Positions 1-64,000 of a DNA stretch of 64,000 bases are shown piece by piece (positions within the stretch are counted from its first letter, which is position 1; every line of letters begins with the position of its first letter). The DNA lies in contig JAUWCL010000010.1 in NCBI GenBank assembly GCA_030609325.1, positions 1 to 64,000 of the forward strand, read 5' to 3'. A program made the position numbers and the translations under genes. This DNA comes from Candidatus Krumholzibacteriota bacterium (GTDB taxonomy: Bacteria; Krumholzibacteriota; Krumholzibacteriia; Krumholzibacteriales; Krumholzibacteriaceae). Under the pieces are notes generated by a model. That model saw only the letters and a list, made by a program, of their open reading frames with translations. It was not told the DNA's origin and did no database searches.

Positions 1-1029
1 GTCTATCGCCTGCTCGCCTCAGGCAGAACGAACCTGACCAATGTGGCGAAGATAACCGGGATCATCACTCCCGGAAACGCCGAGAGGCTTCTTGCCGGTA
101 TCGAGGGCAGATCGGGCCGTGAGGTCGACCTGATAGTCAGCAGGCACAGACCGAAGAACTCGATCAGGGACAAGGTCCAGCCGGTGTATGTTATGACCGA
201 GATCCAGGTACCCGTAGATGATACCAGAGTCGGAACTTACGGAGAGGCCGGCAGTCAGGCCAAAAGTGGGGAAAATTCCACTCCCATTGATGGGAGTGGG
301 AAATCCCCCAACTCTTGCGGCAGCGGCAGCGCTGCCGGCGGCGCGAGCGGCCCGGACAGCGGAGAAGGGGCCGGGACGGAGCGCCGTATGGTCCTCGAGC
401 AGAGGTTCAGGGTAGAGTTCGGGGTAGATCCGCAGTTTCTCGAGAAGCTCGAGCGGATACGCTCTCTGCTCTCTACGAAGCATCACGCAAAGCTCGAGTT
501 TGAGGAGCTCTTCGATATCCTGATGGACGAGTACATCGACCGCCACAGCCCCGAGGGCAGGATCAGGAGGAAGGCTGAGCGCGAGAATCGGAAAGCGGGG
601 CGGAAAGAGCCGGGATCCACGCGGAAGCATCTGAGATCCTCACAGAAAGAGAGGCCGGGATCCGCGCTGGACTCATATAAACGGCGGGGAAGTCCCGGTG
701 AGAGTGGGGAAGAGGCGCCGAAACGCCGGCCTCTGAAGCGTCCGCAGAAGCCATCTGTACCCCCGCAGAAGCGGGAAGAGTCGCGATATATTTCCCGGTC
801 CGTGCGTGACGAGGTCTACGCCAGAGACAGGGGGCGGTGTACGTTTGTGGCGCCCGGGGGAAAACGGTGCGGCTCGACGTGGGACCTTCAAATAGACCAC
901 ATAGTCCCGTTCGCAAGGGGCGGGGACAACTCGCCATCCAACCTGAGGCGGTTATGCGCGAAGCATAACCGCCTGGAGGCCAAAAGAGCTTTCGGGGAAA
1001 AACACATGGAACAGTTCTGCGATCCTTGA
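1..1029 (+). CDS. HNH endonuclease domain protein, 5'-truncated by window edge
   Basis: The frame is open from base 1 (it reads VYRLLASGRTNLTNVAK before the GTG at 43), so the true start lies outside the window. An N-terminal helical region is followed by a low-complexity, charged and proline/basic middle (roughly residues 80-245). The C-terminus has a classical HNH nuclease core: a Cys pair around CTF...KRCGS, then LQIDHIVPFARGG, SNLRRLCAKHN. HNH nucleases cut DNA using one metal ion held by the His/Asn/His set. Proteins of this layout often occur as several copies in one genome; their biological role is unsettled. A perfect-loop palindrome lies inside the gene (268-309), and a 17-bp tandem repeat begins at its last codons (1021). 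No partner gene for a restriction, toxin or phage role is visible downstream. Confidence 0.8.
   Translation, partial: VYRLLASGRTNLTNVAKITGIITPGNAERLLAGIEGRSGREVDLIVSRHRPKNSIRDKVQPVYVMTEIQVPVDDTRVGTYGEAGSQAKSGENSTPIDGSGKSPNSCGSGSAAGGASGPDSGEGAGTERRMVLEQRFRVEFGVDPQFLEKLERIRSLLSTKHHAKLEFEELFDILMDEYIDRHSPEGRIRRKAERENRKAGRKEPGSTRKHLRSSQKERPGSALDSYKRRGSPGESGEEAPKRRPLKRPQKPSVPPQKREESRYISRSVRDEVYARDRGRCTFVAPGGKRCGSTWDLQIDHIVPFARGGDNSPSNLRRLCAKHNRLEAKRAFGEKHMEQFCDP
268..309. repeat. Imperfect palindrome inside the HNH gene
   Basis: The left arm ends in CCACTCCCA and the right arm starts TGGGAGTGG, separated by TTGA. Outside this core, GGGG-A-rich on the left pairs with AAATCCCC on the right, giving a stem near 17 bp with one or two bulges. 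It sits at the junction between the N-terminal region and the low-complexity linker, where the encoded peptide is Gly/Ser/Pro-rich. It could be an inserted repeat element tolerated in a linker. Confidence 0.6.
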
Positions 1030-1125
1030 GGTCCTGTGATCCATGGAGTACCGTGATCCATTGAGTCTGGTGATCTATAAAATCCTGTGACCCATGAAAT
1101 CGTGTGATCCATGAAGTAACCTGGT
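1021..1125. repeat. Six-unit 17-bp imperfect tandem repeat
   Basis: Units start at 1021, 1038, 1055, 1072, 1089 and 1106; the first five are exactly 17 bp, with an approximate consensus GATCCATGRAGTCCTGT, and the last is about 20 bp. Unit 1 contains the stop codon of the HNH gene (TGA at 1027-1029). No coding frame crosses the array. The function is unknown; it could be a minisatellite or a protein-binding array. Confidence 0.75.
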
Positions 1126-1164
1126 AACCATACGGCATCTTTCGGGCTGATCAGGCCCGGACAG

Positions 1165-1590
1165 CTATTCGCCGATTATCTTGACCAGCACACGCTTTCT
1201 GCGGCGGCCGTCGAATTCTCCGTAGAAGATCTGCTCCCAGGGGCCGAAATCAAGCGATCCCCCGGTGACGGCCATTACGACTTCGCGCCCCATAACCTGT
1301 CTTTTCAAGTGGGCGTCGCCGTTGTCCTCGCCCGTCCGGTTGTGACGGTAGGCGCTGATCGGCTCGTGAGGTGCCAGTTTCTCGAGCCACCGCTCGTAAT
1401 CTGCGTGCAGACCACTCTCGTCGTCGTTTATGAAGACAGACGCAGTGATGTGCATCGCGTTAACGAGGCAGAGTCCCTCCGATATCCCGCTCTCGGCTAG
1501 ACACTCGTCGACTTGAGGGGTGATATTTATCATCGCTCTTCGCGTCTGTATGTCGAACCACAATTCCTTTCGGTAACTCTTCATCCTCAA
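1165..1590 (-). CDS. YjbQ / UPF0047 family protein
   Basis: The 141 residues are the full family length and carry the hallmark segments [37 protein letters not shown] and [20 protein letters not shown]. The conserved His, Asp and Asn residues build the putative active site. E. coli YjbQ shows weak thiamine-phosphate synthase activity and the family is often annotated as a secondary thiamine-phosphate synthase, but the physiological role is not firmly known. It is a soluble cytoplasmic protein with no signal peptide. The ATG at 1590 is followed by the typical family N-terminus. It stands apart from its neighbours, with a 44-bp gap to the downstream end of the SMP-30-like gene, so co-function cannot be inferred. 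Confidence 0.9.
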
Positions 1591-1634
1591 ATCCTTTCGC
1601 TGCTCCAGCGACAGTTCCGACGCCGGCTTGCATC

Positions 1635-2543
1635 CTAGTAGATCAGCTTCGTCGCTACCACGCGATTGTCCGAAAATGTCGGGATCACGATCATGTCGTA
1701 TTCGTCCACCAGCTCGATATCTGCTGCGTTGACCCCGCCCGACCTCGTATCGAGCAGGATGTAGACACCTCCATCAGGCTCTATCAGCGCTGTTCTGCCT
1801 TTCCAGTCTGTGACGATGTAGTTTCCCTTTGAGTCGATCTTCACCCCGTCAATCGACGACCCGACGTTTACCGCCGTCGTGACGGACCTGTCCTCGAGAT
1901 CGACGGCCTTCAGTGTGGCATCACCTGAGTTGCCGACGATCAGACGGCCCCCGTCGATGCAGAGACCATTGGGACTCTGGATATCCTTATGACGCAGCCA
2001 GACCTCGAGCGTCCCGTCCGAAAACCTGTAGATGGCACTGTTATCACGCGATGAATCGGAGATGTAAACGTTTCCATTCCCGTCCACCGCAACGTCGTTG
2101 AGAAATATTGCTCCTTCGGCCACATGCCGCTCGACGACCTTGTCTGTCCTGATGTCAATCACGACGAGCTCATCGATATCGCTCACATAGATCCTGCCGC
2201 CGTAAACGGCCATACCCTTTGGAGCGTTGAGCCCCGTGACCCATTTGAGCTTCTTCACTTCTCCGTCGATCGATACCCGCGAGATGAATCCCTCGCCGTC
2301 CTTCTCCTCCGGGCTGCCGGCAATATTGGAGACGTAGAGGATCTCCCTGTCGAAATCCCAGCACACCGATTCGGGGGTGCTGAAAACAGGCTCTGTGGCC
2401 CACTTCTTCACGAGGTGAAATGCTCCTGAAGAAGGCGCCACCAAAGTGATTAAAACGAGAGCAAGCGTCGGGATGAGTACAGGCTTACATATTATGCCGG
2501 TCGACTTCATGAGGATGGTCTTCATCATCAGGTTTCCTTTCAA
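1635..2543 (-). CDS. Secreted SMP-30/gluconolactonase-like beta-propeller
   Basis: The 302-residue protein has an N-terminal hydrophobic export signal (residues about 14-41, ending near SSGAFHL) followed by six-bladed-propeller repeats such as [38 protein letters not shown] and [19 protein letters not shown]. These match the SMP-30/gluconolactonase/LRE-like fold, in which Glu, Asn and Asp residues bind a divalent metal. Substrate and activity cannot be told from the sequence; many periplasmic members are uncharacterised. A small reading frame (2548-2691) lies immediately upstream with only a few bases between, suggesting co-transcription. The start could also be the second or third Met ([11 protein letters not shown]). 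Confidence 0.82.
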
Positions 2544-2547
2544 GATC

Positions 2548-2691
2548 TCAGAATGTTATTATCTTCCACTCTCCGTCCGCTTTCAGGCGGCCTAAAAGAG
2601 GTTCGCCCATCGGCAGGACCTCGATTCCCATCTCCCTGAACTGGTCGCTCAGGAAAGAAAGCACGGCCGCGGCTAATGGATTATACATCAT
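2548..2691 (-). CDS. Small hypothetical protein (47 aa)
   Basis: A 47-codon frame begins ATG ATG and ends in TGA four bases before the downstream gene. An AAGGGG sequence lies about 6 nt upstream of the ATG, and codon use (GCC, CTG, GAG, GTC rich) matches neighbouring genes. The peptide starts MMYNPLAAAVLSFLSDQF and ends in GEWKIITF; it has one amphipathic helix and no recognisable domain. It could be a real small protein or a gene remnant. Confidence 0.4.
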   Translation of the reverse strand: MMYNPLAAAVLSFLSDQFREMGIEVLPMGEPLLGRLKADGEWKIITF

Positions 2692-2781
2692 GAAAAACCC
2701 CTTGACTGCTTCATATCGTCGGATATGAAACCGATTATAGGGGGCTTCACTGACTTTTTACAGCGAATTTCAGTGCTGTGC

Positions 2782-3678
2782 TCAGTTGCCGTCCCAGCCT
2801 CCGAGCCTCGCCCAGAGATGCCAGGCCGCATACGCCTTGAGATTTGCGTTGAGCGGCTGGCTGTGCGCCGAATCGCAGCTGTACCATTCGCCGACGTGGG
2901 CATTCTGCCAGTTGACCGCCCAGTTCGAATCCAGCGATCCGTTGCTGTCGCTGTCGTAAGCACAGTTGTCGTTGGCTCCCATCGGCAGGTAGTAGACACC
3001 GTCCGGATCGTACGACTCTATATCGGCGAAATCGTAGAGTATCTTGCCGTTGGCCTCGCAGTACGCCCTGATCTGCTCGTTCCTGATGTGGAGATTTCCC
3101 GTCTCCCGCGAACCGTCCAGATGACCGGTCATATAGACAAAGCTCACGCCGGGATAGTCGATCTCCAGCTGGTTCATCGCCGCAAGATAATCGACTATGT
3201 ACTGCTCGGTCGCCGTGCTGACCTGACCGCACCACGACCATATCACGACGTTGACGTCGAGATTGTCGTCGAGATAGCTCCTCGTGGCTTCCGGCCATGT
3301 GGTGCTGCCGAGATCGTAGGCGCCGTAGGGGTTGAATGCATAGTCATGCAGGTCGAGCGCCCCGCCCGCACCGCCGTTGCTGTAGTTGTAGAGGTCGTCG
3401 CCGAGGAAGTTCGCCAGGTGATCCATCCCCGTTGTGAGCTGGCTCCCGTGGGACGTATGTCCGTAAGCGATGTGAAGATCGGCTGTGGCATCCTGGATCG
3501 CCGACCGGGGAACGGCCGAAATATTACAGCATTTATGGTCGATTATCATGCTGACATCTCCGTCGTCGTCATCGTTGACCGCTGTCGGCGAACCGTCGTC
3601 GGAATCGCACGACAGGACCAGGAGCACGGCCAGAGCTGCCGTCAGCGCAAGCGCCTTGTTTTTCAATGACATCCTCAT
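2782..3678 (-). CDS. Predicted lipoprotein of uncharacterised, possibly SGNH-like family
   Basis: From the ATG at 3678 (AAGGGGG 8 nt upstream, better supported than the ATG at 3729) the 298-residue product begins MRMSLKNKALALTAALAVLL and has a lipobox ending LVLSC, so it should be lipid-anchored in the envelope. An Asp-rich linker (VNDDDDGD) follows. Conserved-looking segments include DHKCCNIS, AYGHTSHGSQLTTGM, VVIWSWCGQ, YMTGHLDG and CDSAHSQPLN; repeated His/Ser/Asp motifs resemble the catalytic blocks of SGNH hydrolases, but I cannot assign a Ser-His pair with certainty. No related gene adjoins it. The function is unknown. Confidence 0.7.
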   Translation of the reverse strand: MRMSLKNKALALTAALAVLLVLSCDSDDGSPTAVNDDDDGDVSMIIDHKCCNISAVPRSAIQDATADLHIAYGHTSHGSQLTTGMDHLANFLGDDLYNYSNGGAGGALDLHDYAFNPYGAYDLGSTTWPEATRSYLDDNLDVNVVIWSWCGQVSTATEQYIVDYLAAMNQLEIDYPGVSFVYMTGHLDGSRETGNLHIRNEQIRAYCEANGKILYDFADIESYDPDGVYYLPMGANDNCAYDSDSNGSLDSNWAVNWQNAHVGEWYSCDSAHSQPLNANLKAYAAWHLWARLGGWDGN

Positions 3679-3833
3679 TCTATGTCCCCCTTGCAGGTAT
3701 TTCCGGCACATTAGGAGAAATCCATGCAATAATCATGAGAAAAATGCCTGTTTCCAAAGCACATCTCGAAATGCAACAAATACAAACTTTCAGCACATCT
3801 CAATATATAAACATACCACGCATCTCAACATAC

Positions 3834-3868
3834 ATAAAAACAGGGCGTGCCGCTAAATGGCACGCCCC
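3834..3868 (-). terminator. Intrinsic terminator of the TPR protein gene
   Basis: Read on the minus strand: a perfect 9-bp stem GGGCGTGCC / GGCACGCCC, loop ATTTAGC, then TGTTTTTATG. It lies about 30 bp beyond the stop codon at 3899. Confidence 0.85.
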
Positions 3869-3898
3869 CTTCCACCGTTGGTCCGCTGTGGCGGGAAT

Positions 3899-4606
3899 TT
3901 ACTTCAATCGCTCGTCGTCCGGAACGACCTTTTTTACCTTCTCGAGCAATTCGTCGTACTCGTCCGTCTTTCCGCATTTATCAAACAGGTCGAGATGCAG
4001 AAAATATACGTCAATACTGGAAACTTCCTCCTCGGGATCCTCTATGTCCTTGCCATAGTAGGTAAGACCCTTCTCGAGGGTCGCCAGCGCTGTTTCATAC
4101 TCTTCGAGATCCCTGTATACCTCGGCGAGCATCACGTACGCGTCGTAATGGGTCTCGCGCATCTCGATCGCCTTTTTCAGGGCTATGACGGCATCCGCCA
4201 GCTCGCCCTGCTTCCAGTATGCCTCTCCCTTGTGACGCCATGGGCAGGACCACTTGGGGCTCTTCTCGTTGAGGGCCTCGTAGATAGCGATCGCCTCGTC
4301 GTACCTGTCCAGCTCGAGTAGGATATTTCCGTAACTGAACCGGTTGCGGTTGTTCAGTTCGGCTACATTCTCCTCCAGTATGTCGAGATTCTTTTCGAGT
4401 TCGATGAGGCTCATGTATGCCAGGACCACTGCCGCCTTGCAACTGGCCGTGTCCGCCATCAGGCTCTCGTAATGATCGAACGCCCTCAAGAAATTCTCCG
4501 TGGTGCGGTCCTCGAGGTAGATACTGAAAAGGCTCTTCTCTTTGGCAAGAGCCGCTCCCGGCAGCAAGATCGCTATAGCGACGGCGAATATTACAAGCTT
4601 CTTCAT
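3899..4606 (-). CDS. Exported TPR-repeat protein
   Basis: The ATG at 4606 gives a clear Sec signal peptide (MKKLVIFAVAIAILLPGAALA), so the longer upstream frame is rejected. The mature protein of about 215 residues is helical, with tetratricopeptide units such as RFSYGNILLELDRYDEAIAI, GEAYWKQGELADAVIALKKA and VMLAEVYRDLEEYETALATL. Such periplasmic TPR proteins act as scaffolds; no catalytic domain is present. A strong terminator follows the gene and about 260 bp separate it from the gene upstream, so it looks monocistronic. The substrate or partner is unknown. Confidence 0.8.
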   Translation of the reverse strand: MKKLVIFAVAIAILLPGAALAKEKSLFSIYLEDRTTENFLRAFDHYESLMADTASCKAAVVLAYMSLIELEKNLDILEENVAELNNRNRFSYGNILLELDRYDEAIAIYEALNEKSPKWSCPWRHKGEAYWKQGELADAVIALKKAIEMRETHYDAYVMLAEVYRDLEEYETALATLEKGLTYYGKDIEDPEEEVSSIDVYFLHLDLFDKCGKTDEYDELLEKVKKVVPDDERLK

Positions 4607-4872
4607 TCCTCTCTGTCCTTTCCTCTTCCCGTCCGTTACCGCCGTCTGGAGCATCTCGTCCGGACGGCCCTGTCCACTGATAAAAGATGTCGGCCCTTGC
4701 CGGCCTCCTGTCAATATAAACACATCGACCGGCCGATTCATGCAAAATAATTCAGACATCCTGGAGAGACCCGCTGATCGTCATGGCCCTGCTCCCGAAC
4801 CTCGTTAGTATGTATACGTTACGCCCGTGGATGATTCATCTTGAGATATCGCATCGATGGTCCGGGACCGCA

Positions 4873-5715
4873 TCACATCGGCAGGAGGATCAGGGCCAGT
4901 GCCGCCACGACGAGACCGGCCGTAGCGACGGGACCGAGTTTTTCCTTCCATAAGGCAAAGGCGAGGAGCGTCGACCCGAATATCACGGTGAGATTGATAA
5001 AAGGAAACACAATCGAGGCTGATACGCCGCGGAGCGCCAGCAGGGTGAATACAGTGCTGAACAGATTGGGCGCCCCGAGCAGGATGCCCAGCAGGAAAGT
5101 CGAGCGGTCGAACGGGACGCGCCTTATGACTATCGCCAGCCACGAGAATACGGCGGCGGATGTGAACAGAAGCCACGTGAATACGAGCCTCTCCGAATCG
5201 GGCGACATCTCGCGGAACGCCTTGAGCAGGACGCCGCCTGTTCCCATGACAACGAACATCGCGACCATCAACAGCCAGAATCCCACCCCCGACTGCCGCT
5301 CCCCCTCATGGGCCTTTATCCCCAGCCCGAAGAGGACGATCGCCGCGGCGCCGGCCGCCAGGCCGACCCACCGGAGCGGTCCCGGATCCTCGTTCCAGAG
5401 AAATATCGCGACGGCCACCGGCAGCGCCACGGAGAGCCGCATGACGGTCACCGGCACGGCGAGCGGCCCCTTGGAGATCCCGGCCATCAGAAGGAGAAAT
5501 CCAAGTACGTAGATGATCCCCGTCACCGCGCCGAGCACCAGGGTTCCGGCAGATAGCAACCCGACGCCGCCGCGAAGGATCAGGAAAGCGAGCACAGAGG
5601 CGAAGAGATAATTGGCGCCCGCAAGCAGCAGCCTGTCGCCTCCGCGTCTTTCGTTTATCTTGAGTATCGCCGCTATCGTTATCGAGCAGAGCGCGGCAGG
5701 AAGAAGCCAGATCAA
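4873..5715 (-). CDS. DMT-superfamily (EamA-like) membrane transporter
   Basis: The 280-residue product consists of about ten hydrophobic segments in two five-helix halves, each around 135 residues, with the short loops typical of the drug/metabolite transporter superfamily (SITIAAILKINERRGG, LAVPVTVMRLSVALPVAVAI, SIVFPFINLTVIFGSTLLAF, LWKEKLGP). The start is taken as TTG at 5715, which overlaps the stop of the peptidase gene (ATTGA), a typical translational-coupling junction; no ATG occurs near the first helix. It is the last gene of the long dus-larBC operon. The substrate is unknown; amino acids or metabolites are usual for EamA proteins. Confidence 0.8.
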   Translation of the reverse strand: MIWLLPAALCSITIAAILKINERRGGDRLLLAGANYLFASVLAFLILRGGVGLLSAGTLVLGAVTGIIYVLGFLLLMAGISKGPLAVPVTVMRLSVALPVAVAIFLWNEDPGPLRWVGLAAGAAAIVLFGLGIKAHEGERQSGVGFWLLMVAMFVVMGTGGVLLKAFREMSPDSERLVFTWLLFTSAAVFSWLAIVIRRVPFDRSTFLLGILLGAPNLFSTVFTLLALRGVSASIVFPFINLTVIFGSTLLAFALWKEKLGPVATAGLVVAALALILLPM

Positions 5716-7406
5716 TCGCCGTCCTCCACGTACTGCCCCACGTACTGCTCCACGAAATACTTCACATGAAGGGGCTCGCCCGTGACCTTCTCGATGTGCT
5801 CCGTCCAGGGAGCGGTGTTCCCCCGCCTGTACACTGTGTCGCGGAAGAACTCTCCCACGGCGAGATTGCCGTAGATACCTCCGTCGGCCGCTCCCCCCTC
5901 GATCATCGCTACGACGTAGTGGTGAAACTGCGAGGCGATCATCTCGCCGAGCATGTAGTTGTGATAGTAGACGGGGCTGGAAACTATGTGGATCTTGGCC
6001 GCCCAGTCGGGCTCGTTGCGTCCATCCGGCCGGCGCACAAGCTGATATCTCTCGACAAGGTCCCACCAGATAGTATTCAGATCACCGTCCGGGTCGAGGT
6101 AGAGCTCCCTCTCGAACCTGAACATCACCTGAGTCCAGCGGGTGAATATCAGCTGTCTCGCCCTCAGCGACTTCTCGAGCACCGGTGCCAGTTTCCCGAT
6201 CTCATCGGCGCCGAGTTCCAGCGCGGCCCCGATCCAGCGGGGATCCTGCGCGAGCCTGCCGAAGTACATCGCCGAGGCTTCCGTCGTTGCGAGATGCGGA
6301 TACGACCTGAGCAGCCACGGGAGTTCGCGCTGTACGTACTTGTCGTAAACGGCGTGCCCTAGCTCGTGAAGCATCGTTTCCATCCAGTAGACGCTGTCTT
6401 TCACGTTGCACAGCACGCGGATATCGCCTTCGCGGTCGATATCGGTGCAGAAGGCATGGGGATTCTTGCCGTCCTTTTCGTACAGGTCTGATCCTGCGAT
6501 AACGTCGTCGACCGGCATCCCGATGCTTTCGTAGAAATCAGCCGCCAGGGCGACGATGTCCCGCTCCCTGAAATACCGGGCGAGACCGGCCATATCGCCG
6601 GCAGGCGCTTCCTGAAAGAATGGGTCGCTGTAGTGCCATGGGCGGATCTCTCCCGGAGTTATTCCGAACCGTTTCGACAGTCCGCCGTCGATCTCTTCCT
6701 TTAGCTCCCTGAACGGCTCCGCGGTCAGCTCGTCGAGCTCGTCGAACAACGCTACGAGTGTCTCCTCGTCCTGCTCTCCGAGTACGAGCGACATCGAATG
6801 GTAGTTGTCGAATCCGGCCTCCCGGGCCATCTCGTTGCGAAACCGGACGAGTTCGAGAAGATCGTCGTCGATTTCCTTTCCGACCGCCTTGCTCGCCTCC
6901 CAGACGACCCTGCGGTATTCTCCGTCCTCGCTCTCCCGGAGCACGGCGCAGATTTCATTTGTCGTCAGCTTCTTCCCGTCGACCGCGGCCCTGAACACGT
7001 TGAACCTGTTCTCAACCTTCGCCGAGAGACCAACGATCTTTTTAAGAAGCTGCGGGTCGGCTTGATTTCCCAGATATTTGAGATACAGGATATCCGCCAT
7101 TCTCCTGAGCAACGGATCCTTGAGTTTGCCGGAGTCGCGGGCTTCGCGAACCAGCTCGAACGAGACCTTGTCGGAATAGATCCTCTCCATCTCCAGCCTG
7201 ATATCGGAATACCTCCTGAAATCCTCTTCCACCCCGCTGACGGCTGCCTTCCAGTAGGCGATCGACCCTTCTTTCTCGAGGAGCGCCACCTTCTCGACAT
7301 GCTTCTTGACGAACATTCCGAAATCCATTTCCACATCCTTGCTGCATGAACTGAAAGCCGCGGCGGCGGCCAGAATCAGCACTGCTCCCGTAACCCGGTC
7401 TTTCAT
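5712..7406 (-). CDS. Lipoprotein zinc peptidase of the M2/M3 gluzincin type
   Basis: The 564-residue product starts at the ATG overlapping the upstream TGA (ATGA at 7403-7406) and has a lipoprotein signal ending AAAAAFSSC. The zinc motif HELGH lies near residue 345 (METMLHELGHAVYDKYV), with the third ligand Glu about 30 residues on in LATTEASAMYFGRL. Other segments (LVRFRNEMAREAGFDNYHSM, LRPWHY-like IRPWHYSDPFFQEAP) match bacterial proteins annotated as M2 (ACE-like) or M3 metallopeptidases. It should cleave peptides in the envelope space. The substrate is unknown. The neighbours (SnoaL-like, LysM-TPR lipoprotein) do not define a pathway. Confidence 0.82.
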   Translation of the reverse strand: MKDRVTGAVLILAAAAAFSSCSKDVEMDFGMFVKKHVEKVALLEKEGSIAYWKAAVSGVEEDFRRYSDIRLEMERIYSDKVSFELVREARDSGKLKDPLLRRMADILYLKYLGNQADPQLLKKIVGLSAKVENRFNVFRAAVDGKKLTTNEICAVLRESEDGEYRRVVWEASKAVGKEIDDDLLELVRFRNEMAREAGFDNYHSMSLVLGEQDEETLVALFDELDELTAEPFRELKEEIDGGLSKRFGITPGEIRPWHYSDPFFQEAPAGDMAGLARYFRERDIVALAADFYESIGMPVDDVIAGSDLYEKDGKNPHAFCTDIDREGDIRVLCNVKDSVYWMETMLHELGHAVYDKYVQRELPWLLRSYPHLATTEASAMYFGRLAQDPRWIGAALELGADEIGKLAPVLEKSLRARQLIFTRWTQVMFRFERELYLDPDGDLNTIWWDLVERYQLVRRPDGRNEPDWAAKIHIVSSPVYYHNYMLGEMIASQFHHYVVAMIEGGAADGGIYGNLAVGEFFRDTVYRRGNTAPWTEHIEKVTGEPLHVKYFVEQYVGQYVEDGD

Positions 7407-7816
7407 CGCCGTTCCCCCGAAGTGAGGGTGATCCTCCTGCCCTCTACCTCGAACGACGTCTTCGTGTAGGTGATCTTCGCGGTGATCAGGCCGCCTTCGA
7501 ATCTGATGAGGTCGATACCCCTGCGTTTCTCTTTTTTCCCCCCGAAACACTTCGCCGGACCTTCGTAGACCCAGGGAAAGACCACGGTCTGTCTGTCCTC
7601 GTCGATGACGGCATCCTCGTTGACGAATCGGAAGCCGCCCGCCTCGAACCATTCCTCCCAGGCCTTCCGGATATTTTCTCTGCCCTCGATCCTCATCCCC
7701 GTCCATGTCTCGAAGACGGCGTCATCGCTGAACAGGGCAACGACCCCGTCGAGATCGTAACGGCCCCACGCCTCGAGCCATCCTTCGAGAGTCGAGGCGA
7801 TCTCTTCCCTTGTCAT
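7403..7816 (-). CDS. SnoaL/NTF2-like fold protein
   Basis: The 137 residues show the NTF2-like alpha+beta cone pattern: helix ITREEIASTLEGWLEAWGRYDLDG equivalent, then VVALFSDDAVFETWTGMRIEG, ENIRKAWEEWF, and a beta-sheet tail (DRQTVVFPWVYEG, IDLIRFEGGLITAKITYT). Members include ketosteroid isomerases, polyketide cyclases and many proteins without known function. No signal peptide. It overlaps both neighbours by 4 bp (ATGA at each end), so it is co-translated with the LysM-TPR and peptidase genes. No specific ligand can be named. Confidence 0.75.
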   Translation of the reverse strand: MTREEIASTLEGWLEAWGRYDLDGVVALFSDDAVFETWTGMRIEGRENIRKAWEEWFEAGGFRFVNEDAVIDEDRQTVVFPWVYEGPAKCFGGKKEKRRGIDLIRFEGGLITAKITYTKTSFEVEGRRITLTSGERR

Positions 7817-8571
7817 CGTTTCTTCTCCAGAGCTTCGAGTCGCGCTCTCGCCTCATCCGCCCACTCGCTGTCTGGATCGAGCTCGAGATACTTTCTCCAG
7901 GTCCCTTTCGCCTTCGATTCCTCGCCCATCTTCTCCTGGGACACGGCGAGAGAATACAGCGACGGCAGGTGGCCGGGATCGACGTCGAGTGCCCGGCGGA
8001 AAGCCCTTGCCGCATTGCTGTAATGTCCCTGGTAAAACCTCGAGTTGCCCAGCGCAAAATAATACTCCGCGTTGCCCGGCTCTCTCGTCACAAGGTCCTC
8101 GAGAACAGTCTCGGCGTTGCCGTGAAGGCCGAGCTTCTGATAGGTGACGGCCAGATTAAACGAGGCTTCATGGAGATCGGAGTCCTCCCTGATGGCCTCC
8201 CTGAATTTCTCGACCGCGCCGGCGTAATCGTCACTGACAGCGAGATCGAGCCCCTCGTTGTAGATCGACGCCGCGTCGAGCCTCGAATCGAGTATGTCGA
8301 GATCTTCCGGGAAGAGAGGGATGCGGATGCCCTTTCCCGCCGGCGGCGAAGCCGCCGGATCCGCCCCGTTGAACTGCGCGAGCGCTTCGGCCCTCACCCT
8401 GGAGCCGTAGAAGTCCTCGGAGATCGCCGCCCAGCTCTCGCCGGGGATGACCTTGTGAGTAACTATCCTGGCCGGCTCTCCGGTACTGACGCTCCTTCCC
8501 CCGCCGCCGCACGAAGCCATCGCGGCTGCAAGGATCGAAAGCAATATCGCCGTCCCAACGCGGTTCACCAT
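7813..8571 (-). CDS. LysM and TPR domain lipoprotein
   Basis: The 252-residue protein begins MVNRVGTAILLSILAAAMAS with a lipobox Cys at about residue 21. Residues about 37-85 form a LysM-like domain (THKVIPGESWAAISEDFYGS...ALAQFNGADP), which usually binds peptidoglycan glycan chains. From about residue 105 onward TPR units follow (IYNEGLDLAVSDDYAGAVEK, ASFNLAVTYQKLGLHGNAET, YYFALGNSRFYQGHYSNAAR). The ATG overlaps the larC stop by one base (TAATG). It probably acts as a cell-wall-bound scaffold; its link to the nickel-pincer genes upstream may only be operon sharing. Confidence 0.82.
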   Translation of the reverse strand: MVNRVGTAILLSILAAAMASCGGGGRSVSTGEPARIVTHKVIPGESWAAISEDFYGSRVRAEALAQFNGADPAASPPAGKGIRIPLFPEDLDILDSRLDAASIYNEGLDLAVSDDYAGAVEKFREAIREDSDLHEASFNLAVTYQKLGLHGNAETVLEDLVTREPGNAEYYFALGNSRFYQGHYSNAARAFRRALDVDPGHLPSLYSLAVSQEKMGEESKAKGTWRKYLELDPDSEWADEARARLEALEKKR

Positions 8572-9896
8572 TACTTTCCGCCCTTTCTCTTCCCGGCGCC
8601 TCTTGCTTTTCCGCGTTTCACATCTTTCCCGGTGATGGAAGCCGCGACGGCGGCCTCGAATATATCTCTCATTGTCACGCCGTGTTTTTTCGCAGCCTTC
8701 CTGCACGATTCGTATTCGGGCGCGGTCTTGACGCCGCCTCCCGGAAGGACGGCGCGCTTTACCGATATCCGGCCGAACGGGGTATCGACGTGAACGGCGG
8801 AGCGTTTCAGTTCCAGGCGTTCCTCGTACCCGATCCTCACGCCTATGGTGGTAGTCTCCTCGAAGAGCGCTCCGGCAAGCCTGTCGGCCGACACAGGCTG
8901 GCACAGGACGGTGAGCAGTACGCCGGGGCGGTTTTTCTTCATCGCGACGGGCGACATGAAGACATCGAGCGCCCCCTCCTTGAGCAGCTTCTCCTGGACG
9001 TATCCGAAGAGCTCGGGCGTCATATCATCGATAGTCGTCCTGATGACAGTGACAAGTCCTCGCAGGTCGTCCTTTCCTACACCACCAGCGCCGGTACCGG
9101 AGCAGGCGGCGGCGCGGAGCATCCCCGGCTCGCCTCCCTTCTCGCGGGTTCCGGCCGAGTATACGACCCTGTCTATCCGGAGCGGCATATCGGCCGGCAG
9201 CTCATCGGCAAGCGATACGGCAAGCGCCGCGCCGGTGGGAGTCACGACCTCCCCCTCGACCGCGCCGAACGAGACAGTTCTTCCCTTCAGTACCTCGAGC
9301 GTCGCCGGCGCGGGGAGAGGCAGCGTTCCGTGAGAGAAGTTGATCGTCCCGCTCCCGAGAATAAACGGTCTGTGATAAAGCTTCGGAAACCCTAGCAGCG
9401 ATAACGCCACTGACGTCCCGACGATGTCGACGATCGAGTCGACCGCACCGACCTCATGGAAATGCACGTTGTCGGTCGGGACGCCGTGTATCTTACCCTC
9501 CGCCTCACCGAGCACGGTGAACGTCCTCGAGGCTGCTTCCTTCTCTTCCCTGCCGAGTTTCGAACGCCTTATCATGGAAAGGATGGCCTTCAGGTCCCTC
9601 GGCTTCGCGCTGCCGGGGCAGATGACCCTCGCCCTTATCGCTGTCACTCCCCTTCGCTTGACCCTGCCTGCGACGATCCGGAATCTCTCGAGACCCGGCA
9701 GCGTGGCGACTCGTTTCTGAACCTCGCGCCTGTCGGCGCCCAGTGCGAAGAGGCACCCGAGAAACATGTCGCCGCTGAGGCCGGCGGAGGGGTTCAACAC
9801 TATCGTATCGATCGTATTATCAGCTCTACCCGCGTTGTCCGCATTTTTCGCTCGCCTGGCGCTTTTTGAACTTCTCGTATTATTTAATTTCGGCAA
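8571..9896 (-). CDS. larC: Nickel pincer cofactor biosynthesis protein LarC
   Basis: LarC inserts nickel into the pyridinium bis-thiocarboxylate nucleotide precursor in a CTP-dependent step, finishing the nickel-pincer cofactor of LarA-type racemases. The 441-residue product carries the family signature NPSAGLSGDMFLGCLFALGA, then VHFHEVGAVDSIVDIVGTSV, GTINFSHGTLPLPAPATLEV and GEVVTPTGAALAV. In Lactobacillus plantarum LarC needs a programmed frameshift; here it is one continuous frame. The start is a TTG at 9896 with GGGAGG five bases upstream; the N-terminal about 30 residues are basic and poorly conserved. larB lies 52 bp upstream. No larA or larE is present in the window. Confidence 0.93.
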   Translation of the reverse strand: MPKLNNTRSSKSARRAKNADNAGRADNTIDTIVLNPSAGLSGDMFLGCLFALGADRREVQKRVATLPGLERFRIVAGRVKRRGVTAIRARVICPGSAKPRDLKAILSMIRRSKLGREEKEAASRTFTVLGEAEGKIHGVPTDNVHFHEVGAVDSIVDIVGTSVALSLLGFPKLYHRPFILGSGTINFSHGTLPLPAPATLEVLKGRTVSFGAVEGEVVTPTGAALAVSLADELPADMPLRIDRVVYSAGTREKGGEPGMLRAAACSGTGAGGVGKDDLRGLVTVIRTTIDDMTPELFGYVQEKLLKEGALDVFMSPVAMKKNRPGVLLTVLCQPVSADRLAGALFEETTTIGVRIGYEERLELKRSAVHVDTPFGRISVKRAVLPGGGVKTAPEYESCRKAAKKHGVTMRDIFEAAVAASITGKDVKRGKARGAGKRKGGK

Positions 9897-9948
9897 TGCA
9901 TCCTCCCGGCGCCGCCCGGCTTGAAACTGCCGCGGGCCTGGAAATCTC

Positions 9949-10707
9949 TCATTTGTCCGGATATATCTTTCGGCAGATGACAGCTGCGGCGTAGGCGGCG
10001 CCGAAGCCGTTGTCGATGTTGACGACTGTGACTCCCCCGGCGCAGCTGTTGAGCATCGCCAGCAGCGCGGCGAGCCCGCCGAAACTAGCCCCGTAACCGA
10101 TGCTCGTGGGAACTGCTATGATGGGAGCTGCGGCCATCCCCGCGACGACACTCGCGAGGGCGCCCTCCATACCCGCCACGACGATGATGATATCAGCCTC
10201 CTTGATCTCCTCCCAGGACGAAAGGAGCCTGTGGAGCCCGGCCACCCCGACGTCGTAGAACCTCCCCACCCTGCACCCCAGATACTGCGCAGTCAGGGCC
10301 GCCTCTTCGGAGACCTGCCTGTCGGAGGTCCCTCCGGCAACGACGGCGACAAAACCCCTCTCTTCCGGATGCGACTGCCTGACGGCGAACAGCCTGCCGT
10401 CCTCATGATAGACGGCGCCCTCGATCGAGCCGGATACCGCCGCGAACTGCTCCTGCGTGCACCTGGTCGCAAGGAGGTCGGAGCCGTGCTCGAGGATCCT
10501 CGTCGAGATGCCCGTTATCTGCGCCGGGGTCTTGCCCTCGCAGAATATCACCTCGGGGAACCCGCGCCTCAGCTCCCTGTGATGATCGATCCGGGCATAC
10601 CCGGTGTCCTCGTAGGGCAGCGTCCTGAGACATTCGACCGCCTCATCCACGCCGGTCTTTCCGCCGGCCACCTCGTCCAGGAGTCTCTTCAGGCTGTCCC
10701 TGTCCAT
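9949..10707 (-). CDS. larB: Nickel pincer cofactor biosynthesis protein LarB
   Basis: LarB carboxylates nicotinic acid adenine dinucleotide at C5 and hydrolyses the phosphoanhydride, starting nickel-pincer cofactor synthesis. The 252-residue product has the expected N-terminal helical half (LKRLLDEVAGGKTGVDEAVE, RGFPEVIFCEGKTPAQ) and the PurE-like C-terminal half (VAVVAGGTSDRQVSEEA, YDVGVAGLHRLL, VVAGMEGALASVVAGMA, PTSIGYGASFGGLAALLAML, NIDNGFGAAYAA). Length and motifs are normal. It overlaps dus by 19 bp at its 5' end and precedes larC, a usual arrangement. Confidence 0.93.
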   Translation of the reverse strand: MDRDSLKRLLDEVAGGKTGVDEAVECLRTLPYEDTGYARIDHHRELRRGFPEVIFCEGKTPAQITGISTRILEHGSDLLATRCTQEQFAAVSGSIEGAVYHEDGRLFAVRQSHPEERGFVAVVAGGTSDRQVSEEAALTAQYLGCRVGRFYDVGVAGLHRLLSSWEEIKEADIIIVVAGMEGALASVVAGMAAAPIIAVPTSIGYGASFGGLAALLAMLNSCAGGVTVVNIDNGFGAAYAAAVICRKIYPDK

Positions 10708-11690
10708 CTCTTATCCATATCCTCTCTGAGTTCGCATATTATCTCCGTCGCTTCGGCAATCGATTCAGCGGTGGAAAGCCTCATGCGGTAATCCTTCGCA
10801 TCGGGCAACCCCCTGAGGAACCACCTGTACTGCTTGCGCATCTCGACCACGGCCCGTCTCTCGCCCTTCCATTCAACCTCCATGCGGGCCAGCCGGATCA
10901 TCGCGCCGGTCTTTTCCGCCAGATCCGGACCGGTCCACGGCCGTCCCTCGAGAGCCGCCTTTATCTCACTGAATATCCAGGGGCTCCCGAACGCACCTCT
11001 GCCTATCATAACAGTTCCACAACCTGTTATCTCGACAATTTTCATGTAATCGTCCGCTCCCCGCACGCCGCCGCTCGCCACCACGTCTATCGACAGCGCC
11101 TCACGGAGCCTCGCGAGGTGCGTCCAGTCGGCTTCGCCCGCGAATCCCTGTGTACGGTATCTCGGATGGAGTGTCACGGCCGCGATCCCCGCATCTTCCG
11201 CCGTCCTTCCCGCCTCGACGAAATTCTCCTCGGCCGGGCTCCATCCGCTGCGTATCTTTACCGTCACGGGAACGGCCGCCGCTGAAACTACGGCCTCGCA
11301 GATCCGGCCCATCACGTCGAGATCGCGCATTATCGCCGCCCCGCCGTTTCGTTTTATCACCTTCTTGACGGGACACCCGAAGTTGAGATCGATAAACGCG
11401 GGTTCTGTCCGCGAGACGATCGCCGCCGCCTCTGCGAAGGCTGCGGGATCAGAGCCGAAGAGCTGGACTCCCACCGGCCCTTCGCCGGGCAGCCGATCGA
11501 TCAGGCGTGCCGTCTTCCCGCCCCCGCGTATCAGTCCGTCGGCGCTGACCATCTCGGTAACGGCAAAATCGGCGCCGTACTCGAAGCAGAGCAGCCGGAA
11601 CGGCGGATCCGACCAGCCGGCCAGCGGGGCGAGACCTGCGGCGGTCCCGGCAAAGGGAGAATGCTTGCGTTCGGGAGGATTATCAGTCAT
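10689..11690 (-). CDS. dus: tRNA-dihydrouridine synthase
   Basis: This flavoenzyme reduces uridines in the tRNA D-loop with NADPH and FMN. The 333-residue product starts at the ATG at 11690 (MTDNPPERKHSPFAG); the long upstream extension of the frame is a shadow of the membrane protein gene. Diagnostic parts are LAPLAGWSDPPFRLL, the catalytic-Cys segment DLNFGCPVKKVIKRNGGAAI, the FMN-site segment VVASGGVRGADDYMKI and GCGTVMIGRGAFGSPWIF. The C-terminal helical domain is present (MRKQYRWFLRGLP). It cannot be assigned to DusA, B or C by eye; bacterial DusB is likeliest. It is in an operon with larB. Confidence 0.93.
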   Translation of the reverse strand: MTDNPPERKHSPFAGTAAGLAPLAGWSDPPFRLLCFEYGADFAVTEMVSADGLIRGGGKTARLIDRLPGEGPVGVQLFGSDPAAFAEAAAIVSRTEPAFIDLNFGCPVKKVIKRNGGAAIMRDLDVMGRICEAVVSAAAVPVTVKIRSGWSPAEENFVEAGRTAEDAGIAAVTLHPRYRTQGFAGEADWTHLARLREALSIDVVASGGVRGADDYMKIVEITGCGTVMIGRGAFGSPWIFSEIKAALEGRPWTGPDLAEKTGAMIRLARMEVEWKGERRAVVEMRKQYRWFLRGLPDAKDYRMRLSTAESIAEATEIICELREDMDKRWTGTA

Positions 11691-11704
11691 GCAGGCGACT
11701 CCCG

Positions 11705-12538
11705 TCAGAGGCTGTGCGGCACGAGATACAGGGCCAGGCTGAGGACCGAAGCGACGATGACGGCAACAGCGAAGACGCCCGGACCCACCACGTCGCGTCC
11801 CGTCCTGCTGCACATGAAGCTCTTCCACGAGAGAACTGCTACGATAAGCCAGAATATGGCAATCAGCTGCGTCTTGTTGTCGGTGATATCGTACCCGAAG
11901 GGGAACCCTTCCCAGCACATGCCGAATCTCTGCCAGTTGAGGGCGAACCCGAGCGGCCACCCGCCGAGGAAGGTGAAGAGCAGGACCCACCTCACCTGCG
12001 CCACGGTGAACTCCTTTTCCTCACCCATGAAGAGCATCGCAAACGCACCGATCAGCGCTTCGACGAGGAAGAAGAAGGCGGCAAACATGCAGAGGATGTG
12101 AAGGACAAGTACGGTGACGGACACCTCCCCCTTGTACTTGGTCAAGTAATATCCGGTCTCCGACGACGCGGTGGATGTACCCACCTCGGATACTTCTGCC
12201 CGCGATATCCGGAACCCGTACTCGATCCTGCTGCCCTTCTCTTTCCCGGGAAGCCCTGCCACCCAAACCCCTTCCGAGATCTCCGACATCCCGACCGTCT
12301 CGAACACTTCCTCCCCTGGAGTACGATATCGGACAACGGCGTCTATCTCCACGGGCGGGGTGACGTTCAGAATGATCTCGGGCTGCCCGGGACCGACATG
12401 CTCGAATACGGTCGAATGAGTGACGTGGACGTCACCGCAGGTCACTTCTGTTTCGAAAGGCCTGTTTTTCGACATTCTCCTTGCAACGACGAATATAAGC
12501 AGTGATATAAGTATTCCGACAAGTATCCGTTTTCTCAT
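11705..12538 (-). CDS. Membrane protein of unknown function
   Basis: The 277-residue protein has an N-terminal membrane anchor (ILVGILISLLIFVVA), an extracytoplasmic domain of about 110 residues with beta-sandwich-like strands (EIILNVTPPVEIDAVVRYRT, WVAGLPGKEKGSRIEYGFRI), then four or five transmembrane helices (VLVLHILCMFAAFFFLVEAL, WVLLFTFLGGWPLGFAL, LIAIFWLIVAVLSW, VFAVAVIVASVLSLAL). I do not recognise the family. It is 14 bp upstream of dus and is the first gene of the operon; the alpha/beta hydrolase is transcribed divergently from a 24-bp gap. Confidence 0.75.
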   Translation of the reverse strand: MRKRILVGILISLLIFVVARRMSKNRPFETEVTCGDVHVTHSTVFEHVGPGQPEIILNVTPPVEIDAVVRYRTPGEEVFETVGMSEISEGVWVAGLPGKEKGSRIEYGFRISRAEVSEVGTSTASSETGYYLTKYKGEVSVTVLVLHILCMFAAFFFLVEALIGAFAMLFMGEEKEFTVAQVRWVLLFTFLGGWPLGFALNWQRFGMCWEGFPFGYDITDNKTQLIAIFWLIVAVLSWKSFMCSRTGRDVVGPGVFAVAVIVASVLSLALYLVPHSL

Positions 12539-12562
12539 CGCCGACCTCCATTGCGTTTCGAT

Positions 12563-13438
12563 ATGAAAGATAATACCTTATCGATTATGAACGGTTCAAA
12601 GGTTTTCACCGTCGATACCGTCGTTCCCGGGGACGGCCTGCCGGTCCCCACCGACGTCAGGACCGCCTCCAGGGACACCGAGAGGCCCGTTATCGTCGTC
12701 TGCCCCGGATTTCTCGCCTACAGAAGATGGGGATTCTTTCCCTGGGTATCGGAACGCCTCGCCGCGGCTGGATTCCATGTCGTGACAATCAGCTTCTCTC
12801 ACAGCGGCACCGACGACAGGACGGGGATGATTACCAGGCCCGTCGAATTCGCCTCGAACAAGGTATCGACCGAACTCTCGGACCTCAAACGGGTCCTGCG
12901 CTGGATCGATTCTGACGGCTTCCCCTTTCCCGCAGCCTCGTCGAGGGGCCTCTTCGGCCACAGCAGGGGCGGATCAGTCTGCGTACTCGCCGCGCAGTCG
13001 TTTCCGGAAGTCAGATCGATCGTCACCTGGTCGACGCCGTCGAGGCTCGACCGGTACACCGACCGAAGAAAAGAGGAATGGAAAAGGACCGGCGCTCTCG
13101 AATTCTCCGACAGCCGCTCGCCCGTGCCGCTTCGGCTCGACTACTCGTACTACGAGGACATCGACGCGAACCGGGAAAGATACGACCTTCCCGGGGCCGC
13201 CGCCGGACTCGACATCCCCCACCTCGTGGTGCACGGGGAGCGGGACGCGGCCGTGTCCATCAACGAGGCAAAGGCGTTCTTCGAACTGCCGGGCAGGAGC
13301 GAGCGGAAACTCGAGACGATAAGGGGATGCGGGCATACCTTCGGGGTCACGCACCCCATGGACGAACCAACGCCCGCACTCGTAAGGGCCGTATCGCAGA
13401 CGGTCGAATGGTTTGCCTCGACCATCGGCGTAGAGTAA
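12563..13438 (+). CDS. Alpha/beta hydrolase (dienelactone-hydrolase-like)
   Basis: The nucleophile elbow GHSRGG is clear (Ser within SSRGLFGHSRGGSVCVLA, about residue 140), the acid is likely Asp in VVHGERDAAVSINEAKAF, and the His is in GCGHTFGVTHPMDEPTP, giving the standard Ser-Asp-His triad. The oxyanion strand VIVVCPGFLAYRRWGF precedes it. No signal peptide, so the protein is cytoplasmic. The ATG at 12563 is preferred; an in-frame TTG at 12551 is possible, and neither has a strong ribosome-binding site. Substrate unknown. Confidence 0.85.
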   Translation: MKDNTLSIMNGSKVFTVDTVVPGDGLPVPTDVRTASRDTERPVIVVCPGFLAYRRWGFFPWVSERLAAAGFHVVTISFSHSGTDDRTGMITRPVEFASNKVSTELSDLKRVLRWIDSDGFPFPAASSRGLFGHSRGGSVCVLAAQSFPEVRSIVTWSTPSRLDRYTDRRKEEWKRTGALEFSDSRSPVPLRLDYSYYEDIDANRERYDLPGAAAGLDIPHLVVHGERDAAVSINEAKAFFELPGRSERKLETIRGCGHTFGVTHPMDEPTPALVRAVSQTVEWFASTIGVE

Positions 13439-13524
13439 TATACATACGCCCGCGCCGGCCGGCACACGGCCGACGTTATGTGATCCGCAGCGATCCTTGA
13501 AACGTCTGAGTCCCTGGAGGAGAG

Positions 13525-13926
13525 ATGTCCGTTAAATACAGAAACGCTGTTATCATCGGGGCGGCTGTCATCGTCGTCATCGTGGCGCTCGTGGCCGGAA
13601 GGGGATGGATCTCCTCGAGGTCGTACTACAGGGCCGCCGACAGGCTGTCCTCGTCCATGCCCGCCGACCTGCAGGCCAGGTACGGCGAGGAGCTGAAGTA
13701 CACCGTCGACAAGTTCTGGAACTGCTACAAGGAAGACATCTGCTCGCGAAACGACATGACCGACGTGATGGACAGGATGAAGCGCCTCACCTCAGGCGGC
13801 GAGATCACCGACAGCGATGTATTCGAGTTCATCGGATTCGTGAGCCGCCTCTATACCGACCGGCTGGATGATCATCACAGGGAAAGCATTCGCAGGATGG
13901 AAGAGGAGAATCAATCGGAAAGGTAA
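13525..13926 (+). CDS. Small single-pass membrane protein
   Basis: GGAGGAGAG lies directly upstream of the ATG. The 133-residue product has one N-terminal transmembrane helix (AVIIGAAVIVVIVALVAG) and a soluble, helical, charged domain with a Cys pair (FWNCYKEDICSRNDMTDVMD). No known domain is recognised. It ends 23 bp before the convergent HAD gene. Its role is unknown. Confidence 0.75.
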   Translation: MSVKYRNAVIIGAAVIVVIVALVAGRGWISSRSYYRAADRLSSSMPADLQARYGEELKYTVDKFWNCYKEDICSRNDMTDVMDRMKRLTSGGEITDSDVFEFIGFVSRLYTDRLDDHHRESIRRMEEENQSER

Positions 13927-13949
13927 CTCAGGCAGGAACGACCGGGTGA

Positions 13950-14621
13950 TCAATCTGACAGGTAGAGCCTCGACATCATCTCGCGTTCGACGTCGCGGAA
14001 ATTCCTGAAGCGGATGCAGTCTATCTTCCCGCGCTCGCAGTGGTCGAGCAGGTCCCCCTTTGCAAACACCATGTCGGCATGCTCCGACGGACACCTGTCG
14101 CTGTACCCGTTACCGATGTATACGGTGAAGTATCCTTCGCCGCGCAGTCTGTCCACGTGCGCCTTCTTGCAGTTCGCGCACATATCGCAGAGCTCGGGCA
14201 TGTGCCAGGGGAATTCCACCCCGGCGATCCTGTCCCCGTCGGTGACGAGATGATTGGATTTATATTCGATGAATCCGTATCCGTACCTCATCAGAATCGA
14301 GTCGATATAATAATCGAGCCCGTCGCTGAGAATCATCAGCTCGAACTTGCGTCTGTTGCAGAAATCGACGAAATCCTTGAAGAAGGGATCGAGACGCTCG
14401 TTCTCGATGAAGTCGTCGAGGTCGCTGAGGCCCGCCTGCACACTCGCGACCTCATTCTCGAGACACTCGCGGGAGCTGATCAGACCGATCTTCCACTTCT
14501 CAAGGAGCTCATCGTGGTCTTTTCGATCGGGAATGAACTTCTCGAAGAAATGATGCCCGACGTCCCGAAGCGTGATCGTACCGTCAAAATCGCTGACTAT
14601 GGCGATCCGTTCGCTCTTCAA
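13950..14621 (-). CDS. HAD-IB family phosphatase (MtnX/SerB-like)
   Basis: The 223-residue product begins with HAD motif I SDFDGTITLRD, motif II is in LMILSDGLDYYIDSIL, and the motif III/IV region is KKAHVDRLRGE...VYIGNGYSDRCPSEHADMVF. This arrangement, including the YIGNGYSDRCPSEHAD block, matches MtnX-like 2-hydroxy-3-keto-5-methylthiopentenyl-1-phosphate phosphatases and related HAD-IB enzymes of unknown substrate. A CDMCANCKK segment could bind metal. No other methionine-salvage gene is nearby, so the substrate stays open. Its start overlaps the stop of the S41 protease by 4 bp. Confidence 0.83.
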   Translation of the reverse strand: MKSERIAIVSDFDGTITLRDVGHHFFEKFIPDRKDHDELLEKWKIGLISSRECLENEVASVQAGLSDLDDFIENERLDPFFKDFVDFCNRRKFELMILSDGLDYYIDSILMRYGYGFIEYKSNHLVTDGDRIAGVEFPWHMPELCDMCANCKKAHVDRLRGEGYFTVYIGNGYSDRCPSEHADMVFAKGDLLDHCERGKIDCIRFRNFRDVEREMMSRLYLSD

Positions 14622-16225
14622 TCGACCTCCGTCTTCGCAGCTTCGTCCTGCGCCTGCTCAGCCTTCGCAAGTTCCTGCTTCTGCGCCGCGTAGGCAAACA
14701 TCTTGCTCAGGGTCGCGGCCTCGGCAAACATCTCCAGAACCGCGTTGACCTCGTCATCCTCGGGAAGGGTAGCCCTGTAGGCCCCCTTCGTCCCGTAGAG
14801 CTTCCGGAAGACCTCGCGCCTGATCCCCAGCTTGACGTAATCGGTGTTTTCTTCCGTCCAGCTGTCCTCCTCGTACTCGAACTCCTTCGCGTCGAGAAAA
14901 TCGCGGAATTCCTTCATCACATCGTCTGTAACGGCAAACTCTTCGCCTGCCTGCCAGTGTTCGGCCGTGTAGTGAACGGCGAACGAGAAGAATATACTTT
15001 TGATCTCGAGGTCGCGCTGGAAGCCGGTCCATTCGGGCAGTTTCATCACCCAATCGGGCGTGATGCCTCCGCCGCCGTAGACGATGCGCCCGCCTGCGGT
15101 GTAGTACTCCTTCGCCGCTTCTTCTTCCTCGACGATCTCATTCCCCTCGCGATCGATGTCCTTGTGGATGCTTCGTCCGCTCGGGGTAAAATACTTCTGG
15201 GTGGTCAGCTTCAGCGCCGAACCCTGGCCTATCTTGAAGACGGTCTGGACCGAGCCCTTGCCGAAGGTCGTCTGGCCGACGATGAGACCGCGGTCCCAGT
15301 CCTGCAGCGCGCCCGAGACGATCTCGGACGCCGAGGCGCTGGCTCCGTTGACGAGCACGACAACGGGATAGTCGTTGTGAACGTTCTTTCCTTTCGAATA
15401 GAACTTCCGGCTGTCGTCGGGCAGGCGGCTCTCCGTGTAAACGATCATCTTTCCCTTTTCGAGGAAGAGATCGGATACGTGGAACGCCGCGGTGAGAAGG
15501 CCGCCGGGATTCGACCTGAGATCGATCATGACCCCCTTGATACCTTCCTTCTCCATCCCGTCGAGTATGGCGTCGAGGTCGTGCGCCGTGTTCTCCGCGA
15601 ACCTGGCGATCCTCACATAGCCGACGCCGTCTATGATATCGTAATAGGTGATGCTGGGCACGGTGATGATCTCGCGGGTTATGGTCACAGCGAGCGAGTC
15701 GATCTCGTTGCCGGCGGCCTCGCGCCCCAAGGTGATATTGACCTGGGTGCCGGGCGCCCCCCTGAGTTGGCCGACTGCCTCGTCGCTGCTCCACCCTTCG
15801 GTGGATTCGCCCTCTATCGCGACGATCCTGTCACCCGCCTGGATACCCATCCTGTACGCCGGTGTGTTCTCGATCGGGGATATCACCGTCGGGAACCCGT
15901 CTCTCACCGTGATCGTTATACCGAGACCTCCGAACTCGCCCTTCGTATCTATCATGAGGTTCTCGTACTGCCGCTTGTCGAGGTACACCGAATGCGGATC
16001 GAGTTCCTCGAGGATCCCGCGAATAGCGTCGTCGACTACGTCTCCTAGCTCCTTCTCCTCGACATAGTTGTCGAGGACCCTGGTCACGACCTCGATGAGC
16101 CTGTCTATCTCTTCGAGGGAAGTCTCTCTATCCCTGCGCTGCTCCCCCGCTATAACATAGACCGTCGCCGCCACGAGCAGTATCACGGCCAGTGCCAAAA
16201 GAGCGAATCTCTTGTCGAGTCTCAA
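14618..16225 (-). CDS. S41 family C-terminal processing peptidase (CtpA-like)
   Basis: The 535-residue protein has an N-terminal signal-anchor (FALLALAVILLVAATVYVIA), an S41 N-terminal helical region, a PDZ domain (GGLGITITVRDGFPTVISPI ... AGDRIVAIEGES) and the S41 catalytic domain, with the nucleophile in VNGASASASEIVSGALQDW and the general-base Lys in TFGKGSVQTVF. It should act in the periplasm on unfolded or C-terminally marked proteins. A long C-terminal extension after about residue 390 is Glu/Lys/Ala-rich at the end. The start is TTG with GGGGAGG seven bases upstream. Confidence 0.92.
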   Translation of the reverse strand: MRLDKRFALLALAVILLVAATVYVIAGEQRRDRETSLEEIDRLIEVVTRVLDNYVEEKELGDVVDDAIRGILEELDPHSVYLDKRQYENLMIDTKGEFGGLGITITVRDGFPTVISPIENTPAYRMGIQAGDRIVAIEGESTEGWSSDEAVGQLRGAPGTQVNITLGREAAGNEIDSLAVTITREIITVPSITYYDIIDGVGYVRIARFAENTAHDLDAILDGMEKEGIKGVMIDLRSNPGGLLTAAFHVSDLFLEKGKMIVYTESRLPDDSRKFYSKGKNVHNDYPVVVLVNGASASASEIVSGALQDWDRGLIVGQTTFGKGSVQTVFKIGQGSALKLTTQKYFTPSGRSIHKDIDREGNEIVEEEEAAKEYYTAGGRIVYGGGGITPDWVMKLPEWTGFQRDLEIKSIFFSFAVHYTAEHWQAGEEFAVTDDVMKEFRDFLDAKEFEYEEDSWTEENTDYVKLGIRREVFRKLYGTKGAYRATLPEDDEVNAVLEMFAEAATLSKMFAYAAQKQELAKAEQAQDEAAKTEVD

Positions 16226-16357
16226 TGAAGACCTCCCCTGGAGTTGTTCGGTGCATCATCCCGGCCAACGGGATATCCGGGCGCTTCCCCGTGGGGCGCC
16301 GCCCGCTTACCCCCTGAATATGGGGCCGCCGGGAATCGGAATCAAACGCTTATTAAA

Positions 16358-17020
16358 TTACAGACTTTTCAACCCCGGAAGAGCACGCAGGTTCCGCAGA
16401 ACCGCCTCTATCACCTCGTTGAGGGGGCGGGAGGCATTTACGACCGCGACCCTGTCCGGCTCCCTCGATGCGATCCGCAGATATCCTTCCCTGACCTTCT
16501 CGTGGAAGGCCCTTTTCTCGAGCTCCAGCCTGTCCCTGCTCCGCTGCCCTTCCACCTCCCTCCTGTCAGGTCCTCTCTCGAACCCGTCGCCGACCTCGAG
16601 ATCGAGCAGATATGTCCTGTCCGGAACCGCTCCCGCCACGGCGAACGAGTTTAGGTCGGCTACGACATCCTCGCCGAGTCCCCTGGCCCAGCCCTGGTAC
16701 GCGACCGACGCGTCCATGAACCTGTCGCAGAGAACACTCGTCCCGCTCTCCAGCGCGGGCCCTATCACCTCACCGATGAGCTGCGCGCGGCTGGCCACGT
16801 AGAGAAGCAGCTCTGCCCGCGGAGAGATCGACGTGTTCGCCGGATCGAGCAGCATCTCCCTTATCTTCTCCGAGATCTCGTTTCCTCCCGGCTCGCGCGT
16901 GATGATGCATTCCAAGCCGGCCTGCAGGAACCTCTCCAGAACCGCGCGGGCCACCGTGGATTTTCCCGATCCCTCTATGCCTTCGAAGGTTACGAAATAT
17001 CCCCGTTTATCGTCAGTCAT
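16358..17020 (-). CDS. tmk: Thymidylate kinase
   Basis: Phosphorylates dTMP to dTDP. The 220-residue protein shows the P-loop FEGIEGSGKSTVARAVLERF, the DR-type base-binding motif CDRFMDASVAYQGWARGLG, ITREPGGNEISEKIREMLL and the LID-region GPDRREVEGQRSRDRLE. The GSGKST Lys and the E/R residues needed for transfer are present. It lies 14 bp downstream of the MATE transporter gene, on the same strand. Confidence 0.95.
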   Translation of the reverse strand: MTDDKRGYFVTFEGIEGSGKSTVARAVLERFLQAGLECIITREPGGNEISEKIREMLLDPANTSISPRAELLLYVASRAQLIGEVIGPALESGTSVLCDRFMDASVAYQGWARGLGEDVVADLNSFAVAGAVPDRTYLLDLEVGDGFERGPDRREVEGQRSRDRLELEKRAFHEKVREGYLRIASREPDRVAVVNASRPLNEVIEAVLRNLRALPGLKSL

Positions 17021-17034
17021 CTCTCATCCCCGTT

Positions 17035-18414
17035 TCACGCGCGAGCCGTCAGTCTCTTTATCCTCTTCCTGAACCGTCTTATGAACATCGTGCCCTTGAA
17101 CACCTCGTCAACTCCTGCCGCTATCCAGAGACCCGCCAGTGACAGCCCCGCGGTGAATGCAAGGTTGTAGCCGAGTATCACCTGGAAGAATATGACGCCG
17201 AAAAAGGCGAGGTACATCGGATAGCGGTTCTCGCCGATGCCGCGGAGGCTGAACGAGAATACGTACGACAGTGCTTTCGGTATCTGGATAAGGGCGGCGA
17301 TCTTCAACGCGTAGACGCCGACCCGGATGACATCCGGATCTGATGTGAATATGATCACGAAGTAGCGCGCCCTGAAGTAGAGGACGGCGGTGATCGCGAC
17401 GACCACCCCGCTGACCAGCCAGGCGAACATCCTCGTCGTCTGCCTGGCCTTCCTGAACTCCCTGGCCCCGAAACGTTTTCCGACCAGCGTCAGCGCGGCC
17501 ATCCCGAACGCCTGGTACATCATCGAGAATATCCGCTGGAAAGTGAGGATGATGATGTGGCCCGCCGCGGCGGCCGGCGCGAGCCTGTTGCTGAATCCGA
17601 TGACGATAGTCATCCCGGTCATCCAGGCGAGCTGCTCGAGGGTGATCGGCGTACCGGTCTGTATGATATGGATGATGCTGCGCCTGTTGATCTCCCTGAA
17701 ATCGCTCCAGTTGAATGTGAGTATCGAACGCCCTCGCAGTATGACGCTGAACGTGAAGAGGAATCCCGCGGTATGCGCGATGCCGGCGGCCAGCGCCGCG
17801 CCCCTCACGCCGAGCTCGGGGAACTTCCAGACGCCGAATATGAGGAGGATGGCAAGCACGAGGTGTATGCCGTTCACGAGCAGCCCCGTCACCATCGCGA
17901 GGTGCGTGTCTCCCGCCCCCCGCACGATGCCGATTGCGACGAAATTCATGATGATGAACGGCGCGAACCACGATACGACCCTGAGGTAATCGACCCCGAT
18001 CGCCGTCACCGCCTCGGACGTGCCCAGCACGGTCCTGAATATCAGAGGCGCCGCGAAATACCAGATCAGCGCGATACCTATCGCGGGAAAGAGGGCGGTG
18101 AATACCGTCTGGCCGAGGAAGTGGTCCGCGTCTTTCCTCCTGCCCGCGCCGAGCAGCCTTACGATGATGATCGATGCTCCAAAAACGAAGATAAGGAGTA
18201 TAGTGCACGTGTAGAGTATCACCTGGACGACGTTCCCGACGGCCGTCAGCGCATCGACGCCCGTCGCGTCGGTCCCTGGGTAATACTTCGCCAGGGTCGA
18301 GATCGCTATGTGCCCGACCAGTGTCGTCTCGATCATCCACATAAGGATCTGCGCACCCAGATCTATCAGGATCGGTACCGAAGTCTTCAGGATCGATCGA
18401 AAACTGGGTTTCAT
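17035..18414 (-). CDS. MATE family efflux transporter
   Basis: The 459-residue protein has twelve predicted helices in two homologous halves, with typical MATE features: N-terminal LKTSVPILIDLGAQILMWMI, the VGHI-like segment TTLVGHIAISTLAKYYP, the loop LLGAGRRKDADHFLGQTV and the internal repeat LVGKRFGAREFRKARQTTRM. These proteins export cations, drugs or lipids in exchange for Na+ or H+. The substrate cannot be inferred. It is followed by tmk and preceded by the CDP-alcohol phosphatidyltransferase gene. Confidence 0.9.
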   Translation of the reverse strand: MKPSFRSILKTSVPILIDLGAQILMWMIETTLVGHIAISTLAKYYPGTDATGVDALTAVGNVVQVILYTCTILLIFVFGASIIIVRLLGAGRRKDADHFLGQTVFTALFPAIGIALIWYFAAPLIFRTVLGTSEAVTAIGVDYLRVVSWFAPFIIMNFVAIGIVRGAGDTHLAMVTGLLVNGIHLVLAILLIFGVWKFPELGVRGAALAAGIAHTAGFLFTFSVILRGRSILTFNWSDFREINRRSIIHIIQTGTPITLEQLAWMTGMTIVIGFSNRLAPAAAAGHIIILTFQRIFSMMYQAFGMAALTLVGKRFGAREFRKARQTTRMFAWLVSGVVVAITAVLYFRARYFVIIFTSDPDVIRVGVYALKIAALIQIPKALSYVFSFSLRGIGENRYPMYLAFFGVIFFQVILGYNLAFTAGLSLAGLWIAAGVDEVFKGTMFIRRFRKRIKRLTARA

Positions 18415-18438
18415 CGTGTCAAAGCGCGCGGGCCGGAA

Positions 18439-19047
18439 TCAGACTTCCGTCGGCGGCTCTCCGCCGGCGGTGATATTCCGGACATGAAGGACCCGCTGGA
18501 TAAAAGTATATATGCTGAGTATCGCCAGCAGGATGATGACGGCGTTGAGAATCCTGCCTCCGAACAGCAGGCCCGCAACCAGCAGCACGATACGTTCGGG
18601 CCGCTCGAGGATACCGACCGAGCACTCGAGGCCGAGACCCTCGGCTCTCGCCCTTGCGTAGCTCGTCAGGAACGAGCCGGCCAAGGCGGCGAGCGTGAAG
18701 AAGATCATGACGCCACTTCCCCTGTCCGAATAATAGAAGGTCAGGGCGGCGAAATACACGAATTCGGAGATCCTGTCGGCGTTCGAATCGAAGAAGGCCC
18801 CGAATTTTGATGTCTTTCCGGTCTTGCGGGCGAGCGAGCCGTCGAGAGTGTCGCACATACTCGCCACTACCAGTATTATCCCTCCGGCGACCAGTCTGCC
18901 GGCCCCGGCGAACAGGGCACCGAGGATACTCAGGGCAAGTCCTGCCAGCGACACACCCATCGGTGCCACGCCCATCGAATCGAGCATGTCCACCACCGGG
19001 GACATCAGCCCCCTGAAACGTTCCTTCATAATGGACTTGTCGATCAT
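18439..19047 (-). CDS. CDP-alcohol phosphatidyltransferase family protein
   Basis: The 202-residue integral membrane enzyme carries the full family signature D-x2-DG-x2-AR-x8-G-x3-D-x3-D as DTLDGSLARKTGKTSK followed by FGAFFDSNAD. Such enzymes join CDP-diacylglycerol or another CDP-alcohol to a second alcohol (glycerol phosphate, inositol, serine). About six helices are visible. The acceptor cannot be determined; PgsA-like and inositol-phosphate-synthase-like members look similar. An alternative start is the ATG six codons downstream (MKERFRG). Confidence 0.88.
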   Translation of the reverse strand: MIDKSIMKERFRGLMSPVVDMLDSMGVAPMGVSLAGLALSILGALFAGAGRLVAGGIILVVASMCDTLDGSLARKTGKTSKFGAFFDSNADRISEFVYFAALTFYYSDRGSGVMIFFTLAALAGSFLTSYARARAEGLGLECSVGILERPERIVLLVAGLLFGGRILNAVIILLAILSIYTFIQRVLHVRNITAGGEPPTEV

Positions 19048-19122
19048 GCCGTCTCACAGTCCTTCCGTGCCTCTGGGAGTATTCACGTATCGATGGATTA
19101 TGAGACCTGAACCGTCATGCTG

Positions 19123-19827
19123 TCAAGCGGTTCCACCCCTGCCCCTTTTCCCCGTTCCGCGGATGAGCAGCGTTACCTCGCCCCTGACCCGGCGCCCCGC
19201 GAACCGCCCGGCGAGTTCTCCCGCACTGCCCCGCGCCACCTCTTCGTGCAGCTTGGTCAGCTCCCTCGCGACGACCGTCTGGCGGTCCGGCATCAGACCG
19301 GCAAGCGCCTCGAGTGTCGATACTATCCTGTGGGGGCTCTCGAAAAACACCGCCGTACCGGCCGCGGCGCCCGCCTCCTCGAGCAGCCTGTCCCTCGCGC
19401 CCTTTTTCCTGGGAACATAGCCGTAGAATGTAAACCTGTCGGTGGGAAGCCCCGACAAGACCAGGGCCTGCATCACCGCACTCGGCCCGGGCAGGGCGGT
19501 GAACTCTATCCCTCTCTCGATCAGCGCCCTGACAAGATAATATCCGGGATCGGAGATGCCGGGCGTGCCGGCGTCGGTCACCAGTGCGCCAGTCTCTCCC
19601 CCCTCGATCCTGTCGAGTATGCCGGGAGTAGCCTTCTCCTTGTTATGATCATGGTAAGGGACGGTCCTGGTCGCGATGCCGTACCGCTTGAGAAGTGTGC
19701 GCGCCTTCCTCGTATCCTCGGCCAGTATGAAATCGACCGAGGCGAGGATCTCCCCCGCACGGCGGGACAGGTCGGACAGGTTTCCGATGGGAGTGCTTAC
19801 GAGATAGAAGGGGAACTCTCTCATCAT
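19123..19827 (-). CDS. rsmI: 16S rRNA (cytidine(1402)-2'-O)-methyltransferase RsmI
   Basis: Adds the 2'-O-methyl group to C1402 in the ribosomal P site, using S-adenosylmethionine. The 234-residue product has the tetrapyrrole-methylase fold signature YLVSTPIGNLSDLSRRAGEI, AEDTRKARTLLKRYGI, VTDAGTPGISDPGYYLVRAL, PGPSAVMQALVLSGLPTDRF, YGYVPRKKGARDRLL and VFFESPHRIVSTLEAL. The start at the double ATG (19827) overlaps the threonine aldolase stop. The frame extends upstream but only as a shadow of that gene. Confidence 0.95.
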   Translation of the reverse strand: MMREFPFYLVSTPIGNLSDLSRRAGEILASVDFILAEDTRKARTLLKRYGIATRTVPYHDHNKEKATPGILDRIEGGETGALVTDAGTPGISDPGYYLVRALIERGIEFTALPGPSAVMQALVLSGLPTDRFTFYGYVPRKKGARDRLLEEAGAAAGTAVFFESPHRIVSTLEALAGLMPDRQTVVARELTKLHEEVARGSAGELAGRFAGRRVRGEVTLLIRGTGKRGRGGTA

Positions 19828-20855
19828 ACAGCGGCGATCCCCGGGAACGCCTCCTCGAAATAGTCGATGTCGTCGTCTGTTATGTCGAGATGGGTGACCA
19901 TCCTGACCCTGCCGGGACTGATTGCCAGGGCAAGTATGCCCCTGTCGGCGAGCTTCGAGACGAATTCGGCGGCGTCGGCACCGTCGATGGTAAATATCAC
20001 GATATTGGTATCGACGGGAAAAACGAGCTCCATGCCTGACGTTTCCTCGACCATCCGGCCGATCCGCGACGCGCGCGCATGGTCGGCGGCGAGACGATCG
20101 ACGTTGTTGTCGAGGGCGTAGAGACATGCGGCCGCCAGGATGCCCACCTGGCGCATCCCGCCGCCGAGCCTCTTGCGCCAGAACCTCGCCTTCTCGACAG
20201 TCTCCGCGTCGGAGATCAGGATCGAACCTACCGGAGCGCCGAGGCCCTTGGAAAAGCAGATATTAATTGAATCGGCCAGGGCGCCGTATCTCTCGAACGT
20301 GATCCCCGTCGCGACAACGGCATTGGCCAGTCTCGCCCCGTCCATATGCAGCCTCAGGCCCATGTCGGCGGCGAACTTCGATACCGCCTCGAGGCGCTCG
20401 ATCGGGTATATGCGTCCCCCGCCCCTGTTGTGCGTGTTCTCGACCGTGACGATCGTCGTATTCGGATGGTGGATGTTCGCCGGCCTGACGGCCCGCTCGA
20501 GCTCGTCCTCGGGCAGGAATCCATCGGGGCTGTCGAGGGGATAGATCTGCACGCCGCCGACGACGGCCGAGCCCCCCGCCTCGTAATTGATTATATGGCA
20601 GTTACGATCGAGTATGATCTCGTCGCCGGGCGATGTCTGCGCGAGGACTCCGAGCAGGTTCGCCATAGTCCCACTCGGCACATAGACCGCCTCTTCCTTT
20701 CCGAGGAGCGAGGCCATCCGCTCCTCGAGGGCCCGGACGGTTGGATCGTCGCCGAGCACGTCGTCGCCGACCTCCGCCTCCGCCATCGCCTTACGCATAC
20801 CGTCGGACGGCCTTGTAACGGTGTCGCTTCTGAGATCGACGACGCGGTCGCTCAT
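19824..20855 (-). CDS. ltaE: Low-specificity threonine aldolase
   Basis: A PLP enzyme that splits L-(allo-)threonine into glycine and acetaldehyde. The 343-residue protein begins with the family hallmark VDLRSDTVTRPSDGMRKAMA and has GDDVLGDDPTVRALEERMA, PSGTMANLLG, VENTHNRGGGRIYP, HMDGARLANA and the PLP-lysine segment CFSKGLGAPVGS. AAAAGGAAT precedes the ATG. It is co-transcribed with rsmI (4-bp overlap). Confidence 0.94.
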   Translation of the reverse strand: MSDRVVDLRSDTVTRPSDGMRKAMAEAEVGDDVLGDDPTVRALEERMASLLGKEEAVYVPSGTMANLLGVLAQTSPGDEIILDRNCHIINYEAGGSAVVGGVQIYPLDSPDGFLPEDELERAVRPANIHHPNTTIVTVENTHNRGGGRIYPIERLEAVSKFAADMGLRLHMDGARLANAVVATGITFERYGALADSINICFSKGLGAPVGSILISDAETVEKARFWRKRLGGGMRQVGILAAACLYALDNNVDRLAADHARASRIGRMVEETSGMELVFPVDTNIVIFTIDGADAAEFVSKLADRGILALAISPGRVRMVTHLDITDDDIDYFEEAFPGIAAV

Positions 20856-20955
20856 ATTCCTTTTCCCAGGAATCGATTAAGCTTTGACTTGATACAGTAT
20901 CCCGCCGTTCCGCCCTCGGGCGGAGCCGGGTCGTGATGCGGCCTGGCGGTCCGGA

Positions 20956-21234
20956 TCAGGACTGTGCAACGAGCTCCTTGAGCTCTCTCGACACCTTGAA
21001 TACCGGGACCTTGCGGTCTGGAACCGGTACCGGTTCGCCGGTCCTGGGGTTCCGGGCCATCCTCGCCTTGCGGTCCTTTACCTTGAAGGTCCCGAACCCG
21101 CGGATTTCGTAATGCTTGCCTTCAGCGAGTCCCTTCGAGATGCTCGCGAGAAACTGGTCCACAGCCTCGGCGACCTCTTTCTTCGTCAGACCCGTCCTGC
21201 TGGCAATGTTTTCCACGATTTCCGCTTTAGTCAT
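20956..21234 (-). CDS. HU family DNA-binding protein
   Basis: The 92-residue histone-like protein has MTKAEIVENIASRTGLTKKE, the dimer helix VAEAVDQFLASISKGLAEG, GFGTFKVKDRKARMARNP and the DNA-arm segment RTGEPVPVPDRKVPVFKVS. The arm lacks the most common IPA residues but keeps the proline (PVP). It bends DNA without strong sequence preference; an IHF-like partner role for sigma-54 promoters in this window is possible but not shown. AAGGAGG lies upstream of the ATG. Confidence 0.95.
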   Translation of the reverse strand: MTKAEIVENIASRTGLTKKEVAEAVDQFLASISKGLAEGKHYEIRGFGTFKVKDRKARMARNPRTGEPVPVPDRKVPVFKVSRELKELVAQS

Positions 21235-21308
21235 TTACCCTTCCTCCTTACAGGCAGAAGGAGCCATGCCCCTCCACATGGTTTGCTCATTAGCACAATA
21301 TGAATAAT

Positions 21309-21337
21309 CAATTACCCTATAAGTTAAAATGTGTCAA
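21309..21337 (-). promoter_or_regulatory. Sigma-70-type promoter of the HU gene
   Basis: On the minus strand TTGACA (21337-21332) and TAATTG (21314-21309) are 17 bp apart, about 75 bp upstream of the HU start. The surrounding DNA is AT-rich. Confidence 0.65.
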
Positions 21338-21587
21338 GGGAAAAGAGAAACGGAGCCCCGCGGGTTTTCTTTGCCGTCCGGCAGACGGTTGCCGGCCGCT
21401 GACGCCTGCCGTTTTTGCATCGGATGCGTTGCAGGTAGCAAGCCGCACGGGCCGGTGCCCTCATCTGCCCGGGGAACAACGGGGAATCACGAGGACCGAA
21501 GAGCAACATCCACTTTTACCCGCCGATCGGCGCAATCCCCTGCCGGTAAAGGAAGAACGGGACATCCGGCCTTTTTTGGCATCGCTC

Positions 21588-21603
21588 TGGTATGCACCTT
21601 GCT
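21588..21603 (+). promoter_or_regulatory. Sigma-54 promoter in front of a small RNA
   Basis: TGGTATGCACCTTGCT matches the consensus TGGYACGN4TTGCW at all but one fixed position, with exact GG-N10-GC spacing (GG at 21589, GC at 21601). The expected start is near 21614. No protein gene follows on this strand (queE is antisense); a hairpin RNA does. Confidence 0.6.
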
Positions 21604-21613
21604 GTCTAATCTC

Positions 21614-21681
21614 AACGCTGCGAGGTGGTCGCCGCCTTCACGAACCCGACCCTGCATCGTATCATCTCGCAGCGCTTTTTT
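21614..21681 (+). ncRNA. Candidate sigma-54-dependent small RNA
   Basis: The predicted +1 is immediately followed by CGCTGCGAG (21616-21624), which pairs perfectly with CTCGCAGCG (21666-21674), followed by CTTTTTTG. The transcript would be a 65-70 nt hairpin ending in a U-tract, with an open 41-nt loop containing GGTGGTCGCC and CACGAACCC. No convincing reading frame. It resembles no RNA family I know. If the first T-tract is read through, the RNA would end at the second terminator (21727). Confidence 0.45.
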
Positions 21682-21727
21682 GCGCCGGATTGCGGGACGT
21701 TTTCACGTCCTGTGGAGGCGCTTTTTT
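21682..21727 (+). terminator. Second intrinsic terminator behind the small RNA
   Basis: Outer stem GCGCC / GGCGC encloses an inner stem GGACGT-TTTC-ACGTCC, followed by TTTTTT. It could back up termination of the small RNA, or end transcripts running against queE. The 515-bp gap between HU and queE holds no credible protein gene; two weaker hairpins with T-tracts are at 21379-21417 and 21542-21577. Confidence 0.6.
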
Positions 21728-21749
21728 CATATCCGGCGGATAATGGAGA

Positions 21750-22487
21750 TCATGGCAGGCCCAGCATCAGGTGACACTGCGGTATGATCCGTACGTCCTC
21801 GAGCAGGGGAGCCGCCAGGGCCGCAAGATCGAGAAGGACCTGCGGATCGGGCGGTATGCAGGCCCCGGCGGGAGTAGCCGGCTGTATGACCAGCGGTATC
21901 CCCGCGTCGACCGCCGCTATCAGCTTGACCGCCTCTTTGAACTCTTTCAGGTCGGCGCCGGCGGCGATCACAATCTTACAGAACAGGGCCTTATCGACCG
22001 CGATGTTCAGTGTCTCCCTGTACGCGGGAAAGACGCTGTCGCCACCGCACAGCGAGGGCAGCTTGATATCGAGAGAGACTATGTCGACGAGAGGCAGGAT
22101 GGACTCCAGCCCGGCCGTGTCCAGTCCGCTCGTTTCGAGATAGATAGGCAGCCCGCCCCTTCGCGCCAACTCGAGAAAGTCTGCGAGGAACTCGGGCTGC
22201 TCGAGCGGTTCGCCGCCCGTAATGCTTATCGAATGGGTGCCGGGCATGGCGGCGAGAGACAGCGTCAGCGTTGCCGCGGCCTCGGGGCTGACGGGATTTT
22301 CCAGCTCGACGGCACCACCGGGCATCCTGCATATGCAGCTCTCGACCCTCTTCTTCGCAGCTTCCGTGTCGCAGTATGAACAAGAGAAGCCGCAGCCAGA
22401 CAGCCTCACAAAGACCTGCATCACGCCGGTGTATATCCCCTCACCCTGGACCGAGCGGAATATCTCGTACAGCCAGCCTCCCGTCAT
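21750..22487 (-). CDS. queE: 7-carboxy-7-deazaguanine synthase QueE
   Basis: Radical SAM enzyme that contracts 6-carboxy-tetrahydropterin to 7-carboxy-7-deazaguanine in queuosine/deazapurine synthesis. The 245-residue protein has YEIFRSVQGEGIYTG, the cluster motif as C32-x3-C36-x2-C39 (CGFSCSYCD), SITGGEPLEQ and the C-terminal VIQPATP. C-x3-C-x2-C is the canonical spacing. A Cys-containing insertion follows (SCICRMPGG). Last gene of the que operon, overlapping DUF366 by 4 bp. Confidence 0.94.
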   Translation of the reverse strand: MTGGWLYEIFRSVQGEGIYTGVMQVFVRLSGCGFSCSYCDTEAAKKRVESCICRMPGGAVELENPVSPEAAATLTLSLAAMPGTHSISITGGEPLEQPEFLADFLELARRGGLPIYLETSGLDTAGLESILPLVDIVSLDIKLPSLCGGDSVFPAYRETLNIAVDKALFCKIVIAAGADLKEFKEAVKLIAAVDAGIPLVIQPATPAGACIPPDPQVLLDLAALAAPLLEDVRIIPQCHLMLGLP

Positions 22488-23044
22488 CCCACACCCCTGA
22501 CTTTACGTATGGCCCTGTCGATGGAGAGACACTCCTGCCTGTACCTCTCGAGAACGGCCGCGGTGAACTTCTCCTCGTTAACGCCGATCTCTCCCAGGCC
22601 GACCGCCGGAACCGGAGCGCCCCGCGGGTCTATGTTCACACCACAGTGGAAGACGGTCGAGACGGGTGTAACTGTCGCAATCGCAACGGTGAGCTTCTTC
22701 TCCGCGATGTAGAGATCGTCCCCGTCCCTGTTAAGAACGAGATCCGGCGCGAGTTCCCTGATGAACTCGCCGATTATACCGACGAACAGGCGCAGCCTGT
22801 AGTTGGTCTCCCTGAGGGTGCATTCGAAATGCTCCCCGATAAAATGAAGCATCTCCTCGGCGATGATGCTGCTGTGCCGCTCGGCATCCTCGAGATCCAC
22901 GAGCCGCAGACCCGTCACGGCGCATGCTCCCCTGAACGCCACGACGCCGTCCGACGTGATGCCGGCTTTCTCCCTCACGAAATGGCTGCGCAGCTGATCG
23001 CCGGTGTAGTCGATACGCTCCCTGAGGATCTTCGTCTCCAGCAT
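22484..23044 (-). CDS. DUF366 family protein in the queuosine operon
   Basis: The 186-residue product matches DUF366: IDYTGDQLRSHFVREKAG, VVAFRGACAVTGLRLVDLED, EEMLHFIGEHFECTL, NRDGDDLYIAEKKLTVAIAT, VTPVSTVFHCGVNIDPRGAPV. Conserved His, Asp, Glu and Cys suggest an enzyme or metal site, but I know of no proven function. It sits between queC and queE, overlapping queE by 4 bp, which suggests a part in deazapurine/queuosine metabolism (inference from context). Confidence 0.85.
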   Translation of the reverse strand: MLETKILRERIDYTGDQLRSHFVREKAGITSDGVVAFRGACAVTGLRLVDLEDAERHSSIIAEEMLHFIGEHFECTLRETNYRLRLFVGIIGEFIRELAPDLVLNRDGDDLYIAEKKLTVAIATVTPVSTVFHCGVNIDPRGAPVPAVGLGEIGVNEEKFTAAVLERYRQECLSIDRAIRKVRGVG

Positions 23045-23101
23045 CGGATCATCCCTCTCCTATCATCATTTACCTTCAAGCCACAGGTCATCCCCGTATC
23101 A

Positions 23102-23806
23102 TCAGTCGTCTTCGAAGAAGATCGAAGCCCGGGCGTGCGTTCCGCCGACCGCCCTCTTGAGCCGGACACACGACTCGCATCTCCCGCACATCCTCTCGCC
23201 GCCGCGGTAACACGACCAGATGTGCTCCCAGGGCAGGCCGAGCTCTATCCCCCGTTCGACTACCTCTCTCTTCTGCATCGCCAGGGTCGGGCTTTCCACC
23301 CTTACCGGCGCACCGGTGCTAATGGCAAGCGCCCTGTTGACGACATCGACGAACTCCCTGCTGTTGTCGGGGAAGGCACCGGCCTCCTCGCTGTTGAATC
23401 CGGTGATGATCACGGCGGCGGCGCGTGCGGCGGCGAACGCCGCTGCGACGTTGACGAAGATCCCGTTGCGGTTCTCGACCCAGACCGCCCTCGAAACGCG
23501 CGCCTGTTCGTCGGGATGGCCCTCGACGGGATAGTCCGGAGTGTCGTCTCCTCCCGGGGTCATCGTCGACGAAGAGATATGCCCGAGCCACTGCAGATCG
23601 ACCTTCTCAAACGCCGTTCCGTAATGCTGCGCGAAGGCCCTGGAGGATTCCTCCTCCTTCTCTGCGGGTATCTGTCCATAATCGAAAAAGAGCGAGAGGC
23701 TAACGTCGTACTTACCGGCCGCGATCGCCAGCGAAACGGCGGAATCGAGCCCGCCCGACAGGAGAGCGACCCCCGATTCCCTGCCCTTCGCAATGTTATT
23801 CCTCAT
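23102..23806 (-). CDS. queC: 7-cyano-7-deazaguanine synthase QueC
   Basis: ATP-dependent conversion of 7-carboxy-7-deazaguanine to preQ0. The 234-residue protein has the PP-loop ALLSGGLDSAVSLAIA, FDYGQIPAEKEEESSRAFA, VENRNGIFVNVAAAFAAA, GFNSEEAGAFPDNS and the zinc-binding tail CYRGGERMCGRCESCVRLKRA. The start is taken as ATG at 23806, which overlaps the queD stop by 11 bp; the longer upstream frame is a shadow. Confidence 0.95.
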   Translation of the reverse strand: MRNNIAKGRESGVALLSGGLDSAVSLAIAAGKYDVSLSLFFDYGQIPAEKEEESSRAFAQHYGTAFEKVDLQWLGHISSSTMTPGGDDTPDYPVEGHPDEQARVSRAVWVENRNGIFVNVAAAFAAARAAAVIITGFNSEEAGAFPDNSREFVDVVNRALAISTGAPVRVESPTLAMQKREVVERGIELGLPWEHIWSCYRGGERMCGRCESCVRLKRAVGGTHARASIFFEDD

Positions 23807-24176
23807 AGCGCACCATATCCTTCGACGTTTCCCAGAGCTCGACTTCCCTGAGCCGCCCTCCCTCGAACTCCAGCTCTTCGCGGCACATCCTGAATATCTC
23901 GGCGGCGAGATTCTCCGAGGTCGGGCTGACCGTGTCGAACGGCGGGACGTCGTTGAGATGCAGATGATCGAATCTCGGCAGGACGACCTTCTCGAGCCTC
24001 GCCTTGAGCTCGAGATAGTCGACGGTAAGTCCTCTGACATCGACCGCCTCGAATTCGTAGTATACCCGCAGAACCCAGTTGTGTCCGTGCACCCTCGAGC
24101 ACATTCCGTCATAGTTATCGAGGCAGTGAGACGACGAAAACTCGATCTCGGTCGAAACGGTCCATTTTCCAGTCAT
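23796..24176 (-). CDS. queD: 6-carboxy-5,6,7,8-tetrahydropterin synthase QueD
   Basis: The 126-residue PTPS-family enzyme converts dihydroneopterin triphosphate to 6-carboxy-tetrahydropterin. The zinc ligands are His in SSSHCLDNYDGMC and the pair in RVHGHNWVLRV; the catalytic Cys is in DGMCSRVHGHN. LKARLEKVVLPRFDHLHLND and PTSENLAAEIF complete the family pattern. First gene of the que operon; its start codon is preceded by a long-range hairpin (24184-24255). Confidence 0.94.
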   Translation of the reverse strand: MTGKWTVSTEIEFSSSHCLDNYDGMCSRVHGHNWVLRVYYEFEAVDVRGLTVDYLELKARLEKVVLPRFDHLHLNDVPPFDTVSPTSENLAAEIFRMCREELEFEGGRLREVELWETSKDMVRYEE

Positions 24177-24183
24177 GATCCCC

Positions 24184-24255
24184 CGGACGCCCAGTGAAAG
24201 AAATGTAACCCTTTATCTGCAAGCCGCTTATGCATAATGCAAACCGGGGCGTCCG
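24184..24255 (-). promoter_or_regulatory. Structured 5' leader of the queuosine operon
   Basis: On the minus strand the transcript predicted from the promoter at 24278-24306 has a leader of about 95 nt. In it CGGACGCCC (24255-24247) can pair perfectly with GGGCGTCCG (24192-24184); the right arm runs into GGGGGATC directly before the queD ATG, so it could hide the ribosome-binding site. A GGCCGCATGCGGGCC hairpin precedes it. It does not match the preQ1-I consensus. Confidence 0.45.
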
Positions 24256-24277
24256 CGGCGGCCCGCATGCGGCCGTG

Positions 24278-24306
24278 AATGTACACCTAACCCCACGCCT
24301 AATCAA
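24278..24306 (-). promoter_or_regulatory. Sigma-70-type promoter of the que operon
   Basis: On the minus strand TTGATT (24306-24301) and TACATT (24283-24278) are 17 bp apart, about 100 bp upstream of the queD ATG. Confidence 0.5.
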
Positions 24307-24337
24307 CGGTTAAAACACCCCGAAAAATTATCCCGGA

Positions 24338-24353
24338 TGGTACACATTTCGCA
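24338..24353 (+). promoter_or_regulatory. Sigma-54 promoter of the giant TPR operon
   Basis: TGGTACACATTTCGCA fits TGGYACRN4TTGCW except for one base, with GG at 24339 and GC at 24351. The predicted start at about 24364 gives a 59-nt leader to the GTG start of the TPR gene. It is divergent from the que promoter. Confidence 0.7.
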
Positions 24354-24422
24354 TAAAGCACGTAAGAGCCGGTCGATATTCGGAAAACAGCGATCCAGCG
24401 GAGTGAAAGGCGGAACTAGGCA

Positions 24423-27400
24423 GTGTTTCTGACACAGGAAAAAGCGCTCAAGAGAGTCGTCCAGGAACGCCAGAAGGGCGACAGGAAAAGAGCCCTGCAG
24501 AAAGCGATGAGCGCGCTGAAGAAATGGCCCGACGATTTCGACATAGCGATAGAGACGATACAGCTCTGTCTCGACATCTCCGATTTCAAGGAAGCCGTTT
24601 CCCTGATGAAGAACACGATCAGGCGCCACCCCAGATCGAGGCAGCAGCTCATATCGATAGCCCGCGAGGCGCTTCACTTATCGTTCAATCCCTTTCTCGC
24701 CAGTTTCGTCATCGAATTTCTCATCAGGAGCAGGGATTTCGATTCGGCCCGCCACGCAATGAGGTCGGGACCCGTTTCCTATATCGAGGGGATGATCAAG
24801 CGCTCCGAGACAAGATCGAGGGAATTCGAGGAAAGCGGCCAGAAGAAGTCGTCCATCTATGTGGAGAATGAGATCCTTCTGGGGCTTCTATACCTCGAGG
24901 CAAGGCGCTGGTCCGAGGCGGCCGAACCGCTCGGCAAGGCGATGAAGAGCCTGCCGGACGAGGCACAGATCATCGGCGCCGCCCTGCTCGAGGCCGAGCG
25001 CGAATGCCCGACGAGCCCGCACATCCAGTACTATCTCGGGATTGCATCGATCCTGCTGTCTCATGTGGAGAAGGCCGAGTCAAGATTTTTCCGCGCGCTC
25101 GAGCTCGGGGACCCGCCGGCAACGGAGATATTGAAGATACTCGAGGCGGAAGAGGCAAGGTCGAGAAACTGGCTGCTGATGCAGGGCGAGGCCCTCATCT
25201 CGGCGGGCATGGGGCCGGAAGGTACGGCCAGGATAAGAGACTATCTCAAAGCGAAGGACGGCGGATGGGACCATAAGGAATCGCCGGGGGACATCAGCCA
25301 GCTCTTCCCCGAGCAGGTCGACAGGCAGAGGTTTGCGTTCGAGAGGCTCGAAAAGCTCCCTCCCGACAGGCTCGACGACATAGACGTGATGTTCCTCTAC
25401 AGCGAGGTCGCTTCGGCGATGGAAAAGGTCAAAGAAGCTGTAGAAGCGCTGAAGAAATATTTCGGAGATCATCGTGATTCTGCTGCGAGGCTCTCGGACT
25501 GGATAGCCGGGAACGAAGCGCTTTCGAGCAGCGCTCCGGGACAGGAGCTGTTCGCCCGGCTGAATCTGCATCTCGGGAAGGGTAAGACGGCGGCGGCCGC
25601 ATCCGGTATCGCGGCCGAAATGGACCCGTCGCGTATACCCTCCATCATCGAGATGATCCAGATCGCCCTCGACGCCGGATTCGAGGAGAATGCACCGCTC
25701 CTGTCGATCCAGGCGGAACTCTACGCCCGGGGCGGCAACGAGGAAAAGGCATCCGAGCTTATCAGGGAGATGGAATCGCAGGAAACGCTCGAGAAGGAAG
25801 AGCTCCTCAGACTCTCCGGCGAGGTGATGCGGCACTGCGGGGTGAGTCTCGACGGGGTGATCTCGACGATCGAGCTCGGGATAAGAAATGCACGCGTCGC
25901 GGAGGCCCTCCCCTACTCCATCGAATTCTACCGGGACAATCCGGACTCGCACGGCCTCTTCGCCGAAAAGATCGCCGGGATCGCAGAAAGGGACCCAGGT
26001 GCATGGCCGGCACTGACCGAGCTGTGCGAGCTGTTCGCCGCCGAAGAGGACCTCGACCGCTCGATGAGATTTCTCAGGGCGAAGTCGCACATGAAGAGCG
26101 GGCAGATCGAGAGGGCCGTCTTCGAGTTCGACCAGTTGATGATGTTCGACGATTCACTGAGGTCCTCCGTGACCGATCTGTGCGAGGAGGCCGTCGGCGA
26201 CAATCCCGACAACACGACCCTGCATCTCGCCCTCTACCAGATCTACTTCGAAGACGAGAGATATGTATCCGCCTCCCGGCATCTCGGCCGGGCGATGGAG
26301 ACCGACCCGGGACAGATCCGCGATATCGTACTGCGGTTCGAGAAGCTCGTCGAGCGCGATTCCGCCAACATGGCCGTCTGGAACGAGATGCTCGGCTCGG
26401 CGATGAATATCCGTCATTTCGACCTCGCCCGTGAGCTGCTGAAAAAAGCCGTTCAGGCCCTTCCCGAGAGCGAGTCCGCCGCCCTGAACATATTCGGCGC
26501 GAGAATCTCCACGACCGAGGGGAACTTTGAAGACGCGCTGAGATGCATAGCGATGACCCTGACCTCCACCGACGCCGATCTGCGCGCGGTAAAGGCGGAG
26601 CTCGGAGAGATCATCACGAAGAAATCTTCGAACGCCGAGGCGAGATACCTCCTCGGCGAAACGATGTTGAGGCTCGGATCCGAGGACGAGGCCGCCGCCG
26701 AGCTGGAGAGATGCATCGCCCTCTCACCCGCATATCTCGACAGGGTGGGACAGCGGCTCGAGAAACTGCTTCCCGTAAGCATAAAACCCTGGCTCATATC
26801 GAGGATACTGGGAGAGATACACTGGGCCGGATCGAGACACAACGAGGCGATGAGAAATCTCGAGTCGGCGCAGAAGGGCCCGCAGGAATCGCTTCCGCAA
26901 CTGGGTGAGACGCTGAAGAGGCTCGCCGCCGGTTCGCCCGATGACGCGGAGCTGGCATTCATCTACGCGAGGAACCTCGCCCGAACGGGCGGATACGACG
27001 AGTCGGCAGGAATACTAGAAAGACTCGTCTCCGCGGACAGAACGATCTCCTCCGGAGCCGCCGCCGTACTGGAAGAGATAATCGAAAAAGAACCGGGGCA
27101 CCTGGGGGCCAACAGTCTCCTCGCCTCGATACTTTCCGCGACCGACGACAACGGAAGGGCCGTCGATGCCCTCCTCCGTATAGCCGGCATCGAGAATGCC
27201 GCTCCGGAGACCCTCGTCGAGACGATCGAACCCTTCCTCGGAAAGTACGGTGAAGAGCCGAGGCTGCTGGTACCGCTCGGAGCGCTGAGGAGCAGATCAG
27301 GCGGCCTCAGCAAGGGCCTCGAAGACCTCGAGAAGGCACTGGCCCTGAACGGCTCCTTCGCTCAGGCGATACTTGACGAGACGATAAACATCGAGTGGTC

Positions 27401-28289
27401 GAAGAAACACATCACCCGAGGCCGACTCCTCGAGGCCGACTGCTGCATAGTCACGGGAGACCGGGAGACAGCGTTCTCGATACTCGGGGAGATCGACGCC
27501 GGATCGCGCTCCGCGCGGACGAAGGTGATGGAACGGGTCCACAGTCTGATCAACGCCGGGCAGAAGAAGGAATACTACGAGTTCGCATCTCAGCTCCTTG
27601 CCGGCGGCGGCGACACGAAGGGCGCCGAATCGATTCTGAGGGAAGGGATCGATTCGCTCGGCGGCGAGGACGCAGGTGACCTCCTGATCACGATGGGCGG
27701 GATCTTCGAGGCCACCGGAATGGAAGAGAAGGCAGCCGGGTGTTTCCGTGAGGTCCTCGACAGTTCCGTAGACAGGCACAGGATACTCGTCAGGATCGAG
27801 AAGACGTGGTCTTCGTGGAAGGAACAGGAGATCCGCTCCGGACTCGAAAGGATCGCGGCAGGCGAGACCGACGCGGCGGAGACGGAAAGACTTATCCGAA
27901 CGGCCATCGAGACGGGAGATCTCGACTCGGCCGGAAAGATGATCGACGCCGGCTGTGTCGATCCCCTGAGGAGAAAGGCGCTTCTATCGAGACTGCATAT
28001 GGCCGCAGGCAGACCTCTGAGCGCGCTCGCAGTGGCAGGTTCGGCCCCGAGAGAGAACGGCGACGAAGAATCGATAATCGAACTCCTGTATATAGAAGGT
28101 GCTGCGAACGAGATGCTGGGTGACCATGGAAGGGCCGCCGCCGCATTCTCGCGTATCCTCGGGATTCGCAGTGAATATCTCGATGCCGGCAGCAGGGCGC
28201 AGAGCGCCTATGCCAGATACATCGCTTCGCAGTGTGAAGAGATCGCCGGCCTGCTGGTCGCGGCCGGCGATCTCGATCCGGAAAAGTGA
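24423..28289 (+). CDS. Giant cytoplasmic TPR-repeat protein (1288 aa)
   Basis: The protein is almost wholly helical, built from degenerate tetratricopeptide units along its length, for example ALQKAMSALKKWPDDFDIAI, YYLGIASILLSHVEKAESRF, RYLLGETMLRLGSEDEAAAE, LAFIYARNLARTGGYDESAG and GDLLITMGGIFEATGMEEKA. There is no signal peptide, transmembrane helix or catalytic domain, so it should be a soluble scaffold. The GTG start follows AGG at five bases; the next gene begins 12 bp after its stop. A near-consensus sigma-54 promoter precedes it. The role is unknown; by context it may assemble the kinase, FHA and activator proteins encoded downstream. Confidence 0.85.
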   Translation: MFLTQEKALKRVVQERQKGDRKRALQKAMSALKKWPDDFDIAIETIQLCLDISDFKEAVSLMKNTIRRHPRSRQQLISIAREALHLSFNPFLASFVIEFLIRSRDFDSARHAMRSGPVSYIEGMIKRSETRSREFEESGQKKSSIYVENEILLGLLYLEARRWSEAAEPLGKAMKSLPDEAQIIGAALLEAERECPTSPHIQYYLGIASILLSHVEKAESRFFRALELGDPPATEILKILEAEEARSRNWLLMQGEALISAGMGPEGTARIRDYLKAKDGGWDHKESPGDISQLFPEQVDRQRFAFERLEKLPPDRLDDIDVMFLYSEVASAMEKVKEAVEALKKYFGDHRDSAARLSDWIAGNEALSSSAPGQELFARLNLHLGKGKTAAAASGIAAEMDPSRIPSIIEMIQIALDAGFEENAPLLSIQAELYARGGNEEKASELIREMESQETLEKEELLRLSGEVMRHCGVSLDGVISTIELGIRNARVAEALPYSIEFYRDNPDSHGLFAEKIAGIAERDPGAWPALTELCELFAAEEDLDRSMRFLRAKSHMKSGQIERAVFEFDQLMMFDDSLRSSVTDLCEEAVGDNPDNTTLHLALYQIYFEDERYVSASRHLGRAMETDPGQIRDIVLRFEKLVERDSANMAVWNEMLGSAMNIRHFDLARELLKKAVQALPESESAALNIFGARISTTEGNFEDALRCIAMTLTSTDADLRAVKAELGEIITKKSSNAEARYLLGETMLRLGSEDEAAAELERCIALSPAYLDRVGQRLEKLLPVSIKPWLISRILGEIHWAGSRHNEAMRNLESAQKGPQESLPQLGETLKRLAAGSPDDAELAFIYARNLARTGGYDESAGILERLVSADRTISSGAAAVLEEIIEKEPGHLGANSLLASILSATDDNGRAVDALLRIAGIENAAPETLVETIEPFLGKYGEEPRLLVPLGALRSRSGGLSKGLEDLEKALALNGSFAQAILDETINIEWSKKHITRGRLLEADCCIVTGDRETAFSILGEIDAGSRSARTKVMERVHSLINAGQKKEYYEFASQLLAGGGDTKGAESILREGIDSLGGEDAGDLLITMGGIFEATGMEEKAAGCFREVLDSSVDRHRILVRIEKTWSSWKEQEIRSGLERIAAGETDAAETERLIRTAIETGDLDSAGKMIDAGCVDPLRRKALLSRLHMAAGRPLSALAVAGSAPRENGDEESIIELLYIEGAANEMLGDHGRAAAAFSRILGIRSEYLDAGSRAQSAYARYIASQCEEIAGLLVAAGDLDPEK

Positions 28290-28300
28290 AAGGAAAGACC

Positions 28301-29641
28301 ATGAAGATCTGTCCGTTGATCACGCAGGTATCGATCCTCGAGGAACCCAGCGACGTCATCCTCCTCGGAGAAGCCGATGACACAGACCTCCACAACGAGG
28401 GCATCGGCGAAAATGACGGGGATGAAAACACGGAAGGGAACGAGAGCGGCGACATCTTCATGAACCCCGACTCAGAGACTTCCTCTGACGAAGATTCTGA
28501 CGGTGATTCCGACGCGGAAAGCGAAGAGGACGGCGGCGAGAACGAGACAGGATCCACCGGGGAGTCTCACAACGGGGATCAGGACTATGAAGCGCCCGCC
28601 AAGCCGGTCAGATTCGTCGCGAGATCGACACGCGGCGAGGTCCGCTGCCTCGGCGATCAGTGCCGCTTCCATGACAACGAACGCGGAGAGTGCGGTATCG
28701 AGATACTGCTCCGCAGCGGTTCGAACGGGGACGACGGACGCGCTGAAGAGGCCCGCGAGGCGGAGGAAAGACTGGACGAGAGGCTCGAGTCGATCCGCGG
28801 CAACCTGGAGAAATCGTGGGACTTCCAGCAGAGAAGCACCGGCGACATCCTCGGCATGTTCAGGGAGCTCGAGGAAAAATCGACCGAGTCGGCTGGCATG
28901 CTGAAGGAGTCGTTCGAGAAGAGTTTCGGCGAGATAAAAGAGCTGATCTCGTCGGTCAACGAGGACAACAAGCTGATCGTCGATTCGCTGTCCGACACCC
29001 TTGCCGAGAGGAGCGAGGACCTCGATAACAGGCTCGACGAGAGCATCAGCAAGATCGAAATCGACATGGAGGAAAACAGGCGGCTCACCCGGGAGGTCTC
29101 AGAAAACAACAGCGAGATCATGCAGGTCGTCGAGAACCAGAAGAAAACGCTCGAGGAAGAGGAGTGCAGACGCAAGGCGGACGAGGCAAAGAAACTCAAC
29201 AACGCAGGCGTCATGTCGTATCACAACGGCCAGTACGAGAAGGCACTCGACCTCTTTAAAAAAGCGATAGAGATAGACGGCGAATTCACCGAGGGTTACA
29301 ACAACCTCGGACTGACATACACCGAGATGAACGAGGAAAACAAGGCCACAGAGGCGTTCAAGAAGGCGATCGAGCTCAATCCCGATCTCGCCGCCACCTA
29401 CAACAACCTCGGCTACGTCTTCTACAGACTGGGATCGTACACTGAAGCGATCGAGATGTATAATGAGGCAATCGGCCGCAGCGGCGACAACAGCTCGGCC
29501 TACACCAATCTCGGAAACGCCTACTACAAGCTCGACCGTGTCGAGGACGCGATCGATGCCTGGCAGAAGGCACTCGACATCGACCCGTCGAACGAGAAGG
29601 CGAAGCGCAATCTCAAGCGCTTCCACGCCGAATCGAAGTAA
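28301..29641 (+). CDS. Acidic coiled-coil protein with C-terminal TPR array
   Basis: The 446-residue product starts at the ATG after AAAGGAAAG (a GTG five codons earlier is possible). It begins MKICPLITQVSILEEPSDVI, then has an extremely acidic stretch (about residues 35-95, Asp/Glu/Ser/Gly), a Cys cluster (RCLGDQCRFHDNERGECGIE) that may bind metal, a coiled coil of about 150 residues, and four clean TPRs (LNNAGVMSYHNGQYEKALDL, GYNNLGLTYTEMNEENKATE, YNNLGYVFYRLGSYTEAIEM, YTNLGNAYYKLDRVEDAIDA). Cytoplasmic scaffold, co-transcribed with the giant TPR gene. Confidence 0.85.
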   Translation: MKICPLITQVSILEEPSDVILLGEADDTDLHNEGIGENDGDENTEGNESGDIFMNPDSETSSDEDSDGDSDAESEEDGGENETGSTGESHNGDQDYEAPAKPVRFVARSTRGEVRCLGDQCRFHDNERGECGIEILLRSGSNGDDGRAEEAREAEERLDERLESIRGNLEKSWDFQQRSTGDILGMFRELEEKSTESAGMLKESFEKSFGEIKELISSVNEDNKLIVDSLSDTLAERSEDLDNRLDESISKIEIDMEENRRLTREVSENNSEIMQVVENQKKTLEEEECRRKADEAKKLNNAGVMSYHNGQYEKALDLFKKAIEIDGEFTEGYNNLGLTYTEMNEENKATEAFKKAIELNPDLAATYNNLGYVFYRLGSYTEAIEMYNEAIGRSGDNSSAYTNLGNAYYKLDRVEDAIDAWQKALDIDPSNEKAKRNLKRFHAESK

Positions 29642-29693
29642 CGAGGCGGTGCGGCTGACAACAGCCGCGGCCGGCGAGCAGACGCTCATCCAG

Positions 29694-29720
29694 GGGACCG
29701 GGCCATCCCGGTCCCTCTCT
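29694..29720. terminator. Hairpin between convergent TPR and cold-shock genes
   Basis: Perfect 9-bp stem GGGACCGGG / CCCGGTCCC with loop CCAT, followed on the plus strand by TCTCTCTAAT and flanked on the minus strand by a purine run. It can end the sigma-54 operon from 24 kb, and perhaps the cold-shock transcript. Confidence 0.7.
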
Positions 29721-29930
29721 CTAATCGACCCTGCGGACGTTCCTGGCCTCGAGGCCCCTTTTGCCATCGCTCAGATCGAACTCCACGAGCTCGCCCTCAC
29801 TGAGCGTCCTGAACCCCTCCCCCACGATGTCCGAGTAATGGACGTAGATCTCCTTGCCGCCCGTCTCCCGGCGGATAAAACCGTAGCCCCTGTTCTCGTT
29901 GAACCACTTGACCTTGCCGCGCTCGGGCAA
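29721..29930 (-). CDS. CspA-family cold-shock protein
   Basis: The 69-residue OB-fold protein has RNP1 as GKVKWFNENRGYGFI and RNP2-like EIYVHYSDIVGEGFRTL, plus GELVEFDLSDGKRGLEARNV. It binds single-stranded RNA/DNA. The aromatic cluster (W, F, Y/F, H) is intact. The start is TTG with GGAGG six bases upstream. It is transcribed divergently from the FHA gene. Confidence 0.95.
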   Translation of the reverse strand: MPERGKVKWFNENRGYGFIRRETGGKEIYVHYSDIVGEGFRTLSEGELVEFDLSDGKRGLEARNVRRVD

Positions 29931-30065
29931 ACCTTGCCTCCGCCTCTTCCGACCGTTTCTGCATCATTTCTGGCGAATGGCGATAATAGCGGTTCGCCGG
30001 CCATCAATCAACCCCTGATTCCCTTATATTTCAAAGATTTAAGCAATGCCGGCGCCGACTCTCTT

Positions 30066-30081
30066 TGGCACTTTTCTTGCG
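30066..30081 (+). promoter_or_regulatory. Sigma-54 promoter of the FHA-phosphoesterase-kinase operon
   Basis: TGGCACTTTTCTTGCG has perfect -24 (TGGCAC) and -12 (TTGC) boxes at GG-N10-GC spacing; predicted start near 30092, 31 nt before the FHA ATG. About 80 bp upstream GGCGAA and TTCGCC form an inverted repeat with a 15-bp spacer (about 29980-30007), a possible activator site. Confidence 0.8.
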
Positions 30082-30122
30082 TGTTTGATTCCGGAAGATT
30101 ACTCGGAAAGGAAAATAAGGTC

Positions 30123-31463
30123 ATGTCGAGGCTTCAGATACCGTACACAGGCATACTGGTGAACCCGACCGATTACGATTCCGAAGATTTCGAATCGGTC
30201 CTGAGGAAGTACCTCGGTGACAGGGGCGGAGACCCCGTCGTCATCGAGGTGTTCAACGATCACGTTCAGTATTTGACGTTCATAAGGGAAGGTCAGATCT
30301 ACTGGTGCTGCGCGAGCGATCCGGATGATTTCACCGGGCTGTCCGTGAGGGAGTACTTCTCCTCGCTGCGCAGGACCCAGTTCCCGAAAGTGATCGTATA
30401 CTCGGTCAACCTTATGCTGTTCCATTCCCTCATCGTCTACCTGCAGACCAAGCCCGAGCTGAAGGTCAGCTCGACTCTCGTCGACCTTGACGAGCTCCTC
30501 GACAGGATCGAATCCGAGAAGCGAAACGCCCTCGTCACAGCCCTGCAGCCGGGCAACCTCGTGATGCTCAGGTACAAGGAAGGCTTTCCGGCAGCGTGTT
30601 ATCACGGTCTCAGCACAGGCGCGTCGGGCGAGACGAGCCGACGCGAGAACTTCCTCGTGAAGGTATACACGATGGCCACGAGGACCCCGTTCGAGATCAG
30701 AATATTCACCGAGCTGGTCGTCACGCATTCCGAGGACACGAGGCAGATACCCGAAGATTTCAAGGGTCCCGTCCCGTCGCTCTTCCTCTGCCAGCCCCCG
30801 AAGCTGATCGTCAAATTGAAAAACAGGCCGCTGAAGACATATAACTTCACCGGCAAGCAAATCACGATCGGCAGGCTGCCGGAGAACGACATAACAATAG
30901 ACAACCTCAGCGTCTCGAGAAAACACGCCGTCATCCACTCGGTCAGGTCCGGTTACATCCTACGCGATCTGGGCAGCAAAAACGGGACGCTTCTCAACGG
31001 CGAGAAGGTCGAGCACGGCGAGCTCAAGGGTGGCGACGTGATAACGATCGGCAAGTACGAGATAGCCTTCCAGATCATCACCGGCGAGGAAAGTACCACC
31101 GACACGCTCGACCAGACCGTCATCATCCCCAGGTATCACAGTGAAGCCGGCCCGAAGGAGGGAGCTCCGGTAATCGAACAGGCGGACACCTCTCCAAGAC
31201 TGTACCGCCGTTCCGAGCAGGAGGAATACCCCATCGAGGGCAGCAGCTTCGTGATCGGCAGGGGCAGGGGATCGGATATCAGGCTGAAAGGTCTCTTCGC
31301 TCCCCGCGTGCAGGTGAACATCCGCAGGAACGGGTCCGACTGGATCATGCAGGCGAACGGGAAGAAAAACGTAAGGGTCAACGGCGAGAAGATGGAGGAG
31401 AAGGTCCTGCAGGAAGAGGACCTCATTGCCATCGGCTCGGAGGAATTCGTCTTCAAGCGCTGA
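30123..31463 (+). CDS. FHA-domain protein with uncharacterised N-terminal domain
   Basis: The 446-residue protein starts at the ATG 43 bp behind the sigma-54 promoter; the frame upstream is only open by chance. Residues 1-225 form an unknown alpha/beta domain (QIPYTGILVNPTDYDSEDFE, REGQIYWCCASDPDDFTGLS). Residues about 230-325 are a classical FHA domain with ITIGRLPENDITIDNLSVSR followed by KHAVI, and GSKNGTLLNGE, able to bind phosphothreonine. A second FHA-like domain (about 365-446; SFVIGRGRGSDIRLKGL) lacks the Ser/His of the binding loop and is likely degenerate. By operon it is a likely reader of the Ser/Thr kinase two genes downstream. Confidence 0.88.
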   Translation: MSRLQIPYTGILVNPTDYDSEDFESVLRKYLGDRGGDPVVIEVFNDHVQYLTFIREGQIYWCCASDPDDFTGLSVREYFSSLRRTQFPKVIVYSVNLMLFHSLIVYLQTKPELKVSSTLVDLDELLDRIESEKRNALVTALQPGNLVMLRYKEGFPAACYHGLSTGASGETSRRENFLVKVYTMATRTPFEIRIFTELVVTHSEDTRQIPEDFKGPVPSLFLCQPPKLIVKLKNRPLKTYNFTGKQITIGRLPENDITIDNLSVSRKHAVIHSVRSGYILRDLGSKNGTLLNGEKVEHGELKGGDVITIGKYEIAFQIITGEESTTDTLDQTVIIPRYHSEAGPKEGAPVIEQADTSPRLYRRSEQEEYPIEGSSFVIGRGRGSDIRLKGLFAPRVQVNIRRNGSDWIMQANGKKNVRVNGEKMEEKVLQEEDLIAIGSEEFVFKR

Positions 31464-31467
31464 TACA

Positions 31468-32196
31468 ATGAAGTACCTCGTATTTTCAGATATTCACAGC
31501 AACGTGCAGGCGCTCGAAAAGATCGTCGAGGAGATTGCCGTGATCAGGCCCGATTTCGTCGTCTCCCTGGGCGACGTCGTCGGCTACGGCGCGAACCCTT
31601 CGGACTGCGTCGACCTCGTCGACAAGCATTGCGACATCCGGATCTGCGGTAATCACGATTTCGTGGCCGCCGACCTCGCAGAGAGCGAGAACTTCAACAT
31701 CACAGCGAAGATATCGATCGAGTGGACGAAGAGCTCGCTTTCCGCGAGGCAGAAAGAGCTTCTCGCGGCCTACGATACTGTCAGACGGCACGGGGAGTGC
31801 CTTTTCGCGCACTCCTCCCCCGTCTCTCCCCTCGACTGGGAATACATCTACACGATGGGACAGGCGGAGAGGATCTTCAGGAAGACCGACGCCAGATTCA
31901 TCTTCATAGGACATACGCACGTGCCGGGAATCATCAGCCACGACCCGGTATCAGGATTCACAGTCGAGAACAGCTCGAAGATCGAGGCCGAACCGGGCCG
32001 CCGGTACCTGATCAATGTGGGAAGCATCGGCCAGCCGAGGGACGGCGTCAGCGCGGCGAGCTTCGCCGTCATCGACGTGCAGCGCAGCAGGATCAGCATG
32101 CGGAGGATCCCTTACGACGTGACGGAAGCCCAGGAGAGGATCAGGGCGGAAGGACTGCCCGAGTCACTCGCCTCGAGGCTCGCCATTGCAAGATGA
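31468..32196 (+). CDS. Calcineurin-like metallophosphoesterase (YfcE/MJ0936-like)
   Basis: The 242-residue protein shows the dinuclear-metal motifs in order: FSDIHSN, SLGDVVGYG, CGNHD, FAHSSP and FIGHTHVPG. It belongs to the small phosphodiesterase group of the calcineurin-like family; these hydrolyse phosphodiesters, and some act as protein phosphatases. Between an FHA gene and a Ser/Thr kinase gene (5-bp gap; 4-bp overlap), a phosphoprotein phosphatase role is an attractive inference. PP2A-like PrpE enzymes also look similar. Confidence 0.9.
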   Translation: MKYLVFSDIHSNVQALEKIVEEIAVIRPDFVVSLGDVVGYGANPSDCVDLVDKHCDIRICGNHDFVAADLAESENFNITAKISIEWTKSSLSARQKELLAAYDTVRRHGECLFAHSSPVSPLDWEYIYTMGQAERIFRKTDARFIFIGHTHVPGIISHDPVSGFTVENSSKIEAEPGRRYLINVGSIGQPRDGVSAASFAVIDVQRSRISMRRIPYDVTEAQERIRAEGLPESLASRLAIAR

Positions 32197-33941
32197 GAGA
32201 GATGGAAGGAAGAAATTACCGGATACTGAGCACCCTCGCCACCGGCGGAACCGCCGTACTGTACAAGGCGATCCAGAAGTCTCTCGACCGCGAGGTGGTC
32301 ATAAAGAGGCTCCACTCCCATCTCACGCCCGATACGAATTTCACGAGACGGTTCGAGGTAGAAGCCAAAGCCGCAGCCAGCCTCGACCACGAGAATATCG
32401 TCCGTATCATCGACTCGGGCATCTCCCAGGGCAACTACTTCATAGTGATGGAATACATTGACGGTTCTTCGCTCAGCGAGATCCTCGAAAAGCACGGCCC
32501 GCTCGACGACGAGCTCGCCCTGCTGATAGCGCGTGAGATATGCATCGGTCTTGATCACGCCCACCAGCACGGGATTATCCACAGGGACATCAAGCCGGCC
32601 AACATCATGATCACCGCGACCGGCCAGGTGAAGATTACCGATTTCGGGCTGGCCAAGCTGATCGGCAGCCAGCTCCAGCATACGGTCGCCGACACCTTGC
32701 TCGGCACTCCCCTCTACATGTCGCCCGAGCAGGCAATAGGGAACGACATCGACGGCCGCAGCGACATATTTTCTCTTGGAACCATCTGCTACGAGATGGT
32801 GACGGGAAAGCAGCCCTTCACAGGGAACACATACGCAGCCGTCATCCAGAAGATAATCGACGGGCATATCCCACATCCCGGCCGCGTTAACGAAAAGGTG
32901 TCCCCCGAAGCCGACCGCATCATCATGAAGGCTCTCAGCAGAGAACCCTCGAAGAGGTACGGGACCGCTCTCGAGATGGCCGGGACGATAGAGACATGCG
33001 TCGGCCAGGAGAAGGTCTGGTCGCTGAGGAACAGGGTCCGCAGGCTCATCGGCGGGTACGACCCGGCCGTGACCGTCGCCGAGTATGTCCCCAGGCGCCG
33101 ACGCAGGGGAAGCGCGAAGAAATGGCTCGCCGGCATGGCGGCCGCCGCTGTGGTGATCGCGGCCGGCTACACCGCGGTCGAGCGCCCCGACATCATCCGA
33201 GGACTGAGGACGAAGGCAGAAAGCGTGCTGTCGGGATTGAGACCGGAAAAGACCGCAGGACTGCTCGAGGCTTCGAGCACTTCCGGAGGGTCGATGGAGA
33301 GCATGTTCACTGCAACCGCAGACACCGGCGCGGTGAAGACCGATTCCCTGGCGGCCGTGACGGAAATCTCTCATCCCGTCTTGCCGGCCGGGCCGCCCGA
33401 AGGGATCGCGCCCGAACCCGACACTCTCGCGGCCGTTATTGAGCCCGTCCCCGAAGAGAGTTCATCCGACGGGCAGGACGAGAAACCGGTCGTCGAGGAA
33501 GAACCGGCACCCGCTGTCGGCCTGATCGACATCTACGTCAAGCCCGAGGCCGAGATACACATCGACGGCCGCTGGCGCGCATCGACCGACAGATTCGGTC
33601 CTGTGGAACTCCCCGCAGGGCCTCACGATATTACGCTCAGGCAGCGCGACTACAGGGAATACACAGAGAGGATCGTGATCAGGAAGGGGGAACTGTCGCG
33701 GAGAAGGATCGAGCTGCAGCGCGTTACGGGCAGCCTCGATTTCACGACGGTCGCCGGAGCGAGCGTCTTCGTCAACGGAAAGTTCCACGGGACTACCCCG
33801 CTTCAGAACCCGATACGGCTTCCTTCGGGCAAGTATCTCGTCGAGCTGAAGAAGCACGGCTATCTGACATGGACCGGCGAGGTAGATATCCCGCCGAGCG
33901 GGACACTCTCCCTGAAGATCAACATGATCCAGCACCAGTAA
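32193..33941 (+). CDS. Membrane Ser/Thr protein kinase with PEGA domains
   Basis: The 582-residue protein has a complete kinase domain (residues 1-270): Gly-loop LATGGTAVLYKA, Lys38 in VVIKRL, HRDIKPANIM at 130-139, DFGLAK at 150-155 and GTPLYMSPEQA. A basic juxtamembrane (RRRRRGSAKK) and one helix (about 311-328) follow, then a Pro/Glu/Ala-rich linker. Two PEGA-type repeats end the protein (IDIYVKPEAEIHIDGRWRAS, SLDFTTVAGASVFVNGKFHG), which would lie outside the cytoplasmic membrane and may sense ligands. Its ATG overlaps the phosphoesterase stop. The last 23 bp overlap the convergent glycosyltransferase gene. Confidence 0.93.
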   Translation: MREMEGRNYRILSTLATGGTAVLYKAIQKSLDREVVIKRLHSHLTPDTNFTRRFEVEAKAAASLDHENIVRIIDSGISQGNYFIVMEYIDGSSLSEILEKHGPLDDELALLIAREICIGLDHAHQHGIIHRDIKPANIMITATGQVKITDFGLAKLIGSQLQHTVADTLLGTPLYMSPEQAIGNDIDGRSDIFSLGTICYEMVTGKQPFTGNTYAAVIQKIIDGHIPHPGRVNEKVSPEADRIIMKALSREPSKRYGTALEMAGTIETCVGQEKVWSLRNRVRRLIGGYDPAVTVAEYVPRRRRRGSAKKWLAGMAAAAVVIAAGYTAVERPDIIRGLRTKAESVLSGLRPEKTAGLLEASSTSGGSMESMFTATADTGAVKTDSLAAVTEISHPVLPAGPPEGIAPEPDTLAAVIEPVPEESSSDGQDEKPVVEEEPAPAVGLIDIYVKPEAEIHIDGRWRASTDRFGPVELPAGPHDITLRQRDYREYTERIVIRKGELSRRRIELQRVTGSLDFTTVAGASVFVNGKFHGTTPLQNPIRLPSGKYLVELKKHGYLTWTGEVDIPPSGTLSLKINMIQHQ

Positions 33942-35127
33942 CGGGAATCCCTGCCAGAAGCCCGTCCACCGCTTTCAATACGTCACCCGTCGTTATCGAA
34001 TCCACCTCACCGTCATCCGACCTTACAGCAACGACTGTGTCCGAAACAGGCTTCCATCTGTGCGGATCGGTGGGTCCGAAGACTTCCGCGCATCTTGCTC
34101 CCACCGCGCCGGCGATGTGGGCCACTCCCGTGTCGTTGCATACGGAGACTGCAGCATCCCTCATCAGCGCACCGAGAAAACCTGCCGTCGGGCAGGAGAT
34201 GACCTGAGGCGGCGTCCCGCAGGCCTCGAGGAACCTCGCAAAGAAGACGTCGTCGGCGGGACCGCGCACCGCGACCGAACGTATGCCGTACAGCTCGAAC
34301 AGCGCGCCGGAGATCTCTGCAAACCTCTCGGGCGGCCAGATGTTCTGCACCTTGCCCGCGCCGGGGTGGATCACCGCATAACGTCCGTCCCCGAAAGCGG
34401 CCGCGGTGAACTCCCTGCATCCCCTTTCCTCCCACTCGAAGGGAACGAGGACCGACGATAGATCAGTTTCTTTTATTCCGATGGTGCGGAGCGGGTAGAG
34501 ATTGTGCCTGCTCTCGTGCATCAGAGCGAGCTCCTCCTCGCCGGGGAGTTGCAGCTCGAGATGGTAGTATTTCGAGGTAAGGCCGGTGCCGAACGGCGAG
34601 CTCGAGGAACCGGCCCTCCATTTCGCGCCGCTCACTGCGCCGAGCAGCATGCTCGTGACCGAGAACGAGACGGTGTTGAGGACTATCAACACGTCGAACC
34701 GGCGCTTCCGCAATCCACGGATGAATCGCAGTAGCGCGAGGGGGGCCTTCCTGTTGCGCTCCTTCGACCAGGTGATCACCTCGTCGACGTAGGGGTTGTT
34801 CTGCATCACTCCCGAGTTGATCGAAGCGGCGAGCAGTGTGATGCGCGCATTCGGGAACCTCTTTCTTATACCCCTGAAGGCGGGGACGGCGAGCAGCATG
34901 TCGCCCATCTGGTTCTGCTGCCTGATAACGAGCAGGCTTTCGACCGTACTCGGTTCGGGAAGCGGGATCTTCTTTCCCTTCGTGCCGAGAAGAGGCGCGA
35001 GCGCCTCGGCGAGCACTATTTTTCCTCTTCTCTCGAACTTTTTTCTCAACGCCTGCCTTCTCCCGCGGGAAAATCTTCTACCAATCTGCAAAAAAACCGG
35101 AACATTAAAGACGGTGATTCGTACCAC
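33919..35127 (-). CDS. Glycosyltransferase family 9 (heptosyltransferase-like)
   Basis: The 402-residue protein has the GT9 layout: SLLVIRQQNQMGDMLLAVPA at the N-terminal Rossmann domain, ITLLAASINSGVMQNNPYVD, then YAVIHPGAGKVQNIWPPERF and the donor-site region VSVCNDTGVAHIAGAVGARC with VFGPTDPHRWKP. GT9 enzymes transfer ADP-heptose to LPS core, which points to an LPS-bearing outer membrane. Basic N-terminal extension of about 60 residues. Acceptor unknown. The gene is convergent with the kinase. Confidence 0.9.
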   Translation of the reverse strand: MVRITVFNVPVFLQIGRRFSRGRRQALRKKFERRGKIVLAEALAPLLGTKGKKIPLPEPSTVESLLVIRQQNQMGDMLLAVPAFRGIRKRFPNARITLLAASINSGVMQNNPYVDEVITWSKERNRKAPLALLRFIRGLRKRRFDVLIVLNTVSFSVTSMLLGAVSGAKWRAGSSSSPFGTGLTSKYYHLELQLPGEEELALMHESRHNLYPLRTIGIKETDLSSVLVPFEWEERGCREFTAAAFGDGRYAVIHPGAGKVQNIWPPERFAEISGALFELYGIRSVAVRGPADDVFFARFLEACGTPPQVISCPTAGFLGALMRDAAVSVCNDTGVAHIAGAVGARCAEVFGPTDPHRWKPVSDTVVAVRSDDGEVDSITTGDVLKAVDGLLAGIPVTGAGSC

Positions 35128-35180
35128 ATGATAGAGAGCGGATCAACTATCCCACCACCTTCAATCTCTCCTTACCTTTG

Positions 35181-35203
35181 GAGCGGCCCGCAACGGGCCG
35201 CTC
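35181..35203. other. Perfect 9-bp hairpin between rsgA and the GT9 gene
   Basis: GAGCGGCCC-GCAAC-GGGCCGCTC, followed on the plus strand by TTCTCATATAT. On the minus strand, where both flanking genes lie, no T-tract follows, so it may be a regulatory or attenuating hairpin rather than an intrinsic terminator. Confidence 0.5.
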
Positions 35204-35237
35204 TTCTCATATATGTCCGGGCCGGAACACCCGACAC

Positions 35238-36170
35238 TCACTCCAGGCTCTCCAGTATGCGCAGATAACTGTCGTAGCGCGCCTCTGAGATCGCCCCCTC
35301 CTCCACCGCTTCTTTCACGGCGCATTTCGGCTCGTGGCTATGGGTACACGTGTTGAACCTGCAACCGCCGAGGTAAGGCTCGAAATCGCGGAAATACTCG
35401 CCCAGTGTCTCTTTCTCCACCCCCCATATCCCGAACTCCCTGATGCCCGGCGAATCCCCCAGCCAGCCGCCAGACGAGAGCCTGTGCAGTTCGAAGTGCG
35501 TCGTCGTATGCCTCCCCTTGCCTGTGCTCGAGCTCACGTTCGAGATCCTCGCCTCGATCCCGGGCTCGATCCTCGAGAGCAGCGAGGTCTTGCCCGCTCC
35601 GGAAGGACCGGCAAGCATCGTGCTGCGGCCTTCCATCATCCCGGCGAGATCTCCGATACCCTCTCCGGTGACGACGCTCGTGCGGACTACCGCGTATTCC
35701 ATCTCCGGATAAGGGGCGAGGGTCGCCGCCAGCTTTGCTTCGTCCTCGAGGAGATCGATCTTGTTGACGACGATGACCGGTTCGATTCCGTCTCGCTCGG
35801 CGGCAGTCAGCATCCGGTCGATCAGTCTCACGTTGAGGACGGGATCCTTCACCGAATGTACGAGGAAGACGAAATCGAGGTTCGCCCCGAGTATCCTGTA
35901 TCCCTTCCGCCCACCCGTTTCGGACCTGGCGAACAGCGACCTGCGAGGCTTCACGGCTATTATCAGCCCCGAGGGACCACTCGAATCCCGCTGAGGCTCC
36001 CTTCGATACTCCACGACGTCTCCGACGACGGGAAGAACCTCGGAATCACCACGCCCGATCCGGAACCTCCCTCTCACGCTGCACCTGACTTCCTCATCGA
36101 AATCGTAAACGTAATGATCCGAGCCTTTTATCCTTATCAACAATCCTTCCGAGATTTCTTTTCCGCTCAT
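35238..36170 (-). CDS. rsgA: Small ribosomal subunit biogenesis GTPase RsgA
   Basis: Circularly permuted GTPase acting in late 30S maturation. The 310-residue product has an N-terminal OB domain (RCSVRGRFRIGRGDSEVLPV, GDVVEY), permuted G4 VVNKIDLL, G1 AGPSGAGKTSLLSRIEPG, G2/T loop TGKGRHTTTHFELHRL, G3 DSPGIREFG, and the C-terminal zinc knuckle YLGGCRFNTCTHSHEPKCAV. The start ATG at 36170 gives the usual N-terminus; an ATG 21 codons upstream is possible. It is divergent from the PtsN-like gene. Confidence 0.95.
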   Translation of the reverse strand: MSGKEISEGLLIRIKGSDHYVYDFDEEVRCSVRGRFRIGRGDSEVLPVVGDVVEYRREPQRDSSGPSGLIIAVKPRRSLFARSETGGRKGYRILGANLDFVFLVHSVKDPVLNVRLIDRMLTAAERDGIEPVIVVNKIDLLEDEAKLAATLAPYPEMEYAVVRTSVVTGEGIGDLAGMMEGRSTMLAGPSGAGKTSLLSRIEPGIEARISNVSSSTGKGRHTTTHFELHRLSSGGWLGDSPGIREFGIWGVEKETLGEYFRDFEPYLGGCRFNTCTHSHEPKCAVKEAVEEGAISEARYDSYLRILESLE

Positions 36171-36240
36171 ATCGAAGCGCTGATTCCGATAAAGTAATTC
36201 TCTGCCAATAAACAATTCTTGAAATGTTAGCAAAAACCTG

Positions 36241-36269
36241 TTGTTTAAAAAAGTTTAAATTGCTATACA
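36241..36269 (+). promoter_or_regulatory. Sigma-70-type promoter of the ptsN-like / zinc-ribbon genes
   Basis: TTGTTT (36241-36246) and TATACA (36264-36269) are exactly 17 bp apart in an A/T-rich stretch; the start codon at 36303 is about 27 bp beyond the expected transcription start. Confidence 0.7.
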
Positions 36270-36302
36270 GAGAATAAGTTGACTCTTAAAGCAAGAGAGG
36301 AT

Positions 36303-36770
36303 ATGGAATCTAAAAAACTCGCTTCACTGTTCCAGGAAGACCTCTGCATCTTTAGTCTGCGATCCCGGAAAAAGACCTCCGTCCTGCAGGAAATGGTCAG
36401 GCATCTCAAGGCATCCGGGAAGATCGCCGACGAACATTTCATCCTCGAGATGCTCAAAAATCGCGAAAGCCTCGGATCGACGGGCCTCGGCCTCGGCGTA
36501 GCCTTTCCACACGGTAGATCTATAGCGATACCGGATCTCACCGTGTTGTTCGCACGTTCTCCGTCGGGAATCGATTTCGAAGCTCTCGACAGCGAACCCA
36601 CGAAGGTCTTCTTCCTCATCCTCGCCCCTTCCGAAAAGGGCGCGGAGACCTATCTCGCCCTCCTCAGCAGGCTGACGGCCCTCGTCCAGCAGCCCGAGAC
36701 CCTCGAAAAACTTTACGAGGTAAAGAATTTCGAGTCCCTCCAGGCAGTTCTCGGGAGTGACAACGGATGA
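36303..36770 (+). CDS. PTS EIIA (PtsN/EIIA-Ntr-like) protein
   Basis: The 155-residue protein starts at the ATG behind GAGAGG. The fold and motifs of the fructose/nitrogen EIIA family are present: LASLFQEDLCIFSLRSRKK, VLQEMVRHLKASGKI, RESLGSTGLGLGVAFPHGRS with the phosphorylatable His70, and VFFLILAPSEKGAETYLALL. EIIA-Ntr is phosphorylated by NPr/EI-Ntr and regulates potassium uptake, sigma-54 functions and kinases in several bacteria. No PTS EI or HPr is seen here. Overlaps the next gene by 4 bp. Confidence 0.88.
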   Translation: MESKKLASLFQEDLCIFSLRSRKKTSVLQEMVRHLKASGKIADEHFILEMLKNRESLGSTGLGLGVAFPHGRSIAIPDLTVLFARSPSGIDFEALDSEPTKVFFLILAPSEKGAETYLALLSRLTALVQQPETLEKLYEVKNFESLQAVLGSDNG

Positions 36771-37111
36771 GAGAGGAATTCAGGCTCCTCGTCGCCCTCC
36801 AGGATCTCGACATCATGATCAAGGAAGTCGAGGAAAAGAAGACTTCCGATCAACTGAAGAACATGGGATTCCAGCTCGACGGGCTCGAGGAGCTCCAGAA
36901 GGCAAGGGCGACGCTCGCCGGGAAGATCCCCCCAGCTCTCAGAAACCGTTACGAGAAGCTCGCCGGGCGTTACAGGATGGCCATCATCCCCGTCACCGAC
37001 GACAAGTGCCTCGGCTGTTTCGTCAAACTCCCCACCTCGTTCTTCTCGTCGGCCTACAGCAGCGAGCTGATCACCTGCGAGAACTGCGGCCGGCTCCTCT
37101 TCATACCGTAA
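36767..37111 (+). CDS. C4-type zinc-ribbon protein, HP0958/CT398-like C-terminus
   Basis: The 114-residue protein has an N-terminal helical part (FRLLVALQDLDIMIKEVEEK) and a C-terminal zinc ribbon with C81-x2-C84 and C104-x2-C107 (KCLGCFVKLP, ITCENCGRLLFIP). This ribbon resembles the zf-RING_7 domain of HP0958 and CT398, proteins known to bind RpoN, but the long coiled coil of those proteins is mostly missing here. It is translationally coupled to the PtsN-like gene and lies 100 bp upstream of a sigma-54 activator, which supports a link to sigma-54 (inference). Confidence 0.75.
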   Translation: MREEFRLLVALQDLDIMIKEVEEKKTSDQLKNMGFQLDGLEELQKARATLAGKIPPALRNRYEKLAGRYRMAIIPVTDDKCLGCFVKLPTSFFSSAYSSELITCENCGRLLFIP

Positions 37112-37211
37112 ATCATACCATAAATCAATCCTTGTAATTCACACAGGATTGCAGTAAATTATTTTACCGGTTAAATTCCTTAACAACAGCCGTCTGCAAC
37201 AGTCGGTAGCA

Positions 37212-40200
37212 ATGAAAAACGACCTCGGATTCACCTCGCGCTATGCGATCAAGAAGGCGCTCGGCGCCTATCCCCCATGGCAGGGATTCGGTGTCACCGA
37301 TTCCCTCAGCGGAAAGGACTACCTCCTCTTCTCGCTGATCATCCCCGCCGAGACATCGATATCGACAGACGATCTGCTTATGAGGGATTATCTCTTCTCC
37401 GACTCGGCCGGCGACAGCATCAGCGCCCTCTCGATCCAGGAGAACGGAGGCGGTGTATTCTTCCTTCTTCCCTGGCAGGAGCTCGTACCCGTAACAAAGA
37501 TGCTTCCGTCCCTCAAGCCCGAAGAGAGTCTGGAGCTTACGCGCTCCCTGACCTCCACGTTTCTCGACTGCATATCGACTGGGCGGTTCTTTCACAACCT
37601 CTCGATCGAATCCGTCGTAATGCAGGGAAGCTCAGCCGGGATCCTCCCGACCGCCTATCTGGTCCCGGAAGCAGTGCTCGACAGGCTCGGCGTTTCGGGC
37701 GGGGCCGACAACGGCAAGAACCTCTTCGACGACCTCAACGCTTTCGGCGAATTGCTTGCTCTCTTCTGCAGGTATTTTCCCGTGGAACACTCCGCCGCAT
37801 GCGCGGAAACGGCCGAGAGGCTGCGGGCCATCGGGCCCGAGACCGGTGACAACCTCTTCTCCGTCATCGAGAAGCTCGGCGAGCTGTCGGGAAGGAAATC
37901 CGGAATTCCCGTCGTACTGGCCGGAAGAAAACCGCTGCTGAAGAACCATTCAGCGGCGATGAACCTCGTGAGACAGGCGGCGTTCAGATCGCGCGAGGAC
38001 GGAAAGCAGATGGTGATCGTCTCGGGTCGGGAGGGCGCGGGCAAGACATCCCTGCTCAAGGAGATGGCAAAAAAGCTGACCGGGGAATGGGGATTCACGG
38101 GCGACGGTATAGCCGGGGACCAGAGCGTCTTCAGTGATTTCCGGGACCGTGAGGAGAGTTCCGAGGCCGAGTTCACAATCCATGACGACCATCACCAGGA
38201 TCCGGTCCTCAGCGGCCTCATCGTCGAACGTCTCTCCCACAACCTGGAGAAGAGCAGGCTCGCCGTCATCGGTCTGAGCGACGACGCGCCGGCCTGGTTC
38301 TCCGACGCGGTCCGTTCGGAGGGCCGCGAAAAAGGCTTCCATATAACCGATATCGAGATACCCGACCCGGATTTCGCCCGGAAGAGCGGATCGGTCCTGA
38401 CGCTTCTCCCGAAAGACCGGCGGAGGGCGGTGAAGAAGATGTTCGGCCGCAGGGACAGCTTTGCCGTCATGGAGCTCAAGACGAGGCTGGCCGCTGAAAA
38501 CGCAGGCGCGGACAGGACGGCCGGCAACGTCATAGATTTTCTCGACGAGGAGGAAAGATCGGTCCTTTCATTCATCGCCGTTTTCCGGTTCGACGTTCCC
38601 CTCTCCATCCTAAAGGAAATCTTCTCCACCGAGGAGGGCCGCTTCTACAGGATCCTGCACCGCCTGGTCACACTGGACATCATCCGGAAGAGGGCAGGCA
38701 GATCGTGCTTCGCCGACGGCGGCCTCTGCACGCTCTTCAGCATCAGCGGCAAGAGTATCGCTTCCATGATCGAGAAATCAATCGATCCCGAACGGCTGGT
38801 GCAGCTTCACAGAAACATCGCCCAGATACTCAAGGAGGCGCAGGAAGCGCCCGCCGCGTATATATTCTACCACCTCGTGCGGTCGGGCGACATGCAGGAA
38901 GCCGCATTCAAGGGACTGAGGGTCTTCCAGCTGCTCCTCACCCGGAAGCGCCTCAACGCGATAAACTCATTTAACGACGGATACATGAGCCTCGGTCTCG
39001 ACCGTCACCTCCCGTTAGAGATGAGACTTAACCTGCTCCTCGAACTGGGGAACTACTACGCGAACATCGGCAGGATCGAGAAGGCCGAGGAGTTCTTCAG
39101 GAATTGCCGCGAGGAGACGAGCACGAGCGACAGGTGGCAAAACCACAGGGAGCTCGCAGTCGAGGCGATCAGGAAGGAATGCGAGATACTCGAGAAGCGC
39201 GGCGAGTTCATAGTCGCCGAGGAGCTGCTCAAGAAGGCTCTCGAGACGCACGGCGAGCACATAATGGCTCAGGAGAGAGCGAAGATCTACAACGATCTCG
39301 CCTGGGTATACTACCGCCTCGGCAAGTTCGACAAGTCGTGGGAAAACTGCCTCCTCGTCCACAAGCTGCTCGATAATAAGCAGCACCCGATGGAGCTGGC
39401 CCAGTCGTACAACCTCATGGGCGCGATCAACTGGAACAGGAGCAAGTACGACGAGGCCCTTCTCTGCCACAAGAAATGTCTCGCGCTGCGCGAGGACTGC
39501 AATGACGAGCTCGGGGTCGCGGCGAGCTTCAACAACCTCGGCCTCGTCTACCGCTCGATGGGAAGGATCAAGGAGGCGCTCGAGAGTTTCACGAAGAGCA
39601 TGCGCATCAAGCAGCGCAACAACAACCGCCCCGGGCTCGCGGCGGTCCATCTCAACATAGCCCTCGCCTGCCTCGACACCGAGGAACTCGAGAAGGCCGA
39701 GTCGAACTGCACGACGGCTGTCAAACTGGCCGAGGACCTGGGCAATCAGCAGCTGCTCGCCGAGATCTACGGGACCCTCGGCGAGATCCGCCTCAGGAAG
39801 GGCGATCATACCGAGGCGCGGAACCATTATTTCAGGGCGCTTCACATATGCCAGAAGACACGCTCGCTGCGTGAGAAAGCCGTTGTGTTGAGGAGGCTCG
39901 GCGAGCTCGGTCTCGTCGAGGGAAAGATCGACGAGACGAAGGATCTCCTGGGAGAGGCTAGAGAGCTCAACAAGCAGATCGGATCGCGCCTCGAGACGGC
40001 GCTGCTCGACCTGCTCGAGGGAAGGGTGCAGTTGTCCGAGGGCAAGCGCGAGCACGGGCGGCGCATCCTCGAGGAGACGAGTTTCGAGCTGTCGCTGCTC
40101 GGCAGGAAGGGAACGGCCGCCTCCGTCGCATCGGAGATCGGCGAGCTATACCTCGAGGAGGGGAACGAACCTCTCGCACGCGAGTACCTTCTCAGGGCGA

Positions 40201-41846
40201 TCTCCCTCTTCGGCGAATCGGAGAAACTCCCCAGCGGGGTCTCCCATCTCCAGAAACATCTCGAGCAGAGAACTACCCTCGACCTCGAAAAGATCCACTC
40301 CGATTCGGCAAGGTTCAGGGCGCTCTGCCGCCTCATCTCCCTGATACGAACCATCCACGATCCCGACAGGCTGCACGAGACGATCACCGAAATGGCGATG
40401 AAAGTGACAAGCATGGAGCGGGCGGCGCTCATCCTCCAGAGCGACGGCCAGGACACGTACAGGATCCTCGCGTCGATCGGCGACTTCGACTCGGAGTCGA
40501 TACTTACCGATCAGAACATCATAGCGATACTGAACATCTCCAGGCAGCTCGGCTACCCGCTCGACATTTCGAGGACGAGGATCCCGTCCGGCAAGGTCCA
40601 GGAGGATTTCCTTGCCGATCATCCGGGGATCATCTGCACACCCCTCTGGATCCACGAGGAAGTGACGGGTTATCTCTACCTCGACGCAAGCCGTGAAGGG
40701 GCCGGGACAACCGACGAGGACCATACCTTCCTCGTCGCGTTCAGCCAGCAGGTCTCCCTGGGCCTGGAGAAGATGCTCCTTTCCGACCGGCTCAGACAGA
40801 AGGAAAAACCGTCCGGAGAGAAGGTATCGGTGATCGACGGCCCGAGCAACAGGGTCACGTTCCAGGATATCATCGGGAAGTCGGCGGCAATAAGAAAGAT
40901 CTACGACCTCATAGACGGCATCAAGAACATAGACACGACGGTCCTGCTCACCGGCCCGAACGGGTCAGGAAAGGACCTCGTCGCGAAGACGATCCACTAC
41001 ACCGGCCCGAGGAAAGACAAGCCATTCCACACACTGAACTGCCCGGCGCTCCCCGACCAGCTGATCGAGAGCGAGCTGTTCGGCCACGAGAAGGGCTCCT
41101 TCACCGGCGCGTACAAGCAGAACGTCGGCCATTTCGAGTCGGCCAGCGACGGCACTATCTTCCTCAACGAGATCGGCGACCTCCCGCTGAAGCTGCAGCC
41201 GAAGCTCCTGCGGGTACTCGAGGACATGAGATTCTTCCGTGTCGGCGGGACGAGGGAGATCAAGACGAACGCGAGGGTCATCTGCGCAACGAACAAGGAC
41301 CTGATGAAGCTCGTCAAGGAAGGCAGGTTCCGCGAGGACCTCTATTACAGGATCAACATATTCCCGATCAGGGTACCGGGGCTGGTCGAGCGCAGGGATG
41401 ACATCAAGCTCCTCTGCAACCATTTCTTGACCATGTACTGCCGCCTGTACAATACTGCCACGAAGCGCATCTCGCCCGAGGCGATGGTCTGCCTGACCGA
41501 GTACGACTGGCCGGGCAACGTCAGGGAGCTGGAAAACACGATCAACCGGCTCATGATCATCTCGAAGAAGGACACGATCCTTCCCGAGGACCTGCCGGTC
41601 AATATCGTCAGGCACAGGGAGAACGTCGAGACCAGGTCGCTCAGCACTCTCGAGGAAATGATCGAATCGATCCTCGAAATGGTCGAGTTCTCCGATAGCG
41701 ACCCGATACTGCCGAGGGTGAAGCGGACGCTGATAAGCAAGGTAGTGGAAAAAACAGGAGACAAGACGAAGGCCGCGCAGATACTCGGTATCTCGAAGCC
41801 TACTCTCTACAGCCACCTCAGGAGCCATGAGCGGAAACGCCGCTAA
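37212..41846 (+). CDS. Sigma-54 activator with kinase-like, NTPase, TPR and GAF domains (1544 aa)
   Basis: Residues 1-235 resemble a protein kinase but lack HRD and DFG (FFHNLSIESVVMQG stands where the catalytic loop would be). An NTPase follows with Walker A SGREGAGKTSLL (about 270), then TPRs (about 590-1010), a GAF domain (about 1040-1190), and an AAA+ sigma-54 activator domain (from about 1219): Walker A TGPNGSGKD, loop G1295-SFTGA (the usual motif is GAFTGA), Walker B FLNEIGD, and R-finger region. The C-terminus is a Fis-type helix-turn-helix (TKAAQILGISKPTLYSHLRS). The layout recalls PknK/MalT-like regulators. It very likely drives the sigma-54 promoters in this window, though this is not proven by sequence. 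Confidence 0.92.
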   Translation: MKNDLGFTSRYAIKKALGAYPPWQGFGVTDSLSGKDYLLFSLIIPAETSISTDDLLMRDYLFSDSAGDSISALSIQENGGGVFFLLPWQELVPVTKMLPSLKPEESLELTRSLTSTFLDCISTGRFFHNLSIESVVMQGSSAGILPTAYLVPEAVLDRLGVSGGADNGKNLFDDLNAFGELLALFCRYFPVEHSAACAETAERLRAIGPETGDNLFSVIEKLGELSGRKSGIPVVLAGRKPLLKNHSAAMNLVRQAAFRSREDGKQMVIVSGREGAGKTSLLKEMAKKLTGEWGFTGDGIAGDQSVFSDFRDREESSEAEFTIHDDHHQDPVLSGLIVERLSHNLEKSRLAVIGLSDDAPAWFSDAVRSEGREKGFHITDIEIPDPDFARKSGSVLTLLPKDRRRAVKKMFGRRDSFAVMELKTRLAAENAGADRTAGNVIDFLDEEERSVLSFIAVFRFDVPLSILKEIFSTEEGRFYRILHRLVTLDIIRKRAGRSCFADGGLCTLFSISGKSIASMIEKSIDPERLVQLHRNIAQILKEAQEAPAAYIFYHLVRSGDMQEAAFKGLRVFQLLLTRKRLNAINSFNDGYMSLGLDRHLPLEMRLNLLLELGNYYANIGRIEKAEEFFRNCREETSTSDRWQNHRELAVEAIRKECEILEKRGEFIVAEELLKKALETHGEHIMAQERAKIYNDLAWVYYRLGKFDKSWENCLLVHKLLDNKQHPMELAQSYNLMGAINWNRSKYDEALLCHKKCLALREDCNDELGVAASFNNLGLVYRSMGRIKEALESFTKSMRIKQRNNNRPGLAAVHLNIALACLDTEELEKAESNCTTAVKLAEDLGNQQLLAEIYGTLGEIRLRKGDHTEARNHYFRALHICQKTRSLREKAVVLRRLGELGLVEGKIDETKDLLGEARELNKQIGSRLETALLDLLEGRVQLSEGKREHGRRILEETSFELSLLGRKGTAASVASEIGELYLEEGNEPLAREYLLRAISLFGESEKLPSGVSHLQKHLEQRTTLDLEKIHSDSARFRALCRLISLIRTIHDPDRLHETITEMAMKVTSMERAALILQSDGQDTYRILASIGDFDSESILTDQNIIAILNISRQLGYPLDISRTRIPSGKVQEDFLADHPGIICTPLWIHEEVTGYLYLDASREGAGTTDEDHTFLVAFSQQVSLGLEKMLLSDRLRQKEKPSGEKVSVIDGPSNRVTFQDIIGKSAAIRKIYDLIDGIKNIDTTVLLTGPNGSGKDLVAKTIHYTGPRKDKPFHTLNCPALPDQLIESELFGHEKGSFTGAYKQNVGHFESASDGTIFLNEIGDLPLKLQPKLLRVLEDMRFFRVGGTREIKTNARVICATNKDLMKLVKEGRFREDLYYRINIFPIRVPGLVERRDDIKLLCNHFLTMYCRLYNTATKRISPEAMVCLTEYDWPGNVRELENTINRLMIISKKDTILPEDLPVNIVRHRENVETRSLSTLEEMIESILEMVEFSDSDPILPRVKRTLISKVVEKTGDKTKAAQILGISKPTLYSHLRSHERKRR

Positions 41847-42861
41847 ACAGCTGTCCCCCTTCATCAGGATCATGATCGCGATCTTCCTCCTTCTGCTCGC
41901 GGTCTGGATCGTGCTGAAGATCTATATAGCCCGCACGGAACCTTCCGAGCCGCCTGTCGACGGGACGAAGGTGAGCGTCTTCGTCACCGCCGGGCTCAAG
42001 GGGTACCGCGAACCCTGCGGCTGAAAGAAGGACACCTTTTCCGGGATGGCCAGGTGGGCTTCCCTGATAAACAAGCGAAGGACGCAGCATCCGGCGATAC
42101 TCCTCGACGCGGGCGGCTTCTGCAATCCCGCACAGGGGAGCAAGGCCGCATTCAACCTGGATTACTTCTTCGAGGGGATGCGTATGATCGGGTACGCCGC
42201 CGCCGGCATCGGGGCCGACGAGATCCGGTTCGGGCGCAAGCGTCTCCTCGAGAGAGTCGACCGTGCGGGATTCGAACTTCTTTCGGCCAACATATACGAC
42301 AAACGCGGCGGGGCGATGCTCGGCACGAAATACACGGTGATAAAGGCCGGCGGGAAAAAGACCCTGATCGGCACGAAGGGCGGTGTGAAGATAGGCGTCT
42401 TCTCCGTCGCCCTTCCGCTCTTCATACACGAGATAGACCCGAATATCCCGTTGTACTACGACGTCCTCGATCCGAGGATCGCCGCACTCGAGGCAGTATC
42501 GGTCCTGAAGGGAAAAGGCTGCGACCTGATCGTGGCTCTGAGCTACCAGGGCTGGTCGAAGAGCCTCGCCCTCGCTGAAAGCATTGACGGAATCGACATA
42601 GTGATCAACGGGCGGCGCGAGCACAACCAGCCCACAGGGGAAAAAGTCGGGCGCACAACGGTCGTCGACACGGGGATCAGGAGGATATCGCTCACCGAGG
42701 TGTTCGTGGAGTGGACAGGCGGCAGCCCCCGGGTCAGGGTACGCGAGTCGGGGCCCGAGGCGAAAAGAATGAAGGGCAGAGATGATCTTGTCGAGCTCGA
42801 GAAGAAATACGAGCTCGAGCTCAAAGCCCGCGGCATCAAGGATGCCCGGGAGGGCAGCTGA
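41827..42861 (+). CDS. Predicted selenoprotein: membrane-anchored 5'-nucleotidase-like protein, UGA = Sec66
   Basis: A 65-codon frame ends in TGA at 42022 and the same frame continues for another 279 codons with full similarity to 5'-nucleotidase/UshA-like proteins. The junction reads TAGLKGYREPCG-U-KKDTFSGMARW, where related proteins have the conserved PCGC; the UGA thus replaces the second Cys. A SECIS-like hairpin follows directly. The protein has an N-terminal transmembrane helix (IMIAIFLLLLAVWIVL) and an extracytoplasmic domain with LLDAGGFCNP, GADEIRFGRK, LIVALSYQGWSK and GIDIVINGRREHNQ. The usual metal ligands (DxH, GNH, GHxH) are mostly replaced, so hydrolase activity is doubtful; a redox role of Cys64/Sec66 is possible. 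The first 20 bp overlap the activator gene. Confidence 0.75.
42022..42062 (+). promoter_or_regulatory. UGA(Sec) codon and candidate bacterial SECIS hairpin
   Basis: After the UGA: GAAG (42027-30) pairs CTTC (42059-62), CACCT (42033-37) pairs AGGTG (42052-56), CC (42041-42) pairs GG (42048-49), leaving a GGGAT apical loop. The loop starts 18 nt after the UGA and has G at its first positions, inside the known limits for bSECIS elements (16-37 nt). Confidence 0.65.
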
Positions 42862-42940
42862 CCGCGGAATCGGCAGGCATCGGCCCGATTTCATGAAACG
42901 AGCTCCATACGATGAGCTCCACAGAGAGAGGTGTCACGTA

Positions 42941-43696
42941 ATGAGACTTGACAAGGTGACCGGTTTTCTCGAGGAGACCCTGAGTCTTGAGTTGTTTTCA
43001 GGAGACCCGTCCATGAACGGGCTGCAGGTCGAGGCGTCGGGTGAAGTCAGGAAAGTCGCACTGGCAGTGGATGCCTGCAGGGAATCGATCAGCCGTGCGG
43101 GCCGCCGGGACGCCGACCTGCTGATCGTCCATCATGGCCTCTTCTGGAGCGGCTGGGTGCCGATCACGGGGATCATGGCCGTGCGGGTGAAGGCCCTCCT
43201 CGACAGGAATGTCTCCCTCTACGCCACCCACCTCCCGCTCGACTGCCACCCGGAGATCGGAAACAACGCCCGGATAGCGAGCGTACTCGGAATCGGGGAG
43301 ACGGAACGCTTCGGAAAGTACGCAGGCATCAATATAGGGCTCTGCGGCAAGCTGCCCAGACCGCTGAAGATCGAGGGACTGCGCCGGAAACTAGCGGGCA
43401 TCCTCGACTCGCCCGTCCAGACCTTTACCTTCGGACCGGCTATAGTAAGGAAGCTTGGAATCGTCTCGGGCGGCGGGGCTTCCCTCACCCAGGCAGCCGC
43501 CGACGCGGGCTGCGATGCGCTCGTGACGGGCGAGACGTCGCACTCGTCATATCATATTGCGAGGGAGAACGGGATCAGCCTGATATTCGCCGGCCACTAC
43601 GCCTCGGAGACATTCGGCGTCAAGGCGCTCGGCGAGCTCATGAAGGAGAAGCTGGGCCTGGAGACATTCTTCATCGACCTGCCGACAGGGCTCTAG
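42941..43696 (+). CDS. Nif3-like dinuclear metal centre protein
   Basis: The 251-residue protein shows the Nif3/DUF34 pattern: GDPSMNGLQVEASGEVRKVA, VDACRESISRA, LLIVHHGLFWSGW, YATHLPLDCHPEIGNNARIA, and the C-terminal half GCDALVTGETSHSSYHIARE, IFAGHYASETFGVKALGELM. The His/Asp/Glu residues bind two metals. The protein is often called GTP cyclohydrolase 1 type 2, but that function is not well founded; a role in metabolite repair or metal handling is discussed. Short form without the PII-like insert. Overlaps the convergent tricorn gene by 4 bp. Confidence 0.9.
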   Translation: MRLDKVTGFLEETLSLELFSGDPSMNGLQVEASGEVRKVALAVDACRESISRAGRRDADLLIVHHGLFWSGWVPITGIMAVRVKALLDRNVSLYATHLPLDCHPEIGNNARIASVLGIGETERFGKYAGINIGLCGKLPRPLKIEGLRRKLAGILDSPVQTFTFGPAIVRKLGIVSGGGASLTQAAADAGCDALVTGETSHSSYHIARENGISLIFAGHYASETFGVKALGELMKEKLGLETFFIDLPTGL

Positions 43697-46600
43697 CGGT
43701 CGACCTTGAACTTGTCGTGTTTCGGCCAGGGCCTCGGGTCCTCCTCGATATTCTTCATCAGGACCTCTATCCCCTTGAGCAGCTGGGCGTCTTCGCCCTT
43801 CGACATCTCGACGGGATCGAGATCGATCTCGATGTCGGGGGTGACCCCCTCGTTCTCGACGATCCAGCAGCCGGCGGGATCGTAGATCCTGTAGTCGGGG
43901 GCGGACATCCCGCCGCCGTCGATCAGGCCGATCCACATCGAGACACCTACCAGTCCACCCCATGTTCTCGTGCCGATGACCGGCCCCATCTTCATCATCT
44001 GGAACTCCATCGGGAGCATGTCGCCGCCCGAACCGGCCTGGCGGTTGGTCAGGCATACGAGATGGGCATTCGTCACGATCGCCGGGTCGGTCTGGTCGTG
44101 AGAATACCGACGCGTCCAGTATGCGAGGAGCTCCTTGTTGAGGCGCTGGAGGAAGATCGCGGGATCCAGGCCTCCGCCGTTGAATCGGCCGTCGACTATG
44201 ATCCCCTTTTTGCGCGTCTGGGCGTAGAAGAGCCTGGGGAACTCGGTCGCGGAGCCGAGATAGGTATCGGGCATGTGAAGATAGCCGATCTTACCTCCCG
44301 ACTTCTCATCGACGAGCCTCCTGTTGTGCTCTACCCAGGCGTGGTATCTCATCATGTACTCGTTCCGGGTCGGCTCGATCGTGTACTTCCTCGCGCCCTT
44401 CTTTATCGGTTTCCCATTTACGAGGATAGTAACCTGCTTCCCGGTGAGGTCCTCGAAGTAGCTGTATACGTTCCTGTCGGTCGTAACGTCGACGCCGTTT
44501 ACCTCGAGGAGATAGTCCCCTTCGACCACGTTGACATCTGGTCTCGAGAGAGGCGGGACGATCCCTCTCGACCAGTCGGGTACATCGAGGATCCTTTCGA
44601 TCCTGTACCTGCCTGCCTTCCCGTCCGCCGTCCAGTCGACTCCGAGCAGACCGACGCTGACGCGGCCCGAGTCGCGGCGGATGTCGCCGCCGAATACGTA
44701 GGTGTGCGAGGTGCTCAGTTCGCCGATCAGCTCGCCGATGATAAACTGCACGTCCTGCCTGCATGTTGCGCGGTCGATCAGCATGCCGTACTTTCTGCCC
44801 ATCTCGTCCCAGTCGATGCCGTGCATGTTCGGCTCGTAGTAGAAGTCGCGCTCCATCCTCCACGCCTCGCCGAAGATCTGCTTCCACTCTGCGAGCGGAT
44901 CGAGCTTCATCTTGAGGCCCGACGTGCTGATCGAATTGCCCTTCGAGTCCTTGTCGGACGATTTGATGATCCCGAGGCCGCGGCGCTTCGTGTAGACTAT
45001 GCTCTTGCCGTCGGCTGAGAGAGCGTAGCTGCCTATACCGGAAATGACCTTCTGCTCCTCCCTGTCCTCGAACGAGAACCGGTAGAGGTCCATCGGGCCG
45101 ATCGAGCGGAACTCGAACCTGTTGAAATCGCCCTCGTCCTTATTCAGATAAAAGAGCGATCCCTCTGCGGCGGTCAGCCGCCTGTAATTCGCCCGCGGGA
45201 GCGGAAGGGCCTCGATACGGCCGGTGATCCCTTCGAAATCGATCTTCACGGGTTTCTCGTCGTCGCCGTTTTTCTTGTCCTTCTTGTCATCCTCCGCCCC
45301 GTTCCCGGGAGCCTGCTCCTCGTCGCTGCGCGGGGGCAGCAGCGCCTCACCGTCGGCGCGAAGCGTCACGGCATAGATACCGGCGACCTTCTTGTATACC
45401 ATCTCCCACTCGAAATCGCAGAATGTCGGGCTGAACCTGCGGTTGGAAATGAAGAACAGGTGGTTCCCGTCCTTCGAGAAGACGGGATTGAAGTCGTTGT
45501 ATATCCCGTTGCTCACGCTCTGCGTCATGCCGCCGTCGAACGAGTAGATATAGACCTGGCAGACCTGGTCGGCGTTCATCTTCGAGTACGCGATCCACCT
45601 GCTGTCGGGCGACCACGAGAAATCGAATATCGGCTTGATCTCGAGAGATACGTCTATGTTCTCGAACTCAGCCCTGTCGATCTCGGTCCTCTTCCCCGTA
45701 TCGACGTCAATCCACCAGCAGCGAAGCTCCTGGTCGGCATAGGCAAGGCTCTTGCTGTCGGGAGACCAGCTCAGCGTGTGCCTGTATCCATCCTTGTGGC
45801 TCGTGAGCTTCTTTACCTCGCCGCCGGGGCCTGTCCCGCGGATCCAGATCTCGTACTCACCGCTCGCGTCGGAGAAATACGCGATCTTCGAGCCGTCGGG
45901 AGACCATACGGCATCCTTTTCCCTTGAGCCGCTGCTGTTCGTCAGGTTGCGCGTCGGGCCGTGCTTGAGGGGCACGGTGAAGACCTCGCCCCTTGCCGAG
46001 ACGAGAGCCCTCTTCCCCGAGGGCGATATGTCGACGTCGGTGATCAGCCGGTCGACTTTCCTCAGGTAGGGCCTGAGCTTGGGGGCGTCGCTGTTCACCC
46101 TGATATTTACCTTCGCCGTCTTTCCGGAATCGATGTCGAGCATCCAGATATCGCCGCCGAGCTCGTAAACGATCTTTCCCGTGCCTCCGCTCGGGCGACG
46201 GATGTCGTACTCTGAGTGATCGGTCAGCTGCTCCGTCTCACCGGTCGCCGGGTCGAGGCGCCAGATGTTGAGGACCCGGCTCCGGTCGGAACTGAAGTAA
46301 ATATGATCGCCGATCCACATCGGCATGCGGTCGGTGCCGTCGAAGTCGGTGACCTTCGAATCGGCCATCTTCCCGAAATCGAATATGTAGATCTCCTGGG
46401 CGGTGCCGCCCTTGTATCTCTTCCACGTCCTGTTCTCACGCGAGATGCGATTATAGGCGATCTTCATGCCGTCGGGAGAGAAGCTTCCCTGCACCGCCTC
46501 GTGCATGATCAGCTCCTCGAGACCGGTGCCGTCGGGAGAGATCATGTAGAGTCTGCTGAATCGGTTGAACGCCCGCCTCGCCGAGGAGAAGATGATCTTG

Positions 46601-47022
46601 TCCTTCGCCGGGTGCCAGCCCACGACCTGGTCGTAGCCCGGATGCCACGTCACCCTCGTGATGCCGCCACCATGAGCGTTCATCACGTAGACGTCGGCGT
46701 TGCCGTCATAATCGCCGGTGAAAGCGATCATGCTGCCGTCGGGAGAAAACTTCGGATACCGCTCCTCCCTGTCGTGGATCGTAAGTCTCGTGGCCGCTCC
46801 ACCCGAGGCGGGCGCGGTCCATATGTCCTCGCCGCTGACAAAGACTATCGTATTATCATGGATGTCTGGGAAGCGCAGGAGCGCCTCGCCCGGGCTGCCC
46901 GTGAGGGGGACTGCGGCGGCGCCTGCCGCCGGCCACGCGATTGCGGCGGTCAGCAGAACTGCCGCGGCAAATACGTACGCGGTCTTCGGACAGATAAAAG
47001 TGGTGCGGGGATGTGAAAGCAT
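43693..47022 (-). CDS. Tricorn-like S41 protease with TolB-type propeller (1109 aa)
   Basis: A signal peptide (FAAAVLLTAAIAWPAAGAAA) indicates export. WD40-like/TolB propeller repeats fill residues 35-680 (YPKFSPDGSMIAFTGDYDGN, AVWSPDGSKIAYFSDASGEY, FSWSPDSRWIAYSKMNADQV). A charged low-complexity linker (EDDKKDKKNGDDEKP) precedes the C1 helical region, a PDZ domain (DYLLEVNGVDVTTDRNVYSY) and the S41 core with His in GELSTSHTYVFGG and nucleophile Ser in TNRQAGSGGDMLPME. These enzymes degrade peptides; here probably in the periplasm. Start at ATG 47022 after GGGAGAG; the upstream frame extension is not used. Confidence 0.93.
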   Translation of the reverse strand: MLSHPRTTFICPKTAYVFAAAVLLTAAIAWPAAGAAAVPLTGSPGEALLRFPDIHDNTIVFVSGEDIWTAPASGGAATRLTIHDREERYPKFSPDGSMIAFTGDYDGNADVYVMNAHGGGITRVTWHPGYDQVVGWHPAKDKIIFSSARRAFNRFSRLYMISPDGTGLEELIMHEAVQGSFSPDGMKIAYNRISRENRTWKRYKGGTAQEIYIFDFGKMADSKVTDFDGTDRMPMWIGDHIYFSSDRSRVLNIWRLDPATGETEQLTDHSEYDIRRPSGGTGKIVYELGGDIWMLDIDSGKTAKVNIRVNSDAPKLRPYLRKVDRLITDVDISPSGKRALVSARGEVFTVPLKHGPTRNLTNSSGSREKDAVWSPDGSKIAYFSDASGEYEIWIRGTGPGGEVKKLTSHKDGYRHTLSWSPDSKSLAYADQELRCWWIDVDTGKRTEIDRAEFENIDVSLEIKPIFDFSWSPDSRWIAYSKMNADQVCQVYIYSFDGGMTQSVSNGIYNDFNPVFSKDGNHLFFISNRRFSPTFCDFEWEMVYKKVAGIYAVTLRADGEALLPPRSDEEQAPGNGAEDDKKDKKNGDDEKPVKIDFEGITGRIEALPLPRANYRRLTAAEGSLFYLNKDEGDFNRFEFRSIGPMDLYRFSFEDREEQKVISGIGSYALSADGKSIVYTKRRGLGIIKSSDKDSKGNSISTSGLKMKLDPLAEWKQIFGEAWRMERDFYYEPNMHGIDWDEMGRKYGMLIDRATCRQDVQFIIGELIGELSTSHTYVFGGDIRRDSGRVSVGLLGVDWTADGKAGRYRIERILDVPDWSRGIVPPLSRPDVNVVEGDYLLEVNGVDVTTDRNVYSYFEDLTGKQVTILVNGKPIKKGARKYTIEPTRNEYMMRYHAWVEHNRRLVDEKSGGKIGYLHMPDTYLGSATEFPRLFYAQTRKKGIIVDGRFNGGGLDPAIFLQRLNKELLAYWTRRYSHDQTDPAIVTNAHLVCLTNRQAGSGGDMLPMEFQMMKMGPVIGTRTWGGLVGVSMWIGLIDGGGMSAPDYRIYDPAGCWIVENEGVTPDIEIDLDPVEMSKGEDAQLLKGIEVLMKNIEEDPRPWPKHDKFKVDR

Positions 47023-47242
47023 CGTGCTCTCCCTCTGTTGAAAGATGATATGATGGGGACGCGGCCCCGACCGTCCTCGACGCGCCCGGCCAGGAAACCA
47101 CCCCGCCACGATAGCAGAAACACCTCGATGCGGCAAGTGGGCGTAAGACACGCACCGCCAGAAAGGATTTGATATATATACGGGTCAGGGGATACTCTGT
47201 TCCCGGAAGTCACTCTCTTTCCGTCCCGATCAAGTGAATACG

Positions 47243-47632
47243 ATGAAGAAGAACAGCGACCCGCTCCACATCTTCCTCAGGAGCCTCGGCTCCCGCAGGG
47301 GAGTCATCCCTCCCTTCGCGCTCGAGCTCGCGCTGGTCGATGGCATGTACTACTACGTACACTCGGTCGAGGAGGCGGAAGAGAATTCCGTCTCGATAGC
47401 CATCCGTGTCTGGGACACGATAAACCTCGATGACGAGGAACTGGGCCGCCTGAGGAAAGAAGTGGCGGAACTGGACGACCCGGCGAAACTGGCCGACCCG
47501 AAAAACCTCCATCCGTCACTGGACTGGGGCGTCCTCAGGATCGACCTCGACCAGATCTCCTACTGCGTCGAGTGGCACCACAGGCTGTGGCCTGTCGAGG
47601 GCAGAAAATCCCTCCACACACGGTTACACTAG
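47243..47632 (+). CDS. Hypothetical protein
   Basis: About 129 residues, soluble, mixed alpha/beta, starting MKKNSDPLHIFLRSLGSRRG (an upstream in-frame GTG at 47234 is possible). Notable segments are PPFALELALVDGMYYYVHSV, SIAIRVWDTINLDDEEL and a C-terminal YCVEWHHRLWPVEGRKS. I recognise no domain. It is alone between a divergent tricorn gene and a convergent glycosyltransferase gene. Confidence 0.65.
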   Translation: MKKNSDPLHIFLRSLGSRRGVIPPFALELALVDGMYYYVHSVEEAEENSVSIAIRVWDTINLDDEELGRLRKEVAELDDPAKLADPKNLHPSLDWGVLRIDLDQISYCVEWHHRLWPVEGRKSLHTRLH

Positions 47633-47639
47633 AAAACCC

Positions 47640-48863
47640 TTACTGGGGGCTTCGATCCCTGATGACGGACAGCATTTCGTCGAGCCTGTCGGGATAATTC
47701 TCCATCGAAATACTGCGCTCGGCCCACCTTCGTGCGTTTCCGCCTAGCCTTGCAGCCTCTTCGCCGTTGCGAAGCAGTGAGATCACCGCCTTCGCCATCG
47801 CCGATGCATCGGCTGCTTTGAGGTAGTCGCTGCCGGACTCGAGGCCCATCCCGGCGACCCCGGCCGGAGTGCTGACGACCGCAGTGCCCATCGCCGCCGC
47901 CTCCATCATCCTGATACGCACGCCGCCGCTGAACCTCAGCGGGAGGACCATCAGCGAGCATCTCCCCAGGTAGGGGACGATGTTCTCGACTCCGCCGGTA
48001 AACTCAACTCCCTCTCCCGCCTCCTCCCTCAGCCTTTCGTCCGCCCCGTGCCCTACAACCTCGAGCACCACTTCGGGTATCTCCCGGCGGATCGATGGAA
48101 ACACATCGGAGACAAAGTAACACAGCGCGTCCCTGTTGAAATCGGAATGGAACGATCCGAGAAACAGGATCCTGCCCTTCTCTCTATCGAACACCCCGGG
48201 AGTAAATACGGAGAGATCGAGCGCCAGTGGGAGCGGCAGGATGGTCTTCCCCCTGCATGCGGGGATGCCTTGCAGCGCCTCGGTGTCCGAGGCGGTCACT
48301 GTCAATATCGTATCAAATCTTTGATACGCCTTCATCTCGAATCTCTCCAGCCTGCCGGCCTCCTTTTCGGCTTTCATCCGTTCCGGACCTGTGCGGGTCA
48401 GATTGAGCCTGTCGCGGCTTACGATATGATCCATGTCGTGGGTGACGAGTGCAAGTCTCGTATCCTTGACGAATTCGGGCAGCCTGTACATGTGCCAGTA
48501 CGACGCGAGGACAAGATCGGCCGATTCCCGGGAGGCGGTATCGGCGATCAGGCTGAGGAACTCCGCGGGAGCACTGTAGCTGACGTCCTGAGGAATATCG
48601 GACACTAGATCGGAGATTACGTTGCGCACCTTGCGGAGCAGCTTTCCGGATGTTCCGCGCCTGTGGGGAGCGAGCATAGCCCTGACTTTTATCCCGGGCT
48701 TTTCGAACTCCTTCAGTCTCTCCAGTACGCTCTTCGAGAGGGTCATGGTGACGAGCGTCACCTCGTGACGTTCCAATAATCCCTCGATGAGATTTACTAT
48801 GAGCCTGCCCGTCCCGCGCGTGACGGGCCATGGAGTGTACGGTACTGTGACGACGATCTTCAT
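47640..48863 (-). CDS. Glycosyltransferase family 4 protein
   Basis: The 407-residue GT-B protein begins IVVTVPYTPWPVTRGTGRLI (donor/acceptor Rossmann start), has THDMDHIVSRDRLN, the C-domain start ILFLGSFHSDFNRDALCYFV, the nucleotide-sugar segment EVVGHGADERLREEAG, and the E-x7-E type region PLRFSGGVRIRMMEAAAMGT, AVVSTPAGVAGM. It is similar to WcaI/PslH-like mannosyl or hexosyl transferases of polysaccharide synthesis. Sugar and acceptor unknown. Not in an operon with other sugar genes. Confidence 0.9.
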   Translation of the reverse strand: MKIVVTVPYTPWPVTRGTGRLIVNLIEGLLERHEVTLVTMTLSKSVLERLKEFEKPGIKVRAMLAPHRRGTSGKLLRKVRNVISDLVSDIPQDVSYSAPAEFLSLIADTASRESADLVLASYWHMYRLPEFVKDTRLALVTHDMDHIVSRDRLNLTRTGPERMKAEKEAGRLERFEMKAYQRFDTILTVTASDTEALQGIPACRGKTILPLPLALDLSVFTPGVFDREKGRILFLGSFHSDFNRDALCYFVSDVFPSIRREIPEVVLEVVGHGADERLREEAGEGVEFTGGVENIVPYLGRCSLMVLPLRFSGGVRIRMMEAAAMGTAVVSTPAGVAGMGLESGSDYLKAADASAMAKAVISLLRNGEEAARLGGNARRWAERSISMENYPDRLDEMLSVIRDRSPQ

Positions 48864-49434
48864 ATCGGCGGGATTATATCAGAAAACCCGCCCGAGTCCA
48901 GAGGATCCGGGCAGGTAATCTTATATCCTGACTTACTCGTGCTCCATCAATGATCCATCATGCAAAATGCCAGAAGAGGTCTTCAAAATGAATCGCGGAA
49001 GAACGGAGCCCCCGAATCGTGGATTGAAAACCGTCAAGATCATGAAAATTTTTACCGCAGCCGTATGTGGGTCTTTCGGGCAACGGTATCTTCGTCTTAT
49101 GAATCGCCGTCCGGCAGTCTTGTAACAATTCTGTCAGTCATCTATCAGCAAGTCGGTATCTATAAAGATCTTAACGTTCCAGCCAACATGCATTCCCGAC
49201 CCTGTTCGACCGGCGATCCGACTGCCCGGGAGACCGGGGGCACCGGGTATTTACCCCCTCTGAACTGCGTCGCGATGATATTTTCCGCGGTCCGGGAACG
49301 CTCTGTTGTTCCACTGGATTTACAGGCTACCCACGGGGGTTTTTCCGCCCGATATTACAGCCGGGACTTTGGTACTGGAACCGGGGTGTCCTGTTTCCTC
49401 CCCGACCTGACGCCGTGCGCCCGCCGGAGATATC
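48864..49434. other. Gene-free stretch upstream of the signalling operon
   Basis: About 570 bp with mixed composition and no reading frame showing the codon use of neighbours (a long open frame from 48960 has none). TTGTAA and TATCAG 17 bp apart near 49120-49150 could be a weak sigma-70 promoter. A sigma-54 promoter begins at 49435. No RNA family is recognised. Confidence 0.5.
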
Positions 49435-49450
49435 TGGCATTCACATTGCG
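49435..49450 (+). promoter_or_regulatory. Sigma-54 promoter of the GAF/histidine-kinase operon
   Basis: TGGCATTCACATTGCG: GG at 49436, GC at 49448, N10 spacing, both boxes near consensus. Predicted start near 49461, 45 nt before the ATG at 49506. Confidence 0.75.
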
Positions 49451-49505
49451 AATCTTTATCCCGGAAAAAAAGAGCGCGACCGCGCGAACATCAAGGAAGC
49501 GGAGA

Positions 49506-50441
49506 ATGAACGATACCATTCGATCGGGTAATGTGACGGGAGATCGTCCGGCTGAGAGCGAAGGAATGATCTCGTCCGAGAACAGGAGGCTCAAGCGCCG
49601 ATCCTGGAGAAACTGGATCCTCCTGTCCGCAGTTACGATAATCACCACCTTCGGCCTTATCACGGCCATGCCTCCTCTCCTCAACGAGCGTATCGACAAG
49701 ATCTGGCCGTGGGAGAAGACTGATCTGGTGCTGCTCATCGGTCTCTCGCTGATTGTACTGTCCTTCGTGATCTACCTCACCCAGCACCAGCGGCACATCG
49801 TGAGGGTGAGACATCATCTCGAGCAACTTCGCGAGGAGAGGGAAGAATGCATCTACATGCAGAACGCCAGGTTGACCGCCATGCACAACGTGAGCGGGAT
49901 AATGAGCAAGGAGACCGATATATACAAGGTCTTCGACGGAATCACGCAGATATGTCTCGACACTTTCAAGGGCCACCGGGCCTCGCTGATGCTCGTGGAG
50001 AAGGATACAGGCGAACTCGTCGTATGTTCCGTCAGGGGCCATGCCGACAAGAAAATGTTCTCCGTTCGTCAAAAGATCGGCGAGGGGATAGCCGGCTGGT
50101 CGGCACTCCACCGCAAGCCCCTCCTGCTGGGGGAGGATTTACCCGACATCGAGGATCTCGGATTCGAGCTGAGCGACAAGACGATCACCTCGGCTATGGT
50201 CGTCCCGATCATTGTGAGGAACAAGCTGGTCGGAGTCCTCAACATTACGGCGAAGGATCAGAACGTCAGATACACCGAAGACGACCTGAAAGTACTCACC
50301 GTATTCGCCGAAAACGCCGGCGCAGCCATCCGCCATACGGAACACACCGAATGGATGAGGGATGTCGTGCGCAACGTTAAACACAGGGCTGAGGACGGGG
50401 ATATGAACACAGTGACTCGCCGGAAGCTGGAACACAGTTAG
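49506..50441 (+). CDS. Membrane GAF-domain sensor protein
   Basis: The 311-residue protein starts at the ATG after GCGGAGA. Two transmembrane helices (WILLSAVTIITTFGLITAM, LVLLIGLSLIVLSFVIYLT) are followed by a coiled coil (HIVRVRHHLEQLREEREE) and a GAF domain (about 130-290: MLVEKDTGELVVCSVRGHAD, KIGEGIAGWSALHRKPLLL, SAMVVPIIVRNKLVGVLNIT). There is no output domain, so it must signal through a partner, probably the histidine kinase encoded 3 bp downstream. Ligand unknown. Confidence 0.85.
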   Translation: MNDTIRSGNVTGDRPAESEGMISSENRRLKRRSWRNWILLSAVTIITTFGLITAMPPLLNERIDKIWPWEKTDLVLLIGLSLIVLSFVIYLTQHQRHIVRVRHHLEQLREEREECIYMQNARLTAMHNVSGIMSKETDIYKVFDGITQICLDTFKGHRASLMLVEKDTGELVVCSVRGHADKKMFSVRQKIGEGIAGWSALHRKPLLLGEDLPDIEDLGFELSDKTITSAMVVPIIVRNKLVGVLNITAKDQNVRYTEDDLKVLTVFAENAGAAIRHTEHTEWMRDVVRNVKHRAEDGDMNTVTRRKLEHS

Positions 50442-50444
50442 CCG

Positions 50445-51125
50445 ATGAATACCATCAGTGAAGACAAGACCCGGGAATACGTCGATCTTCTCGAGAGCTT
50501 TATCGAGTCGGCTCCCGATGCTCGGTTCGTATGTAGCCGATTCGGTACGATCGTCGGCGGAAACGAGCCGGCATTGAATCTGACCGGATTCAGCCGCGAT
50601 GATTTCCTGGGACAGAACATCCTGACCCTAGGAATCCTGTCTCCCGATCAGATCGAACGCGCCCTGGAAGTGATCGATTCGGTGTTTGCGGAAAATTCGA
50701 CGGGTCAGATTGAGATGATCATGCAGCGGAAGAACGGCTCGCGATTCCATGTCGAGGTGGAAATGCGTGTTGTGAGAATCGATGAAAGTGTTTTTCTTCT
50801 CGGATCGGTCCGTGCCGCCGCCCGAAAGGGAGATTGTAGGGCATTCACCTTAGAAGAAGCCATAGGCGTACAGAAATACTTCGACCTGGCGGAGATAATG
50901 GTCGTCGCGATCGATTCAAATGGCGATGTCACTCTCGTTAACGAAAATGGATGTGAGATCCTCGGTTACGAGGAAGGGGACATCATCGACAGGAACTGGT
51001 TCGATAATTTCCTGCCCGAGAAGACGAGAGAAGCGACGAAGAGAGCATTCAGCAACCTGATGGAAAACAATATCGAATACAAAGGACAGAACACCAATCT
51101 CGTATTGACCAGTGCGGGTGAATAA
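50445..51125 (+). CDS. N-terminal part of a split hybrid histidine kinase (PAS domains)
   Basis: The 226 residues hold a PAS domain (FIESAPDARFVCSRFGTIVG ... GFSRDDFLGQNIL) and most of a second one (VVAIDSNGDVTLVNENGCEI, LGYEEGDIIDRNWFDNFLP). The frame ends in TAA at 51123-51125 in the middle of the second PAS domain, after NTNLVLTSAGE, and continues in the same frame with VLIEWHNTILKNDCSEISGV, which is the missing PAS end. One nonsense change (GAA to TAA would fit the family) explains this. The fragment could still be made as a separate polypeptide. Confidence 0.75.
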   Translation: MNTISEDKTREYVDLLESFIESAPDARFVCSRFGTIVGGNEPALNLTGFSRDDFLGQNILTLGILSPDQIERALEVIDSVFAENSTGQIEMIMQRKNGSRFHVEVEMRVVRIDESVFLLGSVRAAARKGDCRAFTLEEAIGVQKYFDLAEIMVVAIDSNGDVTLVNENGCEILGYEEGDIIDRNWFDNFLPEKTREATKRAFSNLMENNIEYKGQNTNLVLTSAGE

Positions 51126-53942
51126 GTGCTCATAGAATGGCATAATACGATCCTCAAGAACGATTGCAGTGAGATTTCCGGGGTACTGGGCATCGGCGAG
51201 AACGTCACCAAGCGCAAGCGATCCGACCATATCCAGAGAATGATCATTCGCGTGCTGGAAAATCTCAACCAGGCAAGCGACAGCGAGAGCCTGATGCGCC
51301 ACAGCCTGCTGCTCGTAAGGGACCTGGTGGAATGCGAAGCGGCCGGGATCCGGTTGAGAGACGGCGAGGATTATCCCTATTTTTTCGTAAACGGGTTCAC
51401 GGCGGAGTTCGTGGAAACAGAGAAAACGTTGTGCAGGCGTGACTCCAGCGAAGAGATCGTCCGGAATTCCAGCGGAGACCCGGTCCTGGAGTGCATCTGC
51501 GGTACGGTGATCTCGGGGAAAACGGACCAGGCGAAACCATTCTTTACCAACGCGGGCAGCTTCTGGACAAACAGTATCACGCGGCTGCTCGCAACGACAT
51601 CGAAGAAAGAACGTAGTTTCATCACACGGAACCGCTGTATGACGAAAGGGTACGAATCGATCGCGTTGATCCCGCTCCATTCGAACGGGGACATCATCGG
51701 GCTGCTGCAGCTCAACGACCGCCGCAAGAACAGATTCAACCCCGATATCATCACCCTCCTCGAGGGAATCACCGACAGTATCGGTGGCGCACTGGGAAAA
51801 ATGCTTATAGAGCAATCTCTCCGCGAATCAGAAGAGAAAACCAGGGCGATCGTCGATAACATCGGCATCGGCATTTCGGTCATAAGCCCCGGCATGGAAA
51901 TCCTCTCCATCAACAACCAGATGAAGACCTGGTTTCCCGACATCGATATATCCGATAGTCCGATTTGCTACAGGACCTACAAGAATCCGCCCCAGAATGC
52001 TCCATGCTTGTACTGTCCCATATCGAAGACCCTGCTCGACGGCGAGGTCCACGAGACGATATCGGTGACGAAATGCGGTAACGAGCTGCGGAATTACAGG
52101 ATCGTCTCGAGTCCGATAAAAAACAAGGAAGGTCGGATCGTAGCGGCCATCGAACTAATTGAAGATTACTCGGACAAGATCATGATGGAAAAAGCACTCG
52201 ATGAAAGGCTGCAGTTTGAGGAGACGCTTGTCTCGAATATCTCGGCGAGTCTGATCAGCATCCGGCCGGACCATGTCGACTCCGCACTGGAGGAAGGCCT
52301 CGAATCGATCGCCGCATTTTTCGATGCGGACAACGTGTCGCTCCTATACGTGGATCCCGACTGCAGGGAGTTTCAGGAGACACATCACTGGGCTTCAGGT
52401 CGATTTTCATCGGGGAGCTCCGGCTCGGGCGGCAGTAAGCGCATTTTTCTTCCGAACCTGTATTCCAGGCTGCTTTATCAAAACAGCCTCATATACAACA
52501 GCCCGGAAGCGATCGACGAAGACTTGACCGAGGAGATCGGTTTCCTCATAGACCGAAATCACATGAAGGCGGGAGTGATCGTCAAGCTGACAGACACCAG
52601 CGAGCCATTGCGTCTGATCATGCTTGGATCCATGGAAGAGAAGCCTCATTGGACAGGCGATATCGTTCAGCAACTCAAGTTCATCGGAGATATAATGGTC
52701 AGTGCGATCGATCGAAAAAGGGTCGACAGGCAGCTGCAGGAAACAATAGGAGTCGCGGAATCGGCCAACCGGGCCAAGAGCCAATTCCTCGCCAACATGA
52801 GCCATGAGATCAGAACTCCCCTGAACTCGATCATCGGATTCGCCGACATGATACAGGAGACCGATCTCGATGTCGATCAGCGTGATTACGTGTCTACGAT
52901 TAAAACCAGCAGCGAGATGCTTCTTTTATTGCTCACCGACATTCTCGATCTCTCCAAGATCGAAGCTGGAGAGCTGATGCTCGAGGAGACCGAATTCGAT
53001 CCCAACAGACTGGCGGAAGATGTCTGTAAGATGACCCGCCTGCGGATAGGCGCAAAGCCGATCGAAGTCTCCTGCCGTCTCGGTGAGGATCTTTCGACCC
53101 GTCTGAACGGAGATCCGGTACGGCTTCGTCAGGTACTGACGAATCTCATGGACAACGCGGCGAAGTTCACAGAGAAGGGAAAGATCGAGCTTACCCTCGA
53201 TATGGCCGAAGAAAACGACGACCGTATAAAAATACACGGGATTGTCACAGACTCCGGTATCGGAATACCACACGAACATCAGCAGACGATCTTCGAGCTT
53301 TTTCAGCAGGGAGACAAGTCGATGACGAGGATGTTCGGCGGAACGGGACTCGGCCTTCCGATCTGCAGGCAGATCGTGCATCTGATGGACGGAGAGATCT
53401 GGATCGAGAGCGAGCCCGACAGGGGAAGCTCGTTCCATTTCACCATCTGGCTGACAAAAGTCTCGGAGGAGTACAAGGAGCGTTTCGAGAAAACCACATC
53501 CAAAGGGAAGAAAAATAATGGCCCCGGGACGGAATCTGACGGGCGGCGTGGACCATCGGAAACAACGAGGATCCTTCTCGTAGAAGACAACCCGGTCAAT
53601 ATGAAGCTTGCGAAGCTTATCCTGGCCAGGGAGAACTTTCACGTCGATATTGCCCGTAACGGACGGGAAGCGGTTGATATGTACACATCCGCTCCTGACC
53701 GGACCGATATGATACTCATGGACGTGCAGATGCCCGTAATGGACGGGATCGAGGCAACCAGGGAGATCCGGGCCCGGGGCCATGAATCTGTTCCGATCAT
53801 CGCCATGACTGCGCACGCGATCAATGGCGACAGGGAAAGGTGTCTCGAAGCCGGAATGAACGATTACATCACCAAGCCTATCAGGATTAACCGTGTGCTG
53901 AAGACGATCGCGAAATGGATTGCCGGAAAGGAACTTGTATGA
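51126..53942 (+). CDS. C-terminal part of the split hybrid histidine kinase
   Basis: The 938-residue frame starts at GTG right after the TAA and begins with the rest of the PAS domain. It then has a GAF domain (about 40-220), a PAS domain with a Cys motif (NAPCLYCPISKTLLDGEVHE), a second GAF-like region, HisKA with the H-box FLANMSHEIRTPLNSIIGFA (His about residue 560), HATPase (MDNAAKFTEKG, DSGIGIPHEHQ, GGTGLGLPICRQIV) and a receiver (VEDNPVNMKLA, LMDVQMPVMDG). All catalytic residues are intact, so the kinase may still work if translation restarts. No membrane segment. Co-transcribed with the HPt and diguanylate cyclase genes. Confidence 0.85.
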   Translation: MLIEWHNTILKNDCSEISGVLGIGENVTKRKRSDHIQRMIIRVLENLNQASDSESLMRHSLLLVRDLVECEAAGIRLRDGEDYPYFFVNGFTAEFVETEKTLCRRDSSEEIVRNSSGDPVLECICGTVISGKTDQAKPFFTNAGSFWTNSITRLLATTSKKERSFITRNRCMTKGYESIALIPLHSNGDIIGLLQLNDRRKNRFNPDIITLLEGITDSIGGALGKMLIEQSLRESEEKTRAIVDNIGIGISVISPGMEILSINNQMKTWFPDIDISDSPICYRTYKNPPQNAPCLYCPISKTLLDGEVHETISVTKCGNELRNYRIVSSPIKNKEGRIVAAIELIEDYSDKIMMEKALDERLQFEETLVSNISASLISIRPDHVDSALEEGLESIAAFFDADNVSLLYVDPDCREFQETHHWASGRFSSGSSGSGGSKRIFLPNLYSRLLYQNSLIYNSPEAIDEDLTEEIGFLIDRNHMKAGVIVKLTDTSEPLRLIMLGSMEEKPHWTGDIVQQLKFIGDIMVSAIDRKRVDRQLQETIGVAESANRAKSQFLANMSHEIRTPLNSIIGFADMIQETDLDVDQRDYVSTIKTSSEMLLLLLTDILDLSKIEAGELMLEETEFDPNRLAEDVCKMTRLRIGAKPIEVSCRLGEDLSTRLNGDPVRLRQVLTNLMDNAAKFTEKGKIELTLDMAEENDDRIKIHGIVTDSGIGIPHEHQQTIFELFQQGDKSMTRMFGGTGLGLPICRQIVHLMDGEIWIESEPDRGSSFHFTIWLTKVSEEYKERFEKTTSKGKKNNGPGTESDGRRGPSETTRILLVEDNPVNMKLAKLILARENFHVDIARNGREAVDMYTSAPDRTDMILMDVQMPVMDGIEATREIRARGHESVPIIAMTAHAINGDRERCLEAGMNDYITKPIRINRVLKTIAKWIAGKELV

Positions 53943-54250
53943 ATGTGGAGGAAAACTCGAGAGCGCTGGGTCTGACCGTCGAGGAATACAATGACCTCCT
54001 CGCTCTCTTTGCCGTTGTCGGAATGACTGATTTTCAAAAGTTGCGGGCCGCGATGGAGCACGGCGATTCCGTGCAGGCATCCAGCCTGGCGCATTCACTC
54101 AAGGGGGCGGCCGGCTCCCTCGGATTGACCGTTATCTACGAACTCGCCGCCAATACCGAGAGATTGCTGAACTGTGGACGTTTCGAGGAGGCTGCAGTGC
54201 TAATACAGTCCCTGGAAAAGTGCATGTTCGAGTTCGCGCAGCCGGCCTGA
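53939..54250 (+). CDS. Histidine phosphotransfer (HPt) protein
   Basis: The 103-residue helical protein has the HPt motif HSLKGAAGSLG with phospho-acceptor His52. The ATG overlaps the kinase stop (ATGA). It should carry phosphate from the hybrid kinase receiver to a final response regulator, most simply the diguanylate cyclase encoded 8 bp downstream. Confidence 0.9.
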   Translation: MNVEENSRALGLTVEEYNDLLALFAVVGMTDFQKLRAAMEHGDSVQASSLAHSLKGAAGSLGLTVIYELAANTERLLNCGRFEEAAVLIQSLEKCMFEFAQPA

Positions 54251-54257
54251 GGCCTAC

Positions 54258-55274
54258 ATGCTGAAGCAACAGGATATGCCCGTAGCGACTGAACACATTT
54301 CCAGTCACCCGTTTCCGGTACTGGTCGTAGAGGACAGCGCCGTAATTCAGCGGCAACTCGAGATCGTCCTTGGAAGGGAGGGTTTCGACATCGATACGAC
54401 AGGTGACGGGAACCATGCCCTGGAACTGATGAACAGGCGGTTCTACCCCATCGTCATAACCGACTGGATGATGCCGGGCATGGACGGCCCGACGTTGTGC
54501 AGGGCCATCCGGAAAAAACAGACTCCCGGATATGTGTTCATCATCCTGCTCACATCCAGGGACTCCAGGGAGGATATCGTCCAGGGATTAAAATCAGGGG
54601 CAGACGATTACGTCAACAAGCCGTTCGATGTCTCAGAACTGATCGCCCGGATCAATGCCGGAGAACGTATCCTGGAGCTGGAACATTCCCTTAAGAGGGC
54701 GAACGAGAGAATCCGGAAGCTGTCTATAACAGATCCCCTCACGAAGTGCTATAACCGGAGCTACCTTGCAGAACGAATGCCACAGGCGTTGAAGACCGCT
54801 GCCAGATACGGGCAGTGTCTGTCAATCATGCTGTTCGATGTCGATCATTTTAAAATTCATAACGACACGCTGGGACATCTGGCCGGCGATGAGCTCCTGG
54901 AAGAGTTCGCCCGGTTTGTTAAAACCTTGATCCGGATCGATGTGGACTGGCTGGTACGATACGGCGGTGACGAGTTTCTCCTCGTTATGCTGAATACACC
55001 GGTAAGCGGAGCGGCCGATCTCGCGAAAAGACTTTGTACGGGGATTTCCCACAAATCTTTCACGGTCCTGGAGAAAAAAATCAGGATCACGGCAAGCTTC
55101 GGCGTTACCGGCATCGATATGTCGAACGGTGCCTTCAGGGTAACCGGGGATGCGCTGATAGGCAGCGCCGACAGGTATCTCTACGAGGCGAAGAAGGCGG
55201 GAAGAAACACCGTGAAGATCGGCAGCTACAGTGGCGAGCAGGTAGCCGCATACCTGCGAGCAGGCCCCTCATGA
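54258..55274 (+). CDS. Response-regulator diguanylate cyclase (REC-GGDEF)
   Basis: The 338-residue protein has a receiver domain (VVEDSAVIQRQLEIVLGREG, phospho-Asp in ITDWMMPGMDG, Lys in DDYVNKPFD) and a GGDEF domain with DPLTKCYNRSYLAERM, DVDHFKIHNDTLGHLAGDEL and the intact active site YGGDEF. It should make cyclic-di-GMP when phosphorylated. No RxxD inhibitory site is obvious before GGDEF. The last 49 bp overlap the convergent transposase-like gene. Confidence 0.93.
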   Translation: MLKQQDMPVATEHISSHPFPVLVVEDSAVIQRQLEIVLGREGFDIDTTGDGNHALELMNRRFYPIVITDWMMPGMDGPTLCRAIRKKQTPGYVFIILLTSRDSREDIVQGLKSGADDYVNKPFDVSELIARINAGERILELEHSLKRANERIRKLSITDPLTKCYNRSYLAERMPQALKTAARYGQCLSIMLFDVDHFKIHNDTLGHLAGDELLEEFARFVKTLIRIDVDWLVRYGGDEFLLVMLNTPVSGAADLAKRLCTGISHKSFTVLEKKIRITASFGVTGIDMSNGAFRVTGDALIGSADRYLYEAKKAGRNTVKIGSYSGEQVAAYLRAGPS

Positions 55275-56035
55275 ACATAACTGCAGAGCTTCTCGGCCAG
55301 CATATCGAAGATCCCGTTGTTCCTGTTTGTCCAGCGAAATTCGATCTCATTCATGTACAGGGGAAGCCGGGCATCTGAAACGCCGTGAAACTTGATAAGT
55401 TTCTCTTTCGCGTACGGCCAGAATCCCTGAACGCTGCAGTAGACCCTGCACCTGGGAAAATTCATGCCCTTGTTGACTAGCCTGATCGATTCGCTGCAGC
55501 ATACCAGCGAATCGTAGAGGGCGGTCCTGTCCAGCAGAATCAAGTGGTTATCAACGATCTTACTCGACCGCAGGATCAGTTCCCTGGGGACGGGCTCCAG
55601 ACGGCTTCCGAACCCGTTCCCGATTACTCCGATGATCTCACTGTCCACATTCCTTTCGAACACGGAAGTCAAGTGTCTGTTGCCGAAATGGGCGATCGCC
55701 ATCCTGATCGACGTTACTGCCTTCAGAACCGTCGGATAGCTGATACCGGTCTCATCGGCGATGACCGAGGCCGAAGTCTCCAGCTCGAACAACTTCAGGA
55801 TCCAGAGCCAGTTCCTGAAACTGATCCTGTTCCTGTTTATCCATCTACCCGTGAAGATGTGGAATGTATATCCGCAGTTCGAGCACCGCTTGCGCTTCCC
55901 CGCTTCTATCGAGTAAAGCTTTTTACAGCCGCAGGATAAGCATCTCAACGGACCGGACCTCATGCAGAGTTCGCCGAGATACCGTGCGGCGACCTTTTCT
56001 GTCTTTACTATCTGTTCGAAATCCTGGATTTTCAT
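55226..56035 (-). CDS. IS1595/ISXO2-type transposase-derived protein, catalytically degenerate
   Basis: The 269-residue product keeps the N-terminal helix and zinc ribbon (CLSCGCKKLYSI, RCSNCGYTFHIFTGRW), the HTH (SASVIADETGISYPTVLKAV) and the C-terminal VYCSVQGFWPYAKEKLIKFH, EIEFRWTNRN of IS1595-family transposases. Against the family pattern, the Asn and Glu before GFW are replaced (S, Q) and the DEYFG-type block is DSEIIGVIG, so strand transfer is unlikely. No terminal inverted repeats are seen. It may be a domesticated DNA-binding protein or a decaying copy. The start at 56035 fits the family; longer starts run into the next gene. Confidence 0.8.
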   Translation of the reverse strand: MKIQDFEQIVKTEKVAARYLGELCMRSGPLRCLSCGCKKLYSIEAGKRKRCSNCGYTFHIFTGRWINRNRISFRNWLWILKLFELETSASVIADETGISYPTVLKAVTSIRMAIAHFGNRHLTSVFERNVDSEIIGVIGNGFGSRLEPVPRELILRSSKIVDNHLILLDRTALYDSLVCCSESIRLVNKGMNFPRCRVYCSVQGFWPYAKEKLIKFHGVSDARLPLYMNEIEFRWTNRNNGIFDMLAEKLCSYVHEGPARRYAATCSPL

Positions 56036-56063
56036 GCTGTCTGTCCCTGTTCCCTCGTCCGTA

Positions 56064-56408
56064 TTACGGTCCCGTTTCCAGATCACCCTTATTGTGCTGT
56101 TGCGACACATATTCGAGTCCATGCATCCCGGTTATCACCTCGTATTTGACCTGAGGTTTGCTTACAGAGAGATCGAGGAGATGCAGGATAGCCATAAAGG
56201 TGTCCGAACGGGTGTAATGATGGTGGCACAACTGGTCGCGCCATTCCGAGCTGATGCTGAGACAAAATCCGTCATCTACTTCGATGTTCAGATTGCAGTT
56301 ACTACATCCCGAGTCTGAGATCATTCTGCCGATCATCATCCGCATCGTATCCATAGCCTGCTCCAGATTTTCCTCATCGACATTCATTCTTATCAGTTCC
56401 CGGATCAT
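56064..56408 (-). CDS. Antibiotic biosynthesis monooxygenase (ABM) domain protein
   Basis: The 114 residues match the ferredoxin-like ABM/YgiN fold: MIRELIRMNVDEENLEQAMD, IGRMISDSGCSNCNLNIEVD, SEWRDQLCHHHYTRSDTF, LLDLSVSKPQVKYEVIT. Such proteins include quinol monooxygenases and many of unknown function. It lies 28 bp upstream of the transposase-like gene. A Cys pair (GCSNC) is present in the loop. Confidence 0.75.
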   Translation of the reverse strand: MIRELIRMNVDEENLEQAMDTMRMMIGRMISDSGCSNCNLNIEVDDGFCLSISSEWRDQLCHHHYTRSDTFMAILHLLDLSVSKPQVKYEVITGMHGLEYVSQQHNKGDLETGP

Positions 56409-57063
56409 GCATTACTCCCTCCATCGCTCTCTTCCACACTTACCCCTCCTCAGCCTTGTGCAGTCCTCAGGGCCGACGCCATGAAAGGACCACTTACATG
56501 CATATGGAATAACACGTTTCGTTCCAGTCTGATGAAAAGAATTACGATCCGCCTAACTTGCAATAGAGATAGTAATTACAGAATTATTTAATCCTGTTGG
56601 GAGATGGCTGGCTCGGGAAAAACTCCGACATTTCGGGGATATACGATTTATCGGGGCCAAATATCACATGCTCGAAAACAAGCGTCCCCGTCGATACACC
56701 TGATACTGATCAGAGAGTTGGTCAGGCCCCTGCAACGGATCCGTCAACAAGGAAATCTTCTTGTCAAAGATTTGACACCGTGTAATCCACGGCTCCTCGC
56801 CAGGACTGGATTCAAGTAACTCGAGAAACAGGCGGTTGGAGACGATGCCCGTTCCAGTCTATTGACAGATCGGGTTCGTCGACCTGTCGTTTACCGCTCT
56901 TGATCCGGTACTTCATAAAGCCGTTTCGGCGACTTTCCGGATACAGAGATCTCCTCTTATCAGGATCGACCTCTCGATTTGGCCCTTCGATTGCCATTGA
57001 TCGATAACAGAATGATCCGTTTTCCGACGCGACAAGAATTACTACATCTCTGAAAGAGAGAAA
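56409..57063. other. Gene-free, relatively AT-rich stretch
   Basis: About 650 bp between divergent genes. No frame has the codon use of neighbours. Base composition is visibly lower in GC than the rest of the window. It may contain the promoter of the ABM gene and the remains of lost genes; no tRNA, repeat or terminator is clear. Confidence 0.5.
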
Positions 57064-57491
57064 ATGTCAGCCGAGCTGGAATATCTGCTCATGGAACTCA
57101 GAAACAGGAGATCCGACTACAATGAAGATGATGTAATATTTCGTCTCGATGAGATTGAGCGAAAGCTCGAGATTCTCGAAACGATAATCGACAATACACG
57201 TTTCTCGACAGGGCGAGCGACGGAGACAGGACCGCCGTCCTGAGACTCCCCAGACGGAAGAAAGAGGTCCTGTACAATCTTCTCGAGGGGAAAAGCAACA
57301 GGGAGATCGCAGGCGCGCTGGGAATCTCCGAGAAGACCGTCAAAAATCATCCGTATACTATTTATCGGATGATGAAAATCAGAAGCAGGACCCAACTGAT
57401 CCACCGGCTCGCCATGCCACGGGCGGATGACTCCCTACAAGGAGAAATGGTGGGAGCTACAGGATTTGAACCTGTGACTTCTACCGTGTGA
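57064..57491 (+). pseudogene. Frameshifted LuxR-type helix-turn-helix regulator
   Basis: From the ATG at 57064 a 59-codon frame (MSAELEYLLMELRNRRSDYN...) with a coiled-coil-like helix ends at TGA 57241. Starting at about 57230 in another frame a LuxR/GerE HTH is encoded: LPRRKKEVLYNLLEGKSNRE, IAGALGISEKTVKNHPYTIY, MKIRSRTQLI. That second frame has no ATG, GTG or TTG start. A -1 (or +2) shift near 57200-57240 would join them into a small regulator of about 130 residues. The frame runs into the antisense strand of the tRNA gene. Confidence 0.7.
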
Positions 57492-57523
57492 AGATAGCAC
57501 TCTAACCACTGAGTTAAGCTCCC
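57448..57523 (-). tRNA. tRNA-Val (anticodon CAC)
   Basis: Read on the minus strand: acceptor GGGAGCT / AGCTCCC, D-stem ACTC/GAGT, anticodon stem CTATC/GGTAG with loop TTCACAC, T-arm ACAGG-TTCAAAT-CCTGT, discriminator A and encoded CCA; 76 nt in all. Anticodon CAC reads GUG. Confidence 0.95.
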
Positions 57524-57540
57524 ACCCTATGGCAGAATCT

Positions 57541-57569
57541 ATGATAATGACTTCCCTGCCTGCGGGCAA
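57541..57569 (-). promoter_or_regulatory. Promoter of the tRNA-Val gene
   Basis: On the minus strand TTGCCC (57569-57564) and TATCAT (57546-57541) are 17 bp apart, 18 bp upstream of the tRNA. Confidence 0.65.
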
Positions 57570-57586
57570 GGGAGAATCGCAGGTTC

Positions 57587-57910
57587 CTAGTGGGGAGGTT
57601 CATCGGGCGGCTCCCAGTCGGCCAGCACCTTTCTTATGATCGGGTTATCCTCGTCCTCGTCGTGCCTGTACTCCTCGAGTACCTTCTTCGCCTTCTCCAG
57701 GTCTTCCTTCCTGACCATGATCCGGACGGCGCCCATGCCGTCGACGGTAAAGGGAAGTGCGCTGAACGTCTGGTGGGACCGCATCATCGCCTCGACGCCT
57801 TCCGACTCGAGGAGGACCGCGATCACCTGCGCGTTCATCTCTCCCTGAACGGAGATGAGTTCGACCAGGTCTTCTTCTTTCTCCTCTTCGCGTCTTTCCT
57901 CTTCTGTCAT
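57587..57910 (-). CDS. DUF2007-type putative signal-transducing protein
   Basis: The 107-residue protein has a Glu/Arg-rich N-terminus (MTEEERREEEKEEDLVEL) and a DUF2007-like ferredoxin-fold: VELISVQGEMNAQVIAVLLE, SEGVEAMMRSHQTFSALPFT, GAVRIMVRKEDLEKAKKVLE. It ends in an acidic/Pro tail. Function unknown in this family. The ATG follows GAGGTGG. The longer upstream frame is antisense to nfo. Confidence 0.85.
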   Translation of the reverse strand: MTEEERREEEKEEDLVELISVQGEMNAQVIAVLLESEGVEAMMRSHQTFSALPFTVDGMGAVRIMVRKEDLEKAKKVLEEYRHDEDEDNPIIRKVLADWEPPDEPPH

Positions 57911-57979
57911 TTTCCACCTCGCATCGATGTGACTATCTGTGATATTACTACCGGACCGGACATCCTGCAAGGAGGCATG

Positions 57980-58834
57980 ATGAATCTCGGTGCGCACATG
58001 TCGATAGCGGGCGGCGTCCACCTCGCGCTCCAGCGGGGAAAATCGATTAACTGCAACGCCGTCCAGCTCTTCGTGAAGAGCTCCAACCAGTGGCGCGCAA
58101 AGGCGCTGTCGAGCGAGGAGATCGATCTCTTTCACGAAGAGAGCGCTTCGTTCACTCCCGGATTCGTGATAGCGCACACAAGCTACCTGATAAATATCGC
58201 CTCTCCCGACCCCGCACTTCTGAAAAAGTCCGCCGATTCCCTTCTCGTCGAGCTCGAGAGGTGCGCCGTCCTCGGAATTTCGCACCTTGTCCTCCACCCC
58301 GGCTCGCACAGGGGAGCGGGGATCGATCAGGGGATCGTGACGATCGCCGCGACGATGAACCGGCTCTACGAGAAGACCGCCGGCAACAAGACGGCGATCC
58401 TGCTCGAGATAACGGCGGGACAGGGTAACACGATCGGCTCGACCCTCGAGGAGCTCGCCGGTATCATCGATCTCGTCGAGGACCACTCGCGCGTCGGCGT
58501 CTGCTTCGATACCTGCCACGCCTTCGCCGCCGGGTACGACATCAGGACGAAGAAGACGTACAACGCCACCTTCCGGGCACTCGATGACATCATCGGGTTC
58601 GACTATCTCAGGGCCTTCCATCTCAACGATTCGCTGAAGGAGTTCGGCAGCCGACGCGACCGGCACGCCCACATAGGAAAGGGCGAAATAGGCATCGGGG
58701 CGTTCGCCAACCTCATGAGGGACAAGAGGTTCCTCGACCGCCCGATGGTGCTCGAGACGCCGAAGGGGCCGGACCTGAAGGAGGACGTCGAGAACCTCGC
58801 CCTCCTGCGCAGCCTGCGCAAGGTGAAGAAATGA
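57980..58834 (+). CDS. nfo: Deoxyribonuclease IV (AP endonuclease)
   Basis: Cuts 5' of abasic sites using three zinc ions. The 284-residue TIM-barrel protein has LGAHMSIAGGVHLALQRGKS, NAVQLFVKSSNQWRAK, AHTSYLINIASPDPALLKKS, LVLHPGSHRGAG, ILLEITAGQGNTIGSTLEEL, GVCFDTCHAFAAGYDI, FHLNDSLKEFGSRRDRHAHI and VLETPKGPD, the three EndoIV signatures. AGGAGG upstream favours the second of two adjacent ATGs. Confidence 0.95.
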   Translation: MNLGAHMSIAGGVHLALQRGKSINCNAVQLFVKSSNQWRAKALSSEEIDLFHEESASFTPGFVIAHTSYLINIASPDPALLKKSADSLLVELERCAVLGISHLVLHPGSHRGAGIDQGIVTIAATMNRLYEKTAGNKTAILLEITAGQGNTIGSTLEELAGIIDLVEDHSRVGVCFDTCHAFAAGYDIRTKKTYNATFRALDDIIGFDYLRAFHLNDSLKEFGSRRDRHAHIGKGEIGIGAFANLMRDKRFLDRPMVLETPKGPDLKEDVENLALLRSLRKVKK

Positions 58835-58916
58835 TTTCGCTTGAGTCCACGCCTTCCCCTTCATATACTTCCATTTCCGCAAACATGAAATTCATATCAG
58901 CCAGGAAGACAACATA

Positions 58917-59852
58917 ATGTACGACGTAGCAATAATCGGATCGGGGCCTGCAGGGCTCACTGCGGCCATCTATACCTGCCGCGCCGACCTCAAGACCGTC
59001 GTGATAGACGGGATGGCGCCGGGCGGCCAGCTGATGATCACATCCGAGGTGGAGAACTTCCCCGGTTTCCCCGAGGGAATCCAGGGCCCCGAGCTGATGG
59101 GAAGGATGAGGAAACAGGCGGAGAAGTTCGGAGCCGAGTTCAAGGCGGGAGAGCTCTCCGCGATAGATACCGACAGCAAGCCGTTCAAGCTCACCGCCGG
59201 AGGAGACACCTTCGAGGCGAAAAGCGTGATCATCGCAACCGGTTCGTCGTCGAGGTGGCTCGGGCTCGAGTCGGAGCAGGAACTCAGGGGCAAGGGCGTG
59301 TCGGCATGCGCGACCTGCGACGGCTTCTTTTTCCAGGACCGTGTCGTAGCCGTCATCGGCGGCGGGGACGCGGCGACCGAGGAGGCCACGTTCCTGACGC
59401 GCTTCGCCAGCAAGGTCTACCTGGTCCACAGGCGCGACGAGCTGAGGGCGTCTGCCGCGATGCAGAAAAGAACGATCGAGAACGACAAGATCGAGATCAT
59501 ATGGGATTCTGTACCGGTCGACATCCTCGACAGGACCGCGGGCAAGGTCACCGCGCTCGTCCTCAGGAACGTCAAGACCGACGAGACGACCGAATTCCCC
59601 CTCGACGGCGTCTTCGTGGCGATCGGCCACGACCCGGCGACCGGCGTCTTCGCCGGCAAGATCGAGCTCGACGAAAAGGGATACATGGTCGTCAAGGGAA
59701 ATACCGGCACCTCGGTGCCGGGGATATTCGTCGCGGGCGACGTCAGCGATACGAGATACAAGCAGGCGATATCGGCAGCCGGCAGCGGCTGCAGGGCCGC
59801 TATCGACGCCCTCAAGTTCCTCGAGGGAGAGGAAACAAGCGCGGGATGGTAG
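58917..59852 (+). CDS. trxB: Thioredoxin-disulfide reductase
   Basis: FAD/NADPH enzyme reducing thioredoxin. The 311-residue protein has the FAD site IIGSGPAGLTAAIYTCRADL, the redox pair C131-ATC134 in SACATCDGFFF, the NADPH site VIGGGDAATEEATFLTRFA with HRRDELRA, and the C-terminal GIFVAGDVSDTRYKQAISAA. Full length. Followed at 3 bp by the FabL-like gene. Confidence 0.95.
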   Translation: MYDVAIIGSGPAGLTAAIYTCRADLKTVVIDGMAPGGQLMITSEVENFPGFPEGIQGPELMGRMRKQAEKFGAEFKAGELSAIDTDSKPFKLTAGGDTFEAKSVIIATGSSSRWLGLESEQELRGKGVSACATCDGFFFQDRVVAVIGGGDAATEEATFLTRFASKVYLVHRRDELRASAAMQKRTIENDKIEIIWDSVPVDILDRTAGKVTALVLRNVKTDETTEFPLDGVFVAIGHDPATGVFAGKIELDEKGYMVVKGNTGTSVPGIFVAGDVSDTRYKQAISAAGSGCRAAIDALKFLEGEETSAGW

Positions 59853-59855
59853 ACA

Positions 59856-60605
59856 ATGGATGATTTCAAGACGAAGAAGGTACTCGTAACGGGCGGTTCG
59901 CGGGGGCTCGGCAGGACCATATCCCTTGAGCTGGCCCGGCGCGGCGCGGACATCGCGATCAACTACGTGAAGAACGAAGAAGCAGCCGAGGAGACGGCCG
60001 GAAAGATTCGTGCGCTCGGTGTCGAGTGCATCGTCCTGCAGGCCGACGTCTCCGACCACAAGTCGGTCAAGGAGCTGTTCAAGTCCCTCAAGGATGGATT
60101 CGGGAATATCAACATGCTCGTATCGAACGCCGTATCGGGCGTTATCGGGCCGGCCGACAGGATCGGCAGGCTCGGCTGGGATAAGGCGATTAACACCAAT
60201 GCCCGATCGTTCATGCTGCTGATGCAGCAGGCGGTGAAGCTCTTCCCTGAATCGGGCGGACGGGCCGTGGCGATATCATCGATAGGAAGCAGCACGTGCC
60301 TCTCCGGCTATACCGCCGTCGGAGCAAGCAAGGCAGCGCTCGAGGCGCTGGTCAGATACTTCGGCAAGGAGCTCGCCCCCCGGGGTATAGGCGTGAACGC
60401 CGTATCCGGCGGCCCGATACACACCTCCGCTCTCGACTACTTCCCCGACAGGGATCAGCTCCTCGAGGAATGGACGGCGCGGTCACCGCAGAAGAGGATC
60501 GCTGAGCCGGAAGATATCGCGCCTGTCGTCGCCTTTCTGCTCTCGGAGGATGCGCACTGGATCCAGGGACAGACGATCGTCGTCGACGGCGGCTTGACCC
60601 TGTGA
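59856..60605 (+). CDS. FabL-like enoyl-[ACP] reductase (SDR family)
   Basis: The 249-residue short-chain dehydrogenase has the NAD(P) motif VTGGSRGLGRTISLELA, SNAVSGVIGP, Ser in ISSIGSSTCLSGY, YTAVGASKAAL (Tyr and Lys of the triad at the spacing YxxxxxxK seen in FabL), and the FabL-type AVSGGPIHTSALDYFP and GQTIVVDGG. FabL reduces enoyl-ACP with NADPH in fatty-acid synthesis. Other SDR roles cannot be excluded. Transcribed with trxB. Confidence 0.83.
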   Translation: MDDFKTKKVLVTGGSRGLGRTISLELARRGADIAINYVKNEEAAEETAGKIRALGVECIVLQADVSDHKSVKELFKSLKDGFGNINMLVSNAVSGVIGPADRIGRLGWDKAINTNARSFMLLMQQAVKLFPESGGRAVAISSIGSSTCLSGYTAVGASKAALEALVRYFGKELAPRGIGVNAVSGGPIHTSALDYFPDRDQLLEEWTARSPQKRIAEPEDIAPVVAFLLSEDAHWIQGQTIVVDGGLTL

Positions 60606-60607
60606 GG

Positions 60608-60636
60608 TTGACAGGAATGCGAACAGGCGATATCTT
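60608..60636 (+). promoter_or_regulatory. Sigma-70-type promoter of the ferritin-like gene
   Basis: TTGACA (60608-60613) and TATCTT (60631-60636), 17 bp apart, just behind the stop of the FabL-like gene and 42 bp before the ATG. Confidence 0.75.
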
Positions 60637-60678
60637 TATTTGTAACGATTATTGCCTAACGGTGCGAAAGGACAAAAA

Positions 60679-61185
60679 ATGGAAGAAAGACAGGATCTTA
60701 CAACCCTTGAGGTCCTCACTATAGGAATCAAGGCCGAGATGGCGGCGATCGTGCTCTATACAAAGATGAAGGAGATGACGGCCGGAAAAGATCTTAAGGA
60801 GACGATGGAATTCCTGATCGTCCAGGAGCAGCGTCACGAGGCGATTATGAGGGAAGCCTTCTCGAAGCAGTTCCCCGACGTCGAGCTGAAGCTCCCGAAG
60901 AACTCGATAGTCCCGACTATCGGCGACGGCCTCGAGAAAAAAGCGGGAATAAAGGAACTGTTCGAGACGGCGATGGAAGCGGAAAAAAAGGCCAGCGAGT
61001 TCTACACCGACCTCGCCTCCAGGACACACGACCCGAACAGCAGAAAGCTCCTCGAGTACCTCGCCAGCATGGAGCGCAGCCACCTATCGATACTCCAGGC
61101 CGAGTATCATCAGTTCGAACTCTCGACAGACCAGGATCTCGACGATTTCCTCAGGGGCGAGCGGATGATGCACTTCGGTCCATAA
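60679..61185 (+). CDS. Ferritin-like diiron (rubrerythrin-type) protein
   Basis: The 168-residue four-helix protein has two ExxH-type half-sites: AEMAAIVLYTKMKEM with LIVQEQRHEAIMRE, and AMEAEKKASEFYTDLA with YLASMERSHLSILQAEY. This is the diiron pattern of rubrerythrin-like proteins, without the C-terminal rubredoxin domain. It probably reduces peroxide or stores iron. AAAGGA lies seven bases before the ATG. It has its own promoter. Confidence 0.88.
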   Translation: MEERQDLTTLEVLTIGIKAEMAAIVLYTKMKEMTAGKDLKETMEFLIVQEQRHEAIMREAFSKQFPDVELKLPKNSIVPTIGDGLEKKAGIKELFETAMEAEKKASEFYTDLASRTHDPNSRKLLEYLASMERSHLSILQAEYHQFELSTDQDLDDFLRGERMMHFGP

Positions 61186-61191
61186 TCGACT

Positions 61192-62481
61192 CTACCGCGT
61201 GTGGAAATCGATCATGTCCTCGATCGCCTTCCTGCATACGGGGCAGAAATCGACCAGGCCCTTCTCGAACATCCTGCACGTATGGTACGGCCTGTACAGC
61301 CCCTCGGCCGAATAGCCTGCTCCTTCGAAACAGCCTACGACATCTGTATGAAGCGAGTCGTCAGGAGTCGGAACAGGCGTTCCTTCCTCTATCATATCGC
61401 CCCATTTGATGTTCTCCGGATCGAGAAGGGCTGTGATGTTCGGCTCCCACGGCTCGATTCCCCGGGGATACATCTCGTTGTACGCCACCTCCGAGGAGTA
61501 GTATTCGTCGGCCAGCCCGGCGAAGGCGTGGCCGAACTCATGCGTGAAAATGTAGCCGTCGTGCTCGTTGTCGGATATGCAGGTCGCGTAGAGATTGAAG
61601 ATGCCCCCTCCCCCGTATTTCTCCTCGTTGGCCAGCAGGATGATGATGTCGTAGGGGACCTTGGCGGCGACGTCTTTTATCGTCTTGTTCGAGAGAGAGA
61701 GCATGTACCTGTCGAGCTCGAGGCTGTTGAACGAGAGCCCGAGGAGGTTGTTGCGATATACGCTTTTTCTCGGGTTGTCGACGCCCGACTCGGCCGAGAT
61801 ACTCTCAATGAGCTTCACGTTGAAATCCCTGCGCCTGCTTGCGTACGGCTCGGTGTCGAAGAAGACCTTCATGAACCGCTTGACGTCGTCGCGCAGCTTG
61901 TGGATCTCGTCCTTGTCGTAACCGTCGGCGAGAATCGCTATGTCGACCTTGTTCGCCGACGAGCCGTTGTTCTCGATCGAGCGTACGCGAAATCTCGAGA
62001 ACCTCGTCTCTGTCATTATGTGATAATCGGCCGGATTGACGACGAGATCGTAGACGTTGCGGAATATGTTCTTCCTGTCGCGCCTGTCTATCCGAATCTG
62101 GACGGGGCGTTTCGGCATCGGCATCAGGAGCGTCTCATGAAACGTCCGCGGAATCCCCTCGATCGCTTCGTCGGTCGTCGCCCATTCGCTGAAGATCGAG
62201 CAGTATCCGCGCGAGAAGATCTCCCTGTTCGTTTCGAGGTCGTAGACACGCATGATATGGCTGCCGAGGTTCATCGTATCAAACAGCCGTTTCGGGTTGC
62301 CGCCCCAGTGAGGCTCGCGTATCAACTCGTCGACTGCGTAGGTCTCGCTTTCCGCCGTTCCCGTGTGATACAGGTCGACCCGCAGGCACCCCTCGGTGAA
62401 GTAGTCGTCGAATTCGATATCCCCAGCCGCTGCGGGGACCGCCAGAACAAGCGTGATGATAAGGGTCGTCAGAAAACGCAT
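61192..62481 (-). CDS. Secreted M64 family (IgA-peptidase-like) metallopeptidase
   Basis: Start at ATG 62481 behind AAAGGAGAG gives a signal peptide (FLTTLIITLVLAVPAAAG). The 429-residue protein has an N-terminal beta domain and the M64 catalytic domain: VDIAILADGYDKDEIHKLRD, ISAESGVDNPRKSVYRNNLL, zinc site THEFGHAFAGLADEYY, and the C-terminal Cys-rich CRMFEKGLVDFCPVCRKAIE. The zinc ligands (HExxH and Asp/Glu) are intact. Related to Bacteroides/Clostridium proteins; the substrate is unknown. Confidence 0.92.
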   Translation of the reverse strand: MRFLTTLIITLVLAVPAAAGDIEFDDYFTEGCLRVDLYHTGTAESETYAVDELIREPHWGGNPKRLFDTMNLGSHIMRVYDLETNREIFSRGYCSIFSEWATTDEAIEGIPRTFHETLLMPMPKRPVQIRIDRRDRKNIFRNVYDLVVNPADYHIMTETRFSRFRVRSIENNGSSANKVDIAILADGYDKDEIHKLRDDVKRFMKVFFDTEPYASRRRDFNVKLIESISAESGVDNPRKSVYRNNLLGLSFNSLELDRYMLSLSNKTIKDVAAKVPYDIIILLANEEKYGGGGIFNLYATCISDNEHDGYIFTHEFGHAFAGLADEYYSSEVAYNEMYPRGIEPWEPNITALLDPENIKWGDMIEEGTPVPTPDDSLHTDVVGCFEGAGYSAEGLYRPYHTCRMFEKGLVDFCPVCRKAIEDMIDFHTR

Positions 62482-62507
62482 CGTCTCTCCTTTTACAGGG
62501 ATCATGC

Positions 62508-63209
62508 TCAACGCGACCGGGTGACGCCGACGCAGCCGCAATGTCTGAGTATACCACATCTCGAGCACCACGGTGAGACCGGGTTGCAGACCGCCTGCCC
62601 GTACATCACCAGCAGGTCATTGATCTCGATCCAGTTCCTCTTCGGAAGAACTTCCCGAAGTGCGAATTCGGTCTCGGTGGGATTCTTCGTTTTCACGGCC
62701 CCGAGCCTGTTGCACACGCGATGGACGTGCGTGTCGACGCATATTCCCGGTTTTCTGAAGCCGAGAGTCAGAACAAGGTTCGCCGTCTTCCTCCCCACTC
62801 CGGGAAGACGGACCAGTTCGTCGATCTCGTCGGGGACCATACTGCCGTATTCGTCGACGAGTATCCTGCAGAGTTTTTTAATCGTTCTCGCCTTCGTCTT
62901 GTAGAAACCGGCCGGATATATCGCTTTCTCGATCGATGTGATCCTGAGACGCGACATCTCTTCGGGAGTAGAAGCGAGCGCGTAGAGCCTCTCACTGGCG
63001 GCGCCCGTGACCTCGTCCTTCGTCCTCGCACTGATAACTGTCGATACGAGCACCCTGAAGGGAGACCTCGACCTCTTAGCTATCTGTGTGACGGACGGAT
63101 CGCGGAAGCCCCTTACGACCTTCCTGATCACCGGCACAACCTTCCTTAAGATGTCCGTCGCGCCCTTGCGCCCGAGAGGAAACCATTCATCTCTTGCTGA
63201 AACATTCAT
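62508..63209 (-). CDS. nth: Endonuclease III
   Basis: Base-excision glycosylase/AP lyase for oxidised pyrimidines. The 233-residue protein has FRVLVSTVISARTKDEVTGA, the HhH motif LPGVGRKTANLVL with catalytic Lys, catalytic Asp in CVDTHVHRVCNRLG, and the [4Fe-4S] ligand pattern C-x6-C-x2-C-x5-C in CNPVSPWCSRCGILRHC. It has a basic N-terminal extension of about 20 residues. Divergent from the acyl-CoA dehydrogenase gene. Confidence 0.95.
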   Translation of the reverse strand: MNVSARDEWFPLGRKGATDILRKVVPVIRKVVRGFRDPSVTQIAKRSRSPFRVLVSTVISARTKDEVTGAASERLYALASTPEEMSRLRITSIEKAIYPAGFYKTKARTIKKLCRILVDEYGSMVPDEIDELVRLPGVGRKTANLVLTLGFRKPGICVDTHVHRVCNRLGAVKTKNPTETEFALREVLPKRNWIEINDLLVMYGQAVCNPVSPWCSRCGILRHCGCVGVTRSR

Positions 63210-63258
63210 GTGACTGGTAAGGTATCATGCAGGATAAATGAGGAACAACTCATTTCGC

Positions 63259-63286
63259 TTGACACCCGGAAAATCCGGTACATATT
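63259..63286 (+). promoter_or_regulatory. Promoter with internal palindrome upstream of acyl-CoA dehydrogenase
   Basis: TTGACA (63259-63264) and CATATT (63281-63286) at 16-bp spacing. The spacer contains the perfect palindrome CCGGA-AAA-TCCGG (63266-63278), placed where a repressor would block RNA polymerase. AAGGAGG precedes the start codon. Confidence 0.65.
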
Positions 63287-63318
63287 CTGACAATTCACAT
63301 TTTAAGGAGGAGCTATCG

Positions 63319-64000
63319 ATGGAATGGACATTCACCGATGAACAGAACATGCTCAGGGATATGGTCCGCAAGTTCGTCAACAACGAGCTCAAGCCTATCG
63401 CAGCGAAGATAGACGAAGAACACAAGATACCCCCAGAAATCATCAAACAGTGCGGCGAGCTGGGATTTCTCGGCATCTCGTTCCCGCCCGAGTACGGCGG
63501 CGCGGGGATGGGCGAAATGGGTTACTGCATCATGCAGGAAGAGATCGGCCGCGGCTGCGCCTCGACGGCGACATTCATCGGCGCTCACCAGAGCATCGGC
63601 GCCTCGGGCATATACATGTTCGGCACCGAGGAGCAGAAGCAGAAGTATCTCGTCCCGCTGGCCGAGGGAAGCAAGATCGCAGCCTACGGCCTCACCGAAT
63701 CCAATGCCGGCTCCGACGCCTACGCCTCAAACACCACGGCCGAGGACAAGGGCGACCACTACCTGCTCAACGGGCAAAAGATATTCATCACTAACGGCAG
63801 TTTCGCCGACATAATCACGACATTCGCGAGGATGAGGGGCGGACCGTCCGACGGCAAGCTCAGTGCCTTCATCGTGGAGAAGGAGTTCGAGGGATTCAGC
63901 GTCGGCAAGATCGAGGAGAAGATGGGGATAAGGGGCTCGGAGACCACCGAACTCGTCTTCGAGAACGTGAAAGTCCCCAAGGATAACCTCCTCGGCCGCG
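63319..64000 (+). CDS. Acyl-CoA dehydrogenase, 3'-truncated by window edge
   Basis: The 227 visible residues cover the N-terminal helical and middle beta domains of the family: FTDEQNMLRDMVRKFVNNEL, LGFLGISFPPEYGGAG, the FAD-site segment AAYGLTESNAGSDA, LNGQKIFITNGSFAD and MGIRGSETTELVFENVKVP. It should oxidise an acyl-CoA at the alpha-beta bond and pass electrons to ETF. The catalytic Glu lies beyond the window, so chain-length class cannot be judged. Strong ribosome-binding site AAGGAGG. Confidence 0.93.
   Translation, partial: MEWTFTDEQNMLRDMVRKFVNNELKPIAAKIDEEHKIPPEIIKQCGELGFLGISFPPEYGGAGMGEMGYCIMQEEIGRGCASTATFIGAHQSIGASGIYMFGTEEQKQKYLVPLAEGSKIAAYGLTESNAGSDAYASNTTAEDKGDHYLLNGQKIFITNGSFADIITTFARMRGGPSDGKLSAFIVEKEFEGFSVGKIEEKMGIRGSETTELVFENVKVPKDNLLGR

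Follow-up and report, generated by a model that had tools for sequence, protein, structure and literature searches.

The frame 41827–42858 of the window (the whole stretch of DNA that was analysed, 64,000 nucleotides long) has a UGA at 42022–42024 as its sole interruption, in the context YREPCG-UGA-KKDTFSGMARW, and is open thereafter up to the UGA at 42859. One may ask if this internal UGA ends a protein or is read as selenocysteine (Sec) within one. An earlier note, made from the letters alone, had predicted the latter, a new selenoprotein of 5′-nucleotidase-like type residing in the membrane, which gene finders would report as two fragments. The standard ORF listing does split the gene, into 41827–42024 (65 aa) and 42046–42861 (271 aa), and the parts on either side of the UGA match the same families, namely NCBIfam NF041198, SoxB and 5′-nucleotidases, with the NF041198 score rising from 70.9 to 96.5 bits once the two halves are joined. 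The homology was thus found to continue past a single in-frame UGA, as had been proposed. That the two parts form a single predicted selenoprotein, a new and differently built branch of a catalogued selenoprotein kind, is well supported by the comparisons below (Table 1). To the whole explanation, i.e., Sec decoding of an anchored, extracytoplasmic redox protein with a vestigial phosphoesterase fold, the translation of which would be coupled to that of a regulator, we assign a probability of about 0.82.

Table 1. Features of the predicted selenoprotein locus, in coordinates of the window.
Feature	Coordinates	Strand	Remarks
PTS_EIIA_2 protein and C4 zinc-ribbon protein	36279..37111	+	Upstream of the regulator
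TPR/GAF/sigma-54-activator regulator	37212..41846	+	Upstream; 1544 aa; adjacent in 19/19 related loci
Predicted selenoprotein gene	41827..42861	+	344 residues; Sec is residue 66, CGU is 64–66; UGA stop 42859–42861
N-terminal membrane anchor	41857..41928	+	Residues 11–34; topology predicted
Putative Sec-coding UGA	42022..42024	+	TGA in 17/17 orthologues including the window gene
Degraded UshA/SoxB-like metallophosphoesterase domain	42025..42750	+	After the CGU motif
Candidate bacterial SECIS hairpin	42043..42064	+	GGG / bulge / GGCC-AGGUG-GGCU / CCC; loop 42052–42056
NIF3-like gene	42941..43696	+	Downstream; found adjacent in 16/19 related loci

The presence of selA, selB, selC and selD in the genome had been suggested as a check of the prediction, and the genome, a Krumholzibacteriota MAG of 2.63 Mb (95% complete), contains all of them over cut-off: tRNA-Sec with the anticodon TCA (UCA; 71.5 bits, gathering 47), SelB (351 bits, cut-off 242), SelA (500 bits, cut-off 268) and SelD (366 bits, cut-off 125). 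The SelD gene (L017 1501–2427, G000:C1) has one in-frame UGA of its own, in CSG-U, so the genome holds at least one further predicted selenoprotein. In a literature search, no paper linking Krumholzibacteriota with selenocysteine was found.

The internal UGA was followed through 17 orthologues (one from this genome, two from the same genus and fourteen from the same family), which share 37–100% identity. At the end of the gene they use different stops (9 TGA, 5 TAG and 3 TAA), as is the behaviour of a true stop, whereas the internal UGA is never TAA or TAG. The motif around it is PC[G/S/T]U, i.e., PCxU, in all 17, with PCGU in the window protein, and in alignment A4 (14 rows) residues Y60, R61, E62, P63, C64 and U66 are invariant, together with GMARWA downstream of the UGA. 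Cysteine does stand at the UGA place in relatives, as the earlier note had expected, but in SCGC rather than PCGC, and in paralogues rather than orthologues: 11 distinct Cys paralogues align SCGC to PCG-UGA, one of them in the same genome (L054; G000:C24), and no Cys orthologue was found within the short clade that includes the window protein. Two of the Cys-form paralogues, L085 and L095 from two f2 genomes, have one in-frame TAG each in the matched stretch.

A stem-loop 18 nt after the UGA, with bacterial SECIS geometry and a loop starting with G, had also been described. The stem does start about 18 nt downstream (42043) with such geometry, but G is in the second place of the apical loop, AGGUG, which is 5 nt long, lies 27 nt after the UGA and is of NGGNG type. 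The published bSECIS criteria ask for a loop of 3–9 nt with G in the first two places, 16–37 nt from the UGA, and for a stem of at least 4 bp with MFE of −7.5 or lower (PMC13188914); the window hairpin has 4 bp in the upper and 3–4 bp in the lower stem and −12.3 kcal/mol, and lies within these limits. Its energy alone is unexceptional for the GC content (z −0.06 to −0.98); its significance comes from comparative evidence and not from folding energy. The consensus in orthologues is GGG..GGCC-[A/C]GGUG-GGCU.CCC, and of the 45 distinct UGA-bearing sequences in the wider family 44 retain all four upper pairs, as against none of the 11 distinct Cys paralogues. Among the 45 UGA sequences pair 27–39 occurs as GU, GC, UA, CG and UG, and pair 30–36 as CG and UA. 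The changes at both pairs exceed those in shuffles, a control that ignores relatedness, and therefore the contrast with Cys paralogues and that with slid pairings, which are 27–70% paired vs. 99% for the hairpin register, constitute the better argument. The compensatory changes appear once the wider UGA family is added, there being no two-sided pair changes within the short clade alone. In the 17 orthologues synonymous variation reaches its gene-wide minimum at six-codon windows starting +4 to +9 after the UGA (0.41–0.47 of expectation vs. 0.88 overall). Codon +9 (Ala) is GCC in 16 of them and codon +10 (Arg) is AGG or CGG only in all 17, whereas all six Arg codons occur in the pooled genes. 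Sequence comparison thus indicates that SelB and tRNA-Sec decode the UGA as Sec, aided by this hairpin.

Could the UGA be a plain stop, with the downstream part starting independently at 42046 or being a decayed remnant? The two ORFs given by gene finders speak for it, as does the ATG at 42046, which is present in 16 of 17 orthologues and preceded, ~13 nt upstream, by the purine-rich AAGAAGGA. However, L033 has GCG instead of this ATG, and the paralogues mostly have Leu, Val or Ile at the aligned position, within GGxARR and in the same open frame. The constancy of the internal UGA beside varying terminal stops, the invariance of YREPC before it as well as of the segment after it, and the covariation of the hairpin also argue for translation through the codon. 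The earlier note would have given up its prediction for close relatives with a plain stop and their own start at 42046; what they have is a conserved UGA and, in L033, no Met, and we regard a plain stop as very improbable. Still less credible is a reading of the UGA as Trp or Gly through a genome-wide code change or leaky read-through: nothing beyond the open frame speaks for it, and against it stand the full Sec machinery including tRNA-Sec(UCA), the use of UGA as terminal stop in nine of the 17 orthologues and the Cys of paralogues at the UGA place.

With Sec insertion preferred, the next question concerns the kind of protein that would be made. The description as a 5′-nucleotidase-like membrane protein agrees with the N-terminal anchor and with the profile matches to 5′-nucleotidases and SoxB. 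A single N-terminal helix would tether the product to the membrane, and the positive charges found at the N-terminus in most orthologues suggest that the phosphoesterase-like domain is outside the cytoplasm, its most likely location. The AlphaFold model is poor (pLDDT 39) as the alignment was not deep, the input being three near-identical rows (window protein, L051 and L052); helix 11–37 is among its few fairly confident stretches. An antisense ORF (41818–42894, minus strand, 358 codons) spans the gene and is open throughout in only 4 of 17 orthologues; since stops interrupt it in most of them, it is rejected as a gene and probably results from GC-rich codon use. PADLOC gave no defence-system match.

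The usual metal motifs of the phosphoesterase superfamily are DxH, GD, GNH, SH and GHxH. The window protein, the domain of which aligns with structures of 5′-nucleotidase, YfkN and SoxB over ~200 residues, has TAGL, AGG, GADE, SY and GRRE in these places. DxH and GNH are lost in all 17 orthologues, and GD, SH and GH survive in part of them, the window protein having lost more than most. The claim that the metal ligands are lost therefore holds as far as degradation is concerned, but in most orthologues the loss is only partial; the accompanying claim of a kept redox pair stands, with C64 and U66 unvarying across orthologues. The UshA/SoxB-type fold, as recognized by sequence profiles, would carry Cys-Gly-Sec just past its first strand. 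Unvarying C64 and U66 beside eroded metal motifs favour a redox role over hydrolysis, without proving it, and thiol/selenol redox chemistry by the Cys-Sec pair appears to be the somewhat likelier function; counted against it are the absence of a partner thioredoxin and of a fused cytochrome. Alternatively, Sec may be inserted into a metal-dependent phosphoesterase or thiosulfohydrolase-like hydrolase, in which Cys and Sec either add to the metal ligands or form a site that carries sulfur covalently. The profiles of SoxB and 5′-nucleotidases match such an enzyme, and the His of SH is kept in most orthologues and the Asp of GDF in many, which makes residual hydrolysis or metal binding possible. 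With DxH and GNH gone throughout and the window protein also devoid of the SH, GD and GH residues, a true hydrolase is considered unlikely.

How new is this redox candidate? An UshA-like (COG0737) CxU selenoprotein was reported from marine metagenomes (GOS 2008; PMC2398784), and a 2026 review lists UshA-like CxU with NF041198, and NF049981 as a second family (PMC13188914). Since the kind has been reported since 2008 and curated as these two families, the novelty asserted by the earlier note is kept at the subfamily level only. The phosphoesterase region of the window protein is homologous to the NF041198 UshA-like (seleno)protein (E 1.4e-27), with which it shares the P-C-G-U motif, the spacing to GG.ARR/GMARW, and the position and hairpin of the SECIS, although 96.5 bits, over profile positions 4–278 of 519, is below the cut-off of 275. 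Compared with that family, the window clade has no C-terminal tetrahaem cytochrome domain (0 CxxCH), has an N-terminal membrane anchor, carries Trp for the second Arg of ARR, shows more eroded metal motifs, and possesses conserved gene neighbours of its own. NF049981 (UshA-like (seleno)protein family 2) is a distant homologue in the N-terminal part (E 1e-4; 21.8 bits, below the cut-off of 140) and is listed as CxxU, not CxU. The same ~200-residue region can be aligned with SoxB thiosulfohydrolase (TIGR04486; PDB 4uwq, 2wdc) and with the 5′-nucleotidases UshA and YfkN (PDB 1ush, 3gve), from which the window protein differs in its eroded metal-ligand motifs and in the CGU segment, predicted to follow strand 1; it is also too short for the C-terminal domain of 5′-nucleotidases. 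In the literature searched, no functional study of the UshA-like CxU kind was found, and a clearly separate branch is now added to it.

In the unrooted tree, which covers the short clade, long UGA forms and Cys forms, the short clade (20 sequences including three that lost the motif) is one side of a branch with 100/99 support. Its members are built of the N-terminal anchor and ~340 aa without CxxCH; the long UGA forms have PCGU and nearly all carry four C-terminal CxxCH (exceptions L040/L083), several of them exceeding the NF041198 cut-off; the Cys forms constitute the third group. In the order-level relatives L038, L039 and L043 the gene has diverged strongly; it still stands between the regulator and NIF3 but the CxU segment is gone, which implies that the redox chemistry is dispensable to the role of the locus there. 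UGA forms, Cys paralogues and the motif-lost sister group make up a natural set for asking about the role of Cys-Sec on a phosphoesterase scaffold, and the split-gene annotation error would recur across genomes of the same lineage. The genome also encodes a second predicted UshA-like selenoprotein (L053 482–2251; G000:C1:32050-33309 region), with a tetrahaem c-type cytochrome domain, in which A-G-U replaces C-G-U, the partner Cys being lost unlike in published CxU proteins.

The conserved regulator and NIF3 neighbourhood provides a handle on the possible role. The stop of the regulator gene overlaps the start of the selenoprotein gene by 20 nt, and the redox protein would be translated in step with the sigma-54 activator, to which it could, speculatively, report the extracytoplasmic redox state; equally speculative is that it acts on a substrate under the control of the regulator. 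The further-reaching idea of an uncatalogued subfamily, in which a hydrolase fold turned into a membrane-anchored, extracytoplasmic redox sensor that is co-translated with and signals to the TPR/GAF/sigma-54 activator as a selenium-based signalling module, is put forward as doubtful. Further upstream, the PTS_EIIA_2/zinc-ribbon order was also observed in three family members (G008, G009 and G013).
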